A DNA stretch of 64,000 nucleotides, from contig CANLOL010000001.1 of NCBI GenBank assembly GCA_947492905.1, positions 1,714,578 through 1,778,577 of the forward strand, in the 5' to 3' direction. Under the pieces are notes generated by a model that saw only the letters and a list, made by a program, of their open reading frames with translations, searched no databases and was not told the DNA's origin. The position numbers were made by a program, and so were the translations under genes. Of the stretch, positions 1 to 64,000 are shown piece after piece; positions within the stretch are counted from its first letter, which is position 1; every line of letters starts with the position of its first letter. The stretch comes from an uncultured Sphingorhabdus sp. (GTDB taxonomy: Bacteria > Pseudomonadota > Alphaproteobacteria > Sphingomonadales > Sphingomonadaceae).

Positions 1-270
1 TTTACAATCAAACAATTGTTTAGCGCGCTCAATTGCTAATGTTTCTACCCCATCAGAAGGCGCACATCCTTGGTAATAGCGTTTGCCGGGATAGCCTTCT
101 GCATATTTATTGGTAAAGACGCTGCCTTGCGCTTCTAGGACGGCTTTAGAAACAATATTCTCTGACGCAATCAGCTCAATTTGCTTTTTCTCACGTTTAA
201 TCTCTTCCCCAAGGTGCTTGGCGACATCAGGATCAGATTGATTGAGGGATTGAGAGAAAAAATTGCTCAT
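1..270 (-). CDS. glyA: Serine hydroxymethyltransferase, N-terminal part (cut by window edge)
   Basis: PLP enzyme that interconverts serine and glycine and charges tetrahydrofolate with one-carbon units in the cytoplasm. Only the first 90 codons are inside the window; the active-site lysine lies outside. The visible part has the family's N-terminal landmarks: [19 protein letters not shown], then [16 protein letters not shown], then [15 protein letters not shown]. The ATG at 268-270 follows an AAGGAC ribosome site. The gene starts 24 bp after the rpiB stop, so rpiB-glyA look co-transcribed. The identification rests on close family motifs and is secure despite truncation. Confidence 0.97.
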
Positions 271-294
271 ATTATGTCCTTATCTTAGCAGATA

Positions 295-729
295 TTATGC
301 AGGGTTGGATAATTTATCGACGCGGCGCTTGTGACGATCACCGCCAAATTCTGTGTTTAAAAATTGTGTGATGCAATCTTTGGCTGTTTCTATTCCTATA
401 ATGCGCGCGCCCATTGCAATGACATTAGCATCATTATGTTCGCGGCACAATTTGGCAGAGAGACTCTCTGATACTAAGGCGCATCGGCAAGCGGGGTTAC
501 GATTAACCGCCATAGATATGCCAATGCCCGATCCGCACAATGCTATGCCGCGCTGTGCATCGCCGCTTGCAATGCTATTTGCCAATTTATAACCATAGTC
601 GGGGTAATCAACGCTCTCGCTCCCTTGGGGTCCAAGGTCCATGACGTCATAGCCATTACCGCTCAGCCAATCGACTAAGATAGATTTCATGTCGGTCGCT
701 GCATGATCCGAAGCAATAGCAATGCGCAT
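295..729 (-). CDS. rpiB: Ribose-5-phosphate isomerase B
   Basis: Interconverts ribose 5-phosphate and ribulose 5-phosphate in the pentose phosphate pathway. The 144-residue length fits the RpiB/LacAB family. Visible are the N-terminal ASDHAATDMK loop, the CGSGIGISMAVNR active-site stretch with the catalytic cysteine at about residue 65, the REHNDANVIAMGARIIG segment with the conserved histidine near residue 98, and the basic HKRRVDKL tail. It lies directly upstream of glyA on the same strand with 24 bp between them. An allose-phosphate isomerase is the main alternative within the family; sugar-operon neighbours that would favour it are absent. Confidence 0.95.
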   Translation of the reverse strand: MRIAIASDHAATDMKSILVDWLSGNGYDVMDLGPQGSESVDYPDYGYKLANSIASGDAQRGIALCGSGIGISMAVNRNPACRCALVSESLSAKLCREHNDANVIAMGARIIGIETAKDCITQFLNTEFGGDRHKRRVDKLSNPA

Positions 730-881
730 AGGAAACCTCTTATATGATTAGCGATAGTGATTCGCGGCAGTGATTCTTAGTGTCTGCTATCTATGCGAGT
801 GGTGTCAAAAGGCCAAGTTAAAAGCCGAGTTTTCCACAAAAAACTCTACACATTTAACAGCCAATGTTATAGGTGCGCTTT

Positions 882-1091
882 ATGATTAATATCGTTCTTA
901 CCATCATGATGTTCGCAGCCTTTATTTTGTTTTGGGCCGCGTGGAAAATGCGCGGCGCAACAGAGCTACGTTTTAAGATGCTATTGATGATCGTCGCAGG
1001 GCTTGTGATTATCGCCAATGTGGTGATTTGGACACTGCCAACGAAGAGCGGAAAAACGCTGGCCGATGATGAGATCGAACGGGCGGGGTGA
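882..1091 (+). CDS. Small two-helix membrane protein, function unknown
   Basis: A 69-residue protein with two hydrophobic segments (about residues 3-20 and 31-50) separated by a short basic stretch (KMRGATELRFK), ending in a charged tail. I chose the ATG at 882 because an AGGTG ribosome site lies six bases upstream; an in-frame GTG at 873 would add three residues. It is divergent from rpiB and convergent with the next gene. No catalytic or binding motif is visible. The helix pattern and the good start support a real gene, but no function can be assigned. Confidence 0.65.
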   Translation: MINIVLTIMMFAAFILFWAAWKMRGATELRFKMLLMIVAGLVIIANVVIWTLPTKSGKTLADDEIERAG

Positions 1092-1098
1092 TGTTAAT

Positions 1099-2043
1099 TT
1101 ATTTTGACTTATATCCAACAGGTTTGGATGCGCTGATATTTCCGACGAAATAATAGCCATCAAAGCTAGGGTTATATGCTTCATCATCTTTTGACCATAA
1201 TGCCATGCGCGGCGTGCCGCCGATATTTTGGGCATTAGTTTTTGTATCACTTTCCTTACAAATAATATCCTCAATTTTTATATCATCATGATTCTCATCG
1301 TGGTTAAAATTTTTGAGAAAACATCCCCAATTAGTGCCGCCTGAATGATGTAAATATAGTGATATTACTCTCTCCGTTTCGGATAACTTCATTGCCATTG
1401 GGCTAAAATTACCTGATCCCCAATTCTCGCTTGTTTTTTGAGCGTGTAAACTGCCAACTAATATGACAACATGATCATAATGATCTTTTTGGGCTGCATT
1501 GCGAATATTCTCAGCTTGTGCGGCTTCATGCGGCCCTTGGCCTTTCAAATGCTTAAACTTCTCTCTTTGCTCGTCATTTTTTGCACCGTTAAAAGCGGTA
1601 ATATCAATATTATGACCGTGTGATTTCAGAGTATGTAGCCTTTTCAAACAGGCTAACATAGCTCGGCTTGCAACGCCGTCTTCCCGATCTTTCCAATCAC
1701 TTATGCTATCTGACATTACATCTATAAAATCATCTTCACTCGCTTCCCAGACTTTCCGAAACAATGCATCATCTTGAGAATTAAATTCTATTGCAATTAG
1801 AACGCTATTCCCCGTTTCATCGCCATTGGGTTTACTGATCGCACAGACATATTCGGTGAAGGCTTCTGGTGATTGCTCTGTTCCGTGTGATTCACCAAAT
1901 ATAAGGAAGCCATTTTCAGATTTGTCTCTAATCGCTTCCCACCCTTGCAAGGGACTACAATCATTGCTTTGAGCAATTGCAGGAGCTTGAGGCGCTAATA
2001 ACGCTGTCAAAAATAATGTGGACGCAATAATATATTTGAGCAT
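1099..2043 (-). CDS. Secreted ChaN/EreA-like (Tiki/TraB-fold) protein
   Basis: A 314-residue exported protein with a clear signal peptide (hydrophobic residues 5-20, probable cleavage after AIA at about 24). The mature part begins with a GESHG motif (residues 50-54) followed by acidic residues, and has a later VGSLHAQK motif near residue 200. This pairing, an early GE-x-HG and a late Gx2H, is seen in the ChaN haem-binding, erythromycin-esterase and TraB/Tiki superfamily. It is too diverged to say which branch it belongs to. It looks more AT-rich than its neighbours and stands alone between converging and same-strand genes. Function (metal-dependent hydrolase or ligand binding) is inference only. 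Confidence 0.55.
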   Translation of the reverse strand: MLKYIIASTLFLTALLAPQAPAIAQSNDCSPLQGWEAIRDKSENGFLIFGESHGTEQSPEAFTEYVCAISKPNGDETGNSVLIAIEFNSQDDALFRKVWEASEDDFIDVMSDSISDWKDREDGVASRAMLACLKRLHTLKSHGHNIDITAFNGAKNDEQREKFKHLKGQGPHEAAQAENIRNAAQKDHYDHVVILVGSLHAQKTSENWGSGNFSPMAMKLSETERVISLYLHHSGGTNWGCFLKNFNHDENHDDIKIEDIICKESDTKTNAQNIGGTPRMALWSKDDEAYNPSFDGYYFVGNISASKPVGYKSK

Positions 2044-2080
2044 TTGATAATGCTAACAATATTATTTGATATTACAAAAT

Positions 2081-2737
2081 TTATTTAATCGGTGAATTGG
2101 GATCAAGGCGCATGTTGAGATAATTATCGACGCTGCCCATCATGAGCTCCATTTCATTTTCATAAAAATGGTTCGCGCGCGGGATTTCGTCATGATGCAC
2201 GGTGATATGTTTTTGCGTGCGGAGTTTATCGACCAATTTTTGTACGCTATTGGGTGTTACAATCTCATCATTCACGCCTTGGATGATGATGCCTGATGAA
2301 GGGCAGGGCGCTAGGAAGCTGAAATCATACATATTGGCTGGTGGTGATACAGATATAAAACCGCGAATCTCTGGACGGCGCATCAGCAATTGCATGCCTA
2401 TCCATGCGCCAAAGCTAAAGCCTGCGATCCATGTGGTTTGCGCTTCTGGGTGGATGCTTTGCACCCAATCAAGGGCGGCGGCTGCATCGGATAATTCACC
2501 GATACCATTATCAAATTCGCCCTGAGAGCGGCCTACACCGCGAAAATTAAAGCGCAATGTAGCAAATCCGCGATCCACAAATGTTTTATACATAGCTTGG
2601 GTGATGCGATCATTCATTGTGCCGCCGGCTTTGGGATGCGGATGCAATATCATCGCAACGGGAGCACGGGGTTTTGGCGGAGGGCTAAAACGTCCTTCTA
2701 AGCGACCTTCGGGACCGGGGAGTATGACTGCAGGCAT
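2081..2737 (-). CDS. Alpha/beta hydrolase (COG2945-type)
   Basis: A 218-residue serine hydrolase of the compact bacterial family that begins MPAVxLPGPEGRLEGR. The substrate is unknown. Visible features are the oxyanion-region motif LHPHPKAGGTMND (about 31-43), the FRGVGRSQGEFD turn, the nucleophile elbow GFSFGAW with Ser at about 108, a candidate catalytic Asp in GVNDEIV and a His in RANHFYE. I chose the internal ATG at 2737 because the family starts there; a longer in-frame reading to 2827 adds 30 unconserved residues. It is divergent from the desulfurase operon that starts at 2889. Confidence 0.8.
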   Translation of the reverse strand: MPAVILPGPEGRLEGRFSPPPKPRAPVAMILHPHPKAGGTMNDRITQAMYKTFVDRGFATLRFNFRGVGRSQGEFDNGIGELSDAAAALDWVQSIHPEAQTTWIAGFSFGAWIGMQLLMRRPEIRGFISVSPPANMYDFSFLAPCPSSGIIIQGVNDEIVTPNSVQKLVDKLRTQKHITVHHDEIPRANHFYENEMELMMGSVDNYLNMRLDPNSPIK

Positions 2738-2888
2738 AATGGTTTCATTTCTTAGTGATGATGCAGCGCCAATATAATATTGAAACGGCATAATGGATGA
2801 ACAGCCTATATAGAAAGTTACAGGCATTTCGCAACAAAAGGATTATGACTCTGTACAAATTCACAATAAATCGCCAATAAATCTGCTT

Positions 2889-3983
2889 ATGAACCAAGAC
2901 TTGACCTGCGCAACTGGCCTCTATCTCGATCATGCAGCGACGACGCCTATCATTGCGCCCGCGCGAGATGCTATGGCGGCTGAGGCTCTGATATGGGCTA
3001 ATCCATCGTCACCGCATAAGGAAGGGCGCGCGAGCAAAGCCCGCCTAGAGAAATATCGGCGCAGCATATTGGATATATTGGGCTGGGATGGGCATATATT
3101 ATTCACCAGCGGGGCAAGCGAAGCCATTGCTATGGTCATGCGTGGACATGAAGGCGCACTATTAGTGGGTGCCAGCGAGCATGAAGCAGTATTGGCAAGC
3201 AGCGGCGTGCGAACCAAGGACGAAAGCCATCAAAATGCTACCATCCTGCCATTGTCGCATGACGGCACTATCGACCAAAATGCGCTGAAGGACATTATCA
3301 GTGATAGCGAAAAGCCATTATGCGCTATCCAATCGGTCAATAATGAAACGGGCGTCATTCAACCTATGGAAGCATTGCGCGATAATATTAAAGCGCATGA
3401 CGCCATATTATTTGCCGATTGCTCGCAAAGCGCAGGGAAATTGCCGCTGCCAGATGCTGATATGATAGCAATCTCGGCGCATAAATTTGGCGGGCCGCCC
3501 GGTATGGGGGCATTATTGATAAAGGATCTATCCTTATTGACGCCAACAGGGGGCCAAGAACAAGGCTATCGGCGCGGGACAGAGAATGGCCCCTATGTTG
3601 CGGCCATGGCGGCGGCTCTGTCGCATGGCTATGATTGGATGGAGAAGGCAAAAGAGCTGCGCAGCTATTTGGATGACGCCATCATAAGCATGGGCGGTGA
3701 TATTATCGCCAAAGAGAGCAAGCGCATAGATACAATCGCAAGCTACCGTATGCCCGGTGTTGCTGCATCGGCGCAACTCATTGCTTTTGACATGAAGGGC
3801 ATAGCCGTTTCCGCAGGGAGTGCCTGTTCCTCGGGTACGCTCAAAACCAGCCATGTATTAGAAGCTATGGGCTATGCGCATCCGCAAGAGGTTATCCGGG
3901 TGAGCTTTGGTCCAGAAACAGATAAAGAGGATATTGATAATTTCATCACCGCATGGCGCGATTTTTATGAGCAACGCCGATGA
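2889..3983 (+). CDS. Cysteine desulfurase, first of a tandem pair (class V aminotransferase)
   Basis: PLP enzyme expected to strip sulfur from cysteine as a protein persulfide for Fe-S clusters or thiolated tRNA. The 364 residues hold the NifS/IscS landmarks: LDHAATTP near the N-terminus, FTSGASEAIAM, NNETGVIQP, the PLP-binding lysine in SAHKFGGPPG (K199), and the sulfur-accepting cysteine in SAGSACSSGT (C313). It overlaps the second desulfurase by four bases (ATGA), implying translational coupling. All key residues are present, so it is not a dead copy by inspection. The short active-site loop resembles IscS/NifS (group I) rather than SufS, but the partner scaffold is not in the window. Confidence 0.9.
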   Translation: MNQDLTCATGLYLDHAATTPIIAPARDAMAAEALIWANPSSPHKEGRASKARLEKYRRSILDILGWDGHILFTSGASEAIAMVMRGHEGALLVGASEHEAVLASSGVRTKDESHQNATILPLSHDGTIDQNALKDIISDSEKPLCAIQSVNNETGVIQPMEALRDNIKAHDAILFADCSQSAGKLPLPDADMIAISAHKFGGPPGMGALLIKDLSLLTPTGGQEQGYRRGTENGPYVAAMAAALSHGYDWMEKAKELRSYLDDAIISMGGDIIAKESKRIDTIASYRMPGVAASAQLIAFDMKGIAVSAGSACSSGTLKTSHVLEAMGYAHPQEVIRVSFGPETDKEDIDNFITAWRDFYEQRR

Positions 3984-5113
3984 AGGATATTTATCTGGAT
4001 TATCAAGCGACTACCCCCATGGCGCCAGAGGTTCAAGAGGCCATGCTTTCCCAATGCTATGCCAATCCGCATAGCGCCCATAAAATGGGGCGCAAGACCG
4101 CTGCCGCTATCGAAGTGGCGAGAGAGCAAATCAATGCCTTAATGCCCGATGGCGATATAGTCTTTACTAGCGGCGCTACTGAGGCGCTTAATCTCGCTAT
4201 ATTGGGGGCGCTGCCCAATATTGATAAAGAGCGCAACAAGATCATAGTTTTGCCCAGCGAGCATGCTGCGGTTTTGGATGTGTGCGAACATATCGATAGA
4301 TATGGAATTATAGCCGATGGAGTGCATAGGCGTTGTGAAATACAGCAAGCATCATTAAAGCCCAATGGCTTGGTTGATATGCAAAATCTATCAGAGCAGA
4401 TTGATGAACAATGCGCTATGGTCATTGCGATGCAGGTTAATAATGAAATTGGCGTCATTCAACCGATAGAAGCAATAGCGGATATAGCGCATGCCCATGG
4501 TGCATTAATGTTATGCGATATGGTACAGGGGTATGGGCGCATTGATATTGCCCCTAATATAGATATGGCGGCATTATCTGCGCATAAAATATATGGGCCA
4601 AAGGGAATAGGGGCTTTATGGATGCGCAAAGATTTACGTATAAACAGCATTTCGCACGGCGGCGGACAAGAGAGAGGCTTGCGTTCTGGTACTTTATCCC
4701 CAAGCTTATGCACAGGCTTTGGTATGGCTGCGCATCTTATGCAAAAACACCATAGTGCGGATATACAGCATATCAGGGTTATTAGGGATGCAATAGAGCT
4801 GATCATTGCCGATTGGACTATCAATGGCGATAGTGAGCGGCGTTATGAAGGCAATCTCAATATGCGTATGGATGGATTAGATGTCGCAAGGCTGATGTCT
4901 GATTTACGCCATATATCATTTTCGGCTGGTAGCGCCTGTGCCAGCGGTTCGGGGCGCACAAGCCATGTTCTAAGAGCGATAAATTTATCCGATGCGCAAG
5001 CAAAAAACACTATCCGTTTAGGCTTTGGACGTTATAGCGATAGTGAAGAGATTATAGAGGCCGTTAAGGCCATTGATCGTGCAGCAAAGGCACAAATAAG
5101 TGAGATGTTATAA
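3980..5113 (+). CDS. Cysteine desulfurase, IscS-like, second of a tandem pair
   Basis: A 377-residue NifS/IscS-type desulfurase. Landmarks: YLDYQATTPMAPEV, FTSGATEALNLAI, VNNEIGVIQP, PLP lysine K203 in SAHKIYGPKGIG, the glycine-rich GGGQERGLRSGT and the catalytic cysteine C320 in SAGSACASGSGRTSH. The start overlaps the upstream desulfurase stop, and its own TAA shares a base with the ATG of the ferredoxin gene, so the three genes form one tightly coupled operon. Which of the two desulfurases is the housekeeping enzyme cannot be decided from sequence alone. Confidence 0.92.
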   Translation: MKDIYLDYQATTPMAPEVQEAMLSQCYANPHSAHKMGRKTAAAIEVAREQINALMPDGDIVFTSGATEALNLAILGALPNIDKERNKIIVLPSEHAAVLDVCEHIDRYGIIADGVHRRCEIQQASLKPNGLVDMQNLSEQIDEQCAMVIAMQVNNEIGVIQPIEAIADIAHAHGALMLCDMVQGYGRIDIAPNIDMAALSAHKIYGPKGIGALWMRKDLRINSISHGGGQERGLRSGTLSPSLCTGFGMAAHLMQKHHSADIQHIRVIRDAIELIIADWTINGDSERRYEGNLNMRMDGLDVARLMSDLRHISFSAGSACASGSGRTSHVLRAINLSDAQAKNTIRLGFGRYSDSEEIIEAVKAIDRAAKAQISEML

Positions 5114-5445
5114 TGAAGATTAAATTCATTGCTTCCGATGAAAAAACTGAAACAGTGGTAGAGGCAGAGGAAGGGCAATCTTTGCTCTCGCTGGGTCAAA
5201 TTAACAATCAACCCCTAGAGGGAACATGCGAGGGGCAAATGGCGTGTTCAACGTGCCATGTTATCATTGGCCGTGATTGGTTTGATAAATTACCGCCTGC
5301 AAGCGATATGGAAGAAGATATGCTTGATATGGCAGCATCGCCCAAACGCACAAGCCGGCTGGCGTGTCAAATAGAGCTTAGCAAAGAATTAGACGGTATG
5401 ACCGTTTATATGCCGCGTGAAGTGCGCAATATGGAAGGCATATAA
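5113..5445 (+). CDS. Adrenodoxin-type 2Fe-2S ferredoxin
   Basis: A 110-residue plant/vertebrate-fold ferredoxin. The cluster ligands are the C-x5-C-x2-C motif CEGQMACSTC (C39, C45, C48) and the distal C85 in RLACQIEL, as in the Fdx proteins of isc operons. It probably delivers electrons for Fe-S assembly by the two adjacent desulfurases. It starts on the last base of the upstream stop codon (TAATG), so it is translated as part of that operon. The tmRNA gene follows directly downstream on the same strand. Confidence 0.93.
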   Translation: MKIKFIASDEKTETVVEAEEGQSLLSLGQINNQPLEGTCEGQMACSTCHVIIGRDWFDKLPPASDMEEDMLDMAASPKRTSRLACQIELSKELDGMTVYMPREVRNMEGI

Positions 5446-5508
5446 AGATATTGCGCCCTTGGATGCGCTTTCATCTTTAACTTTGCGAAATAGCCCCTAT
5501 ATAGGTCC

Positions 5509-5849
5509 TGCTAGCTTCGGTTAGCTATGGCAATAAAATACACTGTGTAATAGACACAGCGGACCCGGGGGCAGTACCCGGCGGCTCCACCATAAATATG
5601 CAGCAATGTATATTTCTGAAGGGGCCGAACCAGGATCGACGTGTGTTCAAAGACTTTGTTTTTGCCCGGGCTGAGTAACCCGTAAAAGGCTTACAACTTA
5701 TAAGTGCAAACGATAATGAAGCACTTGCTCTAGCAGCATAATTGAGGGCCTAACGGTCTGATATTAAACTAATAGAACGCGGCTGGATCTGCCGGGCAAC
5801 AGGAAGATTACGGCGGTCCGGAGGTACCGAGCAACAGAAACCTCCACCT
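5509..5849 (+). ncRNA. ssrA: Transfer-messenger RNA, two-piece circularly permuted form
   Basis: Rescues stalled ribosomes together with SmpB (encoded at 34765). The order is permuted as in alphaproteobacteria. The 3' acceptor part comes first: a T-arm-like hairpin CCGGG-N7-CCCGG, then GGCTCC and an encoded ACCA ending at 5592. A spacer of about 28 bases follows. The 5' part begins GGGGCCG at 5621. GGGGCCG pairs over seven positions with CGGCTCC (one G-U), making the acceptor stem. The tag frame at 5706-5741 reads ANDNEALALAA then TAA. A closing stem GGAGGT/ACCTCC sits near 5820-5846. Outer ends are estimates; the spacer should be removed in the mature RNA. Confidence 0.93.
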
Positions 5850-6079
5850 CAATCATCATTGGTAAACATTTGAGATAGCTCAACCGCTTGAAGCATTTTT
5901 GCGGCTGCCAAAAATACGGCGCCTGTGCAACATAGGAATAATAATTTTCCGCCATAGCCGGGATATTGATAAAGATATTCCTCGCCGCGTTTTACCGCGC
6001 CCAATGCCAAGGCATAGGTAATTAAGAAGACCTCAAATTTGGTCTTAATCTTAAATAGCCGAGAGAATTTTTTCCACAT
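5849..6079 (-). CDS. Small conserved-looking membrane protein, function unknown
   Basis: A 76-residue protein with an N-terminal basic stretch (MWKKFSRLFKIKTKFE), a first hydrophobic helix (about 16-29), a Tyr/Gly-rich connector (EEYLYQYPGYGG) and a second helix (about 45-62) with a CC pair. The two-helix hairpin and basic start look like a small inner-membrane protein. It is convergent with the tmRNA gene; its TGA stop touches the last bases of the tmRNA coding piece. No functional motif can be named. Confidence 0.65.
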   Translation of the reverse strand: MWKKFSRLFKIKTKFEVFLITYALALGAVKRGEEYLYQYPGYGGKLLFLCCTGAVFLAAAKMLQAVELSQMFTNDD

Positions 6080-6234
6080 ATTAACCTTCTAATAACCATT
6101 TAACTTAATAGCAATCATTATGCCAATTCAGCTTTTCTGGGCTTTATTATGATTAATATTCAGTGCTTTGTAAGCTATATCGACATTAACCATATTCATG
6201 GGTATTGGCGATAGAATATCTGTGTTTAATGAAA

Positions 6235-7083
6235 TTATTCTGCGGATTTTTTGTCTAAATATCTTGTTATTTCAATATATTGGTCAATGGACACAACTTC
6301 GGCGCGTAAAGTAGGGGCAATATCATTGGCTTCTAATGCTTCTAATGCGCCTTCGACGGATTTTAAGCTCTGGCGCAGCATTTTGCGTCTTTGGCCAAAA
6401 GCATTTGCGGTGATATTTTCTAGCGTCGAGAGGGAAGCCCCTATCGGATTGTCTTTGGGAACAATATGGACAACGGCAGACATGACTTTGGGCGGCGGGG
6501 TAAAGGCGGATCTATGCACTTTCATTGCGATATGCGCATCGCTGCGCCAACCAGCCAGAATAGAGAGCCTGCCATAGGCCTTGCTGTTGGGTTTGGCCAC
6601 GATACGATCCGCTACCTCTTTTTGAAACATCAGGCTAAGCGAGAGCCATTTGGGCGGCCATTGCTTTTCAGAGAGCCATTTTACCGTCAAAGCAGAGCCT
6701 ATATTATAGGGCAGGTTGGATAGAATATGATAATCACCATCAATATATTCGCTCGGATTAATTTCGAGAGCATCGCCCTCTATGATGGTCAATTGATTTG
6801 GAAAATAGTCCGATAATTCTTCTAAGGCAGGGATACAGCGCGCATCGCGCTCTACCACGGTAACAATTGCGCCAGCGCGCAATAATGCGCGGGTTAGTCC
6901 GCCAGGGCCGGGGCCCACTTCGAAAATATTGATGCCTTCTAAATTGCCCGGAATAACGGCAATACGATCCAATAATTGCTCATCGAGCAGGAAATTCTGG
7001 CCCAAGGCCTTATTCGCATCTAGTCCATATTTGGCAATGACCTCTCTTAACGGAGGGAGCTGAGGTGAGATGCTATTGGGCAT
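6235..7083 (-). CDS. rsmA: 16S rRNA (adenine1518/1519-N6)-dimethyltransferase
   Basis: SAM-dependent enzyme (KsgA) that dimethylates two adjacent adenines in the 3' terminal helix of 16S rRNA late in small-subunit assembly. The 282 residues show KALGQNFLLDEQ (about 25-36), SAM motif I FEVGPGPGGLTRALL, the acidic VVERDARCIPAL and the catalytic NLPYNIGS motif near residue 120, followed by FQKEVADRI and FTPPPKVMSAVV. Its ATG overlaps the pdxA stop (TAATG), the last step of the lptD-surA-pdxA-rsmA cluster, a gene order widely conserved in proteobacteria. Confidence 0.96.
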   Translation of the reverse strand: MPNSISPQLPPLREVIAKYGLDANKALGQNFLLDEQLLDRIAVIPGNLEGINIFEVGPGPGGLTRALLRAGAIVTVVERDARCIPALEELSDYFPNQLTIIEGDALEINPSEYIDGDYHILSNLPYNIGSALTVKWLSEKQWPPKWLSLSLMFQKEVADRIVAKPNSKAYGRLSILAGWRSDAHIAMKVHRSAFTPPPKVMSAVVHIVPKDNPIGASLSTLENITANAFGQRRKMLRQSLKSVEGALEALEANDIAPTLRAEVVSIDQYIEITRYLDKKSAE

Positions 7084-8126
7084 TAATCAGATTGGCTATC
7101 ATGGGCATATTGTTCAAAATTTGCTCTATGTATTGCTATTTGCTCTGCCATTTTAATAGCCGCTATCATCGAATCTGGACGCGCAATATTCTGTCCTGCA
7201 ATATTAAAAGCAGTGCCATGATCGGGTGATGTGCGAATGATGGGTAGGCCCAAAGTCAAATTTACGGCTTCATGAAAATATAATGTTTTCAGCGGGATAA
7301 GGGCTTGGTCATGATAGCAGCATAATGCAGCATCATAATGGGCCCTCGCTTCGGCATGGAACATAGTATCGGCGGGCAGTGGTCCTAATATTTTATAACC
7401 AGCACCGTTTAATTTTTCTATGCAAGGTATTAAAATTTCAATCTCTTCATTGCCCATTTCGCCATTTTCACCTGCATGCGGATTTAATCCAGCTAAGGCT
7501 ATGACAGGGTCTTCTATACCAAAACTGCGTTTAAGCCCATTGACGCTGGCAATGATGCGGTTTCTAATCATATCTTGGGTCAATGTTGCTGCGACATCAT
7601 TTAGGGCAATATGGGTTGTTATTGGCACGACGCGCAAGCTTGGTCCTGCGAGCATCATGATTGCATTTTCGCGCGCTATCCCGCATCTCTCGGCGATAAA
7701 TTCAGTCTGACCGGGATGGGTGAAGCCAACATCATATAATTGTTTTTTGGACACTGGGGCGGTGATAATCGCTCCCGCAGCGCCAGAGCGAGCCAATCCT
7801 GTAGCGCTTTCAAGGGCTTGAAAAGCGATGTGCGCGCCGCTCATTGTTGGATTGCCCGGCGTAATTGGACCATTATCTCCAATATGCATGATAGGCAGAG
7901 CGTCTTGGAAACAATTTTGCGCTTCATTGGGTGTGGCTATTATAGCGGTAGGGCCTTGCCAATGCGCAGCTATGCTAGCCGCATCGCCCACGGCAAAAAA
8001 GCAATGCAGATTATCGGCATTACGCCTGTCCCATGCTTTCCCTATAATTTCTGGGCCAACACCAGCAGGATCACCCGCTGAAATAGCAAAAGGTGCAGAT
8101 GTCCCTGTCACCATATTATTAGGCAT
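7083..8126 (-). CDS. pdxA: 4-hydroxythreonine-4-phosphate dehydrogenase
   Basis: Oxidises 4-phosphohydroxy-threonine in the DXP-dependent pyridoxal phosphate pathway. The 347 residues contain SAGDPAGVGPEIIGK at the N-terminus, metal-binding histidine segments (PITTHIALNDV, the LNPHAGENGEMG loop and CCYHDQALIPLKTLYF) and the C-terminal RTSPDHGTAFNIAG signature. The start is the ATG at 8126, two bases after the surA stop; a second in-frame ATG four codons later is possible and neither has a strong ribosome site, which suggests coupling to surA translation. Confidence 0.95.
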   Translation of the reverse strand: MPNNMVTGTSAPFAISAGDPAGVGPEIIGKAWDRRNADNLHCFFAVGDAASIAAHWQGPTAIIATPNEAQNCFQDALPIMHIGDNGPITPGNPTMSGAHIAFQALESATGLARSGAAGAIITAPVSKKQLYDVGFTHPGQTEFIAERCGIARENAIMMLAGPSLRVVPITTHIALNDVAATLTQDMIRNRIIASVNGLKRSFGIEDPVIALAGLNPHAGENGEMGNEEIEILIPCIEKLNGAGYKILGPLPADTMFHAEARAHYDAALCCYHDQALIPLKTLYFHEAVNLTLGLPIIRTSPDHGTAFNIAGQNIARPDSMIAAIKMAEQIAIHRANFEQYAHDSQSD

Positions 8127-8128
8127 GA

Positions 8129-9466
8129 TTAATTATATTCGATAATGGCATCGCGCCGTAAATCGCGCAGATAAATATTGGCGCGTCTATCGATACGCTC
8201 ATTTTCCAATGGTACCATAATCTCATCAAAGGTAGGAAGCTTAGCCTCTTTGGGTTGATCTCTGCCGCACAGTACAAATACAGTGACGCCATTCACGTCT
8301 CTGAATACTTGCGTTGTTTGACCCACTTGAAGCTTTAGCATCGCATCTTGCAATCCGGGCGGCAATTGACGCGCGACCAGATTGGGGTTGCTACCAACTT
8401 CACCATTAAAGGTCGCCGCGACCTCTTCGACTTGACCGCAACCTTTAATATTTCGGGTTTTTGTATTAAAATTCTCAACCAGTGATGCAATAGTAGCTTG
8501 ATCGGCATCTTTTGGAAGATTAACCGAGATTTGCTTCAAACTTAATATAGAGTCTCTAGCATCGGTCGTTAATATTTGTTTTTTATCGGTTAATAGCATA
8601 ATCGATAAGCCACCCGGTACAGGGACAGTTACCAATTGTCCAATACCTAATGTTGTTAGAGCTTGGGCCATAGATGTTGGAAGAACTTCTGGTTTTACAA
8701 AGCCTAGATCACCACCTTGACTTGAGGTTGTTGCCTCTGAAAAGCGATTAGCGAGTTCAGCAAAACTTCCGCCTTGTTGAAGATTGGCTAATATTCTTTT
8801 GCTTGTTTCTACCACAGCATCTTGATTCTGTTGATTGAAAGAGAGATAAATTTCACTCACCCGATATTCGGTTTTACCTTTATCTGCTTTCAATTTATCC
8901 AAAATAGCATTCACTTCTTGCTCGCTCACATTGACGCGCACATTACGGGCGAGCAATCGGCTCCAAGCAATTTGCCCTTCTACTAGGCGAATGAAGGAAT
9001 CCTGAGAAGAACCTATTTCTTTTAGATAAGTTGGCAATTCAGATATTGGGCGTCTGAAAATCTCTTGAGAGCGGCGCTCTGCGCGACTAACAACATCGGC
9101 ACTTGTCACTTCAATCTCATTGGCCTTGGCTTCTTGAATTTGCAGCGTTTCGTCAATTAAATTGGCAAGAATTTGAGGCCGTAATTGTTCTTTTTCTGCT
9201 TCGCTTGGCGATGCATTTTGAATTGCCAATAATAGCGAAAGCCTATGTTCAACATCGGTTCCTGTTAAAATCTCACCATTTACGATGGCCGTTGCGCGGC
9301 GCGTATTAGGATCAACTTTACCGAAAAATTTCTGTCCGTTGGGAAGTTCTAAACCAGCTTCAACATCGCTTTCATCTTGAACCGTTTGCGCGGAAGTTGG
9401 CAAAGCGATAGTTAGAGAAAGAGCTGCTGCAATTGCAATTGTTGATGCTTGAAATTTTTTAATCAT
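8129..9466 (-). CDS. surA: SurA-like periplasmic chaperone / peptidyl-prolyl isomerase
   Basis: Periplasmic chaperone expected to escort outer-membrane proteins such as LptD, its upstream neighbour. The 445 residues start with a signal peptide (IKKFQASTIAIAAALSLTIA, cleavage after SAQ). A SurA N-domain follows, with the NGEILTGTDVEHRL and NLIDETLQIQEA segments. A parvulin domain comes next (YRVSEIYLSF to GGDLGFVKPEVLP, about 200-300). A second, degenerate parvulin-like region carries two cysteines (KGCGQV, VLCGRD). I chose the ATG at 9466; an in-frame TTG at 9478 lacks a ribosome site. Confidence 0.9.
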   Translation of the reverse strand: MIKKFQASTIAIAAALSLTIALPTSAQTVQDESDVEAGLELPNGQKFFGKVDPNTRRATAIVNGEILTGTDVEHRLSLLLAIQNASPSEAEKEQLRPQILANLIDETLQIQEAKANEIEVTSADVVSRAERRSQEIFRRPISELPTYLKEIGSSQDSFIRLVEGQIAWSRLLARNVRVNVSEQEVNAILDKLKADKGKTEYRVSEIYLSFNQQNQDAVVETSKRILANLQQGGSFAELANRFSEATTSSQGGDLGFVKPEVLPTSMAQALTTLGIGQLVTVPVPGGLSIMLLTDKKQILTTDARDSILSLKQISVNLPKDADQATIASLVENFNTKTRNIKGCGQVEEVAATFNGEVGSNPNLVARQLPPGLQDAMLKLQVGQTTQVFRDVNGVTVFVLCGRDQPKEAKLPTFDEIMVPLENERIDRRANIYLRDLRRDAIIEYN

Positions 9467-9552
9467 AATATAATCCAAAATATATCTATATTGTGCTTAC
9501 ATATTGTTCGCTAGCTTAACATAAGCTGAGCAGATCTTTATATAACAGTTCC

Positions 9553-11916
9553 TTACACTCCTAAGTTGCGGAATGCTACCCGAAATAAGAATGTATTTCC
9601 GCGTCTTGCATCGCCGCTATCTTGAAAGTCTCTGCGCCATGTTATGCCCATTACTAGACAGCAATCATCATTAAATTCAATACCCACTCTATGCCTAATA
9701 GGATCAAAACCATCGGCAACGCTGAGAGGGTCTTCTGCATTATCGGTTAAATCAACGATAGCCGATCCAAATATTGACCAATGTTTTGCTATTTGCGCGC
9801 GTCCACCAACCCTGACTTCTTCTTTGTCGCGTAAATCCTCAATATCTAAGCTGATGTCACGGTTTAATCTTAGATAACTTGCTTGAAAATAGGTTCTGTC
9901 GCTGCCAATTGTGGTGTCAATTTCATTGCGGCGGACTGCGAAATTATCTTTATCGAGCCTATATCTGTGAGTGAATTTGATAAAATCTTTATAGCGAAAT
10001 TGATTGCGCCCCGTGATATCGGATGTTTTTTCGCTCAGGCCCGTGCCATCGGGCAATATGCTCTCTTGTTCTGACAATCTATAGCTTTGTCCGATCGTTG
10101 CATCGATTGCTATATTGTTCAATTTTAAGGACCAATCAAATCCAACGGTAATTCTGTAATTATCCTCAACGCGATCAAAGCCTGGGAAACGATTTAATGC
10201 GAATAAATTTGTATCTTCTAAATCCACAGCGCGCGAATCTTCGTTGGGAATACGCAAATTGGCAACTGTGGGTGTTGCCACTAATTGAATCCTAGGCGTA
10301 AAGGTTTGAAATCCGCCAAATGCGCTGCCAGCAAAGGGCCACTTAACATCAACCGCCGCTGTACCAATAGCACGTCCTTGAAAACCGCTCTCACCTTGGT
10401 TGATAAGGGTAGGGGGCAGTTGATTTTCATCACTATTATAAAGATCGCCTCTGCCCAATAATGTGAATTTTACTTCTTGCCCCAAATTGGTGATTAATCT
10501 TTTGTCCCATTGCAATTGGGCAAATGCTCTTTGTGTATCCTGCCCATTGGTGCGACCAATTGCTAATGTATTGAGGCGCAATTCTAATTTTCCGCCCAAA
10601 GCAGGGTCTTTGAATCTTCTGCGATAATCAAAAACTGGCAATGCTATAGGCGTTTGCCCTTGGGGCGTATTGAAACGCAATGTTTGAACAGCATATCCGC
10701 GCAGTGAAAAATAACTATCGCTGTCGATCCGCTCTGCCGCAACTGTTGAACGCAATCTATCTTCATCGCTAATATCAAAGCGACGCAGAAATGTTCTGTC
10801 GCTTGCCACTCTGATAGAGGCGGATACTGACCATTTGGGCGTTAATTGAAATTTACCATTGGCATCAAAATATCCACGAAATTGCGAATTTAACAGAGGG
10901 TCATCTTCATCAATAGGGATTGGTCTGCCTACGGTTCCATATCCCGTAATTTGAAAAGCGCCCTTTTTCTCTAAACTTCTAAATTGTGCCTTTAACAGCG
11001 GAGCCACGCGCGAAAATACCCGTCCTGTAATCGTTAAATCACGATTGTCTGATATTCTCCAATAATATGGTATTTCCAGTTCCGCGCCGTTCACTCTGCC
11101 AATACGGGCATCAGGGACCAAAAAGCCACTGCCGGATTTTAGATCAGCAGGGTGCGAAAGCCCGGGAAGCGGAATCAGTGGCAATCCAAATAATTCGATG
11201 CGCGCGCCTTCATATTTTACGCGATTCCTATTTTTATCATAAAATACTTTAACCGCTCTAATCTGCCAATTGGGGCGCTTTGGGCATCCGGGGGCTGATT
11301 CAACACGGCAGGGGCTATAGGCTGCATTTTCAAGGATGACGATATCATTTTCAGTCTGTGCTTTTGATGCTGCTAAACGAGCACCATTTTCCAAAACTAG
11401 TAATAGATTCTCTACTATACCGTCGCGCAAATTATCCGATAGATTAATCGTATCGCCATAGGCTATTTCGCCATTAGGGCCTAATGTCCGAATGTTTCCG
11501 CTGGCCTGTACTTCACCGCTTTTTCTGTTCCACACAACATTATCGGCAAATAATGTATAGCCATCTCTGTTTAAAACCACATTTCCGCTAGCGGTAACGA
11601 TTTGGGTTTGATCATCATAATTTAGAGTATCAGCAGAAAATTCTATCGCATCATTTATCGCTTCATCTTCATCTGAAATTCCGCCCTCGGAAGCTTCAGC
11701 AGCAGATTCGTTTTGAATCACGCCTTGGTCTATTTCTGATGTCTCTATTTCCGATATGGGTATGGATTGGGCATCACTATCTTGCGTGATGGCATGCGCT
11801 GGCCATGAAAAAATGGCAGCAGTGGTCATTAAAACTACTTTATTTACAGGAGCATTATGAAACATAGATTTTTGCAAGTTAGATAAGGATAGTAAGAGAT
11901 TTTCTGATAAAAGCAA
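9553..11916 (-). CDS. lptD: LPS-assembly outer membrane protein LptD
   Basis: Beta-barrel translocon that inserts lipopolysaccharide into the outer leaflet. A signal peptide ends at WPAHA. It is followed by an acidic linker, the OstA/LptA-like jellyroll (DTLNYDDQTQIVTASGNVVL, about 95-130), then the long barrel with alternating aromatic strands and a terminal FRVAFRNLGV. Cysteines for disulfides occur at YSPCRVESAPGC and near the end (DDCCLVMG). The TTG at 11916 has an AAGGG ribosome site; an ATG at 11865 has no ribosome site but gives a more usual signal peptide, so the start is uncertain. It heads the lptD-surA-pdxA-rsmA cluster. Confidence 0.92.
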   Translation of the reverse strand: MLLSENLLLSLSNLQKSMFHNAPVNKVVLMTTAAIFSWPAHAITQDSDAQSIPISEIETSEIDQGVIQNESAAEASEGGISDEDEAINDAIEFSADTLNYDDQTQIVTASGNVVLNRDGYTLFADNVVWNRKSGEVQASGNIRTLGPNGEIAYGDTINLSDNLRDGIVENLLLVLENGARLAASKAQTENDIVILENAAYSPCRVESAPGCPKRPNWQIRAVKVFYDKNRNRVKYEGARIELFGLPLIPLPGLSHPADLKSGSGFLVPDARIGRVNGAELEIPYYWRISDNRDLTITGRVFSRVAPLLKAQFRSLEKKGAFQITGYGTVGRPIPIDEDDPLLNSQFRGYFDANGKFQLTPKWSVSASIRVASDRTFLRRFDISDEDRLRSTVAAERIDSDSYFSLRGYAVQTLRFNTPQGQTPIALPVFDYRRRFKDPALGGKLELRLNTLAIGRTNGQDTQRAFAQLQWDKRLITNLGQEVKFTLLGRGDLYNSDENQLPPTLINQGESGFQGRAIGTAAVDVKWPFAGSAFGGFQTFTPRIQLVATPTVANLRIPNEDSRAVDLEDTNLFALNRFPGFDRVEDNYRITVGFDWSLKLNNIAIDATIGQSYRLSEQESILPDGTGLSEKTSDITGRNQFRYKDFIKFTHRYRLDKDNFAVRRNEIDTTIGSDRTYFQASYLRLNRDISLDIEDLRDKEEVRVGGRAQIAKHWSIFGSAIVDLTDNAEDPLSVADGFDPIRHRVGIEFNDDCCLVMGITWRRDFQDSGDARRGNTFLFRVAFRNLGV

Positions 11917-12171
11917 AATTACAGACCCTTAAAAAATATCGCTCGTGTTAAGTTTGAATGATGAATATATTATGTCTAATACACTCTCATAGTCGTAAGG
12001 CAATCATAGAGCGACTAATTTCTGCCACAAACTCTATAATCTAGGGTTAATCTATCAAGATAATTTCTATTTTGAAGCAATCAGAGGGTTTCTTTTTGCG
12101 GCAAATCGCATAAACACAGTTGCACGCAATAAAAATACACGCATTTAATATTAAAGTATGAGGAAAAATTA

Positions 12172-13629
12172 ATGGAAATCCGTTTCGAAAATCAGCGCCC
12201 AGAATCTAGCGATGTCATTGCTTTCATAATTGGCAGCAAGGAATTGGATGATTATGATTTTCCACTTGATAACCCTGAATTTGTGAGAACCACAGCCAAA
12301 GAAGCGCGTTTTAACGGCTCTGATGGTCAAAGCTTTTTATTCTTTGCGCAGCAAGGCGGTAAATCGGTTCGTGTTGTTGTGCTCGGCGTAGGTACGGGCG
12401 ATGCATTAAGTTATGAAAAAGCTGGCGGAACATTAATCGCAAAAGTTCAAACATGCGGCGCGCAATCTATTGCCCTGCATGCCGAGAATTTATCGGGGAC
12501 GCTAGCGGCTAGCGTTGCTTATGGCGTTAAAGCCAAAAATTGGCGCATGGATGAATATAAAACAAAGCTTACCGATGCGCAAAAACCCTCTATTACGAGC
12601 CTAACCGTTGTCGGTGCGAATGATGAGGCGCAGTCGGAATGGGATAAAATGTCGGCCATTGCTGATGGGGTTATGTTGACCCGCGAATTGGTAGCTGAAC
12701 CTGCCAATGTCATTTATCCTGAAACATTTGTTGAGCGTTGTCAGCATTTGGCAGATTTGGGCGTCAAAATCACGGTGCTTGGTGATGAGGAAATGGAAGA
12801 ATTGGGCATGGGAGCGCTGCTTGGTGTGTCGCAAGGTTCTATTCGTCCTGCGCGTCTCTTGGCGATGCATTGGGATGGCACAGGCGGCAAACAAAAACGT
12901 CCTGTCGCCTTTGTTGGCAAAGGCGTGACATTTGATACAGGCGGTATCTCCATCAAGCCTGCGGGCGGTATGGAAGATATGAAATGGGATATGGGCGGCG
13001 CTGGCGCTGTTGCAGGCGCGATGAAAGCCTTGGCGGGCCGTAAAGCCAATGCCAATGTCGTTGGTATCTGCGGCCTTGTGGAAAATATGCCCGATGGCAA
13101 TGCACAGCGTCCCGGCGATGTTGTGACCTCTATGTCAGGGCAAACTATCGAGGTTATCAACACCGATGCAGAAGGGCGTTTGGTATTGTGCGATGCGCTG
13201 CATTGGGCGCAAGAAACCTATAACCCTGAATATATTGTCAATTTGGCAACTTTGACGGGCGCTATAATTGTGTCTCTTGGCCATGAATATGCTGGTTTAT
13301 TCTCTAATAGCGATGAACTAAGCGAGAAATTATTGGCGTCTGCGGAAACTTCTGGTGATGGCCTATGGCGTTTCCCGCTAGGCAAAGCCTATGACAAGCT
13401 GATTAATTCGCAAATCGCCGATATGAAAAATATTGGTTCGCGCGGCGCTGGCTCAATAACGGCTGCACAATTTTTGCAGCGCTTCATCCAAAAAGACGTG
13501 AAATGGGCGCATTTGGACATTGCTGGCATGGCTTGGGATGATAAAGCAGGCCCTACTTATGCTAAGGGTGCAACGGGCTTTGGTGTGCGTTTGCTCAATA
13601 ATCTTGTCGCTGAGAATTTCGAAGATTAA
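12172..13629 (+). CDS. pepA: Leucyl aminopeptidase (M17)
   Basis: Cytosolic two-metal aminopeptidase that releases N-terminal residues from peptides. The 485 residues comprise an N-terminal macro-like domain and a catalytic C-terminal domain with VTFDTGGISIKPAGGMED (metal and catalytic lysine), the family signature NTDAEGRLVLCDAL, and the closing AWDDKAGPTYAKGATGFGVR. An AGGAAAAATTA ribosome site precedes the ATG. It is divergent from lptD across 255 bp that must hold both promoters. holC follows after 21 bp; pepA-holC adjacency is common in proteobacteria. Confidence 0.96.
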   Translation: MEIRFENQRPESSDVIAFIIGSKELDDYDFPLDNPEFVRTTAKEARFNGSDGQSFLFFAQQGGKSVRVVVLGVGTGDALSYEKAGGTLIAKVQTCGAQSIALHAENLSGTLAASVAYGVKAKNWRMDEYKTKLTDAQKPSITSLTVVGANDEAQSEWDKMSAIADGVMLTRELVAEPANVIYPETFVERCQHLADLGVKITVLGDEEMEELGMGALLGVSQGSIRPARLLAMHWDGTGGKQKRPVAFVGKGVTFDTGGISIKPAGGMEDMKWDMGGAGAVAGAMKALAGRKANANVVGICGLVENMPDGNAQRPGDVVTSMSGQTIEVINTDAEGRLVLCDALHWAQETYNPEYIVNLATLTGAIIVSLGHEYAGLFSNSDELSEKLLASAETSGDGLWRFPLGKAYDKLINSQIADMKNIGSRGAGSITAAQFLQRFIQKDVKWAHLDIAGMAWDDKAGPTYAKGATGFGVRLLNNLVAENFED

Positions 13630-13650
13630 TCTTTTTTGTGGGGCGGATTT

Positions 13651-14094
13651 ATGCGCGTTGATTTCTATCAATTAACCCGTGATCCGCCCGCAATAGTGCT
13701 GCCGGCTATTGCGCAAAATATCATGAATGCGCATGCGCGATTGTTGGTGGTATCTGGCACTGATACTCTGCCCATATTATCCAAATCTCTGTGGACATAT
13801 CGCGATGATAGTTTCCTTGCGCATGCCATAGCGGGGCAGGGTGATGACAGTATGCAGCCTATTTTGCTCAGCGATTCCATTGACAATAGCAATAGCGCAC
13901 AGATGCTCGCATTATGCGATGGTATATGGCGTGATGAGGCGCTCTCATTTGCGCGTACATTTTATATGTTCGCTCCCGATCAGATTGATGATGCTAGAGG
14001 GCTATGGAAAAGCCTCATGGCCAAAGACGGACTAGAGCTGCATTATTGGAAGCAAGATGGCCGTAAATGGGTAGAAGGCCCGTCCAAAAAATAA
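13651..14094 (+). CDS. holC: DNA polymerase III chi subunit
   Basis: Clamp-loader accessory subunit that links the replicase to SSB. The 147-residue product opens with MRVDFYQLTRDP, has LLVVSGTDTLPILSKSLWTY and the FLAHA segment, and ends RKWVEGPSKK, all placed as in HolC. The ATG at 13651 follows a GGGGCGG stretch and is preferred to an in-frame GTG at 13636. It sits 21 bp downstream of pepA, the classic position of this gene, which supports the call despite the family's low sequence conservation. Confidence 0.85.
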   Translation: MRVDFYQLTRDPPAIVLPAIAQNIMNAHARLLVVSGTDTLPILSKSLWTYRDDSFLAHAIAGQGDDSMQPILLSDSIDNSNSAQMLALCDGIWRDEALSFARTFYMFAPDQIDDARGLWKSLMAKDGLELHYWKQDGRKWVEGPSKK

Positions 14095-14201
14095 ATTATC
14101 CTAATAGGACATAGTAATAAGGCTTGCGCCCAATGCCTCTTAATTGTAGGGGCAGCCCATATTTTAACAACTGCATATTTAACAGATTAAGGATATTATA
14201 T

Positions 14202-14624
14202 ATGGCTGGAAATCGCACATTTTCTATCATCAAACCAGACGCAACACGCCGCAACTTAACTGGCGCTGTAACCGCCAAGCTCGAAGAAGCTGGCCTGCGC
14301 GTTGTAGCATCTAAGCGCATTCACATGAGCCAAGAGCAAGCCGAAGGTTTTTATGCGGTGCATAAAGAGCGTCCTTTCTTTGGTGATTTGGTGGCATTCA
14401 TGACCAGCGGCCCTTGCGTTGTGCAAGTTCTCGAAGGCGAAAATGCGATGCAGCGTAACCGCGACATTATGGGCGCGACAAACCCTGCGGATGCTGATGC
14501 TGGCACAATCCGTGCTGAATTTGCGGAAAGCATCGAAGCAAACAGCGTTCATGGCAGCGACAGCGATGAAAATGCAGCGATTGAAATCGCTTATTTCTTT
14601 AACGAAGACGAGATTGTTGGCTAA
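14202..14624 (+). CDS. ndk: Nucleoside diphosphate kinase
   Basis: Transfers the gamma phosphate between nucleoside triphosphates through a phosphohistidine. The 140 residues show [32 protein letters not shown] and the active-site histidine in [12 protein letters not shown], the family's invariant blocks. The ATG at 14202 has an AAGGAT ribosome site; upstream in-frame codons are not conserved. The next gene appears to start inside the last codons of ndk. Confidence 0.97.
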
Positions 14625-15159
14625 TCAACCCTCTTTGCCGTCTGATATAATCATACGGCGTGCGACCCCTGATGATGCGGCAATATTGTCGCTCATTGGC
14701 GGGGCGACATTTTTAGAGACCTTTTATGACAGCATCAATGCGTCCGATATATTAGCGCATGCTAGCGGTCCGCACAGCGAGGCCTATTACCGAAAAGCTA
14801 TAGAGAATGGCGATGCGCTCTGGCTAGCGGTTCACCGCGATATGGATACGCCGATTGGCTATCAAATGCTCTCACCGCCAGACCTTCCTATTGATACATC
14901 CAAAGATGATATTGAATTAAAGCGGATTTATATTTTCTCGCGCCATCATGGCAGCGGAGTCGCTGCCGCATTTGAGAAATTAGCATGCGAAGAGGCCCGC
15001 GCTAGAGGCTGCAAGCGATTGTTATTGGGCGTATATTCAGGGAATTATCGCGGCATAGCCTTTTACGAAAAATGTGGTTTCGCGATTATATCTGATCGCA
15101 TTTTTACCGTTGGCGATACCGATTATAAAGATTGGATTATGGCTAAAAATTTGGTTTGA
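14617..15159 (+). CDS. GNAT-family N-acetyltransferase
   Basis: Acetyl-CoA-dependent transferase of unknown substrate, about 180 residues. It has the N-terminal [17 protein letters not shown] opening, the central [20 protein letters not shown] with the acetyl-CoA loop, and [19 protein letters not shown] near the C-terminus, as in RimI-like enzymes. There is no ATG near the expected start. Tandem TTG codons at 14614 and 14617 lie inside the last codons of ndk, so the start is probably TTG with an eight- to eleven-base overlap and coupling to ndk. An upstream in-frame extension is only ndk read in another frame. Confidence 0.82.
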
Positions 15160-15268
15160 ACCGATAAGGTTTTGAACGTCATTTTAGAGGGTAATTTTGT
15201 GCTATTGATAGTTATATTATAATAATAGGCCGTCATTGCTCTGATACTGACCTAATCAAGCTTTCCGC

Positions 15269-15344
15269 CGTCATCCCGACGTTACCTCGTCACCCCCGCT
15301 CTCTCTCGTCATCACCGCTCTCCCTCGTCATCCCCGCGTAGGCG
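15269..15344 (+). repeat. Tandem repeat, 19-bp period, four units
   Basis: Units start at 15269, 15288, 15307 and 15326, exactly 19 bp apart, each opening with CGTCA. The third unit reads CGTCATCACCGCTCTCCCT. The fourth unit is the head of the REP-like hairpin, so the array looks like partial tandem copies of the first 19 bases of that element. Confidence 0.75.
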
Positions 15345-15353
15345 GGGATCCAG
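15326..15353 (+). repeat. REP-like palindromic element, copy 1
   Basis: Contains the perfect 8-bp inverted repeat ATCCCCGC / GCGGGGAT around a GTAG loop (15330-15349), preceded by CGTC and followed by CCAG. The hairpin is GC-rich in an otherwise AT-leaning gap. It is the same element as the copy at 15437-15464 but in the opposite orientation. Confidence 0.85.
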
Positions 15354-15436
15354 AATCTACTCTATGATCGTAAAATACCCTTTGTAAAATTACTGCACAA
15401 GATAATTGACCAATGATTATAAGGAAATTTTAGGCA

Positions 15437-15464
15437 CTGGATTCCCGCCTACGCGGGAATGACG
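15437..15464 (-). repeat. REP-like palindromic element, copy 2 (inverted)
   Basis: Perfect 8-bp inverted repeat ATTCCCGC / GCGGGAAT around CTAC (15441-15460), flanked by CTGG and GACG. It is the reverse complement of copy 1 with compensating changes (CC/GG to TC/GA) that keep the stem paired. The pair frames about 83 bp of unique AT-rich DNA. Confidence 0.85.
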
Positions 15465-15491
15465 AAGTTAGTTATGAAACCGAATATTCTA

Positions 15492-16457
15492 CTAAAACTC
15501 ATTCGCTATATCAATGAGCTTTGTGAGCCGTATCGGGGCAACAATGCGCCAGCTTTTGGCCAGCATCGCTTCAACATGATCCCAATCGGTATTGCCTCTA
15601 TCAAGGCGCACCGCAATCCATCCAGATTTCCCATAAAATTTAGGCAGAAAATACAGCTCTGGATCAGCATCTAATAAGGCCTCTTGTTCATCGCTGCCGC
15701 TGGTTTTGACAAAGAGCGAGATGCCATTTTCGCCAAAATGTCGATGCGCAAAATAGGCGAAATATTTGCCGCTTTTTTCATTGCCCACGCGCCAAGCGGG
15801 CGCTCCAAAGCTGGGGCGTTCCAATGTTTCCTCAAGCGCTAAAGCGCGTTTGCGCACTTGATCCAATATCCAATCTGGGTTTTGCTCGCGCGTCACATAA
15901 GCCGCTATGGTCGCGGGATAGAGCTGATGTTCAGCAAATAATGTGCGCTCCGCTAAGCTGTCGGCATCATCATCGGGCAATATTTTAACTTTGGTTTGGC
16001 CCAATACTTCGCCATCATCCAATTCTGCAGTCACCAAATGAACGCTGCAACCACCATAGCAATCACCCGCTTCAATAGCGCGTTTATGCGTGTGCAGCCC
16101 TTTATATTTGGGCAGCAGGCTAGGGTGAATATTGAGCATTTTACCCGTCCATTTTTGCACAAAATCAGCGGTTAATATGCGCATATAGCCTGCCAATACT
16201 ATATAATCAGCGCCTGACCTAATGACCGCGTCATGCATGATCGCATCATGCTCTTCGCGGCTCATGCCATTATGGTCCTGCGCAAAAGTAGCTATGCCTT
16301 CGGCGCTTGCCAGCTCTAGGCCCTTGGCTGCGGCATTATTGGATGCCACTAATATGATGTCATAGGGGCAATCGGGCAGTTTAGAGGCATATAGTATCGC
16401 AGCCATATTGCTGCCGCGACCCGAAATTAAGATCGCTATTTTGGCTTTATCAGCCAT
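15492..16457 (-). CDS. purN: Phosphoribosylglycinamide formyltransferase fused to an MmcQ/YjbR domain
   Basis: The first ~195 residues are [30 protein letters not shown], the catalytic Asn-His in [14 protein letters not shown], and the catalytic Asp region [11 protein letters not shown]. It formylates GAR in purine synthesis. After residue ~205 there is a second domain of about 110 residues ([42 protein letters not shown]) that matches the MmcQ/YjbR fold, often called DNA-binding-like. The product is 321 residues against about 200 for ordinary PurN. The ATG at 16457 overlaps the purM stop by eight bases. No stop or frameshift separates the domains. Confidence 0.92.
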
Positions 16458-17556
16458 GAAATATGGATTCCCAATCATGATCAGAACCCCAAGTTCCGCC
16501 GCTTCCGGAAACGCTGCACCCTTTTTCGCCTGTGACGATTTCACCGACTATGGTGGCTTCTTCATTGGCATCTGATAAGGATTGCATCACACTATCAACA
16601 TTTTCTGGCGATACGGCCAATATCATGCCCATGCCGCAGTTAAATGTTTTGGCCATCTCCGCTGTCTCAATATTGCCTTGCTCTTGCAAGAAATCCATTA
16701 AAGCCGGTAATTGCCAAGTGTCCGCATTCACTTTTGCATGACAGTCATTAGGCAAAACACGGGGGATATTTTCCAACAATCCGCCGCCCGTAATATGGGC
16801 GAGGGCGTTAATTTTCTTATCGCGGATAATCGGCAATAATGATTGCACATAGATTCGCGTTGGTTCGATCAATGTATCGATTAATGTGCGCGAATCATCA
16901 AAAGGCGCAGCATCTTGCAGGGCCCATTCTTTGTCGGCTGCTAAGCGGCGCACCAGAGAAAATCCATTGGAATGCACACCAGAGGAGGCAAGGCCGATTA
17001 ATATATCGCCAGCTTTTACATCTTGCCCGACTAAGGCTTCACTGCGCTCTACTGCGCCAACGCAAAATCCCGCTAAATCATAATCTCCATCGGCATACAT
17101 GCCCGGCATTTCCGCCGTTTCGCCGCCGATTAGCGCGCATCCTGATATTTTACAGCCATCAGCAATGCCCGCAACGACGCGCTCTGCAATGCCATTTTCT
17201 AAATGGCCTGTTGCGAAATAATCTAGGAAAAATAGAGGTTCAGCGCCTTGAACGATCAAATCGTTAACGCACATAGCCACCAAATCTATGCCAATTTTAT
17301 CATGCAAATCATAATCTATGGCCAATTTGACTTTGGTGCCAACACCATCATTGGCGGCGACCAATAATGGGTCATTATAACCCGCAGCCTTTAGGTCAAA
17401 AAATCCGCCAAAGCCGCCCAATTCAGCGTTAGCACCGGGCCTTGCAGTGGCTTTTGCTAAGGGTGCAATAGCTTTAATAAGCGCATTGCCCGCGTCAATG
17501 GATACACCAGACTTGGCATAGGTATAAGATGAATCTGAAGTGTTATTTTTTGTCAT
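16450..17556 (-). CDS. purM: Phosphoribosylformylglycinamidine cyclo-ligase (AIR synthetase)
   Basis: ATP-dependent ring closure forming aminoimidazole ribotide in purine synthesis. The 368 residues contain [14 protein letters not shown], the [14 protein letters not shown] loop, [38 protein letters not shown] and [15 protein letters not shown], in family order. I prefer the ATG at 17556; another in-frame ATG at 17574 adds six residues. It overlaps purN by eight bases, and the two form a purine operon. It is divergent from the next gene, whose start lies only about 60 bp away. Confidence 0.95.
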
Positions 17557-17617
17557 TATTCGCTGCCTAGCCATTTCTTACTTGGATTTCTACGTCAATA
17601 TCGCCAAAAGGACATTA

Positions 17618-18904
17618 ATGATAGAAAGATTCACACATTTGAAGCTTTATGCTGGCGTAATTTTGCTGCTTGCCTTGGTTAGTAGCGCCATAGTCTATGC
17701 ACAAATAGAGGGCGCACCGCGCGGTGTATTGCCAATCGCAAGCAATGGTGATTTTGAAGTCAGCGGTATAGAGGTAGATGTCGAAGGCGTTAATGCTTTT
17801 GAAGCCCGCTCAAAGGGATGGCAGCTAGCGCAGCGCAAAGGGTGGCAGAAATTGTGGGCGCGCACGCGCGGCGGCAATGGCGGCGGTTTATCCGATAGCA
17901 GCTTGGATTCTATGGTCTCCTCTATTGTAATAGAAGAAGAACAAATTGGCCCAAAACGCTATGTCGCAAAATTGGGCGTGATTTTTGATCGCGCACGTGC
18001 AGGGCAAATATTGGGCGTAAAAGGCATTAAAAGACGTTCAGCACCATTGCTGATATTACCCATTACAATTTCTGGGGGGGCACCTGCGCTTTATGAGCGC
18101 CGTACCGAATGGCAAAAAGCTTGGGCGCGTTATAAAACTTCTGATAGCAGCATTGATTATGTAAGGCCCAGCGGCTCTGGGGCAGAATCTCTATTGCTCA
18201 ACGCAGGACAAATAAGCCGGCGTTCGCGTTCTTGGTGGCGGGTGATATTGGATGAATTTGGCGCAGCAGATATTGTTTCTGCAACTGCGCGATTTGAGCG
18301 ATCCTATCCTGGTGGTCCAGTAACCGCTCATTACACAGCACGTTATGGCCCAGATAACGCTTTTATTGGGCGTTTTTCGCTCAAAGTATCCAATAAAAAT
18401 GGCGTACCAGCGATGATGGATGCGGCCGTTAAGCGTATGGACGGATTGTTCGAAAATGCTCTTGCTGCGGGTCGTTTGAGACTTGATAAGAGCCTCATTC
18501 TCGAAGATCCTGAATTGATAGAAGAAGTCGAAGCCATTGCTGAAACTGAAAAAAATGAAGAAAAATCAGAAGAATCTGCGGCTGAAACGCCAAGAAACAC
18601 GGCCAATGAAGCTGAGAGTAATGAACAAGCTAGCGAAACCATTGAAGCTGCTCCGCCTCCTGTTGTGACGCAGACTTTCTCTATCCAATTTGCAACGCCA
18701 GATGTGGCTGCTGTTGATGCGGGTGAAGGCGCAGTTCGTGCAATATCTGGCGTAAAATCAGCATCTACCACCAGTTTGGCGCTGGGCGGGACATCGGTAA
18801 TGCGCGTATCTTATGCTGGTGATGCTGCTGCTTTACGGGCGGCACTATCGGCTAGCGGATGGCGCGTTGGTGGTGCGGGCAATACAATCACAATCTCTCG
18901 TTAA
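17618..18904 (+). CDS. DUF2066-like exported protein with C-terminal ferredoxin-fold domain
   Basis: A 428-residue envelope protein of unknown function. Residues ~9-30 form a signal peptide or anchor ending at VYAQ. The central region (about 45-300) has the FEARSKGWQLAQRKGWQKLW and YVAKLGVIFDRARAGQILG blocks typical of DUF2066 proteins. An acidic Glu/Ala-rich linker (about 305-350) leads to a C-terminal ~70-residue ferredoxin-like fold (SIQFATPDVAAVDAGEGAVR) that resembles a heavy-metal-associated domain without its cysteines. The ATG has an AAAAGGAC ribosome site. It precedes hdaA by 14 bp. Confidence 0.7.
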   Translation: MIERFTHLKLYAGVILLLALVSSAIVYAQIEGAPRGVLPIASNGDFEVSGIEVDVEGVNAFEARSKGWQLAQRKGWQKLWARTRGGNGGGLSDSSLDSMVSSIVIEEEQIGPKRYVAKLGVIFDRARAGQILGVKGIKRRSAPLLILPITISGGAPALYERRTEWQKAWARYKTSDSSIDYVRPSGSGAESLLLNAGQISRRSRSWWRVILDEFGAADIVSATARFERSYPGGPVTAHYTARYGPDNAFIGRFSLKVSNKNGVPAMMDAAVKRMDGLFENALAAGRLRLDKSLILEDPELIEEVEAIAETEKNEEKSEESAAETPRNTANEAESNEQASETIEAAPPPVVTQTFSIQFATPDVAAVDAGEGAVRAISGVKSASTTSLALGGTSVMRVSYAGDAAALRAALSASGWRVGGAGNTITISR

Positions 18905-18918
18905 TTGGTTTATACCAA

Positions 18919-19521
18919 ATGCGCCAAATACCTTTGCCATTAGATAATGATGAAAAGCATAATGATCTGATTATCACGGCCTGTAATCAGCATATCTATG
19001 ACCGTATCACTGCCATTGAAAAAGCGGATCGCGTTCAATTGCTAATTTTGGGCGATGATAAATCGGGTAAAAATCTATTTGGCCGCTATTTTGAACAATA
19101 TTGCGATGGAATATACATTAAAGATGCCGATCAATTGCATGATAATAAATTATTTTTTGCTTGGAATAAGGCCCATGAAGAAGGCCGTTCTTTGATGATG
19201 AGCGCTGCGCATGAACCATCGCGTTGGGGTATAGCATTACCAGACCTTAAATCGCGCATAGCCTCTATGGAGTTGTTGCAAATTGGGCCGCCCGATGATG
19301 AGCTTATCATCGAATTAATCATGCAAAAATTGAGCTTAGCCGATGTTGCGATCTCACCCAAAGCACTATCATATTGCCAGAAAAGATTAGAGAGGGACTA
19401 TCCATTTTTGGACCATTTTATTCTGCAATGTATCACAATAGCCAAAGAGCAAAATCGCGCGATAAAGCTGGATGATGTGAAATCATTATTAATTGCGAAT
19501 GGCCAGCATAATTTATTATGA
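18919..19521 (+). CDS. hdaA: HdaA, DnaA-inactivating clamp-bound AAA protein
   Basis: Promotes hydrolysis of DnaA-bound ATP after initiation, while bound to the beta clamp. The 200-residue protein starts with MRQIPLPLD, a near-consensus clamp-binding peptide at the very N-terminus, followed by a DnaA-like domain: LLILGDDKSGKNLFGRYF (degenerate Walker A), IKDADQLHDNKLFF and LKSRIASMELLQIGPPDDE. The length and N-terminal motif fit alphaproteobacterial HdaA rather than DnaA. It lies between the DUF2066-like gene and ppk1. Confidence 0.85.
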   Translation: MRQIPLPLDNDEKHNDLIITACNQHIYDRITAIEKADRVQLLILGDDKSGKNLFGRYFEQYCDGIYIKDADQLHDNKLFFAWNKAHEEGRSLMMSAAHEPSRWGIALPDLKSRIASMELLQIGPPDDELIIELIMQKLSLADVAISPKALSYCQKRLERDYPFLDHFILQCITIAKEQNRAIKLDDVKSLLIANGQHNLL

Positions 19522-19577
19522 TATTCATGAAATTGACACAAATTTAATGTCATATGATCGCTTAAGGAGTCGATTTT

Positions 19578-21692
19578 GTGACATCACAAATTAACAATGA
19601 CAATATTTATATAAATCGCGAATTAAGTTGGATAAAATTTAACGAGCGCGTTTTAAGCGAAGCAGAAAATAAAAATCACCCCTTGCTCGAGAGACTAAGG
19701 TTTCTGTCTATTTCAGGCAATAATTTAGACGAATTTTTCATGGTGCGCGTCGCGGGCCTCATTGGTCAGGTGAACCAGGGGATTGAGCTGCTTACGGCCG
19801 ATGGTATGACACCGCAGCAGCAGCTAGATGCCATTTATGCGCAAACCGATATTTTGATAGAAAAACAGCAAGAGATATGGCGCGATCTTTATGCTTTATT
19901 GCAAGCAGAGAATATCAGGATCATTCAACCCGAAGAGTTAAGTTCGGATCAAAAAGCATGGCTGCGGGATTATTTTTTGAATGAATTATTCCCTATTTTG
20001 ACGCCGCAAGCGCTTGATCCATCGCATCCTTTTCCATTCATTCCTAATCTCGGTATGTCGATGGTATTGGACTTTGAACGCAGTAGCGATAATCGCGTGA
20101 TTAGAGAATTGCTAATGCTGCCAGCCTCTATCAAACGTTTTGTGAGGATTGCGGGCGAAAATGCCGATTATATATCGCTCGATAATGCCATATTGACCTT
20201 TATTGATATTCTTTTTCCTGGCCATAAATTGCTTGGCCATGGCACATTCCGCATCATCAGAGACAGCGATTTAGAAGTTGAAGAAGAGGCGGAAGATTTA
20301 GTCCGCTATTTTAAAAATGCTATCAAAAGACGCCGAAAAGGTCAGATAGTGCGCTTGGAATTGGCCGATGATCTATCAAAACCTGTTGAGCATTTGCTCG
20401 AAGAAATCAGCCAAAGCGCGAGCGTTTCCAAAAGCCATATCCAAGGATTTATCGGGATTGCTGATTTGGCTGAATTGGTGAGTGAAGATCGTGCTGATTT
20501 GAAATTCACTAATTTTACACCGCGCTTTCCAGAGCGTATCAGAGAATATGATGGCGATTGCTTTGCCGCTATAAAAGCCAAAGATATTTTGGTGCATCAT
20601 CCTTATGAATCCTTTGAAGTTGTGGTGGCCTTTTTGGAGCAAGCCGCCGCTGATCCTAATGTGGTGGCGATTAAACAAACGCTCTATCGCGCAGGACGGC
20701 AATCGAAAATCATACGCGCACTCATAGATGCAGCAGAGGCTGGTAAATCAGTCACTGCCGTGGTTGAATTGCGCGCTCGGTTTGATGAAGAGCAAAATAT
20801 TTATTGGGCCGATGCATTAGAGCGCGCTGGTGTGCAGGTAGTATATGGTTTTATTGAGCTAAAGACTCATGCCAAAGTATCTATGGTGGTGCGGCGCGAG
20901 GAAATGGGCGTCACAACCTATTGCCACTTTGGCACGGGCAATTATCATCCGATTAATGCGCTTATTTATACAGATTTAAGCTATTTTACGGCTGACCCTA
21001 TCTTGGCCAATGATGCGGCGCAATTGTTCAACTATATCACAGGATATGTTGCGCCAAAGGATCAAAAGCTGATTAAAATGTCGCCATTGAACATCCGAAA
21101 AGAGATTGAACGCCTCATTCAAAATGAAGTAGAAAATGCACGGCAAGGAAAGCCGGCGACCATATGGGCTAAGATGAATTCTCTGGTGGATGCGTCCATC
21201 ATTGATAAATTATATAAAGCCAGTCAGGCGGGTGTGCAGATTGATTTGGTGGTGCGCGGAATTTGTTGTTTGCGCCCCGGTGTTGAGGGGCTATCCGATA
21301 ATATTCGCGTTAAATCTATCATTGGACGGTTTCTGGAACATAGCCGTATCTGGGCCTTTGCCAATGGAGGGCAAATGCCGCATGCCAATGCAAAAATCTA
21401 TATCAGCTCTGCCGATTGGATGCCGCGCAACCTTGATAGGCGCGTTGAATATATGTTGCCGATAGAGAATGACACGGTGCATGAGCAAATTTTGGAACAA
21501 GTGTTAATCGCCAATTTGATTGATAATCAGCAAAGCTGGCAACTCAATAGCGATGGTGATTATGTGCGTTCAAAAATTGGCAAAAAGAAATTTAATCTGC
21601 ATGATTATTTTATGAACAATCCATCGCTCTCTGGACGCGGTAAAGCATTGAAGAAAAGGAAATCTGTCCCTAAGCTCTATCTTGGAGATTGA
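19578..21692 (+). CDS. ppk1: Polyphosphate kinase 1
   Basis: Polymerises ATP gamma phosphate into inorganic polyphosphate, reversibly. The 704 residues open with YINRELSWIKFNERVL and DEFFMVRVAGL. They contain VVAIKQTLYRAG, the phosphohistidine motif ELKTHAKVSMVVRRE, CHFGTGNYHPINAL and the second active-site HANAKIYISSADWM, matching the PPK1 N, head and twin PLD-like catalytic domains. The start is a GTG at 19578, fixed by a strong AAGGAG site eight bases upstream. ppx follows, an arrangement common for polyphosphate turnover. Confidence 0.97.
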   Translation: MTSQINNDNIYINRELSWIKFNERVLSEAENKNHPLLERLRFLSISGNNLDEFFMVRVAGLIGQVNQGIELLTADGMTPQQQLDAIYAQTDILIEKQQEIWRDLYALLQAENIRIIQPEELSSDQKAWLRDYFLNELFPILTPQALDPSHPFPFIPNLGMSMVLDFERSSDNRVIRELLMLPASIKRFVRIAGENADYISLDNAILTFIDILFPGHKLLGHGTFRIIRDSDLEVEEEAEDLVRYFKNAIKRRRKGQIVRLELADDLSKPVEHLLEEISQSASVSKSHIQGFIGIADLAELVSEDRADLKFTNFTPRFPERIREYDGDCFAAIKAKDILVHHPYESFEVVVAFLEQAAADPNVVAIKQTLYRAGRQSKIIRALIDAAEAGKSVTAVVELRARFDEEQNIYWADALERAGVQVVYGFIELKTHAKVSMVVRREEMGVTTYCHFGTGNYHPINALIYTDLSYFTADPILANDAAQLFNYITGYVAPKDQKLIKMSPLNIRKEIERLIQNEVENARQGKPATIWAKMNSLVDASIIDKLYKASQAGVQIDLVVRGICCLRPGVEGLSDNIRVKSIIGRFLEHSRIWAFANGGQMPHANAKIYISSADWMPRNLDRRVEYMLPIENDTVHEQILEQVLIANLIDNQQSWQLNSDGDYVRSKIGKKKFNLHDYFMNNPSLSGRGKALKKRKSVPKLYLGD

Positions 21693-21716
21693 GTCGCACA
21701 ACTAAGGGATATTGCT

Positions 21717-21746
21717 ATGCGTCAAAGCCGAACCTATGCAAAGTAG
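21717..21746 (+). other. Possible leader ORF or frameshifted N-terminus before ppx
   Basis: An ATG at 21717 with a good AAGGGA site seven bases upstream opens the short frame MRQSRTYAK, which stops at TAG 21744-21746. The ppx ATG at 21736 lies inside it in another frame. Joined across the frame change the peptide would run smoothly into the ppx N-terminus (RGSRSAVIDIG). It may therefore be a coupling leader or the remnant of the original start. Confidence 0.35.
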
Positions 21747-23211
21747 AGGCAGTCGATCAGCTGTTATCGATATTGGTTCTAACTCTGTGCGATTGGTGGT
21801 TTATGCTGGCCATAGCCGCATCCCATCGACCATTTTTAACGAAAAAATATTGGCTGGTTTAGGCAGCGAATTGGCAACAACTGGCAATATTGGGGCTGGT
21901 AATTTCGATCAAGCGATAGGGGCGCTCAAACGCTTCAAAATTTTATGCGAAGAATTACAAGTTTCCAATATCAATATAATTGCCACAGCAGCGGTAAGAG
22001 ATGCGCATAATGGCCCGCAATTTGTAGAGGCAGCCAGAGAAATTGGCTTAGAGATTAAAATCATTAATGGAGAGCAAGAAGCTCATTATTCTGCGCTTGG
22101 CGTTATGTCAGCATTTCCCGGTCAAAATGGCGTAATGGCCGATCTTGGTGGAGGCAGCCTTGAATTGGCGCAAATTATGGATGGCGAGATTATTCAGAAA
22201 ATAAGCGTTCCTATGGGTGTTTTGCGCGTTCAAAAATGGTTTGAACAAGGATATGATAAGCTATTCTCTACTTTTCAGAACTTCACCCAAACATTGGGTT
22301 GGAATGCTGTCCATAATTGCGAAAATCTATTTCTAGTAGGCGGTTCTTGGCGCGCTTTGGCGCATATAGATCGCGATGAAACTGATTATCCTTTGCGCGT
22401 GATTGACCATTATAAAATTGATATAGAGCGTTCGCGCACTATGGATAGCATGCTCGCAAAAAGAGAAGATGAGAATTTTAGCAAATCATTGGGCATTTCA
22501 TCATCGCGTATCAAAACTTTGCCGCAAGCTGCAGCTTTGATGCGCTGTGTTTCAGAATTTTTTCAGCCCCAATCGCTATATACATCTGCCTTTGGTTTGC
22601 GCGAAGGTATATTATTTTCAAAGCTTGATAAAGAAACGCAAAGCCTAGATCCATTGCTGATAGGCACGCGGGAATTTTCACGAATCCAGAGGCGCTTTCA
22701 TGGCAAAAAAAGCGATGTTAATTTGTGGATTTCTGATATTTTTCATGATGATGACGCGGAAATGGAGCGCATAAGAAAAGCATTTTGCAATTTAGGCGAT
22801 GTGGCATGGCGGGCTAATCCTGATTTCAGAGCCGAATGGGGCCTTGATATTGGATTGCATGGCAATTGGGCTGGTATCAGCGGCTCTGGCCGCGATATTT
22901 TGGGACAAGCATTATTTAGTTGTTTTGGCGGCGGTTCTAATATTTATCCCAATGGCGGAATATTGGCCAGCGCACAGGCCATAGATCGCGCTATTGCATG
23001 GGGATTAACCGTAAGATTGGCCCAAAGGTTAAGCGGTGGGCGCAGAGGATTATTATCGCGATCAAAAATCGCTTTGGTGGGCAATGAAGATAAGGTGCTA
23101 CAATTGCAAATTGAACGGGATTATCAGGACATATGCGGGGAATCTGTAATCAAGAGATTGAAACAATTGGCCGATTTCATGGGCTATGATAATGAAATAA
23201 TCTTTATTTAA
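21736..23211 (+). CDS. ppx: Exopolyphosphatase / guanosine pentaphosphatase (Ppx/GppA)
   Basis: Hydrolyses polyphosphate or pppGpp. The actin-like ATPase fold is seen in AVIDIGSNSVRLVVY, ATAAVRDAHNG, INGEQEAHYSALG and the phosphate-binding DLGGGSLELAQI. A C-terminal HD-like helical part follows (about residues 300-491). I chose the ATG at 21736 because conserved sequence begins within ten residues; it has no ribosome site of its own. A TTG at 21712 is the alternative. It follows ppk1 by 43 bp. The 3' end overlaps the convergent lipoprotein gene by four bases. Confidence 0.92.
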   Translation: MQSRGSRSAVIDIGSNSVRLVVYAGHSRIPSTIFNEKILAGLGSELATTGNIGAGNFDQAIGALKRFKILCEELQVSNINIIATAAVRDAHNGPQFVEAAREIGLEIKIINGEQEAHYSALGVMSAFPGQNGVMADLGGGSLELAQIMDGEIIQKISVPMGVLRVQKWFEQGYDKLFSTFQNFTQTLGWNAVHNCENLFLVGGSWRALAHIDRDETDYPLRVIDHYKIDIERSRTMDSMLAKREDENFSKSLGISSSRIKTLPQAAALMRCVSEFFQPQSLYTSAFGLREGILFSKLDKETQSLDPLLIGTREFSRIQRRFHGKKSDVNLWISDIFHDDDAEMERIRKAFCNLGDVAWRANPDFRAEWGLDIGLHGNWAGISGSGRDILGQALFSCFGGGSNIYPNGGILASAQAIDRAIAWGLTVRLAQRLSGGRRGLLSRSKIALVGNEDKVLQLQIERDYQDICGESVIKRLKQLADFMGYDNEIIFI

Positions 23212-23534
23212 CCGCAATTTATGCTGGTAATGACATAATTTGAATCATAGGCAATAGTAACGCGATTGACTCGGTAATCTCTGGATATAGGAGCACGAGG
23301 AGGGGCCCAACGCAACACTGTTGCCCCAGTTACCGATAAGATGGTTTTCGCCAGTTCTACATCTGCTTTTTGACCAATATATGTTTTGGCAGGTTTGGCA
23401 TTACACACAAAACCACCGGCTTCTAAGATGTTGACTTTATCAACGGTTATCGGACTGGATTTCGGAGGCTCTTTGCTATTAGCACTGCAGGCCAGTAGCG
23501 GAATACAAGCAATAGGAAGTAGCACTTTAAACAT
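23208..23534 (-). CDS. Small lipoprotein, peptidase inhibitor I78-like
   Basis: A 108-residue exported protein with a lipobox (PLLAC, cysteine at about residue 16) indicating a lipid anchor. The mature part has VCNAKPAKTYIGQKAD, GATVLRWAPPRAPISRDYR, VNRVTIAYD and a terminal INCG, the order of conserved elements in the I78 family (Aspergillus elastase inhibitor type), with two cysteines placed to pair. The ATG at 23534 has an AGGA site and overlaps the end of rnd by eight bases; an earlier ATG at 23549 is possible. Target protease unknown. Confidence 0.78.
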   Translation of the reverse strand: MFKVLLPIACIPLLACSANSKEPPKSSPITVDKVNILEAGGFVCNAKPAKTYIGQKADVELAKTILSVTGATVLRWAPPRAPISRDYRVNRVTIAYDSNYVITSINCG

Positions 23535-24774
23535 TCGATATATCCTCATTTTTTGGTTCAGCAGCGATTATGTCTTTATCCGATTCCTCATCTTTATCCG
23601 CTACATCATCTTTTTCTGTTGTGGTGATTTTCAATTTGCCATTGACCACTGCAAAGGCAACGCGCCCTTCTACCAAATCTAGCGCATCTTTGCCAAATTG
23701 TTCAAAACGCCACCCTCTCAACAGGTTTAACCCTTCGCGTTCTCCAGAAGCCAATTGTTCCAATTCATCGGCTTTGGTGATTAAACGCGAAGCGACATTA
23801 ATTTCGCGTGAACGAATCTTGAGTAATAATTTAAGTAAATCAGCAACTAAAGCGCCATCTCTACCATTACCGCCAGAACGCTTTCTCTCTGGCATATCCT
23901 CTCTAGTAAGCGATTTGCTGGCCTCTATCGCACTTATCATACGTGCGCCAATGTCATTGCTTTTCCATGATGATGATAAGCCTCTTACGCGTCCTAAATC
24001 AGATTGTTTCTTGGGCGGATGCACCGCAATATCGGCCAATGTTTCATCCTTTACCACACGTCCGCGCGGGATATTCTTGTGCTGCGCTTCTCTTTCTCTC
24101 CAAGCAGCCAGCGCTTTAACGCGGCCCAAAACATCGGGTGCGCGCGATCGCACTTTGACCTTTTTCCACATAAGGTTCGGATCATTCACATATTGATTGG
24201 CATTGGTAAGCTTTTCCATTTCATCATTCAACCATCTGCCGCGCCCCGTTTCTTGGAGCTTTTCAAGCATCATGGGAAATAATTTTGACAAATGAGTGAC
24301 ATCGGCAATGGCATAATCAATCTGCCGTTTGTCCAATGGTCTGCGCGACCAATCGGTGAAACGTGCGCCTTTATCAATTTGAGTGTTGAGCCATATATCG
24401 ACCAAATTGCTATATCCAATCTGCTCGCCTTGCCCCAATGCCATTGCGGCAATTTGCGTATCAAACATAGGTTGCGGCGTTTTACCCGTCATATTGACAA
24501 AGATTTCTATATCTTGGCCAGCGGCATGAAAAACTTTCAGCACATCATGATTATCGGTCAATAAGTTGAGCATTGGCGTTAAATCTATACCCTCGGCCAT
24601 AGGGTCAATGGCTGCTGCTTCTTCGTCATTGGCGATTTGTACCAAGCAAAGCTCTGAATAATATGTATTCTCTCTCATAAATTCAGTATCGACCGTGATA
24701 TAAGAGGATGTGGAAAGACGCTCGCAAAAAGATGCCAATGTTGCGCTGTCGGTAATTAATGGATTAATCTGCAT
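23527..24774 (-). CDS. rnd: Ribonuclease D
   Basis: 3'-5' exoribonuclease that trims tRNA precursors. The DEDDy catalytic set is visible: VDTEFMRE (Asp, Glu), FHAAGQDIEIF (Asp) and YAIADVTHL (Tyr, Asp). HRDC-like helical regions lie downstream (about 210-380), and there is an acidic Lys/Asp/Glu-rich tail. At 415 residues it is slightly long because of that tail. The ATG at 24774 has an AAGGGTAG site; a TTG at 24792 is not needed. It is divergent from aspS. Confidence 0.95.
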   Translation of the reverse strand: MQINPLITDSATLASFCERLSTSSYITVDTEFMRENTYYSELCLVQIANDEEAAAIDPMAEGIDLTPMLNLLTDNHDVLKVFHAAGQDIEIFVNMTGKTPQPMFDTQIAAMALGQGEQIGYSNLVDIWLNTQIDKGARFTDWSRRPLDKRQIDYAIADVTHLSKLFPMMLEKLQETGRGRWLNDEMEKLTNANQYVNDPNLMWKKVKVRSRAPDVLGRVKALAAWREREAQHKNIPRGRVVKDETLADIAVHPPKKQSDLGRVRGLSSSWKSNDIGARMISAIEASKSLTREDMPERKRSGGNGRDGALVADLLKLLLKIRSREINVASRLITKADELEQLASGEREGLNLLRGWRFEQFGKDALDLVEGRVAFAVVNGKLKITTTEKDDVADKDEESDKDIIAAEPKNEDISNV

Positions 24775-24878
24775 AGAATCTACCCTTAACACTCATTCTG
24801 AACTTGACAAACATTGCCTGCATCTGTGAAGCGATCTCACAGATTTTTTTAAGCCTTTAGATATTGGAATTTTGCGAC

Positions 24879-26663
24879 ATGCACGCTTATCGTTCACATA
24901 ATTGTTCTGCTCTACGTATAGAAAATGTAGGGGATACCGTACGTTTATCGGGTTGGGTCCACCGCAAGCGTGATCATGGTAATTTGCTATTTATTGATAT
25001 GCGCGATCATTTTGGTCTTACGCAAATTGTCACCGATGTGGATAGTGATGCTTTCAAATCATTGGAACATATCCGCAGCGAATCGGTAATATGTATTACC
25101 GGTGATGTTGTCGCGCGCGATGCAGAGGCTATTAATAGCAATTTGCCTACGGGTGAGATTGAAGTACGCGCGCGCGAAGTCACTATTTTATCAGAGGCAG
25201 CAGAATTGCCGATGCCAGTTGCTGGCGAGCAAGAATATCCCGAAGATATTCGTTTGCGTAATCGTTTCCTCGATCTACGCCGTGAAAAAGTTCACGCCAA
25301 TATGATGCTGCGTTCTAATGTAATTTCATCCCTGCGCAATCGCATGGTAGAGCAGGGCTTTACCGAATATCAAACCCCTATTTTGACTGCATCATCACCC
25401 GAAGGTGCGCGCGATTATCTGGTGCCGAGCCGTGTGCATCCAGGTAAATTTTATGCGCTACCCCAAGCTCCGCAAATGTTTAAGCAGTTGTTGATGGTGG
25501 CGGGTTTTGATCGCTATTTCCAAATCGCACCATGTTTCCGCGACGAAGATGCGCGTGCAGACAGAAGCCCCGGTGAATTTTATCAGCTCGACCTTGAGAT
25601 GAGCTTTGTAACGCAAGATGATGTGTTTGAAGCATTAGAGCCTGTGCTTGCTGGCGTGTTTGAGGAATTTGCCAATGGCAAAACCGTAACGGCATCGGGT
25701 GAATTTCCGCGCATTCCCTATAAAGAGGCTATGCTGAAATATGGCAGCGATAAGCCAGATTTACGCAATCCAATCATCATTCAAGATGTGACCGAGCATT
25801 TCAAAGGCTCTGGCTTTGGTCTGTTTGACAAAATCACATCGGGCGGGGGCACTGTTCGGGCTATTCCTGCACCAGAAGCTGGTAAAAACAGCCGCAAATT
25901 CTTTGACGATATGAACGAATGGGCGCGCGGCGAGGGCTTTGCGGGTCTTGGCTATATCAATATTAAAGACGGCGTTCCTGCTGGCCCTATTGCCAAAAAC
26001 CACGGCGAAGAAGCGACGAAGAAATTGCTCGAAGAATTGGGATGTGGCCCTGATGATGGTGTTTTCTTTGCCGCTGGTAAAGAGGGCGATGCTGCGAAAT
26101 TAGCAGGAGCAGCCAGAACGCGCGTTGGTGAGAAATTAGAGATTATCGAACAAGGATGTTTCAAATTTTGCTGGATTGTTGATTTTCCAATGTTTGAATA
26201 TGATGAAGAGCATAAGAAAATTGATTTCTCGCACAATCCATTCTCTATGCCGCAAGGCGAAATGGAGGCGCTCGAAAATAAAGACCCGCTCGATATTCTC
26301 GCATGGCAATATGATATTGTCTGTAATGGCGTAGAATTATCATCAGGCGCTATTCGTAATCACCGTCCTGATATTATGTATAAAGCCTTTGATATTGCGG
26401 GTTATAGCCAAGAAGAAGTTGATGCAAATTTCTCTGGTATGATTAATGCGCTGAAATTTGGTGCTCCGCCGCATGGTGGGTCTGCGCCGGGTGTTGACCG
26501 TATTGTGATGTTACTGGCGGATGAGCCGAATATCCGCGAAGTTGTGCTTTTCCCAATGAACCAACGCGCCGAAGATTTGATGATGGGCGCGCCCAATCAC
26601 GCAACGGCGGCCCAATTGCGCGAGCTTAATTTGCGGATTATTGAGCCTCCAAAGGGCGGATAA
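24879..26663 (+). CDS. aspS: Aspartyl-tRNA synthetase
   Basis: Class IIb synthetase, 594 residues, bacterial type with an insertion (GAD) domain. Landmarks are the N-terminal OB fold ([20 protein letters not shown]), FLDLRREK, motif 2 [19 protein letters not shown] and motif 3 [11 protein letters not shown]. The ATG at 24879 is preferred to a TTG at 24864. Whether it also charges tRNA-Asn cannot be judged here because GatCAB and AsnRS are not in the window. The following hydrolase gene starts one base after the stop. Confidence 0.97.
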
Positions 26664-26664
26664 G

Positions 26665-27558
26665 TTGAACCCAAAGCAGCATCAATTTACCGATGGTGAT
26701 ACGGATCTTTGCTATTTTGAATGGGGCGATCCAAAGCATCAGAGCATCATCATGCTGCATGCAACGGGTTTTCATGCGCGCTGTTGGGATAGGGTGATTG
26801 CCCATTTATGCCATGATTATCATGTGATTGCGGTTGATCATCGCGGTCATGGCCGCAGCGGAAAGCCTGAATCGCTATCGGATTGGAGCTTGCAAGCCCG
26901 CGATGCCGCGCGCCTGATACAGCATTTGGATATTAAAAATATCATTGGCGTGGGGCATAGCATGGGCGGTAATGCTATGGTGCAAATTTGCGGTACTTAT
27001 GGTGATTATTTTGAAAGATTGGTTCTTGTTGATCCGACCATAATGGCGGAACAATTTTACCAAAAACCCGAAGACCCCAGCCAAATTGACCCAAGCGTGC
27101 ATCCTGTATCGCGGCGGCGCAATGATTGGGATTCTGCGCAGCAAATGTTCGATCATTTCAAAAACCGATTGCCCTATTGTCTATGGCAAGAGGATATTTT
27201 GCGCGATTATTGTGATTATGGATTATTGCCCAATGATAGCCAAACTGATGCCCAAACTGATGGGGAAGCTGCTTTTCAATTGGCCTGTCCGCCGATATTA
27301 GAAGCATCGGTTTATTTGGGCTTTAACTGCGTAAACCCTTATCCATTAGTGGATAAAATTACATGTCCTGTGCATATTTTGCGCGCACCTGGGCTACAAG
27401 AGGGCGGCGAGATGGATTTTACCGTCAGCCCAACATGGGATGGCTTAGTAGGGCGATTTGCTAATGGACGAGAGACTTATTTGCCTGATCTAACGCATTT
27501 TATGCCGATGCAAGATCCATTATTGGTGGCTTCATTAATTAAAAAACGCTCTTATTAA
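26665..27558 (+). CDS. Alpha/beta fold hydrolase
   Basis: A 297-residue alpha/beta hydrolase. Visible are the HG-like oxyanion segment HATGFHARCWD, VDHRGHGRSGKPE, the nucleophile elbow GVGHSMGGNAM (Ser at about 101) and the late histidine in PDLTHFMPMQDP. The start is a TTG at 26665, directly after the aspS stop, supported by the AAAGGGCGGA stretch that ends aspS; no ATG fits. Translation is probably coupled to aspS. The cap region is not diagnostic, so the substrate is unknown. Confidence 0.82.
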   Translation: MNPKQHQFTDGDTDLCYFEWGDPKHQSIIMLHATGFHARCWDRVIAHLCHDYHVIAVDHRGHGRSGKPESLSDWSLQARDAARLIQHLDIKNIIGVGHSMGGNAMVQICGTYGDYFERLVLVDPTIMAEQFYQKPEDPSQIDPSVHPVSRRRNDWDSAQQMFDHFKNRLPYCLWQEDILRDYCDYGLLPNDSQTDAQTDGEAAFQLACPPILEASVYLGFNCVNPYPLVDKITCPVHILRAPGLQEGGEMDFTVSPTWDGLVGRFANGRETYLPDLTHFMPMQDPLLVASLIKKRSY

Positions 27559-27611
27559 AAATCAGGGTTAATCGGATAGCGATACTCTTAGAAATAAGGT
27601 AAAACGCAAAT

Positions 27612-28382
27612 ATGACGATATTATCCAAATATGAAAAAGGCATTCCATATGATGGAGATTATGCCAAATCGCTGAAAAAACTGCAAAAGCGCTTAGCCAA
27701 ATTGCAAGCCTTGCATATTGTTCATGATTGCAAGACGATGATTATATTCCAAGGATGGGATGCAGCAGGTAAGGGCGGCGCAATTAAACGTATGTGCGCC
27801 TTTTGGGACCCGCGTTTTTATGAAGTCTATCCAATTTCTGCCCCCACCCAAGAAGAAAAAGAGAAGCATTTTCTGTGGCGTTTTTGGAATAAATTGCCCC
27901 GATCTAAAGAGATAACAGTCCTAGATCGCAGCTATTATGGCCGCGTACTTGTAGAGCGCGTAGAGGGTTATGCCACAGAGAGCGAATGGCGGCGCGGCTA
28001 TGATGAGATAAATGAGTTTGAAGCGCAGCAAATTGACATTGGTACGAAGATTATAAAAATCTTCATTCATGTTACCCAAGAGGCGCAGGACGAGCGACTT
28101 AAAGGACGATTGGAAGATCCATCTAAGCGCTGGAAAATCACTAAAGATGATTTCCGCAATCGCGCTAAGCGCGAAGAATATGCGCAGGCTATGGAAGAAA
28201 TGTTCGTCAATAATGATACGCGCTGGGCGCCGTGGAAAATTATCGATGGTAATGATAAGAAAGCGGCGCGCCTTGCCATATTAGAATATGTTGCCGATCA
28301 ATTAGAAGCGCATGTTCCATCTGATTTCCCCGAAGTGGATGAGGAGCTTTCTAAAATGGCAACAGAAGTTTTTGGCGAATAA
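27612..28382 (+). CDS. Polyphosphate kinase 2 family protein
   Basis: P-loop kinase that uses polyphosphate to phosphorylate nucleotides, 256 residues. It shows Walker A FQGWDAAGKGGAIKR (about 46-60), the FWDPRFYEVYPISAPT segment, Walker B VLDRSYYGRVLVERVEG (about 105-121) and the lid region DPSKRWKITKDDFRNR. The single-domain size fits class I PPK2 enzymes (NDP kinases) or class III; the class cannot be assigned by eye. It is close to ppk1 and ppx (about 6 kb upstream). It is convergent with the sulfatase gene, leaving only seven bases between stops. Confidence 0.93.
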   Translation: MTILSKYEKGIPYDGDYAKSLKKLQKRLAKLQALHIVHDCKTMIIFQGWDAAGKGGAIKRMCAFWDPRFYEVYPISAPTQEEKEKHFLWRFWNKLPRSKEITVLDRSYYGRVLVERVEGYATESEWRRGYDEINEFEAQQIDIGTKIIKIFIHVTQEAQDERLKGRLEDPSKRWKITKDDFRNRAKREEYAQAMEEMFVNNDTRWAPWKIIDGNDKKAARLAILEYVADQLEAHVPSDFPEVDEELSKMATEVFGE

Positions 28383-28389
28383 TTAGCTT

Positions 28390-30282
28390 TTAATTTTCAT
28401 ATAATTTATGATTATATTGCGCCCAAGCGGCCATATCCTTTATAACCCTAATGCGTTCTTTTTCTTCAATATCCAGAGGTTTTTTCTCATTTGGATCTAA
28501 TTTAAGATTATATTTTTCCATTATCTGATGCCGCAAATCATAGATATATTTCATACGCTGATTGGTAATAAGACCAACTTTATTGCCGCGTAAAGAGGAC
28601 ATGAGGTAGACATTATTAGACCAATCTCTCTGGAGAGGGTTAGAGCCTTGCCATTTATAATCGCCGTTAATTCCTGCAATCTCCAGCATGAGAGGGGCAA
28701 AATCGCTTTGATCCGATAGATTGTCATTATCTTTCCCTGTGAAACCTAATGCATCTACCACCTCGCTATTGGCAATGATAAGCGGTATCCGTGTTTCCTC
28801 ATCATATACCGATGAACCATGGGTATAATTGCCATGTTCGCCAAAGGCTTCGCCATGATCGCTAAATATGATCAAAACTGTGTTTTCATATTGCCCATTT
28901 TTTTCTAAATCATCAATAATATTACCAATATGCGCATCAGCATCTTTTATGGCGGCTTTATATTTATTTTGATTACCACTGATATTTATATCTTTAGGAT
29001 AATATGGAAAATGTGTGTCATTCAGCCAAAGTATAGAAAAATAAGGTCTTTCTGATCTATTTTTTTTCCAATCGATAAATTTATTTACGGCACATTCGCT
29101 GGAAATATTATTAATATTCTTATATTTCTTATTCTCAATATCGCGATAAATATCGCAATCAATATTCTCAATATCGAAAAGCTCATTAAAGCCTTTGCCA
29201 TTGATAAATTTATCAACATCTTGAAATGCAAATTCCGCGCCCATGAAGAATGACGTATCATATCCATTATCCCTTAAGATTGAAGGAAATAAGATAATAT
29301 TTTTATCGGCTAATGTTTGGGTTTCCGCTCGATAAGATAGCTTAGGATAGCGCCCGCTTAGAAAGGAAAATATGGCTCTGGTGGATTGTGGTTTTGGGGC
29401 ATGAAATGATGTGAAACTCACGCCATCATTTCTCAATTTGGCTATATTTTTAAGATCAGAATTTATCGAATATGAATGATCATATACGGCTTTGGCTGAT
29501 ACAGACTCCAGAACGATCATGATGATATTTTTCTTCTCTATTGTTAATCCATCATTATCCAGTTTTTCAGAACGATATATATATGATGGATCAATCCGTT
29601 TTGTTTCCATTTCCAATAGGCTGTTGTTTCTGCTGGCCCAAGCAGATGCAATAAGTTCATAAACTGGGTTAGTGATTTCATCTCTAAGTGGTGACTTTGG
29701 AGCAGGAGTTATGAAACCGTGCACCAAATAAATGGGCAGAAGCGCGCCATAAAAATAAACCAGATAGATATGCAAAAATCTTCTCGAAAGACAAAAAGCA
29801 ATAAAGAAAGCTATTATTGATAGTATGAAATAAACGGTGCTATTTGCTGACATGGCAGAAGATATAGCCGTTTGCGGTGTATAGCTTTGCGCTAGATCTG
29901 CATAATATATCCATTGGTATGTTAGCGGTATATTGAGCCAATATAGCGCTATAATATTTCCTGCTAAAATGATGGCGTAGAGGATAGCCATAATCATCAA
30001 TAAGGTTCGGAAAATTTTAGACCCTATTTTCGAATTTTTTAGCGCATATGCTATTATGGATGCGATAATCGAGCATATCGATAAGATTAATATATCATGA
30101 TGGCTGATAAAAACGGCTCTTCTGATAATGTTTAGCAGATTACTCCAAACTAAGGCATCACCAATAATTAGATATATGCGTATCATGAAACCCACTATTG
30201 CTAATGCAAAATATAGCGCGGCAATATGGCGGAAATTAAGGATTAGCTGGTCGCTACTATCATTGTTATTTGAACGAAACAC
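28390..30282 (-). CDS. Membrane sulfatase-family (LTA synthase-like) transferase
   Basis: A 630-residue inner-membrane protein with about five N-terminal hydrophobic helices (to about residue 215) and a large extracytoplasmic alkaline-phosphatase/sulfatase domain. Metal and nucleophile motifs are IIMIVLESVSAKA, a likely nucleophile Thr in KPQSTRAIFSFLSGR, WLNDTHFPYY and IFSDHGEAFGEHGNYTHGS. This layout matches LTA synthase and phosphoglycerol or phosphoethanolamine transferases that decorate lipid or glycan. The gene is clearly more AT-rich (about a quarter to a third GC in sampled lines) than its neighbours, suggesting acquisition. Donor and acceptor are unknown. Confidence 0.82.
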   Translation of the reverse strand: MFRSNNNDSSDQLILNFRHIAALYFALAIVGFMIRIYLIIGDALVWSNLLNIIRRAVFISHHDILILSICSIIASIIAYALKNSKIGSKIFRTLLMIMAILYAIILAGNIIALYWLNIPLTYQWIYYADLAQSYTPQTAISSAMSANSTVYFILSIIAFFIAFCLSRRFLHIYLVYFYGALLPIYLVHGFITPAPKSPLRDEITNPVYELIASAWASRNNSLLEMETKRIDPSYIYRSEKLDNDGLTIEKKNIIMIVLESVSAKAVYDHSYSINSDLKNIAKLRNDGVSFTSFHAPKPQSTRAIFSFLSGRYPKLSYRAETQTLADKNIILFPSILRDNGYDTSFFMGAEFAFQDVDKFINGKGFNELFDIENIDCDIYRDIENKKYKNINNISSECAVNKFIDWKKNRSERPYFSILWLNDTHFPYYPKDINISGNQNKYKAAIKDADAHIGNIIDDLEKNGQYENTVLIIFSDHGEAFGEHGNYTHGSSVYDEETRIPLIIANSEVVDALGFTGKDNDNLSDQSDFAPLMLEIAGINGDYKWQGSNPLQRDWSNNVYLMSSLRGNKVGLITNQRMKYIYDLRHQIMEKYNLKLDPNEKKPLDIEEKERIRVIKDMAAWAQYNHKLYEN

Positions 30283-30447
30283 AGTGTAAAATATCCGCTG
30301 TCAAATGAAACATAATGTAATCACTAATGTTAGCGACTCATAAATCAATGATTAGAGCGTGAGAAAACTGTGTATAATTTGATTATTTCATTGGCTGAAA
30401 ATAATTAAGTAGATGTGTATTAGCGAGAAGGTTAGGAATATTGTGAC

Positions 30448-30642
30448 TTACCCATCGCAAGCGCAGCCTTTACCTTTTTTACAGGCTCTGTCTTTGGCAA
30501 TACAGCTATTGCCGCAAGCTTTTCCCTTTTTACAAACTTTGCAGCAGCTTTGCGCATATAATGGAGAATAGCCGCAGGGTAATAATGTGGTAGAACCTAA
30601 TAATGCTGTTACAGCGAATAACGATACTGCGAATTTCTTCAT
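30448..30642 (-). CDS. Tiny secreted cysteine-rich protein
   Basis: A 64-residue protein with a signal peptide (KKFAVSLFAVTALLGS, probable cleavage after YAQ). The mature domain is about 33 residues with eight cysteines in the order CC-x2-C-x5-C-x3-C-x6-C-x5-C-x-C, and is rich in Lys and Gly. I recall similar CKxCxKGKxCGxxC proteins in many bacteria, usually without a named function. Metal binding or disulfide knotting is inferred from cysteine spacing only. There is no clear ribosome site. It lies just beyond the left copy of the greB-end repeat. Confidence 0.7.
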   Translation of the reverse strand: MKKFAVSLFAVTALLGSTTLLPCGYSPLYAQSCCKVCKKGKACGNSCIAKDRACKKGKGCACDG

Positions 30643-30660
30643 GCTAAAAAACTATCATTA

Positions 30661-30700
30661 TCAATAGCTAATCGTAATAACCTCCCACCATTTCGGACCA
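30661..30700. repeat. Direct repeat, left copy (displaced greB 3' end)
   Basis: Forty bases, 38 identical to 31261-31300. On the minus strand it reads the last 12 codons and stop of greB (GPKWWEVITISY), with one silent change and one Ala-to-Thr change relative to the intact gene. It is not attached to any greB coding sequence. Just beyond it, a 7-bp TTCACTT match to greB reappears after a nine-base offset, hinting that the copy was once longer. Confidence 0.92.
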
Positions 30701-30717
30701 TTTCACTTTCAGTGAAA
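30701..30717. repeat. Perfect inverted repeat at the cassette edge
   Basis: TTTCACT-TTC-AGTGAAA, a 7-bp perfect inverted repeat abutting the left direct repeat and 52 bp before the phosphatase ATG. It has no T tract, so it is not an obvious terminator. It could be an operator for the phosphatase or a recombination-site arm. Confidence 0.6.
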
Positions 30718-30768
30718 CTGTTTGTAAGACGCAGAATAAAATATGCATATTAAGTAATAGGAAAGAAC

Positions 30769-31260
30769 ATGTATTCAGATATATTTTGGATAGAGAATCC
30801 AATAGGTTTTCGTTTGGCAATTATGGCTCGGCCTAGATCGGGTGATTGGTTAGAAGGTGAAGTTGAAAACTGGCATCGAAATCAGATCACTCATATAGTT
30901 TCATTGCTAGAGAATGAAGAAATTCTTGATTTAGGAATTGAAGCTGAGGAGGGTATATGCACTAATCATGGGATTAAATTTTACTCATTCCCAATTGCCG
31001 ATAGAGGAATACCTGATTCTTTCAATGAAACTCTTACATTAATTTCTATACTATCAACATACCTAAAAGATGGTAGTGTTGCCATTCATTGCAGAGCAGG
31101 GATAGGACGGTCATCATTAATAGCGGGTGCTATTTTGATAATGAATGGGATAAGCGCAGATGAAAGTCTGAGACTAATTTCAGAGGCGAGAAATTTGCAA
31201 GTACCTGATACACAAATTCAAATTGATTGGTTGAAAGAATTTGAAAATAAGTTAAAGTAA
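30769..31260 (+). CDS. Dual-specificity / tyrosine-type protein phosphatase
   Basis: A 163-residue cytosolic Cys-based phosphatase. The P-loop is IHCRAGIGRSSL, with nucleophile C108 and R114, and a likely general acid D78 in PIADRGIP. The N-terminal IMARPRSGDWLEGEVENW segment is typical of bacterial DSP-like proteins. An AGGAAAG site precedes the ATG. Sampled lines are 27-45% GC against 50-68% in greB next door. It is the only gene of a 600-bp segment bracketed by 40-bp copies of the greB 3' end; its TAA directly abuts the greB stop on the other strand. The substrate (protein, nucleotide or phosphoinositide-like) is unknown. Confidence 0.85.
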   Translation: MYSDIFWIENPIGFRLAIMARPRSGDWLEGEVENWHRNQITHIVSLLENEEILDLGIEAEEGICTNHGIKFYSFPIADRGIPDSFNETLTLISILSTYLKDGSVAIHCRAGIGRSSLIAGAILIMNGISADESLRLISEARNLQVPDTQIQIDWLKEFENKLK

Positions 31261-31300
31261 TCAATAGCTAATCGCAATGACCTCCCACCATTTCGGACCA
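31261..31300. repeat. Direct repeat, right copy (inside greB 3' end)
   Basis: The intact counterpart of the repeat at 30661, forming the last codons and TGA stop of the functional greB gene. The two copies are exactly 600 bp apart and in the same orientation. Confidence 0.92.
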
Positions 31301-31737
31301 GATGGTAAATTCACTTGGCGCACATCGCCTATTGCGGCGCGGCGCAGAGCGCGGGCGAGGGGACTGCTCCATCCAATACGGTTTAAGTCGGCATCGCTCT
31401 CATCATCACCGACAATTGTCACAAACATTTCATTATCATCTTCATCTGCAAGCGCGACCTGCGCCCCAAAATAGATATGATCTTTGTCGGGTTGATCGGT
31501 TGGATCAATCACATTGGCGGATTTCATGCTTTTGGAAAGCTGGCCCAAGCGATAGTCGATAGAGCGCAATTTCTGTTTGCCATAAATATAATCGCCATTT
31601 TCGCTGCGATCACCATTGCCAGCGGCCCAGCTGACAATTTCAACGACTTTGGGGCGCTCAACACGAAATAATTGATCATATTCCGCCTTGAGCGCTTCAA
31701 AGCCTTGCGGTGTTATAGGGCGATTCTTCTGTTGCAT
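31261..31737 (-). CDS. greB: Transcript cleavage/elongation factor GreB
   Basis: Enters the RNA polymerase secondary channel and stimulates cleavage of backtracked transcripts. The 158 residues form an N-terminal coiled coil (ITPQGFEALKAEYDQLF, WAAGNGDRSENGDYIYGK with the acidic tip, LRSIDYRLGQL) and a C-terminal FKBP-like domain (GAQVALADEDD, IGWSSPLARALRRAAIGD), ending KWWEVIAISY. The length and the ENGDYIYGK tip favour GreB over GreA. It follows slt by 18 bp on the same strand. Its 3' end is duplicated 600 bp downstream around a phosphatase gene. Confidence 0.93.
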   Translation of the reverse strand: MQQKNRPITPQGFEALKAEYDQLFRVERPKVVEIVSWAAGNGDRSENGDYIYGKQKLRSIDYRLGQLSKSMKSANVIDPTDQPDKDHIYFGAQVALADEDDNEMFVTIVGDDESDADLNRIGWSSPLARALRRAAIGDVRQVNLPSGPKWWEVIAISY

Positions 31738-31755
31738 ATTATAATATGCGGTCGA

Positions 31756-33768
31756 TCAACCCGGTGTTTTGTTCAAATATACACTTAAGGGCGTATCGGA
31801 ACGAATAAGAGCCTTATCTGGATTAAGATGGTCATACATCACTGCATTTTCGAGCACGCGTTGCACATAATTTTTGGTTTCATAGACGGGAATATTCTCA
31901 ATCCAATCCAAAATATCGACCTGCGGCGTGCGCGGATCACCATTGCGGCGCAACCATTTGTTCACATTACCAGGGCCAGCATTATAAGCGGCCACTGCTA
32001 GAGGATAGCTACCATTAAAATAGCGCAGCATTTGCTGAATATAGCTTGACCCTAACATGACATTATAATCGGGATTGCTGGTTAATTTGCTGCGAGCATA
32101 GCTAAGGCGTAATTTGCCCGATACTTCGCGCGCCGTGGATGGGATAAGCTGCATCAGGCCGCGTGCATTGGCATGGCTAACGGCTTCACGGTCAAATTGG
32201 CTCTCTTGGCGGGTAATCGCATGAATTAATGTGAAATTATCCTGATGCCCAGCGGGTATAGAAATGGTTGGGAAACCATGAGCGATAAGGTTTGCATGGC
32301 CTTCTACGCGCGCATTACGGCCCGACATGACTTGCAAATCGGGACGATTAAGACGTTTAGATAGCGCGATCGCATCCAAAAATTCCGTTTCGCTCTCTGC
32401 TGCATTGGCAATGGCGCGCAAAAATAGGCTTTGCTGTTTCCATCCGCCATAACGCGGTGCTAGCTGTGCTGCCAAATAAACAGAGGGTACGTCATCGCCT
32501 TGCGGTGCATTGCTTACGGGCGGTGGTGCGGTGCGCGTTGGCAATTTTCGGCCCAGAGCTTCGAGGGATAATTGACCATAAAATTGATCATAATATTTTG
32601 CGGCTTTTTCAAAAAAAGCATTGGCCGCTGGGAAATCACCAGCCTCGCGCATGGATTTGCCTGCCCAATATAATCCTTTGGTGCGCGTTTGTGGAGAGCG
32701 CGCTGATAGACCATATTTTTCGAACATAGCGGCGGCGTCTTTTGGCCGATTTAGATTGTTGAGCGCAACTTGACCCGCGAGCCATGTTAAGCTGGTATAA
32801 TCATCCCGCACACCAAGCGATTGATCGATAGGTTTTTCACCTACTGGAACGGCATCATCTACTTTTGAGGCAATGTCATAAGCCAATTTATATTGTTTAT
32901 CATTGCGCGCAGAGCGTGCATTTTTGAGCAATATTTCATACCATTCCTCTGCATCTTCTGGCGCATGGGCTAGGGGTTGGCGATTGGCGAGCATTTGCCG
33001 CGCGCTCCAGCTATTGCCTTGATTGCGCAATTGATTGGCGCGCGCACCAATAAGGCCAGCATCGCGCAATCCAGCATCGCCAGCCGCCGTGATTTTGGCG
33101 CTAGCATCGGATGATTTTGCACGCACGGCCAATTGCGCTTCAAATAAAGGGCGTCTTTGCGCAGATGCACGCGGCAGATTATTACGCGCAGAACGTAGCG
33201 CACCAGCCCATAGCAATGAATCTATGCGCGTGTCATGATCATCACTGCTCAATGCGCTGCCCATTATGCTGGCTAAGCGGCTTTCAATATCATCGGGCAA
33301 TGCGCCAGTGCGCCAAGCGTCTCTGCCAATGGTGATGGCTTCTTCGCGTCTGCCATTATTGGCTAATGTGATAGCATATTTGGCTTTGCCGACATTGGTG
33401 GTTGGAGCAATACGGTCAAAATAGCTTAATATCTGGCCTGCATTTTCGCGATCTAAATCAATCGATTGCTCTGCAAAGCGCTTAATCGTTCTCTCATGCG
33501 GCCAGCCGCCATAGGTCATTAAGAAGCTGCTATATTCAGAGAAATTATAATTGCCGCCGCGTGATAATTCGCGCCAACGTGAAATGGCCGCTGGTATATT
33601 GCCTTGGCTCACATCAACGGAACTGCTTGGTACCCCTGTTCCTGGCTGAAATACAACTTCTTGCGCCTCAGCAGATGCATTTGATGAATCATCCTCATTG
33701 GCCGCGATAGCGGTAGTTGGTGTCATGATTAATGTTGCTAATATAATATGGGATACCGTGTTGGACAT
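31756..33768 (-). CDS. slt: Soluble lytic murein transglycosylase (Slt70-type)
   Basis: Periplasmic enzyme cleaving peptidoglycan to anhydromuropeptides. A signal peptide ends at TAIAAN. A long alpha-helical superhelix (about 50-480) precedes the SLT domain: HAITRQESQFDREAVS with the catalytic Glu, ARGLMQLIPSTAREV, and AYNAGPGNVNKWLRR, ending with the ETKNYVQRVLENAVMY segment. At 670 residues it fits Slt70. It is upstream of greB on the same strand and divergent from dapA. A TTAA-N7-TTAA motif lies in the shared 121-bp promoter gap. Confidence 0.93.
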   Translation of the reverse strand: MSNTVSHIILATLIMTPTTAIAANEDDSSNASAEAQEVVFQPGTGVPSSSVDVSQGNIPAAISRWRELSRGGNYNFSEYSSFLMTYGGWPHERTIKRFAEQSIDLDRENAGQILSYFDRIAPTTNVGKAKYAITLANNGRREEAITIGRDAWRTGALPDDIESRLASIMGSALSSDDHDTRIDSLLWAGALRSARNNLPRASAQRRPLFEAQLAVRAKSSDASAKITAAGDAGLRDAGLIGARANQLRNQGNSWSARQMLANRQPLAHAPEDAEEWYEILLKNARSARNDKQYKLAYDIASKVDDAVPVGEKPIDQSLGVRDDYTSLTWLAGQVALNNLNRPKDAAAMFEKYGLSARSPQTRTKGLYWAGKSMREAGDFPAANAFFEKAAKYYDQFYGQLSLEALGRKLPTRTAPPPVSNAPQGDDVPSVYLAAQLAPRYGGWKQQSLFLRAIANAAESETEFLDAIALSKRLNRPDLQVMSGRNARVEGHANLIAHGFPTISIPAGHQDNFTLIHAITRQESQFDREAVSHANARGLMQLIPSTAREVSGKLRLSYARSKLTSNPDYNVMLGSSYIQQMLRYFNGSYPLAVAAYNAGPGNVNKWLRRNGDPRTPQVDILDWIENIPVYETKNYVQRVLENAVMYDHLNPDKALIRSDTPLSVYLNKTPG

Positions 33769-33821
33769 ATTGTTGTATTGCTCCTTATCAGGCGTTATAT
33801 ATTTGTTTCATATTTTGCTGC

Positions 33822-33836
33822 TTAATGGTTCCTTAA
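33822..33836. promoter_or_regulatory. Candidate CtrA box, TTAA-N7-TTAA
   Basis: Perfect TTAA-TGGTTCC-TTAA in the 121-bp gap between divergent slt (start 33768) and dapA (start 33890). This is the full CtrA-binding consensus known from Caulobacter. CckA, top of that phosphorelay, is encoded at 37933. About one such match is expected by chance in 64 kb, so only its intergenic position gives it weight. Confidence 0.35.
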
Positions 33837-33889
33837 TGACCATATTCGTCTATAGGAACCCATATGTTTCAAGTTAAAGGAATAAATCC

Positions 33890-34765
33890 ATGTTTTTTGG
33901 TTCCATACCAGCTCTAGTGACTCCTTTTTGCGATGGATCGTTTAACGAGACCCATTTTCGCAATTTGGTGGACTGGCAAATCGAACAAGGCAGCAGTGCT
34001 CTAGTACCATGCGGTACAACAGGAGAAAGCTCAACCCTTTCTAATGCAGAGCATCATCGCGTCATCGAAGTTTGCGTAGAGCAAGCAGCAGGACGTGTGC
34101 CGATTATCGCGGGCTGCGGCTCCAATGATACAACCAATGCGTTGCTGCATATGAATTTTTCTAAAAAATGCGGCGCTGCGGCAGCTTTGGTGGTTGCCCC
34201 TTATTATAACCGCCCCAACCAAGAGGGCATAGCTGCGCATTTTGAGAAATTGACCAATGAATGTGATTTACCGATAATTTTATACAATGTCCCTGCGCGC
34301 ACCGTGACTGATATGCTTCCCGATACGGTTAATGCCTTATCGAAGTTGAAAAATATTCGCGGCATTAAAGATGCGAGCGGCGATGTTTCGCGCGTCACCG
34401 AACATGTGTTGGGCAGCGAAGAGGGATTCTGTCAATTATCGGGTGTCGATGAATTGGCATTAGCGTTTAATGCGACTGGCGGCGTTGGCTGTATTTCAGT
34501 AACCGCCAATGTTGCGCCCAAATTGTGCGCAGAATTTCAAGCAGCATGCGCCGATGGTGATTATGATACAGCGCGTGCGCTCAATGATAAATTATATCCG
34601 CTGCATAAAGCGCTGTTTACAGATGCATCACCTGGGCCGGTTAAATATGCTATGTCGCGTGTGATAAAAGATTTTCCTGATGAAGTGCGTTTGCCCATGA
34701 CAAAACCAAGCCAAGAAAGCTGTTCATTCGTGGATGCGGCCTTGGAGAATGCAGGTCTATTATAA
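33890..34765 (+). CDS. dapA: 4-hydroxy-tetrahydrodipicolinate synthase
   Basis: Condenses pyruvate with aspartate semialdehyde in lysine/diaminopimelate synthesis. The 291-residue TIM barrel shows PALVTPF, the pyruvate-binding [10 protein letters not shown] (T43, T44), [13 protein letters not shown], the tyrosine in [12 protein letters not shown] (Y132) and the Schiff-base lysine in [10 protein letters not shown] (K160). An AAAGGAATAAATCC ribosome site precedes the ATG. Its TAA overlaps the smpB ATG, so the two are translated together. It is likely transcribed from the slt-dapA gap. Confidence 0.96.
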
Positions 34766-35247
34766 TGGCGCGGCCAAGGCATGTAGAATTTGATAAAGTA
34801 AAAAATGTCGCCGAAAACAGGCGCGCACGTTATGATTATCATCTAGATGATAAATTTGAGGCGGGTATTGCTTTGACGGGAACAGAAGTGAAATCGCTGC
34901 GCTTTGGCGAGGGCTCTATTGTAGAGAGCTATGCAGAGGTCAAAGAGGGTGAAGTGTGGCTGGTGAATGCCAATATACCCGAATTTAGCCATGGGAATCG
35001 CCATAACCATGAAGCCAAACGTCCGCGCAAATTGCTGCTCAATAAAAGAGAGATTGCTAAGCTGCATGGCGCGGTTGAGCGCAAAGGAATGACGCTTGTA
35101 CCCCTGAGTATGTATTTTAACGGAAAAGGACGTGCAAAAGTTGAATTGGCGCTGGCAAAAGGTAAGAAGGCGCATGATAAACGTGCGACCGAAAAAGCGC
35201 GTGATTGGAAGCGTGAACAAGGAAGAATTTTAAGAGAAAATGGCTAG
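34765..35247 (+). CDS. smpB: SsrA-binding protein
   Basis: Binds the tRNA-like part of tmRNA (encoded at 5509-5849) and places it in stalled ribosomes. The 160 residues show [52 protein letters not shown] and the basic C-terminal tail [19 protein letters not shown] that occupies the mRNA channel. It starts on the last base of dapA and overlaps the next gene by eight bases. Confidence 0.97.
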
Positions 35248-35821
35248 AAGGGCTAGAAGACAAAAGAAAAACTGGCTGCAAAGGAAATTACCCGATAGAA
35301 AAATACTCTCGGAAAACCCTTTGCTGCGCCCTTTTAAAGATAGATTCTTATCTCCTGAATTGTGGCGCTTTACCCGCCGTTCGGTTCCTGTGGGGGTCGC
35401 TATTGGGTTTTTAACGGCTATCATTGTTTTGGTGCCGGGCTTTCAAATGTTCATTGCCGTATTATTATGCCCATTATTTCGAGGCAATATTCCCACGGCC
35501 ATCATCGCTACATTTATCAATACGCCGATAACAACGCCGCCGCTAATATATGCTTCATGGCTATTGGGCCTAACGATATTGGGGAAAAATAATAGCGTCG
35601 ATGAAGGCGTGGGCGAGAGATTAACCGATATGAGCATAGCAGATTGGTGGAGCTGGTTAATAAGTGCGGGACAGCCCATGCTGATTGGTTTATTTGCCAT
35701 TGCTGTTGTGACCGCTGCGCTAGGCTATCTTATTACAAGTTGGCTGTGGTCGCGTTGGGTGTTTCGCCAATATAAACGCCGTTCAAGACATTATAGCGTT
35801 AAAACCGAAGAGAGTGATTAA
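35240..35821 (+). CDS. DUF2062 membrane protein
   Basis: A 193-residue membrane protein with a very basic N-terminus ([12 protein letters not shown]), the conserved [18 protein letters not shown] segment and [20 protein letters not shown], followed by two or three more hydrophobic helices and a basic tail. These are the hallmarks of DUF2062, whose role is unclear. It overlaps smpB by eight bases, as seen in other alphaproteobacteria as far as I recall, so expression is coupled. Confidence 0.82.
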
Positions 35822-35898
35822 TCCACTTATTATTTTCTGGTTTACAGCATTAGATATGCGCTTTAGTTACATTTGAAATTTAGTTTAGGAGTATTTTA

Positions 35899-37923
35899 AT
35901 GAATAAGAAATTATTGGCCATATTATTATCAACATCGGTCATTGGTATGACGGCCGCCTGTTCGCAAAGCGATGGCCCTGTCGCTGCTGAAACAATTGGC
36001 AGCTTTGGTTTTGATATTTCTGGCATGGATAAAAATGTCTCTGCGGGTGAAGATTTTTACCAATATGCAAGCGGCAATTGGGCGAAAAATACAGCCATTC
36101 CTGATGATAAATCCAATTATGGCATGTTCAATGTATTGACCGATTTATCGCAAGAGCGCGTCAAATCTATTCTTGAAACAGCCAAGGATGAAGAAGGCAA
36201 TAAAATTGGCGATGCTTATGCTAGCTATTTGGATACAGAGACAATCGAATCAAAAGGATTAGAGCCTATTAAAGCATGGCTCGATTCTATTCGTGCTATA
36301 GAGAGCAAGGAAGATTATACAAAAATCCTTATCGAAGCGCGCAAAAATGGTGTTGGTACCCCCGTTGGCAGTTTTGTTGGCCAAGATAGCAAAAACCCCG
36401 ATCAATATATTTTTATTCTTTCACAAAGCGGAACGGGTCTGCCCGATCGCGATATGTATATTAAAGATGGCGAAAAATTAGAAGCTAATCGCAGCGAATA
36501 TATCAGCTATCTAACCAAAATGTTGGAACTAGCAGGCGAAGATAATGCGGCTGAACGCGCCAATGCGCTGTTTGCGTTGGAAAAATCAATCGCTCAAGTG
36601 CAATGGAATCGCGAAGATAATAGCGATGCGAGCAAAACCTATAATAAGATGAGCGTCGCGCAATTGGATGCAGCTACACCTGGGATGGATTTCAAAACCA
36701 TCATCGCAGGTTTCAGCGACAAGATTGATAATGTCATTGTGCGCCAACCTAGCGCGATTACATCTATCGCAAAAATCGTCGGAGAAGCCGATATAGCAAC
36801 GTTGAAAGATGCTTTAATCGTGCGCTCGCTCAGCAGCTTTGCAAATGTTCTGCCTGATAGCGTGGCCGATACTAATTTTGCTTTTTACGGCACGACTTTA
36901 TCGGGTACGCCAGAGCGCGAAGTGCGCTGGAAACGCGGTGTTGGATATACTGAATCCATGCTTGGTGAAGAAGTTGGACAAAAATATGTAGAGCTTCATT
37001 ATCCACCAGAAACCAAAGCCGCGATGGACAAATTGGTCGACAATGTTTTGGCCGCTATGGGCCGCCGTATCGATAATTTGGAATGGATGCAGCCTGAAAC
37101 AAAAGTAAAAGCCAAAAAGAAATTGGATAATTTCACCGTTAAAATTGGCCATACCGATAAATGGCGCGATTATTCGGCGCTAGAAATTAAACGCGATGAT
37201 GTGTTTGGTAATGAATTACGCTCTAACCGTTTTGAATTTGATGATGATATGTCAAAATTGGGTGCGCCTATTCGGCGTTATGAATGGGGCATGTTCCCGC
37301 AAACTGTGAATGCTTATGCGAATTTCAGCATGAATGAAATTGTATTCCCTGCGGCTATTTTGCAACCTCCATTTTTTGACCCTAATGCTGATGATGCCAT
37401 CAACTATGGCGCTATTGGAGCGGTTATTGGCCATGAGATTAGCCATCATTTTGATGACCAAGGCGCTAAATTTGACGAAAATGGACGTTTGTCGGATTGG
37501 TGGACAGAGGCTGACGTTAAGGCGTTTGAGGCTGCTGGTAAAAAATTAATCGCACAATATGACACCTATGAGCCTTTGCCGGGTGAATTTGTCAAAGGCG
37601 AGTTTACATTGGGCGAGAATATTGGCGACCTTGCTGGATTAACGCTTGCTTATGATGCTTATAGAGCATCATTGGGTGATGAAGAAGCTCCTGAACTAGA
37701 GGGTTTCTCTGGCGATCAGCGCTTCTTCTTAGGATGGGCGCAAGTATGGCGCCGCAATTACCGCGAAGCAGAATTATCGCGTCGTTTGCTAACAGATTCG
37801 CATAGTCCATCGATTCAAAGAACTTGGGTCGTACGAAACCTTGACAAATGGTATGATGCGTACAAACCATCAGAAAAAGATTCGCTCTATCTAAAACCCG
37901 AAGAGCGCGTCAAAATTTGGTAA
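35899..37923 (+). CDS. M13-family (neprilysin-like) zinc metallopeptidase
   Basis: Exported zinc peptidase, 674 residues, with a signal sequence ending in a probable lipobox (MTAACS). The mature protein begins FDISGMDKNVSAGEDFYQYA as in PepO-like enzymes. The catalytic motif is AVIGHEISHHFDDQG (zinc histidines near residue 512), the third ligand is in FTLGENIGDLAGL (about 572), and a substrate-binding NAYANFSMNEIVFPAAIL precedes it. It probably degrades oligopeptides in the periplasm or at the outer membrane. It starts 77 bp after the DUF2062 gene with a TTTAGGAG site. Confidence 0.93.
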   Translation: MNKKLLAILLSTSVIGMTAACSQSDGPVAAETIGSFGFDISGMDKNVSAGEDFYQYASGNWAKNTAIPDDKSNYGMFNVLTDLSQERVKSILETAKDEEGNKIGDAYASYLDTETIESKGLEPIKAWLDSIRAIESKEDYTKILIEARKNGVGTPVGSFVGQDSKNPDQYIFILSQSGTGLPDRDMYIKDGEKLEANRSEYISYLTKMLELAGEDNAAERANALFALEKSIAQVQWNREDNSDASKTYNKMSVAQLDAATPGMDFKTIIAGFSDKIDNVIVRQPSAITSIAKIVGEADIATLKDALIVRSLSSFANVLPDSVADTNFAFYGTTLSGTPEREVRWKRGVGYTESMLGEEVGQKYVELHYPPETKAAMDKLVDNVLAAMGRRIDNLEWMQPETKVKAKKKLDNFTVKIGHTDKWRDYSALEIKRDDVFGNELRSNRFEFDDDMSKLGAPIRRYEWGMFPQTVNAYANFSMNEIVFPAAILQPPFFDPNADDAINYGAIGAVIGHEISHHFDDQGAKFDENGRLSDWWTEADVKAFEAAGKKLIAQYDTYEPLPGEFVKGEFTLGENIGDLAGLTLAYDAYRASLGDEEAPELEGFSGDQRFFLGWAQVWRRNYREAELSRRLLTDSHSPSIQRTWVVRNLDKWYDAYKPSEKDSLYLKPEERVKIW

Positions 37924-37932
37924 GGAACGACT

Positions 37933-40338
37933 TTGTCACAATCACACTTTTCTACGCAATTAAAATTATTCGGTGAGAGTGGTGACGACGATATAAAACA
38001 AAGCCGTCTGCTGATCCTTGGATTGGCGGCGGCTATTATTTTATCGGCTTTATTATTATGGCTTGTCTCGCAAAATCTATTGCTAGTTGGTGGCTTTATA
38101 GCGGCTTTTATAGCGGCTATGGCCTGTGCCTATTATATTCATACATTATCCTTAAACACGCAGCAGATAGATCATTTGCCGCCCGATTGGGCCGTTACGC
38201 GCACCGTTGCCGATCAATCCAATACCGCAGTTGCCATATGTGATCGCGCAGGGCGCATGTCTTGTGCGAATGAGCGTTTTGAAAAATGGTTCGCAGGATT
38301 AAAGCCGCCGCCTGATTTGGATGTCGGTGAAAATGAACGTGCTATGCTCATAGCAGCAGGGCGCACGGCTTGGCGCGAGGGCATTGGTATCATTGAATCG
38401 CTCAAACATGATGGGCAAGATTTTCAGGTTAAAGCCGTCAAAGCGAGCAGCAGCGATGAATATTTGATTTGGACATTTGAGCCGGTTGTCGAACAAAGCC
38501 TATCGACTTTAGCGGTTGAAGCATTTTCGGGTCAGATTGGCCAACGTATGGGCGAGGCCGGCATCATGTCATTGGTGGTTGGCGGCGAAGGGCGCATAAG
38601 ATCATGCAATAGCGCTTTTGCGGCGCGCGCTACGGGACGCGCTGAAGCCAATATTGTGAGCCGCGATTTTGCAACATTTTTACGCTCTGATGAAAAGGGA
38701 CGTATTTATTTTGAACGCGAAGGCAGACGCGGTGTGCCCTTGCGCTTAATGCATATTCCTCTGCGTCCCGATGATAAAAATAGTCCAGCTATCATCTTTG
38801 CTCTAGACGAAGATTCAGCGCAAATGGATCGTCAAAACGCATTGGTGCATGTAGAAAACCTCTTGGCAGATCTGCCATTGGGCTTGGCGCTTGCCGATCG
38901 GGATGGTCGGTTTTTATTCGCCAATAATAGTTTTGCGCGTGTGGCCGGCATGCCGATTGAACAATTGCCGCCTTATCCCGGGGATTTGGTTATCAAAGAA
39001 GATAAGGCCGCAGTCGCCGATACAGTGCGCCGCTATGCTGCGGGACAGCCTATGTCTGGGGATATTGCGGTGCGTTTGCTAGAAGCTCCCGATGAAGTTG
39101 TTTCGCTCTCTATTGCGGGTGTGCGCGGGCTTGGCGATGCTTCGGTATTGATTGGCCTTAAGGATAATAGCGAGGAATCCAAACTAAAACGACAGGTTGC
39201 ACAAGCGACCAAAATGCAAGCCGTTGGGCAGTTGGCGGGCGGCGTTGCGCATGATTTTAACAATATATTGACCGCTATCATTGGTTATTGCGATCTTATG
39301 CTATTGCGCCATTCACCGGGCGACAGCGATTATGATGATATTCAGCAGATTAAGAATAACAGCAACCGCGCCGCCAGTCTTACGCGGCAATTATTGGCTT
39401 TTTCACGGCAGCAAACATTGCGGCCGCAAATATTGCAATTGCCCGATGTTGTCTCAGAAGTCTCTGCGCTCCTAAAAAGATTGTTGGGCGAAAAGGTTCG
39501 ATTAGAGGTTAAGCATGGCCGCAATATAGGGACTGTGCGCGCTGATCCGGGGCAATTAGAGCAAGTCATCATTAATCTTGGCGTGAATGCGCGCGATGCT
39601 ATGCCCAATGGCGGTGTATTAACGCTTGAAACAAAATCTGTATCGGTTGCCGATGTTCGGGCGATGAATAGCGAGATTTTGCCTTTGGGTGATTATGCCA
39701 TGCTATCGGTTAGCGACATGGGAACGGGTATTTCCAAAGATAATTTGGGCAAGATATTTGAACCATTTTTCACCACGAAAGAGGTTGGCAAGGGCACAGG
39801 CCTTGGTCTCTCAACCGTATATGGAATCGTAAAACAATCTGGCGGCTTTATCTTTGCGGACTCCGTTGAGGGTGAGGGGACGCAATTTAATGTATATCTG
39901 CCCGTGCATATTGGCGAAGCGAGCGAAGATTTGCCTGCTCTATCTAAGGTGCAGGATAAATCAGAATTATGGGGCAGTGGGCGCGTTTTGATTGTCGAAG
40001 ATGAAGATATGGTACGCGCCGTGGCCGAGCGTGCTTTGGTGCGTCAAGGCTATCAAGTTGAAACAGCGTGCGATGGAGAAGAAGCTTTAGAGATATTATC
40101 CAAAAGCCGAAAATTTGATCTGATTGTTTCCGATGTTGTCATGCCCAATATGGATGGCCCAACAATGGCAAGAAAGGTAAGAGAGATATATGGCGATGTA
40201 AGAATTTTGTTCATGTCAGGATATGCCGAAGAACAATTGCGGCAATCGATTGATATCGACAATATGTTCTTTTTGCCCAAACCTTTTTCAGTGCAACAAA
40301 TTTCACAATCTGTGAAAAATGCAATGGATTTTGAATAA
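37933..40338 (+). CDS. cckA: CckA-like hybrid sensor histidine kinase
   Basis: Top of the CckA-ChpT-CtrA cell-cycle phosphorelay. The 801 residues have two N-terminal membrane helices (about 28-65) and PAS regions (about 80-410; LADLPLGLALADRDGRFLFA marks one). The H-box is GQLAGGVAHDFNNILTAI, followed by HATPase motifs (NLGVNARDAM, DMGTGIS, GTGLGLSTVYGIV). The C-terminal receiver (about 685-801) has a phospho-Asp in DLIVSDVVMPNMDG. The start is a TTG at 37933 with AAGGA six bases upstream. It follows the M13 peptidase by nine bases. Confidence 0.92.
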   Translation: MSQSHFSTQLKLFGESGDDDIKQSRLLILGLAAAIILSALLLWLVSQNLLLVGGFIAAFIAAMACAYYIHTLSLNTQQIDHLPPDWAVTRTVADQSNTAVAICDRAGRMSCANERFEKWFAGLKPPPDLDVGENERAMLIAAGRTAWREGIGIIESLKHDGQDFQVKAVKASSSDEYLIWTFEPVVEQSLSTLAVEAFSGQIGQRMGEAGIMSLVVGGEGRIRSCNSAFAARATGRAEANIVSRDFATFLRSDEKGRIYFEREGRRGVPLRLMHIPLRPDDKNSPAIIFALDEDSAQMDRQNALVHVENLLADLPLGLALADRDGRFLFANNSFARVAGMPIEQLPPYPGDLVIKEDKAAVADTVRRYAAGQPMSGDIAVRLLEAPDEVVSLSIAGVRGLGDASVLIGLKDNSEESKLKRQVAQATKMQAVGQLAGGVAHDFNNILTAIIGYCDLMLLRHSPGDSDYDDIQQIKNNSNRAASLTRQLLAFSRQQTLRPQILQLPDVVSEVSALLKRLLGEKVRLEVKHGRNIGTVRADPGQLEQVIINLGVNARDAMPNGGVLTLETKSVSVADVRAMNSEILPLGDYAMLSVSDMGTGISKDNLGKIFEPFFTTKEVGKGTGLGLSTVYGIVKQSGGFIFADSVEGEGTQFNVYLPVHIGEASEDLPALSKVQDKSELWGSGRVLIVEDEDMVRAVAERALVRQGYQVETACDGEEALEILSKSRKFDLIVSDVVMPNMDGPTMARKVREIYGDVRILFMSGYAEEQLRQSIDIDNMFFLPKPFSVQQISQSVKNAMDFE

Positions 40339-40382
40339 AAACAATATTTTACCAAGGTAATTATTAAAATAAAAAATAATTC

Positions 40383-40420
40383 GTTCCCCTCTTGTTCTTT
40401 GAGAACAAATATAGTACATA
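40383..40420 (+). promoter_or_regulatory. recA promoter with SOS (LexA) box
   Basis: GTTC-CCCTCTT-GTTC at 40383-40397 is a perfect alphaproteobacterial LexA site (GTTC-N7-GTTC). It overlaps a candidate -35 TTGTTC (40392-40397) spaced 17 bp from a -10-like TACATA (40415-40420). A partly overlapping palindrome GTTC-N5-GAAC (40394-40406) follows. The recA ATG is at 40488. Confidence 0.85.
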
Positions 40421-40487
40421 ATGATTCCATTGATCGTAACGATAGCGAAAATCGATGGTTTATTTTGGTCAAACAAGGAGTGGAACG

Positions 40488-41558
40488 ATGGCAGGACTTA
40501 AAGTAGTAGAAACTAAAAAACAGGCAAATAATATGGATCGTGAAAAAGCATTAGAAGCTGCGCTTGCGCAAATTGACAGAGCATTTGGCAAAGGCTCTGC
40601 TATGAAATTGGGCAGCCGTGAGACTATGAATGTAGAGTCTGTTTCAACAGGCTCTATTGGTTTGGATATTGCGCTTGGAATTGGTGGCTTACCAAAAGGG
40701 CGTATCATTGAAATTTATGGACCAGAAAGCTCTGGTAAAACCACATTGGCATTGCATGCGATTGCAGAGGTTCAAAAAGCAGGCGGTACAGCGGCATTTG
40801 TGGATGCAGAACATGCGCTCGACCCTGTATATGCAAAAAAAGTGGGTGTCGATATTGACGAATTGGTTATTTCGCAACCTGATACGGGCGAACAGGCGCT
40901 TGAAATTACCGATACATTAGTGCGTTCTAATGCGATTGATGTTTTGGTGATCGATTCGGTGGCCGCATTGGTCCCACGCGCTGAAATAGAAGGCGAAATG
41001 GGCGATACCCATGTTGGTTTGCAGGCCCGCTTAATGAGCCAAGCTTTGCGTAAATTAACAGGCTCTATCAACCGTTCAAAATGTATGGTGATTTTCATCA
41101 ACCAAGTGCGGATGAAGATTGGTGTTATGTATGGCAACCCTGAAACAACGTCAGGTGGTAATGCTCTGAAATTCTATGCCTCTGTTCGTTTGGATATTCG
41201 CCGTACGGGCCAAATTAAAGATAAAGATGAAATCATTGGCAATAGCACCCGCGTTAAAATCGTTAAGAACAAGGTTGCACCGCCCTTCAAACAAGTCGAA
41301 TTTGATATTATGTATGGCAAAGGCATTTCCAAAGTCGGAGAAATGATCGACCTAGGCGTTAAGGCTGGTTTGGTTGAAAAATCGGGCGCTTGGTTCAGCT
41401 ATGATTCGGTGCGTATCGGTCAGGGTCGCGAAAATTCAAAACAATTCTTGCTTGATACTCCTGAACTATATGAAAAATTGGAAAAGGCCATTCGCGGTAA
41501 AACCGAAGAAGTTGCTGAAGAAATGTTGGCTGGTGAGATAGAAGAGGCAAAAGAATAA
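40488..41558 (+). CDS. recA: Recombinase A
   Basis: Strand-exchange ATPase and coprotease for LexA. The 356 residues include [21 protein letters not shown], the Walker [14 protein letters not shown] (about 66-78), the [11 protein letters not shown] segment, Walker [17 protein letters not shown], loop L2 with [19 protein letters not shown] and an acidic C-terminal tail. The ATG at 40488 has an AAGGAG site; codons upstream in frame are not part of the protein. It is controlled by the SOS box upstream and ends in a strong terminator. Confidence 0.98.
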
Positions 41559-41616
41559 AACTGCCTTAATTCTCAAAAAATATTATAGTTATAACGGTTG
41601 CCTGTATGCCGTTATG

Positions 41617-41655
41617 GGCTCGCCTTAATCCACCTTAAGGCGAGCCTTTCTCTTA
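41617..41655 (+). terminator. Rho-independent terminator of recA
   Basis: A 12-bp perfect stem GGCTCGCCTTAA / TTAAGGCGAGCC around TCCACC, followed by TTTCTCTT. A smaller hairpin ATAACGG / CCGTTAT lies just before it (41591-41615). Both sit between the recA stop and alaS. Confidence 0.9.
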
Positions 41656-41772
41656 TCTATAGCTTTTATTCGCCACAGGCTTTGCTGAATTAATCACTAT
41701 AATCGCAAAAACTCGTCATTTTTGCTGTTTTACAAGCTTGTAAGCATCGCGATGCTGTCCTAAATAGCCATT

Positions 41773-44415
41773 ATGACATCTACAAATGATATAAGACGTT
41801 CCTTTTTGGAATATTTTGGCAAAGACCATGACAAGGTGCAATCTGCGCCATTGGTCCCTTATAATGATCCAACGCTCATGTTTGTGAACGCTGGAATGGT
41901 GCCGTTCAAAAATATCTTCACTGGATTAGAGAAGCGCGATAATCCGCGCGCAACGTCGAGCCAAAAATGCGTACGTGCTGGCGGTAAACATAATGATCTC
42001 GATAATGTAGGCTATACTGCGCGTCACCATACATTTTTTGAAATGCTGGGAAATTTTTCTTTTGGCGACTATTTCAAAGAAGATGCGATTAAACATTCAT
42101 GGGCTTTGCTGACCGATGTCTGGGGGATTAATCCCGATAAATTGACGGTCACTGTCTATCACACCGATGATGAAGCTTTTGATTTATGGAAGAAAATCGC
42201 CAAACTCCCCGATGAGCGTATCATTCGTATATCGACGGATGATAATTTTTGGTCAATGGGTGATACTGGACCGTGCGGCCCTTGTAGTGAGATATTCTAT
42301 GATCATGGCGATCATATCGATGGCGGCCCTCCGGGTAGTCCCGATGAAGATGGCGATCGTTATGTCGAGATTTGGAATTTGGTGTTTATGCAATATGACC
42401 GCCAAGAAGATGGCACTCAAATTGATCTACCTAAACCTAGCATTGATACGGGCATGGGGTTAGAGCGTATTGCTGCAGTGCTGCAAGGCGTGCATGATAA
42501 TTATGATACCGATACATTCCGCGCTTTAATCGAAGCTTCAGAAAATCTGACGGGCACAAAAGCCACAGGCGAGCAAATGGCGAGCCACAGGGTTATCGCC
42601 GATCATTTGCGTTCTAGCAGCTTTTTGATTGCCGATGGTGTATTGCCCTCTAACGAAGGGCGCGGTTATGTGCTGCGCCGTATCATGCGCCGCGCTATGC
42701 GCCATGCGCATATTTTGGGCGCAAAAGAACCATTGATGCACCGCTTGGTTGATAATCTAATTGCCGAAATGGGCGCAGCCTTTCCCGAACTTGTCCGCGC
42801 ACAGGCTTTGATTAAAGAAACTCTACGCCAAGAAGAAACACGCTTTCGCCAAACGCTGGATAAAGGCATTAAACTTCTGGATGAAGCCACAGCGAATATG
42901 TCCGATGGCGATATTTTGGATGGTGCTGTCGCGTTCAAACTTTATGACACTTATGGCTTCCCCTATGATCTGACCGAAGATGCTTTGCGTGCTAATGGCT
43001 TTGGTATTGATAAGGCTGGATTTGATGCAGCCATGCAAGAGCAAAAAGACCGAGCGCGCGCCGCTTGGAAAGGCTCAGGTGCTAAGGCTTCCGATGATAT
43101 TTGGTTCGATATAGCCGAACGAACAGGATCAACCGAATTTACCGGATATAATGCCAATGAAGGCGAAGGACAGGTTGTTGCGATAGTCAAGGATGGCGCA
43201 GAAACCAATCAAGCCACGCGCGATGATGAAGTCATAATCATAACCAATCAAACGCCATTCTATGGCGAATCTGGTGGTCAAATGGGCGATACAGGCACTT
43301 TGAAGACCAGTGATGGGTTTGCTGCAACCATCAGCGATACGGCAAAACCCTTAGGTAAATTACACGCGCATCATGCCAAAATATCGCAAGGTTCGATAGA
43401 GGTTGGCGACGTTGTATCTATGGCGATTGATAGCGAAAGGCGCGATAATTTGCGCTCTAATCATAGCGCAACGCATTTGCTGCACGCGGCGCTGCGCAAT
43501 CATTTGGGAACGCATGTCACGCAAAAAGGCAGCATGGTTGCTGCTGATAGGCTTCGTTTTGATTTCTCGCACAATCAAGCTTTGAGCAGCGATGAAATAG
43601 GAGCGTTAGAAGCCGAAGTGAATGCGCAAATCCGTGGAAATGAAGCTGTAGAAACGCGTCTTATGACCCCCGATGATGCTGTCGAAGCAGGCGCATTGGC
43701 ATTATTTGGCGAAAAATATGGCGATGAAGTGCGCGTTCTTTCTATGGGGCATAGCGATGAAGATGTATATTCTGTCGAATTGTGCGGCGGTACCCACGTC
43801 AATGCATTGGGTGATATAGCGCTTTTTGCCATCATTTCCGAAGGCGCTGTAGCGAGCGGTATCCGGCGTATTGAAGCGCTCACGGGCGAGGCGGCTCGGC
43901 AACATTTATCGGGTAGAGAAGGGCAGCTAAAACAAATTTCTGCGCTTTTGAAAACAGGTATAGAAGATAGCGTAGATCGCGTTGAAACATTATTGGCCGA
44001 TAAAAAGCGTTTAGAAAAAGAATTGGCCGACACCAAAACCAAATTGGCAATGTCGGGTGGGGCTGGTCCAAAAGCGGAAATAGAAGCTATAAATGGTATT
44101 AACTTTTTGGGGCAAGTCATTGAAGGCGTTGAACCAAAAGCATTGCGCGGCTTGGCAGATGAGCAATTAAAGACAGTTGATAGCGGCATCATCACGATTA
44201 TTGCAGCTAATGAAGGCGCAAATACTGTGGTGGTGGCTATTACAGCGGATTTATTAGATACGCTGCAAGCGCCTGATTTTGTGCGCATAGCGACAGAGGC
44301 TATGGGCGGAAAAGGCGGCGGAGGGCGTCCTGAAATGGCGCAAGGCGGCGGACCTGCTGGAATGGATCAAGCCAATGCTGCGATAGAAGCCATAAAAGCT
44401 AAAATCGCAGCCTGA
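41773..44415 (+). CDS. alaS: Alanyl-tRNA synthetase
   Basis: Class II synthetase, 880 residues. The catalytic domain begins [20 protein letters not shown], with [19 protein letters not shown] and the [13 protein letters not shown] motif. The editing domain carries [18 protein letters not shown] and [12 protein letters not shown] zinc ligands. The C-terminal DHHA1 region contains [16 protein letters not shown]. There is no clear ribosome site at the ATG. It stands between the recA terminator and its own terminator, so it is probably monocistronic. Confidence 0.97.
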
Positions 44416-44488
44416 TAATTAAAGCCTGATTATCGCATCTTGATAATATTAGATGCAAATCTAGGATTTATAATCGAACAATATTCAT

Positions 44489-44520
44489 AAGGACGGGGTT
44501 ATTTCCCGTCCTTTAATTTT
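44489..44520 (+). terminator. Terminator of alaS, reaching into the convergent S9 gene
   Basis: Stem AAGGACGGG / CCCGTCCTT around a seven-base loop (44489-44513), followed by TAATTTTT. The 3' arm is also the last codons of the minus-strand S9 peptidase (KDGK then stop), so one sequence serves both purposes. Confidence 0.8.
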
Positions 44521-46673
44521 TGCATCAGATATACATGTTGAAGAGCCAGCCTTTTCGCCGTTTCTTTGAGATTAGCCGCCGCACTATGGCCGCCATCAAT
44601 ATTCTCATAATAGAGGAAATCATGCCCTTGATCTTCAAAGCGTTTGGCCGTTTTGCGCGCATGTCCGGGGTGAACGCGATCATCTTTGGTGGATGTCACA
44701 AAAAATACTTCGGGATAATCCGTCTTACTATCAATATTATGATAGGGTGAGATACTTTCTAAAAAAGCGCGCTCCTCTGGGATAGAGGGGCTGCCATATT
44801 CGCCAACCCAGCTAGCGCCTGCCAATAATTTGTCATAGCGCAACATATCAAGCAGAGGCACCGCGCAAACGACTGCATTGAACAAATCGGGGCGCTGCGT
44901 AAACATGACGCCCATCAATAATCCGCCATTTGATCCGCCTTCGATGCCCAAATGTTTGGGTGATGTTAATTTCTTTTCGATTAGATTTTCAGCGACCGAT
45001 ATGAAATCATCATATATGACTTGGCGATTGGTTTTGAGGCCAGCTTGATGCCATTTTGGGCCATATTCGCCGCCGCCGCGAATATTTGCTAGCACATAAA
45101 TACCGCCATTTTCCAACCATAATTTGCCGCGTGTGGCCGAATAGCTGGGGTTAAGCGATACTTCAAATCCGCCATAGCCATAGAGCAATGTAGGGTTTGT
45201 CCCATCCATCTTAAGGTCTTTTTTGCGCACAACAAAATAGGGAATTTGCGTTCCATCTTTTGATGTCGCGAAATATTGATCGGCAATCATGGCATCGGAA
45301 TCAAACCAATCGGGCAGGGCCTTTGCTTTGGCTTGTTCGTTCTTTGCGCTGTCATAAGTCCATAATGTGCTGGGCTTTAAAAAAGACTCGCTATTGATGA
45401 AGGCAATATCTTCTTTATCATTGGTTGCACCTATGGAGACACTTCCATTAGCAGGAAAATCGAGCTGCTTTGACGTCCATTGGCCACCATCCCAATCAAA
45501 TGCATAGGCTGCGCTTTTAACATCGCGCGAGATGCTCATCAAAACTTTGGATTTGGTGATACCATAACCATTTAGGGATGATTTTTCATCAGGGCTATAA
45601 ACCAGATTCACGTCTTTGATTGCGCGTGTGCGCATAAAATCATCGAATGAAAAGCTGACTAAATCGCCGCTTTTATAGCCGCGCCAATCTTCATTGAGCG
45701 ACAATAATATCTGGCCCTTAAATTCGCTGCCAAGGTTTGATTTTGCGGGAATAGGGAGCTTTACGGCGTCTTGTAGATTATCGCGCGGAACCCAATATAC
45801 ATCAGATTCATAAAATGTCCGCGCCCGCGTTACTAAAATCTCGCGGCTATTATCTGCTCTAAGCATTGATCCTGCGAATAGACCAACGTCGGTAGGATCA
45901 CCGCGCATAAATTCTTGCGCATCGTCAATACTTTGTCCGCGCTTCCATAATTTTGCAATCATCGGATAACCAGATTCGGTTAAGCTGCCTTCGCCAAAAT
46001 CAATGCCGATAATTTGCGTATCTTTATCAAGCCATGATGTTCCGCCTTTGCTTTCGGGTGTTATAAATCCGTCTTTCACCCATGTTTTGGTGCTTGCATT
46101 ATATTCGCGCTGAACATTGGCGTCTTTGCCGCCATCAGAGAGCGAAACCATGCACAATATATTATCAGGGGCCAGACAGCCATTGCCTTGATAGACCCAA
46201 TTTTTATTCTCCGCCTTAGCAAGAGCATCAATATCCAAGACGGTTTCCCATTTGGTATCGTTTGATAAATAACTGTCTAATGTTGTTTTGCGCCATAGGC
46301 CGCGCACATGGTCGGCATCTTGCCAAAAATTATGCGCCTCTCCATTGCGATATGAAACATAAGCAATTTTATCTTTGGAATTTAATATTTCCAGAGCATC
46401 GCTCTCCATTTTTGCGTAACGCGGATCAGAAGTTAGGCGCTTTAGAGAGCGATCATTCCAGCTTTGGACCTCTGCTAAAGCTCTCTCTGCCAATACTTCT
46501 TCGAGATAAAGATGGTCTTCATTGGTTTTGCCGGCTTCATTATATTCAATCATTGTGTGCCTTTTTGATGCTGAGTTATTTTGGTCTTGATTATGGGCAT
46601 TGACCAATTGAGCAGATAATAATGCGGCGCTCATTGCGCTCCCGATTAAGATTTTTTGTTTTAAATTTTTCAT
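44499..46673 (-). CDS. Prolyl oligopeptidase family serine peptidase (S9A)
   Basis: A 724-residue exported peptidase that cleaves short proline-containing peptides. A signal peptide ends near LVNAHN. A seven-bladed propeller region (about 60-450) is followed by the alpha/beta catalytic domain, with the nucleophile Ser in IEGGSNGGLLMG (about 580), Asp in STKDDRVHPGHA and His in ENIDGGHSAAAN. The oxyanion region LLYGYGGFEVSLNPSY is intact. The C-terminus overlaps the alaS terminator. It is downstream of the antiporter gene on the same strand (23-bp gap), possibly co-transcribed. Confidence 0.94.
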   Translation of the reverse strand: MKNLKQKILIGSAMSAALLSAQLVNAHNQDQNNSASKRHTMIEYNEAGKTNEDHLYLEEVLAERALAEVQSWNDRSLKRLTSDPRYAKMESDALEILNSKDKIAYVSYRNGEAHNFWQDADHVRGLWRKTTLDSYLSNDTKWETVLDIDALAKAENKNWVYQGNGCLAPDNILCMVSLSDGGKDANVQREYNASTKTWVKDGFITPESKGGTSWLDKDTQIIGIDFGEGSLTESGYPMIAKLWKRGQSIDDAQEFMRGDPTDVGLFAGSMLRADNSREILVTRARTFYESDVYWVPRDNLQDAVKLPIPAKSNLGSEFKGQILLSLNEDWRGYKSGDLVSFSFDDFMRTRAIKDVNLVYSPDEKSSLNGYGITKSKVLMSISRDVKSAAYAFDWDGGQWTSKQLDFPANGSVSIGATNDKEDIAFINSESFLKPSTLWTYDSAKNEQAKAKALPDWFDSDAMIADQYFATSKDGTQIPYFVVRKKDLKMDGTNPTLLYGYGGFEVSLNPSYSATRGKLWLENGGIYVLANIRGGGEYGPKWHQAGLKTNRQVIYDDFISVAENLIEKKLTSPKHLGIEGGSNGGLLMGVMFTQRPDLFNAVVCAVPLLDMLRYDKLLAGASWVGEYGSPSIPEERAFLESISPYHNIDSKTDYPEVFFVTSTKDDRVHPGHARKTAKRFEDQGHDFLYYENIDGGHSAAANLKETAKRLALQHVYLMQKLKDGK

Positions 46674-46696
46674 AAATTTGCCTTATCTTATCAATA

Positions 46697-48457
46697 TTAA
46701 CTGGATTTCAGTCTAGGTTCTTCGGATAAATCGCCGCCTTCCATAATGCGTTTACGGAAATAATCGCGTTTTTCATGGATGGATGCAATGACGGGCCCTG
46801 TTGGTACGCCTAAATCCACCAATACAGCTTCTGATAATTGCAGGCTGCTTTCCAATGTTTCGGGTACTGCATCGCTCGCGCCTGCTTGATAGAGGCGTGC
46901 GGCATGGTCGCTATCTCTGGCGCGCACAACAATCTTAATATTGGGCAGCCAAGCCCTTACGCGGCGCACAGTACGCTCTGCCAATATAGGTTGATCCATC
47001 GTCAAAATCAGGGCTTTTGCATGACCCAATTCTAATTTATCGAGCGTTTCAGGGCGTGTTATATCACCAAATATAACGGGATAACCATCTCTGCGGGCCT
47101 CAGCCACTGCATCAATATCGGATTCTACGGCAACATAATGTTGATCATGATATTGCAGCATATCAGCAACCAATCTACCAACGCGGCCAAAACCAATAAT
47201 TACTGTGCGATCTTTGCTCTCATTAATATCTTCTTCCAAAGGATCGGTTGTATCGCGCAATTCTATACGCCGCGCCATATCATGGCCTATGCGCGCCAAT
47301 ATAGGAGTGATGGTCAGGCCAATAGCGGTTGCCACTTGCCAGAAAGCAGCCGTTGGCCCATCGATCAATTGGGCTGCGCTTGCTGCTGCTAAAACAATCA
47401 ATGTGGTTTCTGATGGGCTAGACATAAGCACGCCAGCCTCTGTAGCGGTTCCTGTCCGTGCACCGCTTAATTTGAGCAAGCTGCCTGTGACCAATGATTT
47501 GACGATGATTATACCAATAATCGCGGCCATTAATGACCCTAAATTTTCCATCACAAATGTTATATCGATTTGCATGCCGATGCTTATTAAAAACACACCC
47601 AGAGCAAGGCCCTTAAAGGGCGCGGTCATAACTTCTACTTCGCCATGATAGTCGGTTTCTGCAATCAACATACCTGCGATAATAGCCCCAACGATAGGCG
47701 ATAGCCCGACAGCGCCCGTAATTAAGCTTGCGATAATGATGACCAACAGGCTGATAGAGAGGAATAATTCAGGGCTTTTTGTCCGCGCTGCTTGGCCAAA
47801 TAGAGGCGGTAATATAATGCGCCCTATAATCAACATAGCAATGATAACGGCTGCGCCTTGCCATAATATGGTGATGAGATTATCCACTGTATTATCGGCT
47901 GCATAAGGGGCGAGAGCGCCCAAAATAAAGATGATAGGCACAATGGCAATGTCTTCGAATAAAAGCATGGCGAGAGCGGATTTACCAACAGCGGATTTGG
48001 TGCCAGAGATAGGAAGCACGAGGGCTGTAGAGGACAAGGCGAGGGCGATACCAAGGCCCATTGCCCCAGCAAGGCTGAGCCCGCCAAAGAAATGCAATGC
48101 CATTCCGATGATAAAGCCGCTGCCGATTAATTCCGCAGCACCAACGCCAAAAACCAATTTGCGCATGGCCCATAATCGTTTGAAACTAAGCTCTAATCCA
48201 ATAGTGAATAGCAATAATATGATGCCATATTCGCCAAAAGGTTTGATGGATTCAGCATCGGATATAGTGACCCATTCGAGCCATTGATATTGATTGGAAA
48301 GAGCGCCAAGCCCAAATGGGCCAACGAATATCCCTACCAATATGAAACCGATGATCGGAGTGATACGAAATCTAGCAAATGTTGGTATAACAATACCAGC
48401 GGCGCCCAATATAACCAATGCATTATTGATGCCATCTATCTGAATTTCACCTGCCAT
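46697..48457 (-). CDS. CPA2-type monovalent cation:proton antiporter (KefB/C-like)
   Basis: A 586-residue transporter with about 12 membrane helices (residues ~10-390; GLELSFKRLWAMRKLVFG and LALSSTALVLPI are typical of the family), followed by a cytoplasmic RCK/TrkA-N Rossmann domain (VIIGFGRVGRLVADMLQ, about 417 on) that gates transport in response to nucleotides or glutathione adducts. It most likely exports K+ or Na+ in exchange for protons. A YbaL/KefC assignment is possible, but the regulatory partner KefF/G is not nearby. Confidence 0.9.
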   Translation of the reverse strand: MAGEIQIDGINNALVILGAAGIVIPTFARFRITPIIGFILVGIFVGPFGLGALSNQYQWLEWVTISDAESIKPFGEYGIILLLFTIGLELSFKRLWAMRKLVFGVGAAELIGSGFIIGMALHFFGGLSLAGAMGLGIALALSSTALVLPISGTKSAVGKSALAMLLFEDIAIVPIIFILGALAPYAADNTVDNLITILWQGAAVIIAMLIIGRIILPPLFGQAARTKSPELFLSISLLVIIIASLITGAVGLSPIVGAIIAGMLIAETDYHGEVEVMTAPFKGLALGVFLISIGMQIDITFVMENLGSLMAAIIGIIIVKSLVTGSLLKLSGARTGTATEAGVLMSSPSETTLIVLAAASAAQLIDGPTAAFWQVATAIGLTITPILARIGHDMARRIELRDTTDPLEEDINESKDRTVIIGFGRVGRLVADMLQYHDQHYVAVESDIDAVAEARRDGYPVIFGDITRPETLDKLELGHAKALILTMDQPILAERTVRRVRAWLPNIKIVVRARDSDHAARLYQAGASDAVPETLESSLQLSEAVLVDLGVPTGPVIASIHEKRDYFRKRIMEGGDLSEEPRLKSS

Positions 48458-48510
48458 ATTGTGATACTAATCTCTTTTGGCAATCATGCAAAATAATAAT
48501 AGGGATCATA

Positions 48511-48547
48511 TAAAAAAACACCCTCAAGCATTTTTGCCAGAGGGTGC
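48511..48547 (-). terminator. Terminator of icd
   Basis: On the minus strand the stem CACCCTC / GAGGGTG (48519-48546), with an inner GCA/TGC pair, is followed by seven T residues (48512-48518). It lies about 55 bp past the icd stop and just before the antiporter start. Confidence 0.9.
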
Positions 48548-48600
48548 ATTATAATGTTTCGGCTAAGTTATAGCCTGTTATTCATTCTCAGCTATTAATT

Positions 48601-49821
48601 TTATTCCCAGCTGCCCATTGCAGTTTCTAGGTTATTCACAATCGCTTCAAAAAACTGTTCTGTGGTCATCCAAGGTTGATCTGGGCCGATTAGGATTGCC
48701 AAATCTTTGGTCATTTGACCATTTTCAACGGTTTCAACACAGACGCGCTCTAATGTTTCAGCGAAACGCGTAACATCGGGAGTGCCATCAAATTTACCAC
48801 GGTTTTTAAGGCCGCCTGTCCATGCAAATATAGATGCAATCGGGTTTGTTGATGTTGCTTTGCCTTGTTGATGCTGACGATAGTGACGCGTCACAGTACC
48901 GTGAGCAGCCTCTGATTCAACGGTTTTGCCATCGGGACTCATAAGAACAGATGTCATAAGACCTAGCGAGCCAAAGCCTTGCGCAACCGTGTCTGATTGC
49001 ACATCGCCATCATAATTTTTACAGGCCCAAACAAATTTACCTGACCATTTAAGAGCACTAGCTACCATGTCATCAATCAAGCGGTGCTGATATTCAATGC
49101 CGATTGAATCAAATTGCTCTTTAAATTCTGCTTGAAACACTTCTTCGAACAAATCTTTGAAGCGGCCATCATAGGCTTTCATGATGGTATTTTTGGTTGA
49201 TAGGTAAACAGGCCATTTGCGCGCCAAGCCATAATTCATAGAGGCACGAGCAAAGTCTCTAATGCTGTCATCCAAATTATACATAGCCATCGCAACGCCG
49301 CTGCTTGGGAATTGGAATACTTCTTCGTCAATATTATTGCCGTCTTCGCCTTCGAATACCAAGCGCAATTTGCCAGGCCCAGGAACTAGAAAGTCGGTAC
49401 ATTTATATTGATCGCCAAAAGCATGACGACCAACGACAATAGGGTCAGTCCAACCCGGCACTAAGCGCGGTACATTTTGCATGACAATAGGTTCGCGGAA
49501 AACAACGCCGCCCAAAATGTTACGGATTGTGCCGTTGGGTGACTTCCACATTTTTTTCAGACCAAATTCTTCAACACGGTCTTCATCGGGAGTAATCGTC
49601 GCACATTTTACGCCAACGCCATGTTCGCGAATGGCATTAGCAGAATCAACTGTGATTTGATCATTTGTTTCATCGCGTTTTTCGATGGATAGATCATAAT
49701 ATTTCAAATCAATATCAAGATAGGGGAGAATTAGTCTCTCTCTAATCCATTGCCAAATAATTCGTGTCATTTCATCGCCGTCTAGTTCGACGACAGGGTT
49801 TTTGACTTTAATTTTTGCCAT
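48601..49821 (-). CDS. icd: NADP-dependent isocitrate dehydrogenase
   Basis: TCA-cycle enzyme oxidising isocitrate to 2-oxoglutarate. The 406 residues match the eukaryotic-like homodimeric NADP type common in alphaproteobacteria: [57 protein letters not shown], the metal-binding [19 protein letters not shown] and [18 protein letters not shown] with [15 protein letters not shown]. It has its own terminator and a 193-bp divergent gap to psd. Confidence 0.96.
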
Positions 49822-49897
49822 ATAAAAACGCTTTCTGTGAGGAGTAAGTTATAATCAATTTATTTTTATAGATGCGCCATAGCAAATTTTTGCCAAT

Positions 49898-49919
49898 GTT
49901 CAACTCTTGCGTTCAACTC
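49898..49919. repeat. 9-bp direct repeat in the icd/psd promoter gap
   Basis: GTTCAACTC occurs twice separated by TTGC (13-bp period), about 77 bp upstream of the icd start. It could be a tandem operator for icd or psd. The spacing between GTTC cores is nine, not seven, so it is not a LexA box. Confidence 0.35.
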
Positions 49920-50014
49920 TATTTGGCAAACTTATGCACAATATAGTCTAATTTTCATTAAAAACACCATCATTCCAACTTGTATCCTACCATTTCCACC
50001 CCTAGATAGAGAAT

Positions 50015-50755
50015 ATGTCTAGACAAGAATTAACAAATAGAGGCGAAGGCCTTGCGAAATGGTCCTTCCCGCCCATACATCCCGAAGGCCGTAAATTTGG
50101 CCTTATCGCTGTTGCAGCAACTGCGGCCCTCTTTTTCATCGGCGGTTTTGCTCATCTATTAGCATGGCCGATGGTCGGTGTTTCGATATGGACTTTTGCA
50201 TTTTTCAGAGATCCAAAGCGCGCAACGCCTGATGATGATCGCTATATTGTGTCTCCTGCGGATGGATTGGTGACATTGATTCAACAAGTCCAACCACCTG
50301 CTGAAATCTCAGGGCCAGAGGGATTGGGCGATGAATTGGTGACCCGCGTTTCCGTATTTATGAGCGTATTTGATGTGCATATCAATCGCACTCCCATTCG
50401 CGGCACGGTTAAACATGTTGCTTATATCCCCGGTAAATTTCTAAATGCTGATCTGGATAAAGCCAGCGAAGATAATGAACGCCAGCATTTCTTGGTAGAG
50501 CGTCCCGATGGCTTGCGCGTTGGTTTTACGCAAATAGCAGGCCTAGTCGCGCGCAGAATTGTTCCATTTGTGAAAACAGGGGATGTTGTCGGCGTGGGAC
50601 AGCGTATAGGCCTTATTCGTTTTGGTAGCCGCGTTGATATTTATCTGCCAAAGGGAACAGCATCTAAAGTCATTAAAGGGCAACGCTGCATTGCGGGTGA
50701 GACCATCATTGCTGAAATTAATGTTGATGAAGACTTGCTCGCTATTTCGCAGTAA
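50015..50755 (+). CDS. psd: Phosphatidylserine decarboxylase proenzyme
   Basis: Makes phosphatidylethanolamine by decarboxylating phosphatidylserine; the pyruvoyl cofactor arises from self-cleavage. The 246 residues are the short bacterial type: a membrane segment (about 28-52), [36 protein letters not shown], and the self-cleavage Gly-Ser in [12 protein letters not shown] (about 208-209). It precedes pssA by 75 bp, placing both steps from CDP-diacylglycerol to PE together. Confidence 0.95.
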
Positions 50756-50830
50756 ATATCAGCATTAATGAATTTTGAAAGTTTGTTTTTGCTTGCAAAG
50801 CAAATTCTTAGAGCGCAAGTATAAGCGATA

Positions 50831-51580
50831 ATGACAGCTATACCAATACGATCTTTTGTCCCCAACGCCGTTACAGCGATGGCGCTTTGCGTTGGCTTTT
50901 CGGGGGTTTGGTATGCTCTTTCACAAAATTGGGTGGCCGCTGCTGCTTGTATTGTAGTTGCGGGTATATTGGATGGCTTAGATGGCCGCATAGCCCGTAT
51001 GCTCAATGGGCAAAGCCGCTTTGGTGCTGAATTGGATTCGCTCGCCGACGTCATTTCATTTGGTGTGACGCCAGCGGTATTGGTCTATAGTTGGTCTTTG
51101 CAAAATATGGAGCGGTTTGGCTGGACAATATGTCTGTTTTTCACTCTTTGTATGGCGCTGCGTTTGGCGCGTTTCAATGCGCAAATAGATAGCGAGCCTC
51201 AACCGCATAAAATCGCTGGCTATCTAACAGGTGTGCCCGCGCCCAGCGCTGCGGGTATGGCGTTGATGCCGATTGCGATATGGATTGAAACTGGCGTGGA
51301 ATGGATAAGAGAACCTTATATCATAGGCCCGTGGATGATTATTATTTGCGTTTTGGTCATATCCAATGTTGCGACTTTTAGCTGGAAATCATTGCGCATA
51401 CGCCATAGCTGGCGTTTCATTGGTATTGCGCTTTGCGGCCTATATGTGGGCGGATTGATAGTAGCGCCTTGGCCTACTTTGGCGCTGACGGCTGCGGTTT
51501 ACTTCATGCTCATACCGATAAGCATGTGGCGTTATCACCGGATTAAAAAACGCCAAAAATCCCTGAATATAGAATCCTAA
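50831..51580 (+). CDS. pssA: CDP-diacylglycerol-serine O-phosphatidyltransferase
   Basis: Integral membrane enzyme that makes phosphatidylserine, substrate of Psd just upstream. The 249 residues include the CDP-alcohol phosphotransferase motif D-G-x2-D-G-x-x-A-R-x8-G-x3-D-x3-D, seen as GLDGRIARMLNGQSRFGAE followed by LDSLAD (about 56-80), and about seven hydrophobic helices. The basic tail is cytoplasmic by inference. It is most likely co-expressed with psd. Confidence 0.94.
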   Translation: MTAIPIRSFVPNAVTAMALCVGFSGVWYALSQNWVAAAACIVVAGILDGLDGRIARMLNGQSRFGAELDSLADVISFGVTPAVLVYSWSLQNMERFGWTICLFFTLCMALRLARFNAQIDSEPQPHKIAGYLTGVPAPSAAGMALMPIAIWIETGVEWIREPYIIGPWMIIICVLVISNVATFSWKSLRIRHSWRFIGIALCGLYVGGLIVAPWPTLALTAAVYFMLIPISMWRYHRIKKRQKSLNIES

Positions 51581-51643
51581 TTTCTTGACTTGACCTTATC
51601 CACCCATGCGCTATGTTCTTATTTCGTTCTATAGGGGTTTGAT

Positions 51644-52984
51644 GTGGAAATTAGCGTCATTATTGCAATAATAGCCAGCCTATTATTGGGTGTCGGATTT
51701 GGTGTTGCTGCGGGTTGGTTCATGGGGCAACGCATGGCCTCTGCGGGTAATGAAACCGTATCACAATTGCGCTCAATGCTAGATGGCATTACCGAAGAGC
51801 GTGATGGCGCGCGCGATCAATTGGCGCGATTAGAAGCCAGTAGCGAAGAACGGCAGAAATCCTTTGAACAGCAATTGCAATCTCTCAAAGACGCAAAAGA
51901 AGCGCTGACCCTAGAGTTTGAAAATGTAGGGCAAAAGATGCTGGGTGATGCGCAAAATGCTTTTCTGCAGCGTGCGAATGAGCGTTTTCATCAAGCGGGG
52001 GAAAAGAACCAAGAGCAAATTAAACAATTGCTAAACCCAGTGGGCGAGAAATTAAAAGCCTATGAAGCGCAAGTGAGCAAAGTCGAAAAAGACCGTAATG
52101 AAGCCTATGGCGAATTGAAGGGCTTGATTGGTGATATGAAAATTGGCCAAGATAAAGTTTCAACAGAAGCAGCTAAATTGGTCAACAGCTTGCGCAATGG
52201 CCCCAAAACAAGGGGACGTTGGGGCGAGCAACAGCTTAAAAATGTATTGGAAAGCTGCGGGCTTTCTGAACATGTCGATTTTGTAACTGAGGTCAGCGTA
52301 GAAGGCGATGAAGGACAGCGTATGCGTCCTGATGCTATTTTGCGTGTTCCGGGCGGCAGCTCTCTGGTGATTGATGCGAAAGTGTCGCTCAATGATTATC
52401 AAGATGCTTTCGATAGCAATGATGATGATGCGCGCATCACCGCTTTATCGCGGCATTGTGCATCCATGAAAAACCATATCGATGGTTTATCGCGCAAAGC
52501 TTATTGGGATCAATTTGAGGATGCTCCCGATTATGTGATTATGTTTGTACCGGGCGAGCATTTCTTGGCCGCAGCGTTAGAGCATGATCCGCAGCTTTGG
52601 GATTTTGCTTTTGAGAAGAAAATATTGCTCGCAACACCAACCAATTTGGTGGCCATAGCCCGCACCGTTGCTAGCGTATGGCGGCAAGAAGGGTTGGCAC
52701 GCGAAGCCAAGCATATTGGGGCGCTAGGCAAAGAAATGTATGATCGTATTGCTGTTGCTGCGGGGCATTTGAAATCGGTGGGCAATGGACTAAATTCTGC
52801 GGTTAATAATTATAATAAATTTGTCGGCAGTTTTGAGCGTAATGTTATGTCCACGGGACGTAAATTTGCTGAACTCAATGTTGAAACGGGCAAAAAAGAA
52901 ATTGGCGATATTGCCCCAATTGAAGCCTTGCCGCGCTATGCTTCTGATGCAGAACGCGATCTTATCGAAGATAAAAACGGTTAA
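51644..52984 (+). CDS. rmuC: RmuC-family DNA recombination protein
   Basis: Membrane-anchored coiled-coil protein with a nuclease-like domain, linked to limiting DNA inversions and rearrangements. The 446 residues show an N-terminal helix (about 3-24), a long coiled coil (about 35-150) and the RmuC core: GPKTRGRWGEQQLKNVLE, DAILRVPGGSSLVIDAKVSL, VIMFVPGEHFLAAAL and ATPTNLVAIARTVASVW. The start is a GTG at 51644 with an AGGGG site. It converges with the methyltransferase gene at a nine-base gap. Confidence 0.92.
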   Translation: MEISVIIAIIASLLLGVGFGVAAGWFMGQRMASAGNETVSQLRSMLDGITEERDGARDQLARLEASSEERQKSFEQQLQSLKDAKEALTLEFENVGQKMLGDAQNAFLQRANERFHQAGEKNQEQIKQLLNPVGEKLKAYEAQVSKVEKDRNEAYGELKGLIGDMKIGQDKVSTEAAKLVNSLRNGPKTRGRWGEQQLKNVLESCGLSEHVDFVTEVSVEGDEGQRMRPDAILRVPGGSSLVIDAKVSLNDYQDAFDSNDDDARITALSRHCASMKNHIDGLSRKAYWDQFEDAPDYVIMFVPGEHFLAAALEHDPQLWDFAFEKKILLATPTNLVAIARTVASVWRQEGLAREAKHIGALGKEMYDRIAVAAGHLKSVGNGLNSAVNNYNKFVGSFERNVMSTGRKFAELNVETGKKEIGDIAPIEALPRYASDAERDLIEDKNG

Positions 52985-52993
52985 GGCTTGCCT

Positions 52994-53800
52994 TTATTTT
53001 TTGCGGCGGATTTGGTTGAGCACTTCATAGCTCATAACCGCACTTGATATAGCCGCGTTAAGGCTGTCGGCTTTGCCCTTCATGGGCATCTTTACCAATA
53101 TGTCACAGCTTTTTTCATATTCTGGCGGTAATCCTTGCGCTTCATTTCCCGTTAAAACAAAGGCTGGAGTCTCATAGGATATGGCTTGATAATCTTTTTC
53201 GGTATTCAGGCTCGTTCCAATTAATTGGCCTGTGCCTGATTGTTTCCATGCGATAAATTCATCCCACGAGCATTTGATGATTTTTTGCGTAAATACTGCG
53301 CCCATTGATGCGCGAACCGCTTCGACCGAAAATGGGTCAGTGCAATCATCTATTAAAAATAATCCGCCGCCGCCAACAGCATCGCAAGTGCGCATCATAG
53401 TGCCCAAATTTCCTGGATCGCGCATATCTTGAACCGCCATCCAGATATCTGCATCATCACGGTCTATATCGTTCAATGTGACATCTATATCTTCAAAAAC
53501 ACCAACAACCATTTGCGCATTATCTTTGCCGGTAAGCTTTGAAATTATCTCGCGGCTCGTCTCGATAATGTCGCCACCTTCGCTCTCTACAGCATCGCAT
53601 AATATGGCGGCGAGGGGATGTTCTTCTTGGCCTTGTTCCAGAAAAATCATGTCCGGAATGAAGCCAGCCTCCCTTGCTTCGGTTAATATGCGCAAACCTT
53701 CTGCAATAAATTTATTCTCACGCTTGCGATGCTTTTTCTCACGCAGCGATCTTACTCTTTTTATAAGAGGGTTAGAAAAACCAGTAATTTCACGCCGCAT
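52994..53800 (-). CDS. SpoU/TrmH-family RNA 2'-O-methyltransferase
   Basis: A 268-residue SPOUT methyltransferase acting on rRNA or tRNA ribose. It has an N-terminal substrate-binding part (KFIAEGLRILTEAREAG) and the knotted domain motifs VQDMRDPGNLGTMMRTCDAV, FSVEAVRASMGAVF, FVLTGNEAQGLPPE and VKMPMKGKADSLNAAI (motifs 1-3). The precise target cannot be told apart from RlmB or TsnR-like relatives. It ends the minus-strand PTS cluster, two bases after the HPr gene. Confidence 0.92.
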   Translation of the reverse strand: MRREITGFSNPLIKRVRSLREKKHRKRENKFIAEGLRILTEAREAGFIPDMIFLEQGQEEHPLAAILCDAVESEGGDIIETSREIISKLTGKDNAQMVVGVFEDIDVTLNDIDRDDADIWMAVQDMRDPGNLGTMMRTCDAVGGGGLFLIDDCTDPFSVEAVRASMGAVFTQKIIKCSWDEFIAWKQSGTGQLIGTSLNTEKDYQAISYETPAFVLTGNEAQGLPPEYEKSCDILVKMPMKGKADSLNAAISSAVMSYEVLNQIRRKK

Positions 53801-53802
53801 GA

Positions 53803-54123
53803 TTAATCCTCACCAAAGCCATCTAATAATAAGCCTTCGAGACGCGTGAGGGCATGTTCGGCATGGTCTTTATCAATGGGGTTAAATTCAATAATCACAT
53901 CAATATTATTGCCTTTCGCAGCCCCGAGCATCATTAATCCCATGATAGAATTGCCAACGGCTCTTTGATCATTTTTGGCTACGAAGATAGAGAGGTCTTT
54001 GGGCAATTTATTGACTAATGCCACAAATTTAGAGCTTGCTCGTGCATGCAGCCCTTTATTATTCACGATGGTGATATTTTTGCTGATACTGTCTTTATCA
54101 GCATTTTCTATACTGTCGCTCAT
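53803..54123 (-). CDS. ptsH: HPr phosphocarrier protein
   Basis: Small phosphocarrier of the PTS; in alphaproteobacteria usually regulatory rather than sugar-transporting. The phosphorylated histidine is in NNKGLHARASSKFVAL (about 26), and the regulatory serine region is AVGNSIMGLMMLGAAKG. At 106 residues it is longer than the usual 85-90 because of an acidic N-terminal extension. Its start overlaps the EIIA gene stop by four bases (ATGA). HprK, its likely kinase, is encoded upstream in the same cluster. Confidence 0.93.
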   Translation of the reverse strand: MSDSIENADKDSISKNITIVNNKGLHARASSKFVALVNKLPKDLSIFVAKNDQRAVGNSIMGLMMLGAAKGNNIDVIIEFNPIDKDHAEHALTRLEGLLLDGFGED

Positions 54124-54524
54124 TCTGTTTCTGCTAATAATTCAGAGGCAACATTTATATATTTGCGGCCAGCATCTTTTGCCACTGCGATAGCCTCTGA
54201 TATATCCATAGATTTACGCGCGCTTTCTAGGCGTATTAACATTGGTAAATTCACCCCAGCAATAACCTCTACCGCGCCGCTATCTAATAGTGAAATTGCT
54301 AGATTTGAAGGCGTGCCGCCGAATAAATCGGTCAATATTATCACCCCTTGACCATTATCAACTTCTTTTATGGCTTTTTTGATATTGGTGCGTTGTTTTT
54401 CCATGTCATCGTGCGGGCCAATGCAGATGGTTGCTACAGATTTTTGCGGCCCTACAACATGTTCCATGGCGGTTAAAAACTCTTGCGCCAAATTCCCATG
54501 CGTAACGATTATCATTCCTATCAT
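54120..54524 (-). CDS. PTS EIIA component, mannose-type
   Basis: A 134-residue EIIA-Man domain that accepts phosphate from HPr; no EIIB/C/D is present, so it is probably a regulatory terminus of the relay. Phospho-His is in IIVTHGNLAQEFL (about residue 9), and other landmarks are the VIILTDLFGGTPSNLAI block and VNLPMLIRL. I chose the ATG at 54524, matching the family start; another in-frame ATG at 54545 adds seven residues. It overlaps ptsH by four bases. Confidence 0.9.
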   Translation of the reverse strand: MIGMIIVTHGNLAQEFLTAMEHVVGPQKSVATICIGPHDDMEKQRTNIKKAIKEVDNGQGVIILTDLFGGTPSNLAISLLDSGAVEVIAGVNLPMLIRLESARKSMDISEAIAVAKDAGRKYINVASELLAETE

Positions 54525-54581
54525 TGTCAATTTAGGCACCTTCATCCATCAAAAATATATAGATTACCGTCTCAAAAAATT

Positions 54582-55514
54582 TCAGATTTTATTGGGTAAA
54601 CCCTCTAAAGACTCAATAATTCGTGATGATAAATTTCTGTGAAATATATTGGGAGAAAATCCTGATTTTTGCAACAATTTCCCGAATGTCTCTGTAATAT
54701 AAACTGAACGATGACGCCCTCCGGTGCATCCAAATGCTATGTTAACATAGGCTTTGCTCTGTTTTTCATATAGCGGTAATATGTGCAGCAGCAGATCAAG
54801 CGTTTTACGCAGCGTCGCTTCATATTCTGGGTCTTGCCGTATATATTCGGCTACTTCTTCGTCTAAACCTGTTTTCGGTCTTAAATCATCATCCCAATGC
54901 GGGTTGCGCAAAAAGCGCATATCGAAAACCAAATCAACATTATTGGGTACACCTCTTGAAAAGCCAAAGCTGGTGAGCGAAATTGTCATTCGCGGCGCGG
55001 ACTCAAGAGCAAATTTCTGCCGTATTTCTTGTTGCAAATCATTGACCGACAATTTGCTTGTATCGATTATATTCTCTGCCCATCTGCGATAAGGCTCTAA
55101 TAATTGACGCTCTTGGGCAATGCCATCAGAGGCTGGGCGATCATGGCTTAACGGATGCCTGCGTCTCGATTCTGCGTAACGGCGCTCTAATTCATTGCCA
55201 TTACAATCCAAGAATAATGTGACGATGTTGAACTTTTTATCTTGTTCTAATAATTTGATTTGTTTGATTAATGTATTGGCCTCTATGCCGCGCGTTCGGC
55301 TGTCAAACCCTAGCGCGAGCGGCGCATTGGTCTGATGGATTGTCGATGGCGTGTCTATCAACGCACCAATGAGGCGTATCGGGAAATTATCAACCGCTTC
55401 CCAGCCAATATCCTCCAAAGTTTTTAGCGCCGTTGATTTGCCAGCACCTGATAATCCAGAAACCAATAATATGGTTTGGACATTATCATCATCTTTGGAG
55501 TCTATGTGATTCAT
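54582..55514 (-). CDS. rapZ: RapZ/YvcJ-type RNase adapter, P-loop protein
   Basis: Nucleotide- and RNA-binding regulator; in enterobacteria RapZ steers RNase E to the GlmZ sRNA. The 310 residues have the P-loop VSGLSGAGKSTALKTLED (about 18-35), AVDNFPIRLIGAL, the DRT-like SRTRGIEAN, a central FGFSRGVPNNVDLVFDMRFL and the C-terminal FGCTGGRHRSVYITE of the RNA-binding domain. It is placed between EIIA and hprK as in many alphaproteobacteria. Confidence 0.94.
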   Translation of the reverse strand: MNHIDSKDDDNVQTILLVSGLSGAGKSTALKTLEDIGWEAVDNFPIRLIGALIDTPSTIHQTNAPLALGFDSRTRGIEANTLIKQIKLLEQDKKFNIVTLFLDCNGNELERRYAESRRRHPLSHDRPASDGIAQERQLLEPYRRWAENIIDTSKLSVNDLQQEIRQKFALESAPRMTISLTSFGFSRGVPNNVDLVFDMRFLRNPHWDDDLRPKTGLDEEVAEYIRQDPEYEATLRKTLDLLLHILPLYEKQSKAYVNIAFGCTGGRHRSVYITETFGKLLQKSGFSPNIFHRNLSSRIIESLEGLPNKI

Positions 55515-55563
55515 GATGCTATACTATAGGCAATATAATAATATATCCTATGAAAATTATGCG

Positions 55564-56010
55564 TTAATGCTGATTTGCCATATTTGTTAAGCTCTTAAGA
55601 TGGATAAGCGTTTGTTCAATCTTGATGGGCGCGGATGCTTCAAAAGCGGCAATCTTTAAGGATGGAATATTATATGGGCCAATGCTGATAAGGGGCAGGG
55701 GCGCTGGCATTCTCTCATAATTATCGCTCAATTGTATAATGAGTTTAAGCGCTATATTATTAACGCATTTCATTTCAATTATACCTACACCTCTGATTTC
55801 AATTGCTTCAATATGATGCTCAGTTTGCACTAATATGGGGCTATTTTCATCCCCCGTAATGGCAATATAATCATCGGCTATCAGCTTGGCTCCGCGATCA
55901 ATCAATCGCAATGCTAAATCAGATTTCCCCGAGCCAGATGCTCCCATTATTAAGACAGCATCATCGCCAATGGCAACTGCTGTGCCGTAGATGGATTGAT
56001 TATCATTCAT
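55564..56010 (-). CDS. hprK: HPr kinase/phosphorylase, short alphaproteobacterial form
   Basis: Phosphorylates HPr on serine. At 148 residues it lacks the N-terminal domain of Firmicutes HprK, as is normal in alphaproteobacteria. The P-loop is LIMGASGSGKSDLALRL (about 20-36), followed by the GAKLIADDYIAI capping region and the IEIRGVGIIEMK signature. Its ATG overlaps the end of chvG by eight bases, coupling it to the two-component system. Confidence 0.9.
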   Translation of the reverse strand: MNDNQSIYGTAVAIGDDAVLIMGASGSGKSDLALRLIDRGAKLIADDYIAITGDENSPILVQTEHHIEAIEIRGVGIIEMKCVNNIALKLIIQLSDNYERMPAPLPLISIGPYNIPSLKIAAFEASAPIKIEQTLIHLKSLTNMANQH

Positions 56011-57562
56011 GGCTTTCTGCTGCGGGTAATATTATTTCGAAACAGGCTCCTGATTTTTTGTCCGGTCGCTGCATTGCTCTAATATTGCCATTATGCGCTT
56101 CGATAATAGTGCGCGAAATGGCGAGCCCCAATCCGCTATGCTTACCAAAATCTTCTTCTGGACGAGAGGAATAAAAGCGTTGGAATATTTTTTCATAATC
56201 GCTTTCTTTAATGCCAGGGCCATTGTCACAAACGCTAATCATTATTACGCCATGATCTGCACTGGCATTAATCTCTATGGGTTTATTGGGCGGAGAAAAT
56301 GACAATGCATTATCTATTAAATTTTCAATGACCCGCTCTATACGTATTTTTTCAGCCATTATAGAGATTGATATATTTTTATCATATTCAAATATTATAA
56401 TTTTGCCATCATCGCGTTGCTTGCGGTTTTTTATAATATCCTCAATCAGTGTAATGACATTAATCTCTTCAAATTGTGCCATCGCAATTTGGGAATCGAC
56501 ACGGCCCGCTTCGGCTATGTCTGTAATAAGCCTATCCATGCGCCGAACATCATCTTTGGCGACATCTAATAATTGTTTTGAAAGAGCAGGGTCTTTTATA
56601 TTTTCAAGGCCATCCAACGCAGAGCGTAACGAAGCGAGAGGATTTTTAATCTCATGCGCCACATCATCGGCAAAAGATTGCGTCAGTTCCACACGCTTGC
56701 GCAATGTCATGCTCATGTCGGATAATGCGCGTGCAAGCATACCTATTTCATCGCTTCTTTCTGGTAATCTTGGGATAGTAACATGTGCTGTTCTGCCCAA
56801 TCGCACTTTTACTGCGGATGTGGCCAATCGCCTTATCGGCCTAACTATCGTGCGGGCCAAAAATAGAGATAATAGGATAGAGACGGTTAGAACAATAAGA
56901 AAAAATATGAAAATTCGGCCTCTTTCGGCACGTACTTTTATGCGCAAATCATGCGCATTTATGGTTTCTATCAAAGTGAAATCACCATCCATAGTTTTGG
57001 CAATTGTGATAATGACAGGTGAGAGGTCTCTGGCATTGCGAACTTCAGAATAAGGATTGTTGGCAGTGACTTTTTCGGCATGTTCCCATGCGGATAGCCT
57101 GTCATTTTCGGGTTCTTCAAAAGATTGTAAATTTGGTTCTAATACTAAGAAATTAAACACATAATCCAAATAGCGCGCAGCTATTTTTTCTATTGGTTCA
57201 TCATCAGGGTTTCGCAGCGTATAAGTGGGCTCAGAGATAAGGAAATTATCAATCACCTTTTCCCCTTTGTCATCATAGAGGCGTATCCTTGAATCATTTT
57301 TTTCACCAATGCGCACCAGATAATCGGCTCTTTTATCGACCGGAGTTTCGGTGATTATTTCTGCTATCGCATCCATTTTAATGCGCGACGTTTTAAGGCG
57401 TTCTTCGAATAATCCGGTTCGAAAACTATCAAGCGCAAACAAACCAAATACCATCAATGCCAGTGCAAATATATTTACTGCTAAAATGCGCGTGGTGAGA
57501 GAGAATCTCTTGCTCCAGCTTAGTGTCAGATCTGCATTTGATTTTTGCGTCATCGGTTTCAT
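56003..57562 (-). CDS. chvG: ChvG/ExoS-like sensor histidine kinase
   Basis: Envelope-stress or acid-responsive membrane kinase. The 519 residues contain a first membrane helix (about 25-47), a periplasmic sensor (about 48-220), a second helix ([20 protein letters not shown]), a HAMP domain, the H-box [20 protein letters not shown], and N, G1 and G2 boxes ([36 protein letters not shown]). The start at 57562 forms an ATGA overlap with the chvI stop. In Sinorhizobium the homolog is restrained by ExoR, which is not in the window. Confidence 0.92.
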
Positions 57563-58266
57563 TCTGCTGAAAAACGATAACCAGCACCATATAATGTATC
57601 AATGGCAGAGAATTCAGGGTCACTCTCTTTGAATTTTTTACGTAATCTTTTGATATGGCTATCGATGGTGCGGTCATCGACATATATATCATCTTCATAG
57701 GCCGCATCCATTAGCTGGCTTCTGGTTCGAATAACGCCGGGACGAGTGGCCAGTAATTCCAAAATGATAAATTCTGTCACGGTCAAAGTAACGCTATTAT
57801 GTTTCCATTTCACATGGTGACGCGCTGGGTCCATCTCTAAATCACCGCGAACAATAATTTCCATCTCTTCGCTGTTACCCGTGTCATTATTTTCAGCATT
57901 ATATTGCGATCTGCGTAAAATAGCTTTGATGCGGGCTAGCAATAATCGATTTGAAAATGGCTTCGCGATATAATCATCTGCACCCATTGCAAGGCCAAGC
58001 GCTTCATCTAATTCATCATCTTTCGATGTTAAAAATATGACGGGCGCAATGCTTTTTTCGCGAAAACGGCGCAATAATTCTATCCCATCCATCTTGGGCA
58101 TTTTAATATCAAAAATGGCTAATTCAGGCGGTGTATTGATAAGCGCATCAAGGGCAATCTCGCTGTCGGAATATATTCTGGTCGTATATCCTTCTGCCTG
58201 CAAAGCGATTGACAAAGATGTCAATATATTGCGGTCATCATCTACCAATGCGATTGTTGCTGTCAT
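57559..58266 (-). CDS. chvI: ChvI-like OmpR-family response regulator
   Basis: DNA-binding partner of ChvG, about 235 residues. The receiver domain begins [16 protein letters not shown] with the phospho-Asp in [13 protein letters not shown] and the [12 protein letters not shown] switch; the winged-helix domain contains [34 protein letters not shown] and YGAGYRF. I chose the ATG at 58266 because conserved sequence starts there; ATGs at 58278 and 58290 are also in frame. It heads the chvI-chvG-hprK-rapZ-EIIA-HPr-methyltransferase minus-strand run. Confidence 0.93.
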
Positions 58267-58454
58267 ATTTTTGACCATAGGGAGGTTCATTTACTCTTAC
58301 AAGATTGTTTCTATCTCGCCCAAAATTATGGCGTAATTATGAGCGATTTAGTCGATGCAAGGTGATTTTACATAGTTTCATTATTCCTATAAGATAATTA
58401 GTGGTATGCAACGTTTAAGGTTGTTGAATCGCCTCATCATTAAGGAGAAATAAT

Positions 58455-58760
58455 ATGGGTATTTTAGACGGTTTGTTGAGTAATGTAGACGGTATCGCAG
58501 AGAAATTAGGTGTTGATCCCGATCAAGCCAAAGACATTGTTGGTTCTCTTGGTGAGAAGCTAAGCGGCGATGGCGACAAAATGGAAGCTTTGAAAGAAGT
58601 TGCTGAAGAAAAAGGTATTTCTCTCGATAGCCTGACTGAAATGGTCAATGGTGATGAGGGTATTATGGGCAAATTAGGCGGCATGTTAGATCGCGATGGC
58701 GATGGCAATCCGCTTAATGATATTGCTGATATGGCCAAAGGTTTTTTCGGTAAAAATTAA
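58455..58760 (+). CDS. Small acidic DUF937-like protein
   Basis: A 101-residue cytosolic-looking protein with an AAGGAG ribosome site and its own strong terminator. It is acidic and Gly-rich, with helical repeats (LGVDPDQAKDIVGSLGEKL; KGISLDSLTEMVNGDEG) and a calcium-loop-like DRDGDGNPLNDI near the C-terminus (about 79-90), reminiscent of DUF937/YidB-type proteins. Expressed as a single-gene unit. Function unknown; the Ca2+-binding suggestion rests on D-x-D-x-D-G spacing alone. Confidence 0.75.
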   Translation: MGILDGLLSNVDGIAEKLGVDPDQAKDIVGSLGEKLSGDGDKMEALKEVAEEKGISLDSLTEMVNGDEGIMGKLGGMLDRDGDGNPLNDIADMAKGFFGKN

Positions 58761-58777
58761 TCTACGGAACAATAATA

Positions 58778-58807
58778 AGAGCCTGTATTTTGCAGGCTCT
58801 TTTTTTG
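58778..58807 (+). terminator. Terminator of the small acidic protein gene
   Basis: Perfect 8-bp stem AGAGCCTG / CAGGCTCT with a seven-base loop, followed by seven or eight T residues, 18 bp after the stop codon. Confidence 0.95.
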
Positions 58808-58841
58808 TGAATGATATAATCTCAAGAGAAATTTATCAGTA

Positions 58842-59294
58842 TCAAATGGCTTCGATATGAATGATGCCGTCTTTTACGTCGATTATTTTCGCACTTTTGC
58901 CCTTTTTAACAGAAGCTCCGCGCGCTGGCCATTCGCTATCGCCAACTCTTGCACGTCCTTCATATTCATTCACATCTTCGGTAACAATCACAGATTGCCC
59001 TACCATGCGGGCTGATCGGTCGTTGAGCAGCGGGTCTTCAACGCTAGCACCGCGTTCCAAATACCATTTACGGCCAAGATAAACGGCTGCGATACATAAT
59101 AGAGCGAAAAGGCCAAATTGCAGGGCAGGGAGCAATCCCACAGCGAATGTTAAGATGCCCGTTATAGCGGCCGCAGCGGCTATCCATATCAAAAATACGC
59201 CAGGGACAATGATCTCGCCTATGCCTAATATAGCGGCAAAGATGAGCCAAATATAAGCGTGCGGCATTTCTGTTAATTGATCAAGAAAATCCAT
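58842..59294 (-). CDS. NfeD-family membrane protein
   Basis: A 150-residue short NfeD protein: three or four membrane helices (about 12-75) followed by an OB-fold domain (DPLLNDRSARMVGQSVIVTE, GRARVGDSEWPARGA, VKDGIIHIEAI). Such proteins partner with SPFH/stomatin proteins in membrane quality control. It starts two bases after the SPFH gene stop, so the pair is one operon, the usual arrangement. Confidence 0.92.
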   Translation of the reverse strand: MDFLDQLTEMPHAYIWLIFAAILGIGEIIVPGVFLIWIAAAAAITGILTFAVGLLPALQFGLFALLCIAAVYLGRKWYLERGASVEDPLLNDRSARMVGQSVIVTEDVNEYEGRARVGDSEWPARGASVKKGKSAKIIDVKDGIIHIEAI

Positions 59295-59296
59295 AT

Positions 59297-60253
59297 TTAC
59301 CCCTTGCTCTTTGGTACGCTCGCGCGCTGTGTGGGACTATCGGGCGCTAATATATCTTTCGTTAGCTCTCCAATACCACCCAAAGAACCAATTAAATTAG
59401 TAGCTTCTACAGGGAATAATATAGTCTTAGCATTGGGCGATGTCGCAAATTTCTCAACGGCTTCGGTGTATTTTTGGGCTACGAAATAATTAATTGCTTG
59501 TTTGTCACCATTTGCAATAGCATCAGAAACCAATGTCGTGGCTTTGGCCTCAGCTTCCGCCTCGCGCTCACGCGCCTCAGCATCGCGATAGGCCGCTTCA
59601 CGCCGACCCTCAGCATCCAAAATTTGTGATCGTTTTTCGCCTTCTGCTTTAAGAATGGCTGCTTCACGGAAACCTTCGGCTTCTAGGATGTTGGCCCGTT
59701 TTTCACGTTCGGCCTTCATTTGACGGGCCATAGCATTGGAAATATCTTGCGGAGGACGAATATCCTTAATCTCAACGCGCGTGATTTTCACACCCCAAGG
59801 CGTCGTGGCATCATCGACTGTAACCAACAAACGACCGTTAATTTCATCACGTTTCGATAATGTTTCATCCAAATCCATAGAGCCCATCACGGTCCGCAAA
59901 TTGGTTGTCGTCAAATTCATAATCGCTAGGTAGAGATCATTAACCTCATAAGCAGCTTTCGCAGCATCAAGGACTTGAAAGAAAACAACGCCATCAGTTG
60001 CGATCATAGCATTATCTTTGGTAATGATTTCTTGACCGGGAATATCCAATACTTGTTCCATCATATTGACCTTGCGGCCAACGCGATAAAAGAATGCAGG
60101 AAAGAAGTTAAAGCCCGGTTTTGCTGTCATATGATAGCGGCCAAAATATTCAATCGTGTAGTGAAACCCCTGTTTCACAATTTTGATGCTGGCCATAAGG
60201 TATATTAATACCAGCACCACGATTAAGAACATTACGAAAAAAAAGCCGCCCAT
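59297..60253 (-). CDS. qmcA: SPFH/Band 7 membrane protein (stomatin/QmcA-like)
   Basis: A 318-residue membrane scaffold protein. It has one N-terminal helix (about 4-22) and the SPFH domain (IVKQGFHYTIEYFGRYHMT, EVNDLYLAIMNLTTTNLRTV, WGVKITRVEIKDIRPPQDI), followed by a long Ala/Glu/Arg coiled coil (about 180-245, containing AEGEKRSQILDAEGRREAA) that drives oligomerisation. It is paired with the NfeD gene directly downstream. Confidence 0.93.
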   Translation of the reverse strand: MGGFFFVMFLIVVLVLIYLMASIKIVKQGFHYTIEYFGRYHMTAKPGFNFFPAFFYRVGRKVNMMEQVLDIPGQEIITKDNAMIATDGVVFFQVLDAAKAAYEVNDLYLAIMNLTTTNLRTVMGSMDLDETLSKRDEINGRLLVTVDDATTPWGVKITRVEIKDIRPPQDISNAMARQMKAEREKRANILEAEGFREAAILKAEGEKRSQILDAEGRREAAYRDAEAREREAEAEAKATTLVSDAIANGDKQAINYFVAQKYTEAVEKFATSPNAKTILFPVEATNLIGSLGGIGELTKDILAPDSPTQRASVPKSKG

Positions 60254-60454
60254 ATGAATTCCCCCTGTTTGTGCAATGTTTATTTGCTTTGTGTCTAATT
60301 ATGTAAACTAGCTGAAATTTATTAAAATAGCCAATCAATAAATCGGTTTGCTGTGTTATTGGTACGGGATTATCGTCTGTTTGTTGATAATCGGATGGCT
60401 TCTTAGGGAAATATTAGTAGGCCTTTTCGCAATATTTAATTTGGGGAATATCAA

Positions 60455-61957
60455 GTGCGCAATTTCTATAAACTTATCTGTGGTTCAATCTTTATAAGCT
60501 CATTCGGCCTAGTAAATATATTTGGGGCTGCTCATGCGCAGGAAATTACCGAAGATGACCTAAGACCGCATGTTAAAACTCTGGCTAGTGATGAATTTGA
60601 AGGCAGAGAGCCGGGCACAAGGGGCGGTATCAAAACCGTTCATTATTTGGCACAGCAATGGTTTGATGCGGGCTATGTCGGCGGCGCTAAAGATGGCAGC
60701 TTTTATCAAACAGTGCCTTTGGTCAAAAGATTACCGCAATCGCACATCGTGACATTTAGCAAAAATAATCTTGCGCAAAATATGCGAAACAGTGAAATTG
60801 CGCTGATAGGAAAAAATACAACAGAGAAATTCACCAGCGAGACCATTTTTGGCGGCTATGGTGTAAAGGAAGATGGCAGCGCTATTGATAATGTGAAGGG
60901 CAAAGCCGTTTTCATTTTGGGCGGCAACCCCTCTTTTATCGAGGGTGAAGAAGCATTAGCAAATGCCCGCAGTGAAAAATTAGCACAAGCAGGCGCAGCG
61001 GCTGTTGTTATCATTTTGAGCGAAGATTCAGATTGGAGACGTTTTAGCCGTTTTTTAACAGCGCGTCCTGTATCTTTGCAAGCAAGAGACAATGATCTGA
61101 AAATCAATGGATTAGCAAGCTTTGATTATGGTAAATCCTTGGCAAATACCGCGAAAACCAGTTGGAAGAAAATGCTGAAATCTGCAGAGGACGGTCAATT
61201 TAACGGCATGAATTTAGGGCTTTCGTCCAATTGGAATGTTCTCACCTCCGTGCACAAATATAATAGCTATAATGTCATAGCAAAATTACCCGGAAGAAAG
61301 CCCGATGCAGGCTCTGTATTTTTAACAGGGCATTGGGATCATTTCGGATATTGCCGCCCTCCCAGTGAAAAAGATCGTATTTGTAATGGCGCCATAGATA
61401 ATGCCAGCGGTATGTCTGTATTGATTGAAGTTGCCAAACATTTGGGTCAGAAAAAATTTGATCGCGATATTTATTTTGTTGGCACTACTGCCGAAGAAAG
61501 TGGATTATTGGGCGCCTATCATATGGTGGATAATTCGCCAGTTGATATTAAGAAAATCGCCATTGCCCTCAATGTTGATACAATTGCTATTGCTCCCAAA
61601 GGCTCGAAAGTTGCTATCATTGGGCGCGGTACAACCGATTTAGATCCTATCGTTGAGAAAATAGCGACTGATTTGGGCCGTGAAATAGAGAGCAGTACCG
61701 ATGCTAATGCTTTCATTCGCCGTCAAGATGGTTGGGCGCTCGCTTCAAAAGGTGTTCCAGCATTGATGGTTGGCGGTTCATTCTCTGATTTGGATTTATT
61801 GTCCAAATTCTTAAGCGGTGATTATCATGGTGTTGATGATGAATATAATGAAGACACCGAATTGGGCGGCGCTGCTGAAGATGCTGTGCTGCATTTGAAA
61901 TTGGCCGAACATTTTGCGAATATAAATACATATAGTGGAATCAAGGGTAGCGAATAA
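60455..61957 (+). CDS. M28-family zinc aminopeptidase, exported
   Basis: Exported metallopeptidase of 500 residues, with a signal peptide ending GAAHAQ. A PA (protease-associated) insert is likely at about 140-230. Metal ligands are in FLTGHWDHFGYC (about 291-298), GAIDNASGMSVLIEV (about 315) and GTTAEESGLLGAYHM (about 345), with a late DYHGVDDEY. It starts at a GTG (60455) after a GGGGAATATCAA ribosome site; no better ATG exists. It probably trims peptides in the periplasm. Confidence 0.93.
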   Translation: MRNFYKLICGSIFISSFGLVNIFGAAHAQEITEDDLRPHVKTLASDEFEGREPGTRGGIKTVHYLAQQWFDAGYVGGAKDGSFYQTVPLVKRLPQSHIVTFSKNNLAQNMRNSEIALIGKNTTEKFTSETIFGGYGVKEDGSAIDNVKGKAVFILGGNPSFIEGEEALANARSEKLAQAGAAAVVIILSEDSDWRRFSRFLTARPVSLQARDNDLKINGLASFDYGKSLANTAKTSWKKMLKSAEDGQFNGMNLGLSSNWNVLTSVHKYNSYNVIAKLPGRKPDAGSVFLTGHWDHFGYCRPPSEKDRICNGAIDNASGMSVLIEVAKHLGQKKFDRDIYFVGTTAEESGLLGAYHMVDNSPVDIKKIAIALNVDTIAIAPKGSKVAIIGRGTTDLDPIVEKIATDLGREIESSTDANAFIRRQDGWALASKGVPALMVGGSFSDLDLLSKFLSGDYHGVDDEYNEDTELGGAAEDAVLHLKLAEHFANINTYSGIKGSE

Positions 61958-63472
<1,515 letters not shown>

Positions 63473-63505
63473 TCAAAAAAACGCTTCTTTTAGTGTGATT
63501 TCCAT

Positions 63506-64000
63506 ATGAGACCGGCTGCCCGCGTACAGGCGGCGATAGAGCTATTGGATGAAATTATAGTCGCAGCGCGTGACAATGGTTCTGCTGCGGATCATTTGGC
63601 GAGTGCTTTCTTTAAAGCCCGCAGATATGCTGGCTCTAAGGATAGGCGCGCAATAAGGGAATTGGTCTGGAATGCTATACGCCGCTTTGGAACGCGGCCA
63701 GTATCAGGGCGCAGCGCGATAATCGCAATGGCCGATGATGATAGCGATTTGGCGTTATGTTTCGATGGTTCACAATATGGCCCAGCACAGATAGCATCAG
63801 ATGAAGCGTGCGCAAAAGAGGGACTGATTCCTGAATGGATTGATTCAAGATTACCCGCCATTATTGATCAGCAGGAAAAACAGGCTTTATTGGGCAGGGC
63901 ATCGCTTGATCTACGCGTCAATATATCGCGCACCACCAGAGCAGATGCACTTACGCAATTGGAAGATGCCGAGCCTATTGGTGAGAATGGCATAAGATTA
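63506..64000 (+). CDS. rsmB: RsmB/Sun-like 16S rRNA m5C methyltransferase, N-terminal part (cut by window edge)
   Basis: The first 165 codons are open to the window end. The visible part is the NusB-like N-terminal domain and linker of RsmB/Fmu proteins: RPAARVQAAIELLDEI, KARRYAGSKDRRAIRELVW, EGLIPEWIDSRLP and the LRVNISRTTRADAL stretch that precedes the methyltransferase fold. The SAM-binding domain and catalytic cysteines lie beyond 64000. It starts 33 bp after guaB. The call rests on motif order and is fairly firm. Confidence 0.85.
   Translation, partial: MRPAARVQAAIELLDEIIVAARDNGSAADHLASAFFKARRYAGSKDRRAIRELVWNAIRRFGTRPVSGRSAIIAMADDDSDLALCFDGSQYGPAQIASDEACAKEGLIPEWIDSRLPAIIDQQEKQALLGRASLDLRVNISRTTRADALTQLEDAEPIGENGIRL

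Follow-up and report, generated by a model that had tools for sequence, protein, structure and literature searches.

In the window (the whole stretch of DNA analysed here, 64,000 nucleotides), the intact greB gene is accompanied at its 3' end by a single phosphatase gene on the opposite strand and, beyond that gene, by an orphan second copy of the greB end (Table 1). The two copies form a direct repeat of 41 nt with 39 identical positions and an offset of exactly 600 bp, which comprises the last 12 codons and the stop codon of greB plus one base on either side. The first-pass annotation had described this repeat as 38 of 40 identical positions lying 600 bp apart; its existence was confirmed, at a slightly greater length. 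The phosphatase stop codon overlaps the greB-attached copy by one base, its final base being the one with which that copy begins. Searches across the window for 41-mer pairs with at most two mismatches and for 30-mer clusters with at most three, both at a spacing of 41–1000, recovered only the greB-end repeat. Furthermore, the greB-tail pattern (at most three mismatches) matched twice in the whole of its own genome (G000), and the reversed control pattern gave 0 matches.

Table 1. Features at the 3' end of greB, in window coordinates
Feature	Position	Strand	Basis
Entire 600-bp insertion, judged against the empty site	30660..31259 (equivalently 30701-31300)	none	Alignment to G013, flanks colinear
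Cys-rich 64-aa ORF, downstream neighbour of greB in empty sites	30448..30642	-	ORF list
Orphan copy of the greB end (12 codons + stop)	30660..30700	-	Repeat comparison
Phosphatase 5' leader, 68 bp	30701..30768	+	Sequence
Dual-specificity-type phosphatase ORF, 163 aa	30769..31260	+	ORF list, Pfam
greB-attached repeat copy	31260..31300	-	31261 is the final base of the greB stop codon
greB, GreA/GreB-type transcription elongation factor, intact	31261..31737	-	ORF; both GreA_GreB domains by Pfam

The phosphatase was matched to Pfam DSPc (PF00782) with 35.7 bits, just above the cut-off of 33.5. The CX5R motif (HCRAGIGRSS) is intact in the translation, and the gene is predicted to yield an active product. 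The insert has a G+C content of 0.349, compared with 0.438 across 1.26 Mb sampled from the same genome, so the earlier description of a single AT-rich phosphatase gene between the repeats held. The leader contains a perfect 7-bp palindrome (TTTCACT-TTC-AGTGAAA, 30701-30717). As a look for a structured attC site beside the gene, of the kind that marks integron gene cassettes, leader and orphan end together (30660-30768) were folded as single-stranded DNA and scored no better than shuffles (z 0.10). A 24-mer from the leader (at most three mismatches) was found once in G000 and in 0 of 60 other genomes.

A sulfatase-family membrane protein gene (28390-30282, minus strand) lies nearby, inside an AT-rich stretch (28409-30448) that measures 2040 bp here and 66 bp in the relative G013; the corresponding gap against a second relative, G011, is 2112 bp versus 44 bp. 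This stretch is a second foreign insert adjoining the greB unit, and no flanking repeat was seen around it.

The greB site in related genomes

The nearest relatives are G013 (CALLJS010000010.1, uncultured Sphingomonadaceae), with a greB 91% identical, and G011 (CANMXN010000001.1, uncultured Sphingorhabdus sp.), with one 89% identical. The empty site that the first-pass annotation had anticipated was present in both: greB is followed after 18 bp by the Cys-rich gene, and the phosphatase is absent. In G013 a single 41-bp stretch (L090 5739-5779) is the counterpart of both copies in the window, and its flanks are colinear. These empty sites indicate that the 600 bp were gained, or else lost at least twice. 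The 600-bp unit is a laterally acquired, foreign single-gene insertion at the 3' end of greB.

At two positions the greB-attached copy equals G011 and G013 and the orphan copy departs from all three; on the plus strand these changes read C>T and G>A, both of them transitions. These differences fit a spare greB end that would be drifting. The stop codon is TGA in both window copies and TAA in greB of G011 and G013. In an ungapped comparison, greB divergence from the two relatives showed no shift near the 3' end, and one 60-bp block in mid-greB held 21 differences from G011. Neither the shared TGA nor the divergence near the 3' end points to a distant donor of the greB gene.

Searched against 44 other genomes of genus members, the insert DNA gave no matches except to the greB tail of G011 and of G013 and, by chance, to G023; this last match, to the orphan end, was rejected as it sits in an unrelated gene (a methyltransferase by eye). 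The greB loci were then read in 34 of the 36 same-genus genomes among 60 relatives, G002 and G023 being dropped for want of a full greB match. The last 36 nt of greB were sought again, allowing at most 10 mismatches, in as much as 12 kb of downstream sequence, or less where a contig ended, and a repeated greB tail was found in 0 of the 34 loci. Across genome_contigs the greB-tail pattern had one match each in G011 and G013 and no others, and in viral_contigs it had none; 29 stretches of viral contigs tried as carriers of greB relatives were all left unconfirmed. The idea that greB ends are a recurring docking site therefore received no support from these loci, and the proposed search for the 40-mer led only to the two copies at home and the single greB tails of the two relatives. 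An account of greB as an attachment site was likewise absent among the matches listed in an open-access literature search.

In G022, greB is followed after about 150 bp by a DUF559 nuclease gene (L013 1016-1345), and no greB-end repeat was found there. Its position may count in favour of greB as a preferred insertion place. A DUF559-like gene also stands next to the carB start in G027 (L156 1691-1996), and DUF559-like nucleases may favour the same gene edges, greB and carB.

The source of the phosphatase was sought in several collections. No candidate passed in tblastn of genome_contigs (28 stretches) and viral_contigs (2 stretches). Among the 60 relatives, three had a weak match, which was distant from greB or on a separate contig. 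Homologues were found in 6 of 384 other genomes of the class (E <= 1e-12, 30–35% identity) and in seven plasmid records (27–40% identity); phage records gave none at E <= 1e-5. The insert DNA itself matched neither plasmids nor phages, and PADLOC returned no defence system match. A donor with the phosphatase beside greB was not found, the greB position being compared in the three relatives with a weak match. The homologues were also tried as a guide to a mobile unit and set aside: the direct repeats flanking six distant homologues reached no more than 66–87% likeness, none resembling a recent gene-end copy, and the genes next to two of the plasmid homologues offered no clue.

The whole genome contains five Phage_integrase (PF00589) matches, none of which lies within the window, in agreement, for tyrosine integrases, with the earlier statement that no integrase is present. 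Two of the five are in open frames of 303–309 aa, XerC/XerD-like by size, and two are short. The fifth, a full-length integrase, adjoins a tRNA-Thr gene (L099 8092-9522; G000 C1 at about 1.298 Mb); a type I restriction methylase follows at a greater distance, and the region is read as an ordinary island.

Gene-terminus repeats elsewhere in the genome

Similar scars were sought by comparing 438 kb around the window with G013, taking gaps of at least 250 bp and using overlapping alignments as the sign of a repeat. Among 28 such gaps, two showed overlap: the greB insert, with 41 bp, and a 994-bp insertion in G013, with 14 bp, which was imprecise and was dropped. This comparison is insensitive and undercounts scars, since a gap between carA and carB is among the 28 and its repeats were missed.

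In a gene-terminus survey of G000, the terminal 75 bp of 1068 ORFs were compared with the 2.5 kb outside them over 1,257,694 bp. Five direct matches were obtained, and the inverted and reversed controls gave 0 each. The five were the greB end, the carB start, the end of a DUF4126 gene, a shared gene start at 898478 and a pair at 2162150, which was rejected as a scar because it consists of YHS-domain paralogues. A separate search for short direct repeats over the same 1,257,694 bp yielded two further loci, at a Sel1-type ORF and at a probable trxB. Similar surveys elsewhere, with 9-mer seeding, gave 0 matches on G013 C10 (365 ORFs) and two in 400 kb of G005 (358 ORFs), with controls at 0 in both. 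The two G005 repeats were rejected as parts of longer repeats (275 and 317 bp); the proteins there recall Rhs or polymorphic toxins by eye, and three of the ORFs are without a Pfam match. A 57-bp repeat at G013 C10:146716 was likewise dropped as a pair of paralogues.

The carA–carB region of G000 (C1:1916929-1918769; L118) contains four copies of the carB start, 24–45 bp long and including carB's own, with three units of 647, 649 and 500 bp between them. One unit holds a DUF559 nuclease gene (Pfam, 124 bits), another an ORF without a Pfam match and another a lipoprotein-like ORF, also without a Pfam match, for which the copied carB start serves as its own start; the two units without a match are single ORFs in the direction of carB. 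At the same place, G011 has two carB-start copies and a different ORF without a Pfam match, and G013 has the carB start and a DUF559 unit, the latter matched in two pieces. The longest carB-start copy, which precedes unit B, has the Ile codon ATC, where carB of G000, G013 and G011 has ATT; ATC was present in all 20 other genus-member carB starts reached by pattern search. The unit-B copy also has GAT in common with 2 of these 20 carB starts, and GCT, where the copy has its last base, with 17. Its TTC codon matches no carB seen, and the copy is as near G000's own carB (3 differences in 44) as it is to the best other species. The codon pattern suggests that a carB start may have been brought in with the cargo at unit B.

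At the DUF4126 locus (C1:1323093-1324522; L100), an orphan 62-bp gene end (57 identical) lies 851 bp from the gene's own copy, and the repeats enclose a secreted-type ORF without a Pfam match. The locus is empty in G011 and G023, with 35 bp between the flanks (the G023 contig ends 40 bp further on), and in G013 the orphan end and the ORF are present and the DUF4126 gene is absent.

The remaining loci are of a less certain nature. The Sel1-type ORF (C1:956884-958326) has an AT-rich C-terminal part, and a downstream orphan copy of its inner stretch (114 bp, 103 identical) ends differently; it looks like a chimeric gene that may have arisen from the same kind of event. At C1:1328696-1328909, the last 21 bp of a gene (20 identical) are repeated around a 193-bp unit with REP-like sequence, the gene probably being the pyridine-nucleotide oxidoreductase trxB. 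At C1:898429-899289, neighbouring genes have a near-identical 98-bp start, which encodes a signal peptide. The two proteins are alike at 28 of 43 N-terminal positions, with the signal peptide nearly identical, and elsewhere at most weakly (24% over 62 aa), and they may be distant paralogues.

Further inserts of like anatomy thus exist in the same genome at carB and DUF4126, and, less surely, at the Sel1, trxB and 898478 loci. Across loci the repeats are 21–114 bp long, and the longest words they have in common are 4–8 nt, as in shuffles, with 2 of 15 pairs reaching the level of about 3%. Repeats that are unrelated and of varied length are not explained by one recombinase with one core. Of the guess of an unrecognised cassette family, the wider idea of recurring inserts with gene-end repeats on both sides is supported at other genes; greB ends as the docking site are not supported.

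Origin of the insertion

The greB insert may be explained by incoming DNA in which a gene terminus was joined to an adjacent gene and which was integrated at the greB end by single-crossover or illegitimate recombination, an event tolerated with the target whole; we give this explanation about an even chance. The incoming DNA would have carried a greB end joined to the phosphatase gene. Integration at the resident end would most likely have gone through a single Campbell-style crossover, in which a re-circularised fragment recombined in the short stretch of greB-end homology, or through homology-facilitated illegitimate recombination (HFIR). The product would be ordered greB, phosphatase, second greB end and old downstream gene; because greB stayed whole, the event would have been tolerated and the spare end would be left to drift, with neither a dedicated recombinase nor a fixed attachment site needed. 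We infer this route at greB, and the arrival of the gene end with its cargo, from sequence comparison. The explanation is favoured by the empty sites in both nearest relatives and by the five direct survey matches against 0 in each control. Moreover, either single crossover of a re-circularised fragment or HFIR accounts for unrelated repeats of variable length, and the ATC codon of the unit-B carB copy suggests a terminus that came with cargo. Several points argue against it. Repeats of 21–45 bp are short for a RecA-type crossover, the duplications published for E. coli measuring at least 109 bp (PMC3240628). The greB repeat, with its shared TGA, shows no trace of a foreign allele, and the unit-B copy, equally near G000's own carB and with TTC unmatched, speaks against an imported carB start. 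In addition, no donor was found, and only two of the 28 gaps in 438 kb (greB and carB) are known to carry such repeats.

The same gene-end repeats could be read otherwise. The second greB end would be a self-duplicate of resident DNA, in the form of a long target-site duplication, if a staggered break was repaired by filling in or if a replication fork took foreign DNA as its template and then stepped back by 41 bp. Both copies having TGA, unlike G011 and G013, two transitions in the orphan as drift would give and the variable length of the duplications all agree with this reading; against it, the genome has no Ku gene, which makes classical end-joining unlikely, and the unit-B carB copy has the Ile codon of other species. 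We consider a target-site duplication unlikely. Site-specific integration, with the recombinase supplied in trans, is also given a low probability; the 41-bp repeats would then be attL and attR and the 600-bp unit a mini-element or a CIME-like island remnant. Integrase islands usually leave repeats at a gene 3' end, a regenerated whole target, a displaced fragment and an empty site (PMC4383910), and all of these are present at greB. In the collections searched, two features are missing, namely a cognate tyrosine integrase in the window and the same core in other elements: the five integrase matches lie elsewhere, the tail has no further copy in G000, in genome_contigs beyond G011 and G013 or in viral_contigs, no repeated tail was seen at the relatives' 34 greB loci, and similar scars in the genome carry unrelated repeats. 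Of the integration footprint recognised in the first-pass annotation, the foreign single-gene insertion, the displaced greB end and the empty site were retained, and the site-specific mechanism was not.

It is also conceivable that single foreign genes travel in a dedicated cassette system, with a housekeeping-gene terminus as their address, and re-dock repeatedly. The three units between carB-start copies and the different ORF at the same place in G011 point in this direction; against them stand the failure to find a common recombinase or motif, the single unit at greB in a single genome and the low frequency of such repeats among the gaps (2 of 28). We judge a dedicated system improbable. 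A looser version, in which AT-rich foreign genes of a Sphingorhabdus-like lineage carry a 20–110-bp terminus copy and re-dock by homology, forming small arrays such as that at carA–carB with no integrase and with the gene kept intact, is doubtful and should be read as speculation. Overall, with similar scars at other genes of this bacterium, the greB insert probably arose incidentally during DNA uptake, and a site-specific mobile cassette is the less likely reading.

Taken by itself, the greB insert is a modest lateral gene gain; it becomes interesting because such scars recur at further gene termini and because carB has an array of them. As the empty site and the control-backed survey indicate, the scar is one by which single foreign genes enter the chromosome beside housekeeping genes and leave these unbroken; cassette traffic addressed by gene termini is conceivable, at a low probability. 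Should the pattern prove general, repeats of gene termini could be used to follow the acquisition of single genes, and they would caution against taking every gene-end repeat for an integrase attachment site.

Comparison with known systems

Mitochondrial homing-type elements, as at Allomyces atp6, bring a replacement gene end and displace the old one. In contrast to these elements, the greB unit is without an endonuclease, the phosphatase being the only ORF of at least 60 aa between the repeats, although a DUF559 nuclease gene does occur at carB and behind greB in G022. CIME-type remnants bear a regenerated gene and a displaced fragment at their ends. The same marks delimit integrase islands in the Islander account (PMC4383910). 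Unlike islands and CIME-type remnants, the greB unit has no tyrosine integrase in the window and no recurring core, and the repeats elsewhere are unrelated.

An open-access literature search for partial duplications beside transferred genes returned no matching account of the present arrangement. The closest parallels come from recombination of DNA with homology at one end. In E. coli conjugation with such DNA, 56 of 60 clones were by PCR insertions with a duplicated piece of lacZ, and 14 sequenced duplications measured 109–950 bp; the insertions were explained by re-circularised molecules entering through a single crossover (PMC3240628); HFIR in S. pneumoniae, A. baylyi and P. stutzeri is cited in the same report. 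As at greB, foreign DNA in these events is joined beside a homologous gene segment and a duplicated piece flanks it. However, typical HFIR as described there couples insertion with deletion, unlike greB, and the E. coli duplications arose in an engineered system, whereas the greB repeat is 41 bp long and natural (PMC3240628).

Displaced effector ends and orphan immunity gene arrays occur in the T6SS loci of Vibrio cholerae, and orphan Rhs 3' regions are a comparable case; HFIR was proposed by the authors (PMC5361080). There, effector–immunity modules occupy dedicated loci, whereas here a phosphatase and ORFs without a Pfam match lie at housekeeping genes. The two cases share, as far as that report describes them, the entry of a module at a gene end, the shift of the old 3' end downstream and the formation of arrays by repeated insertion (PMC5361080).
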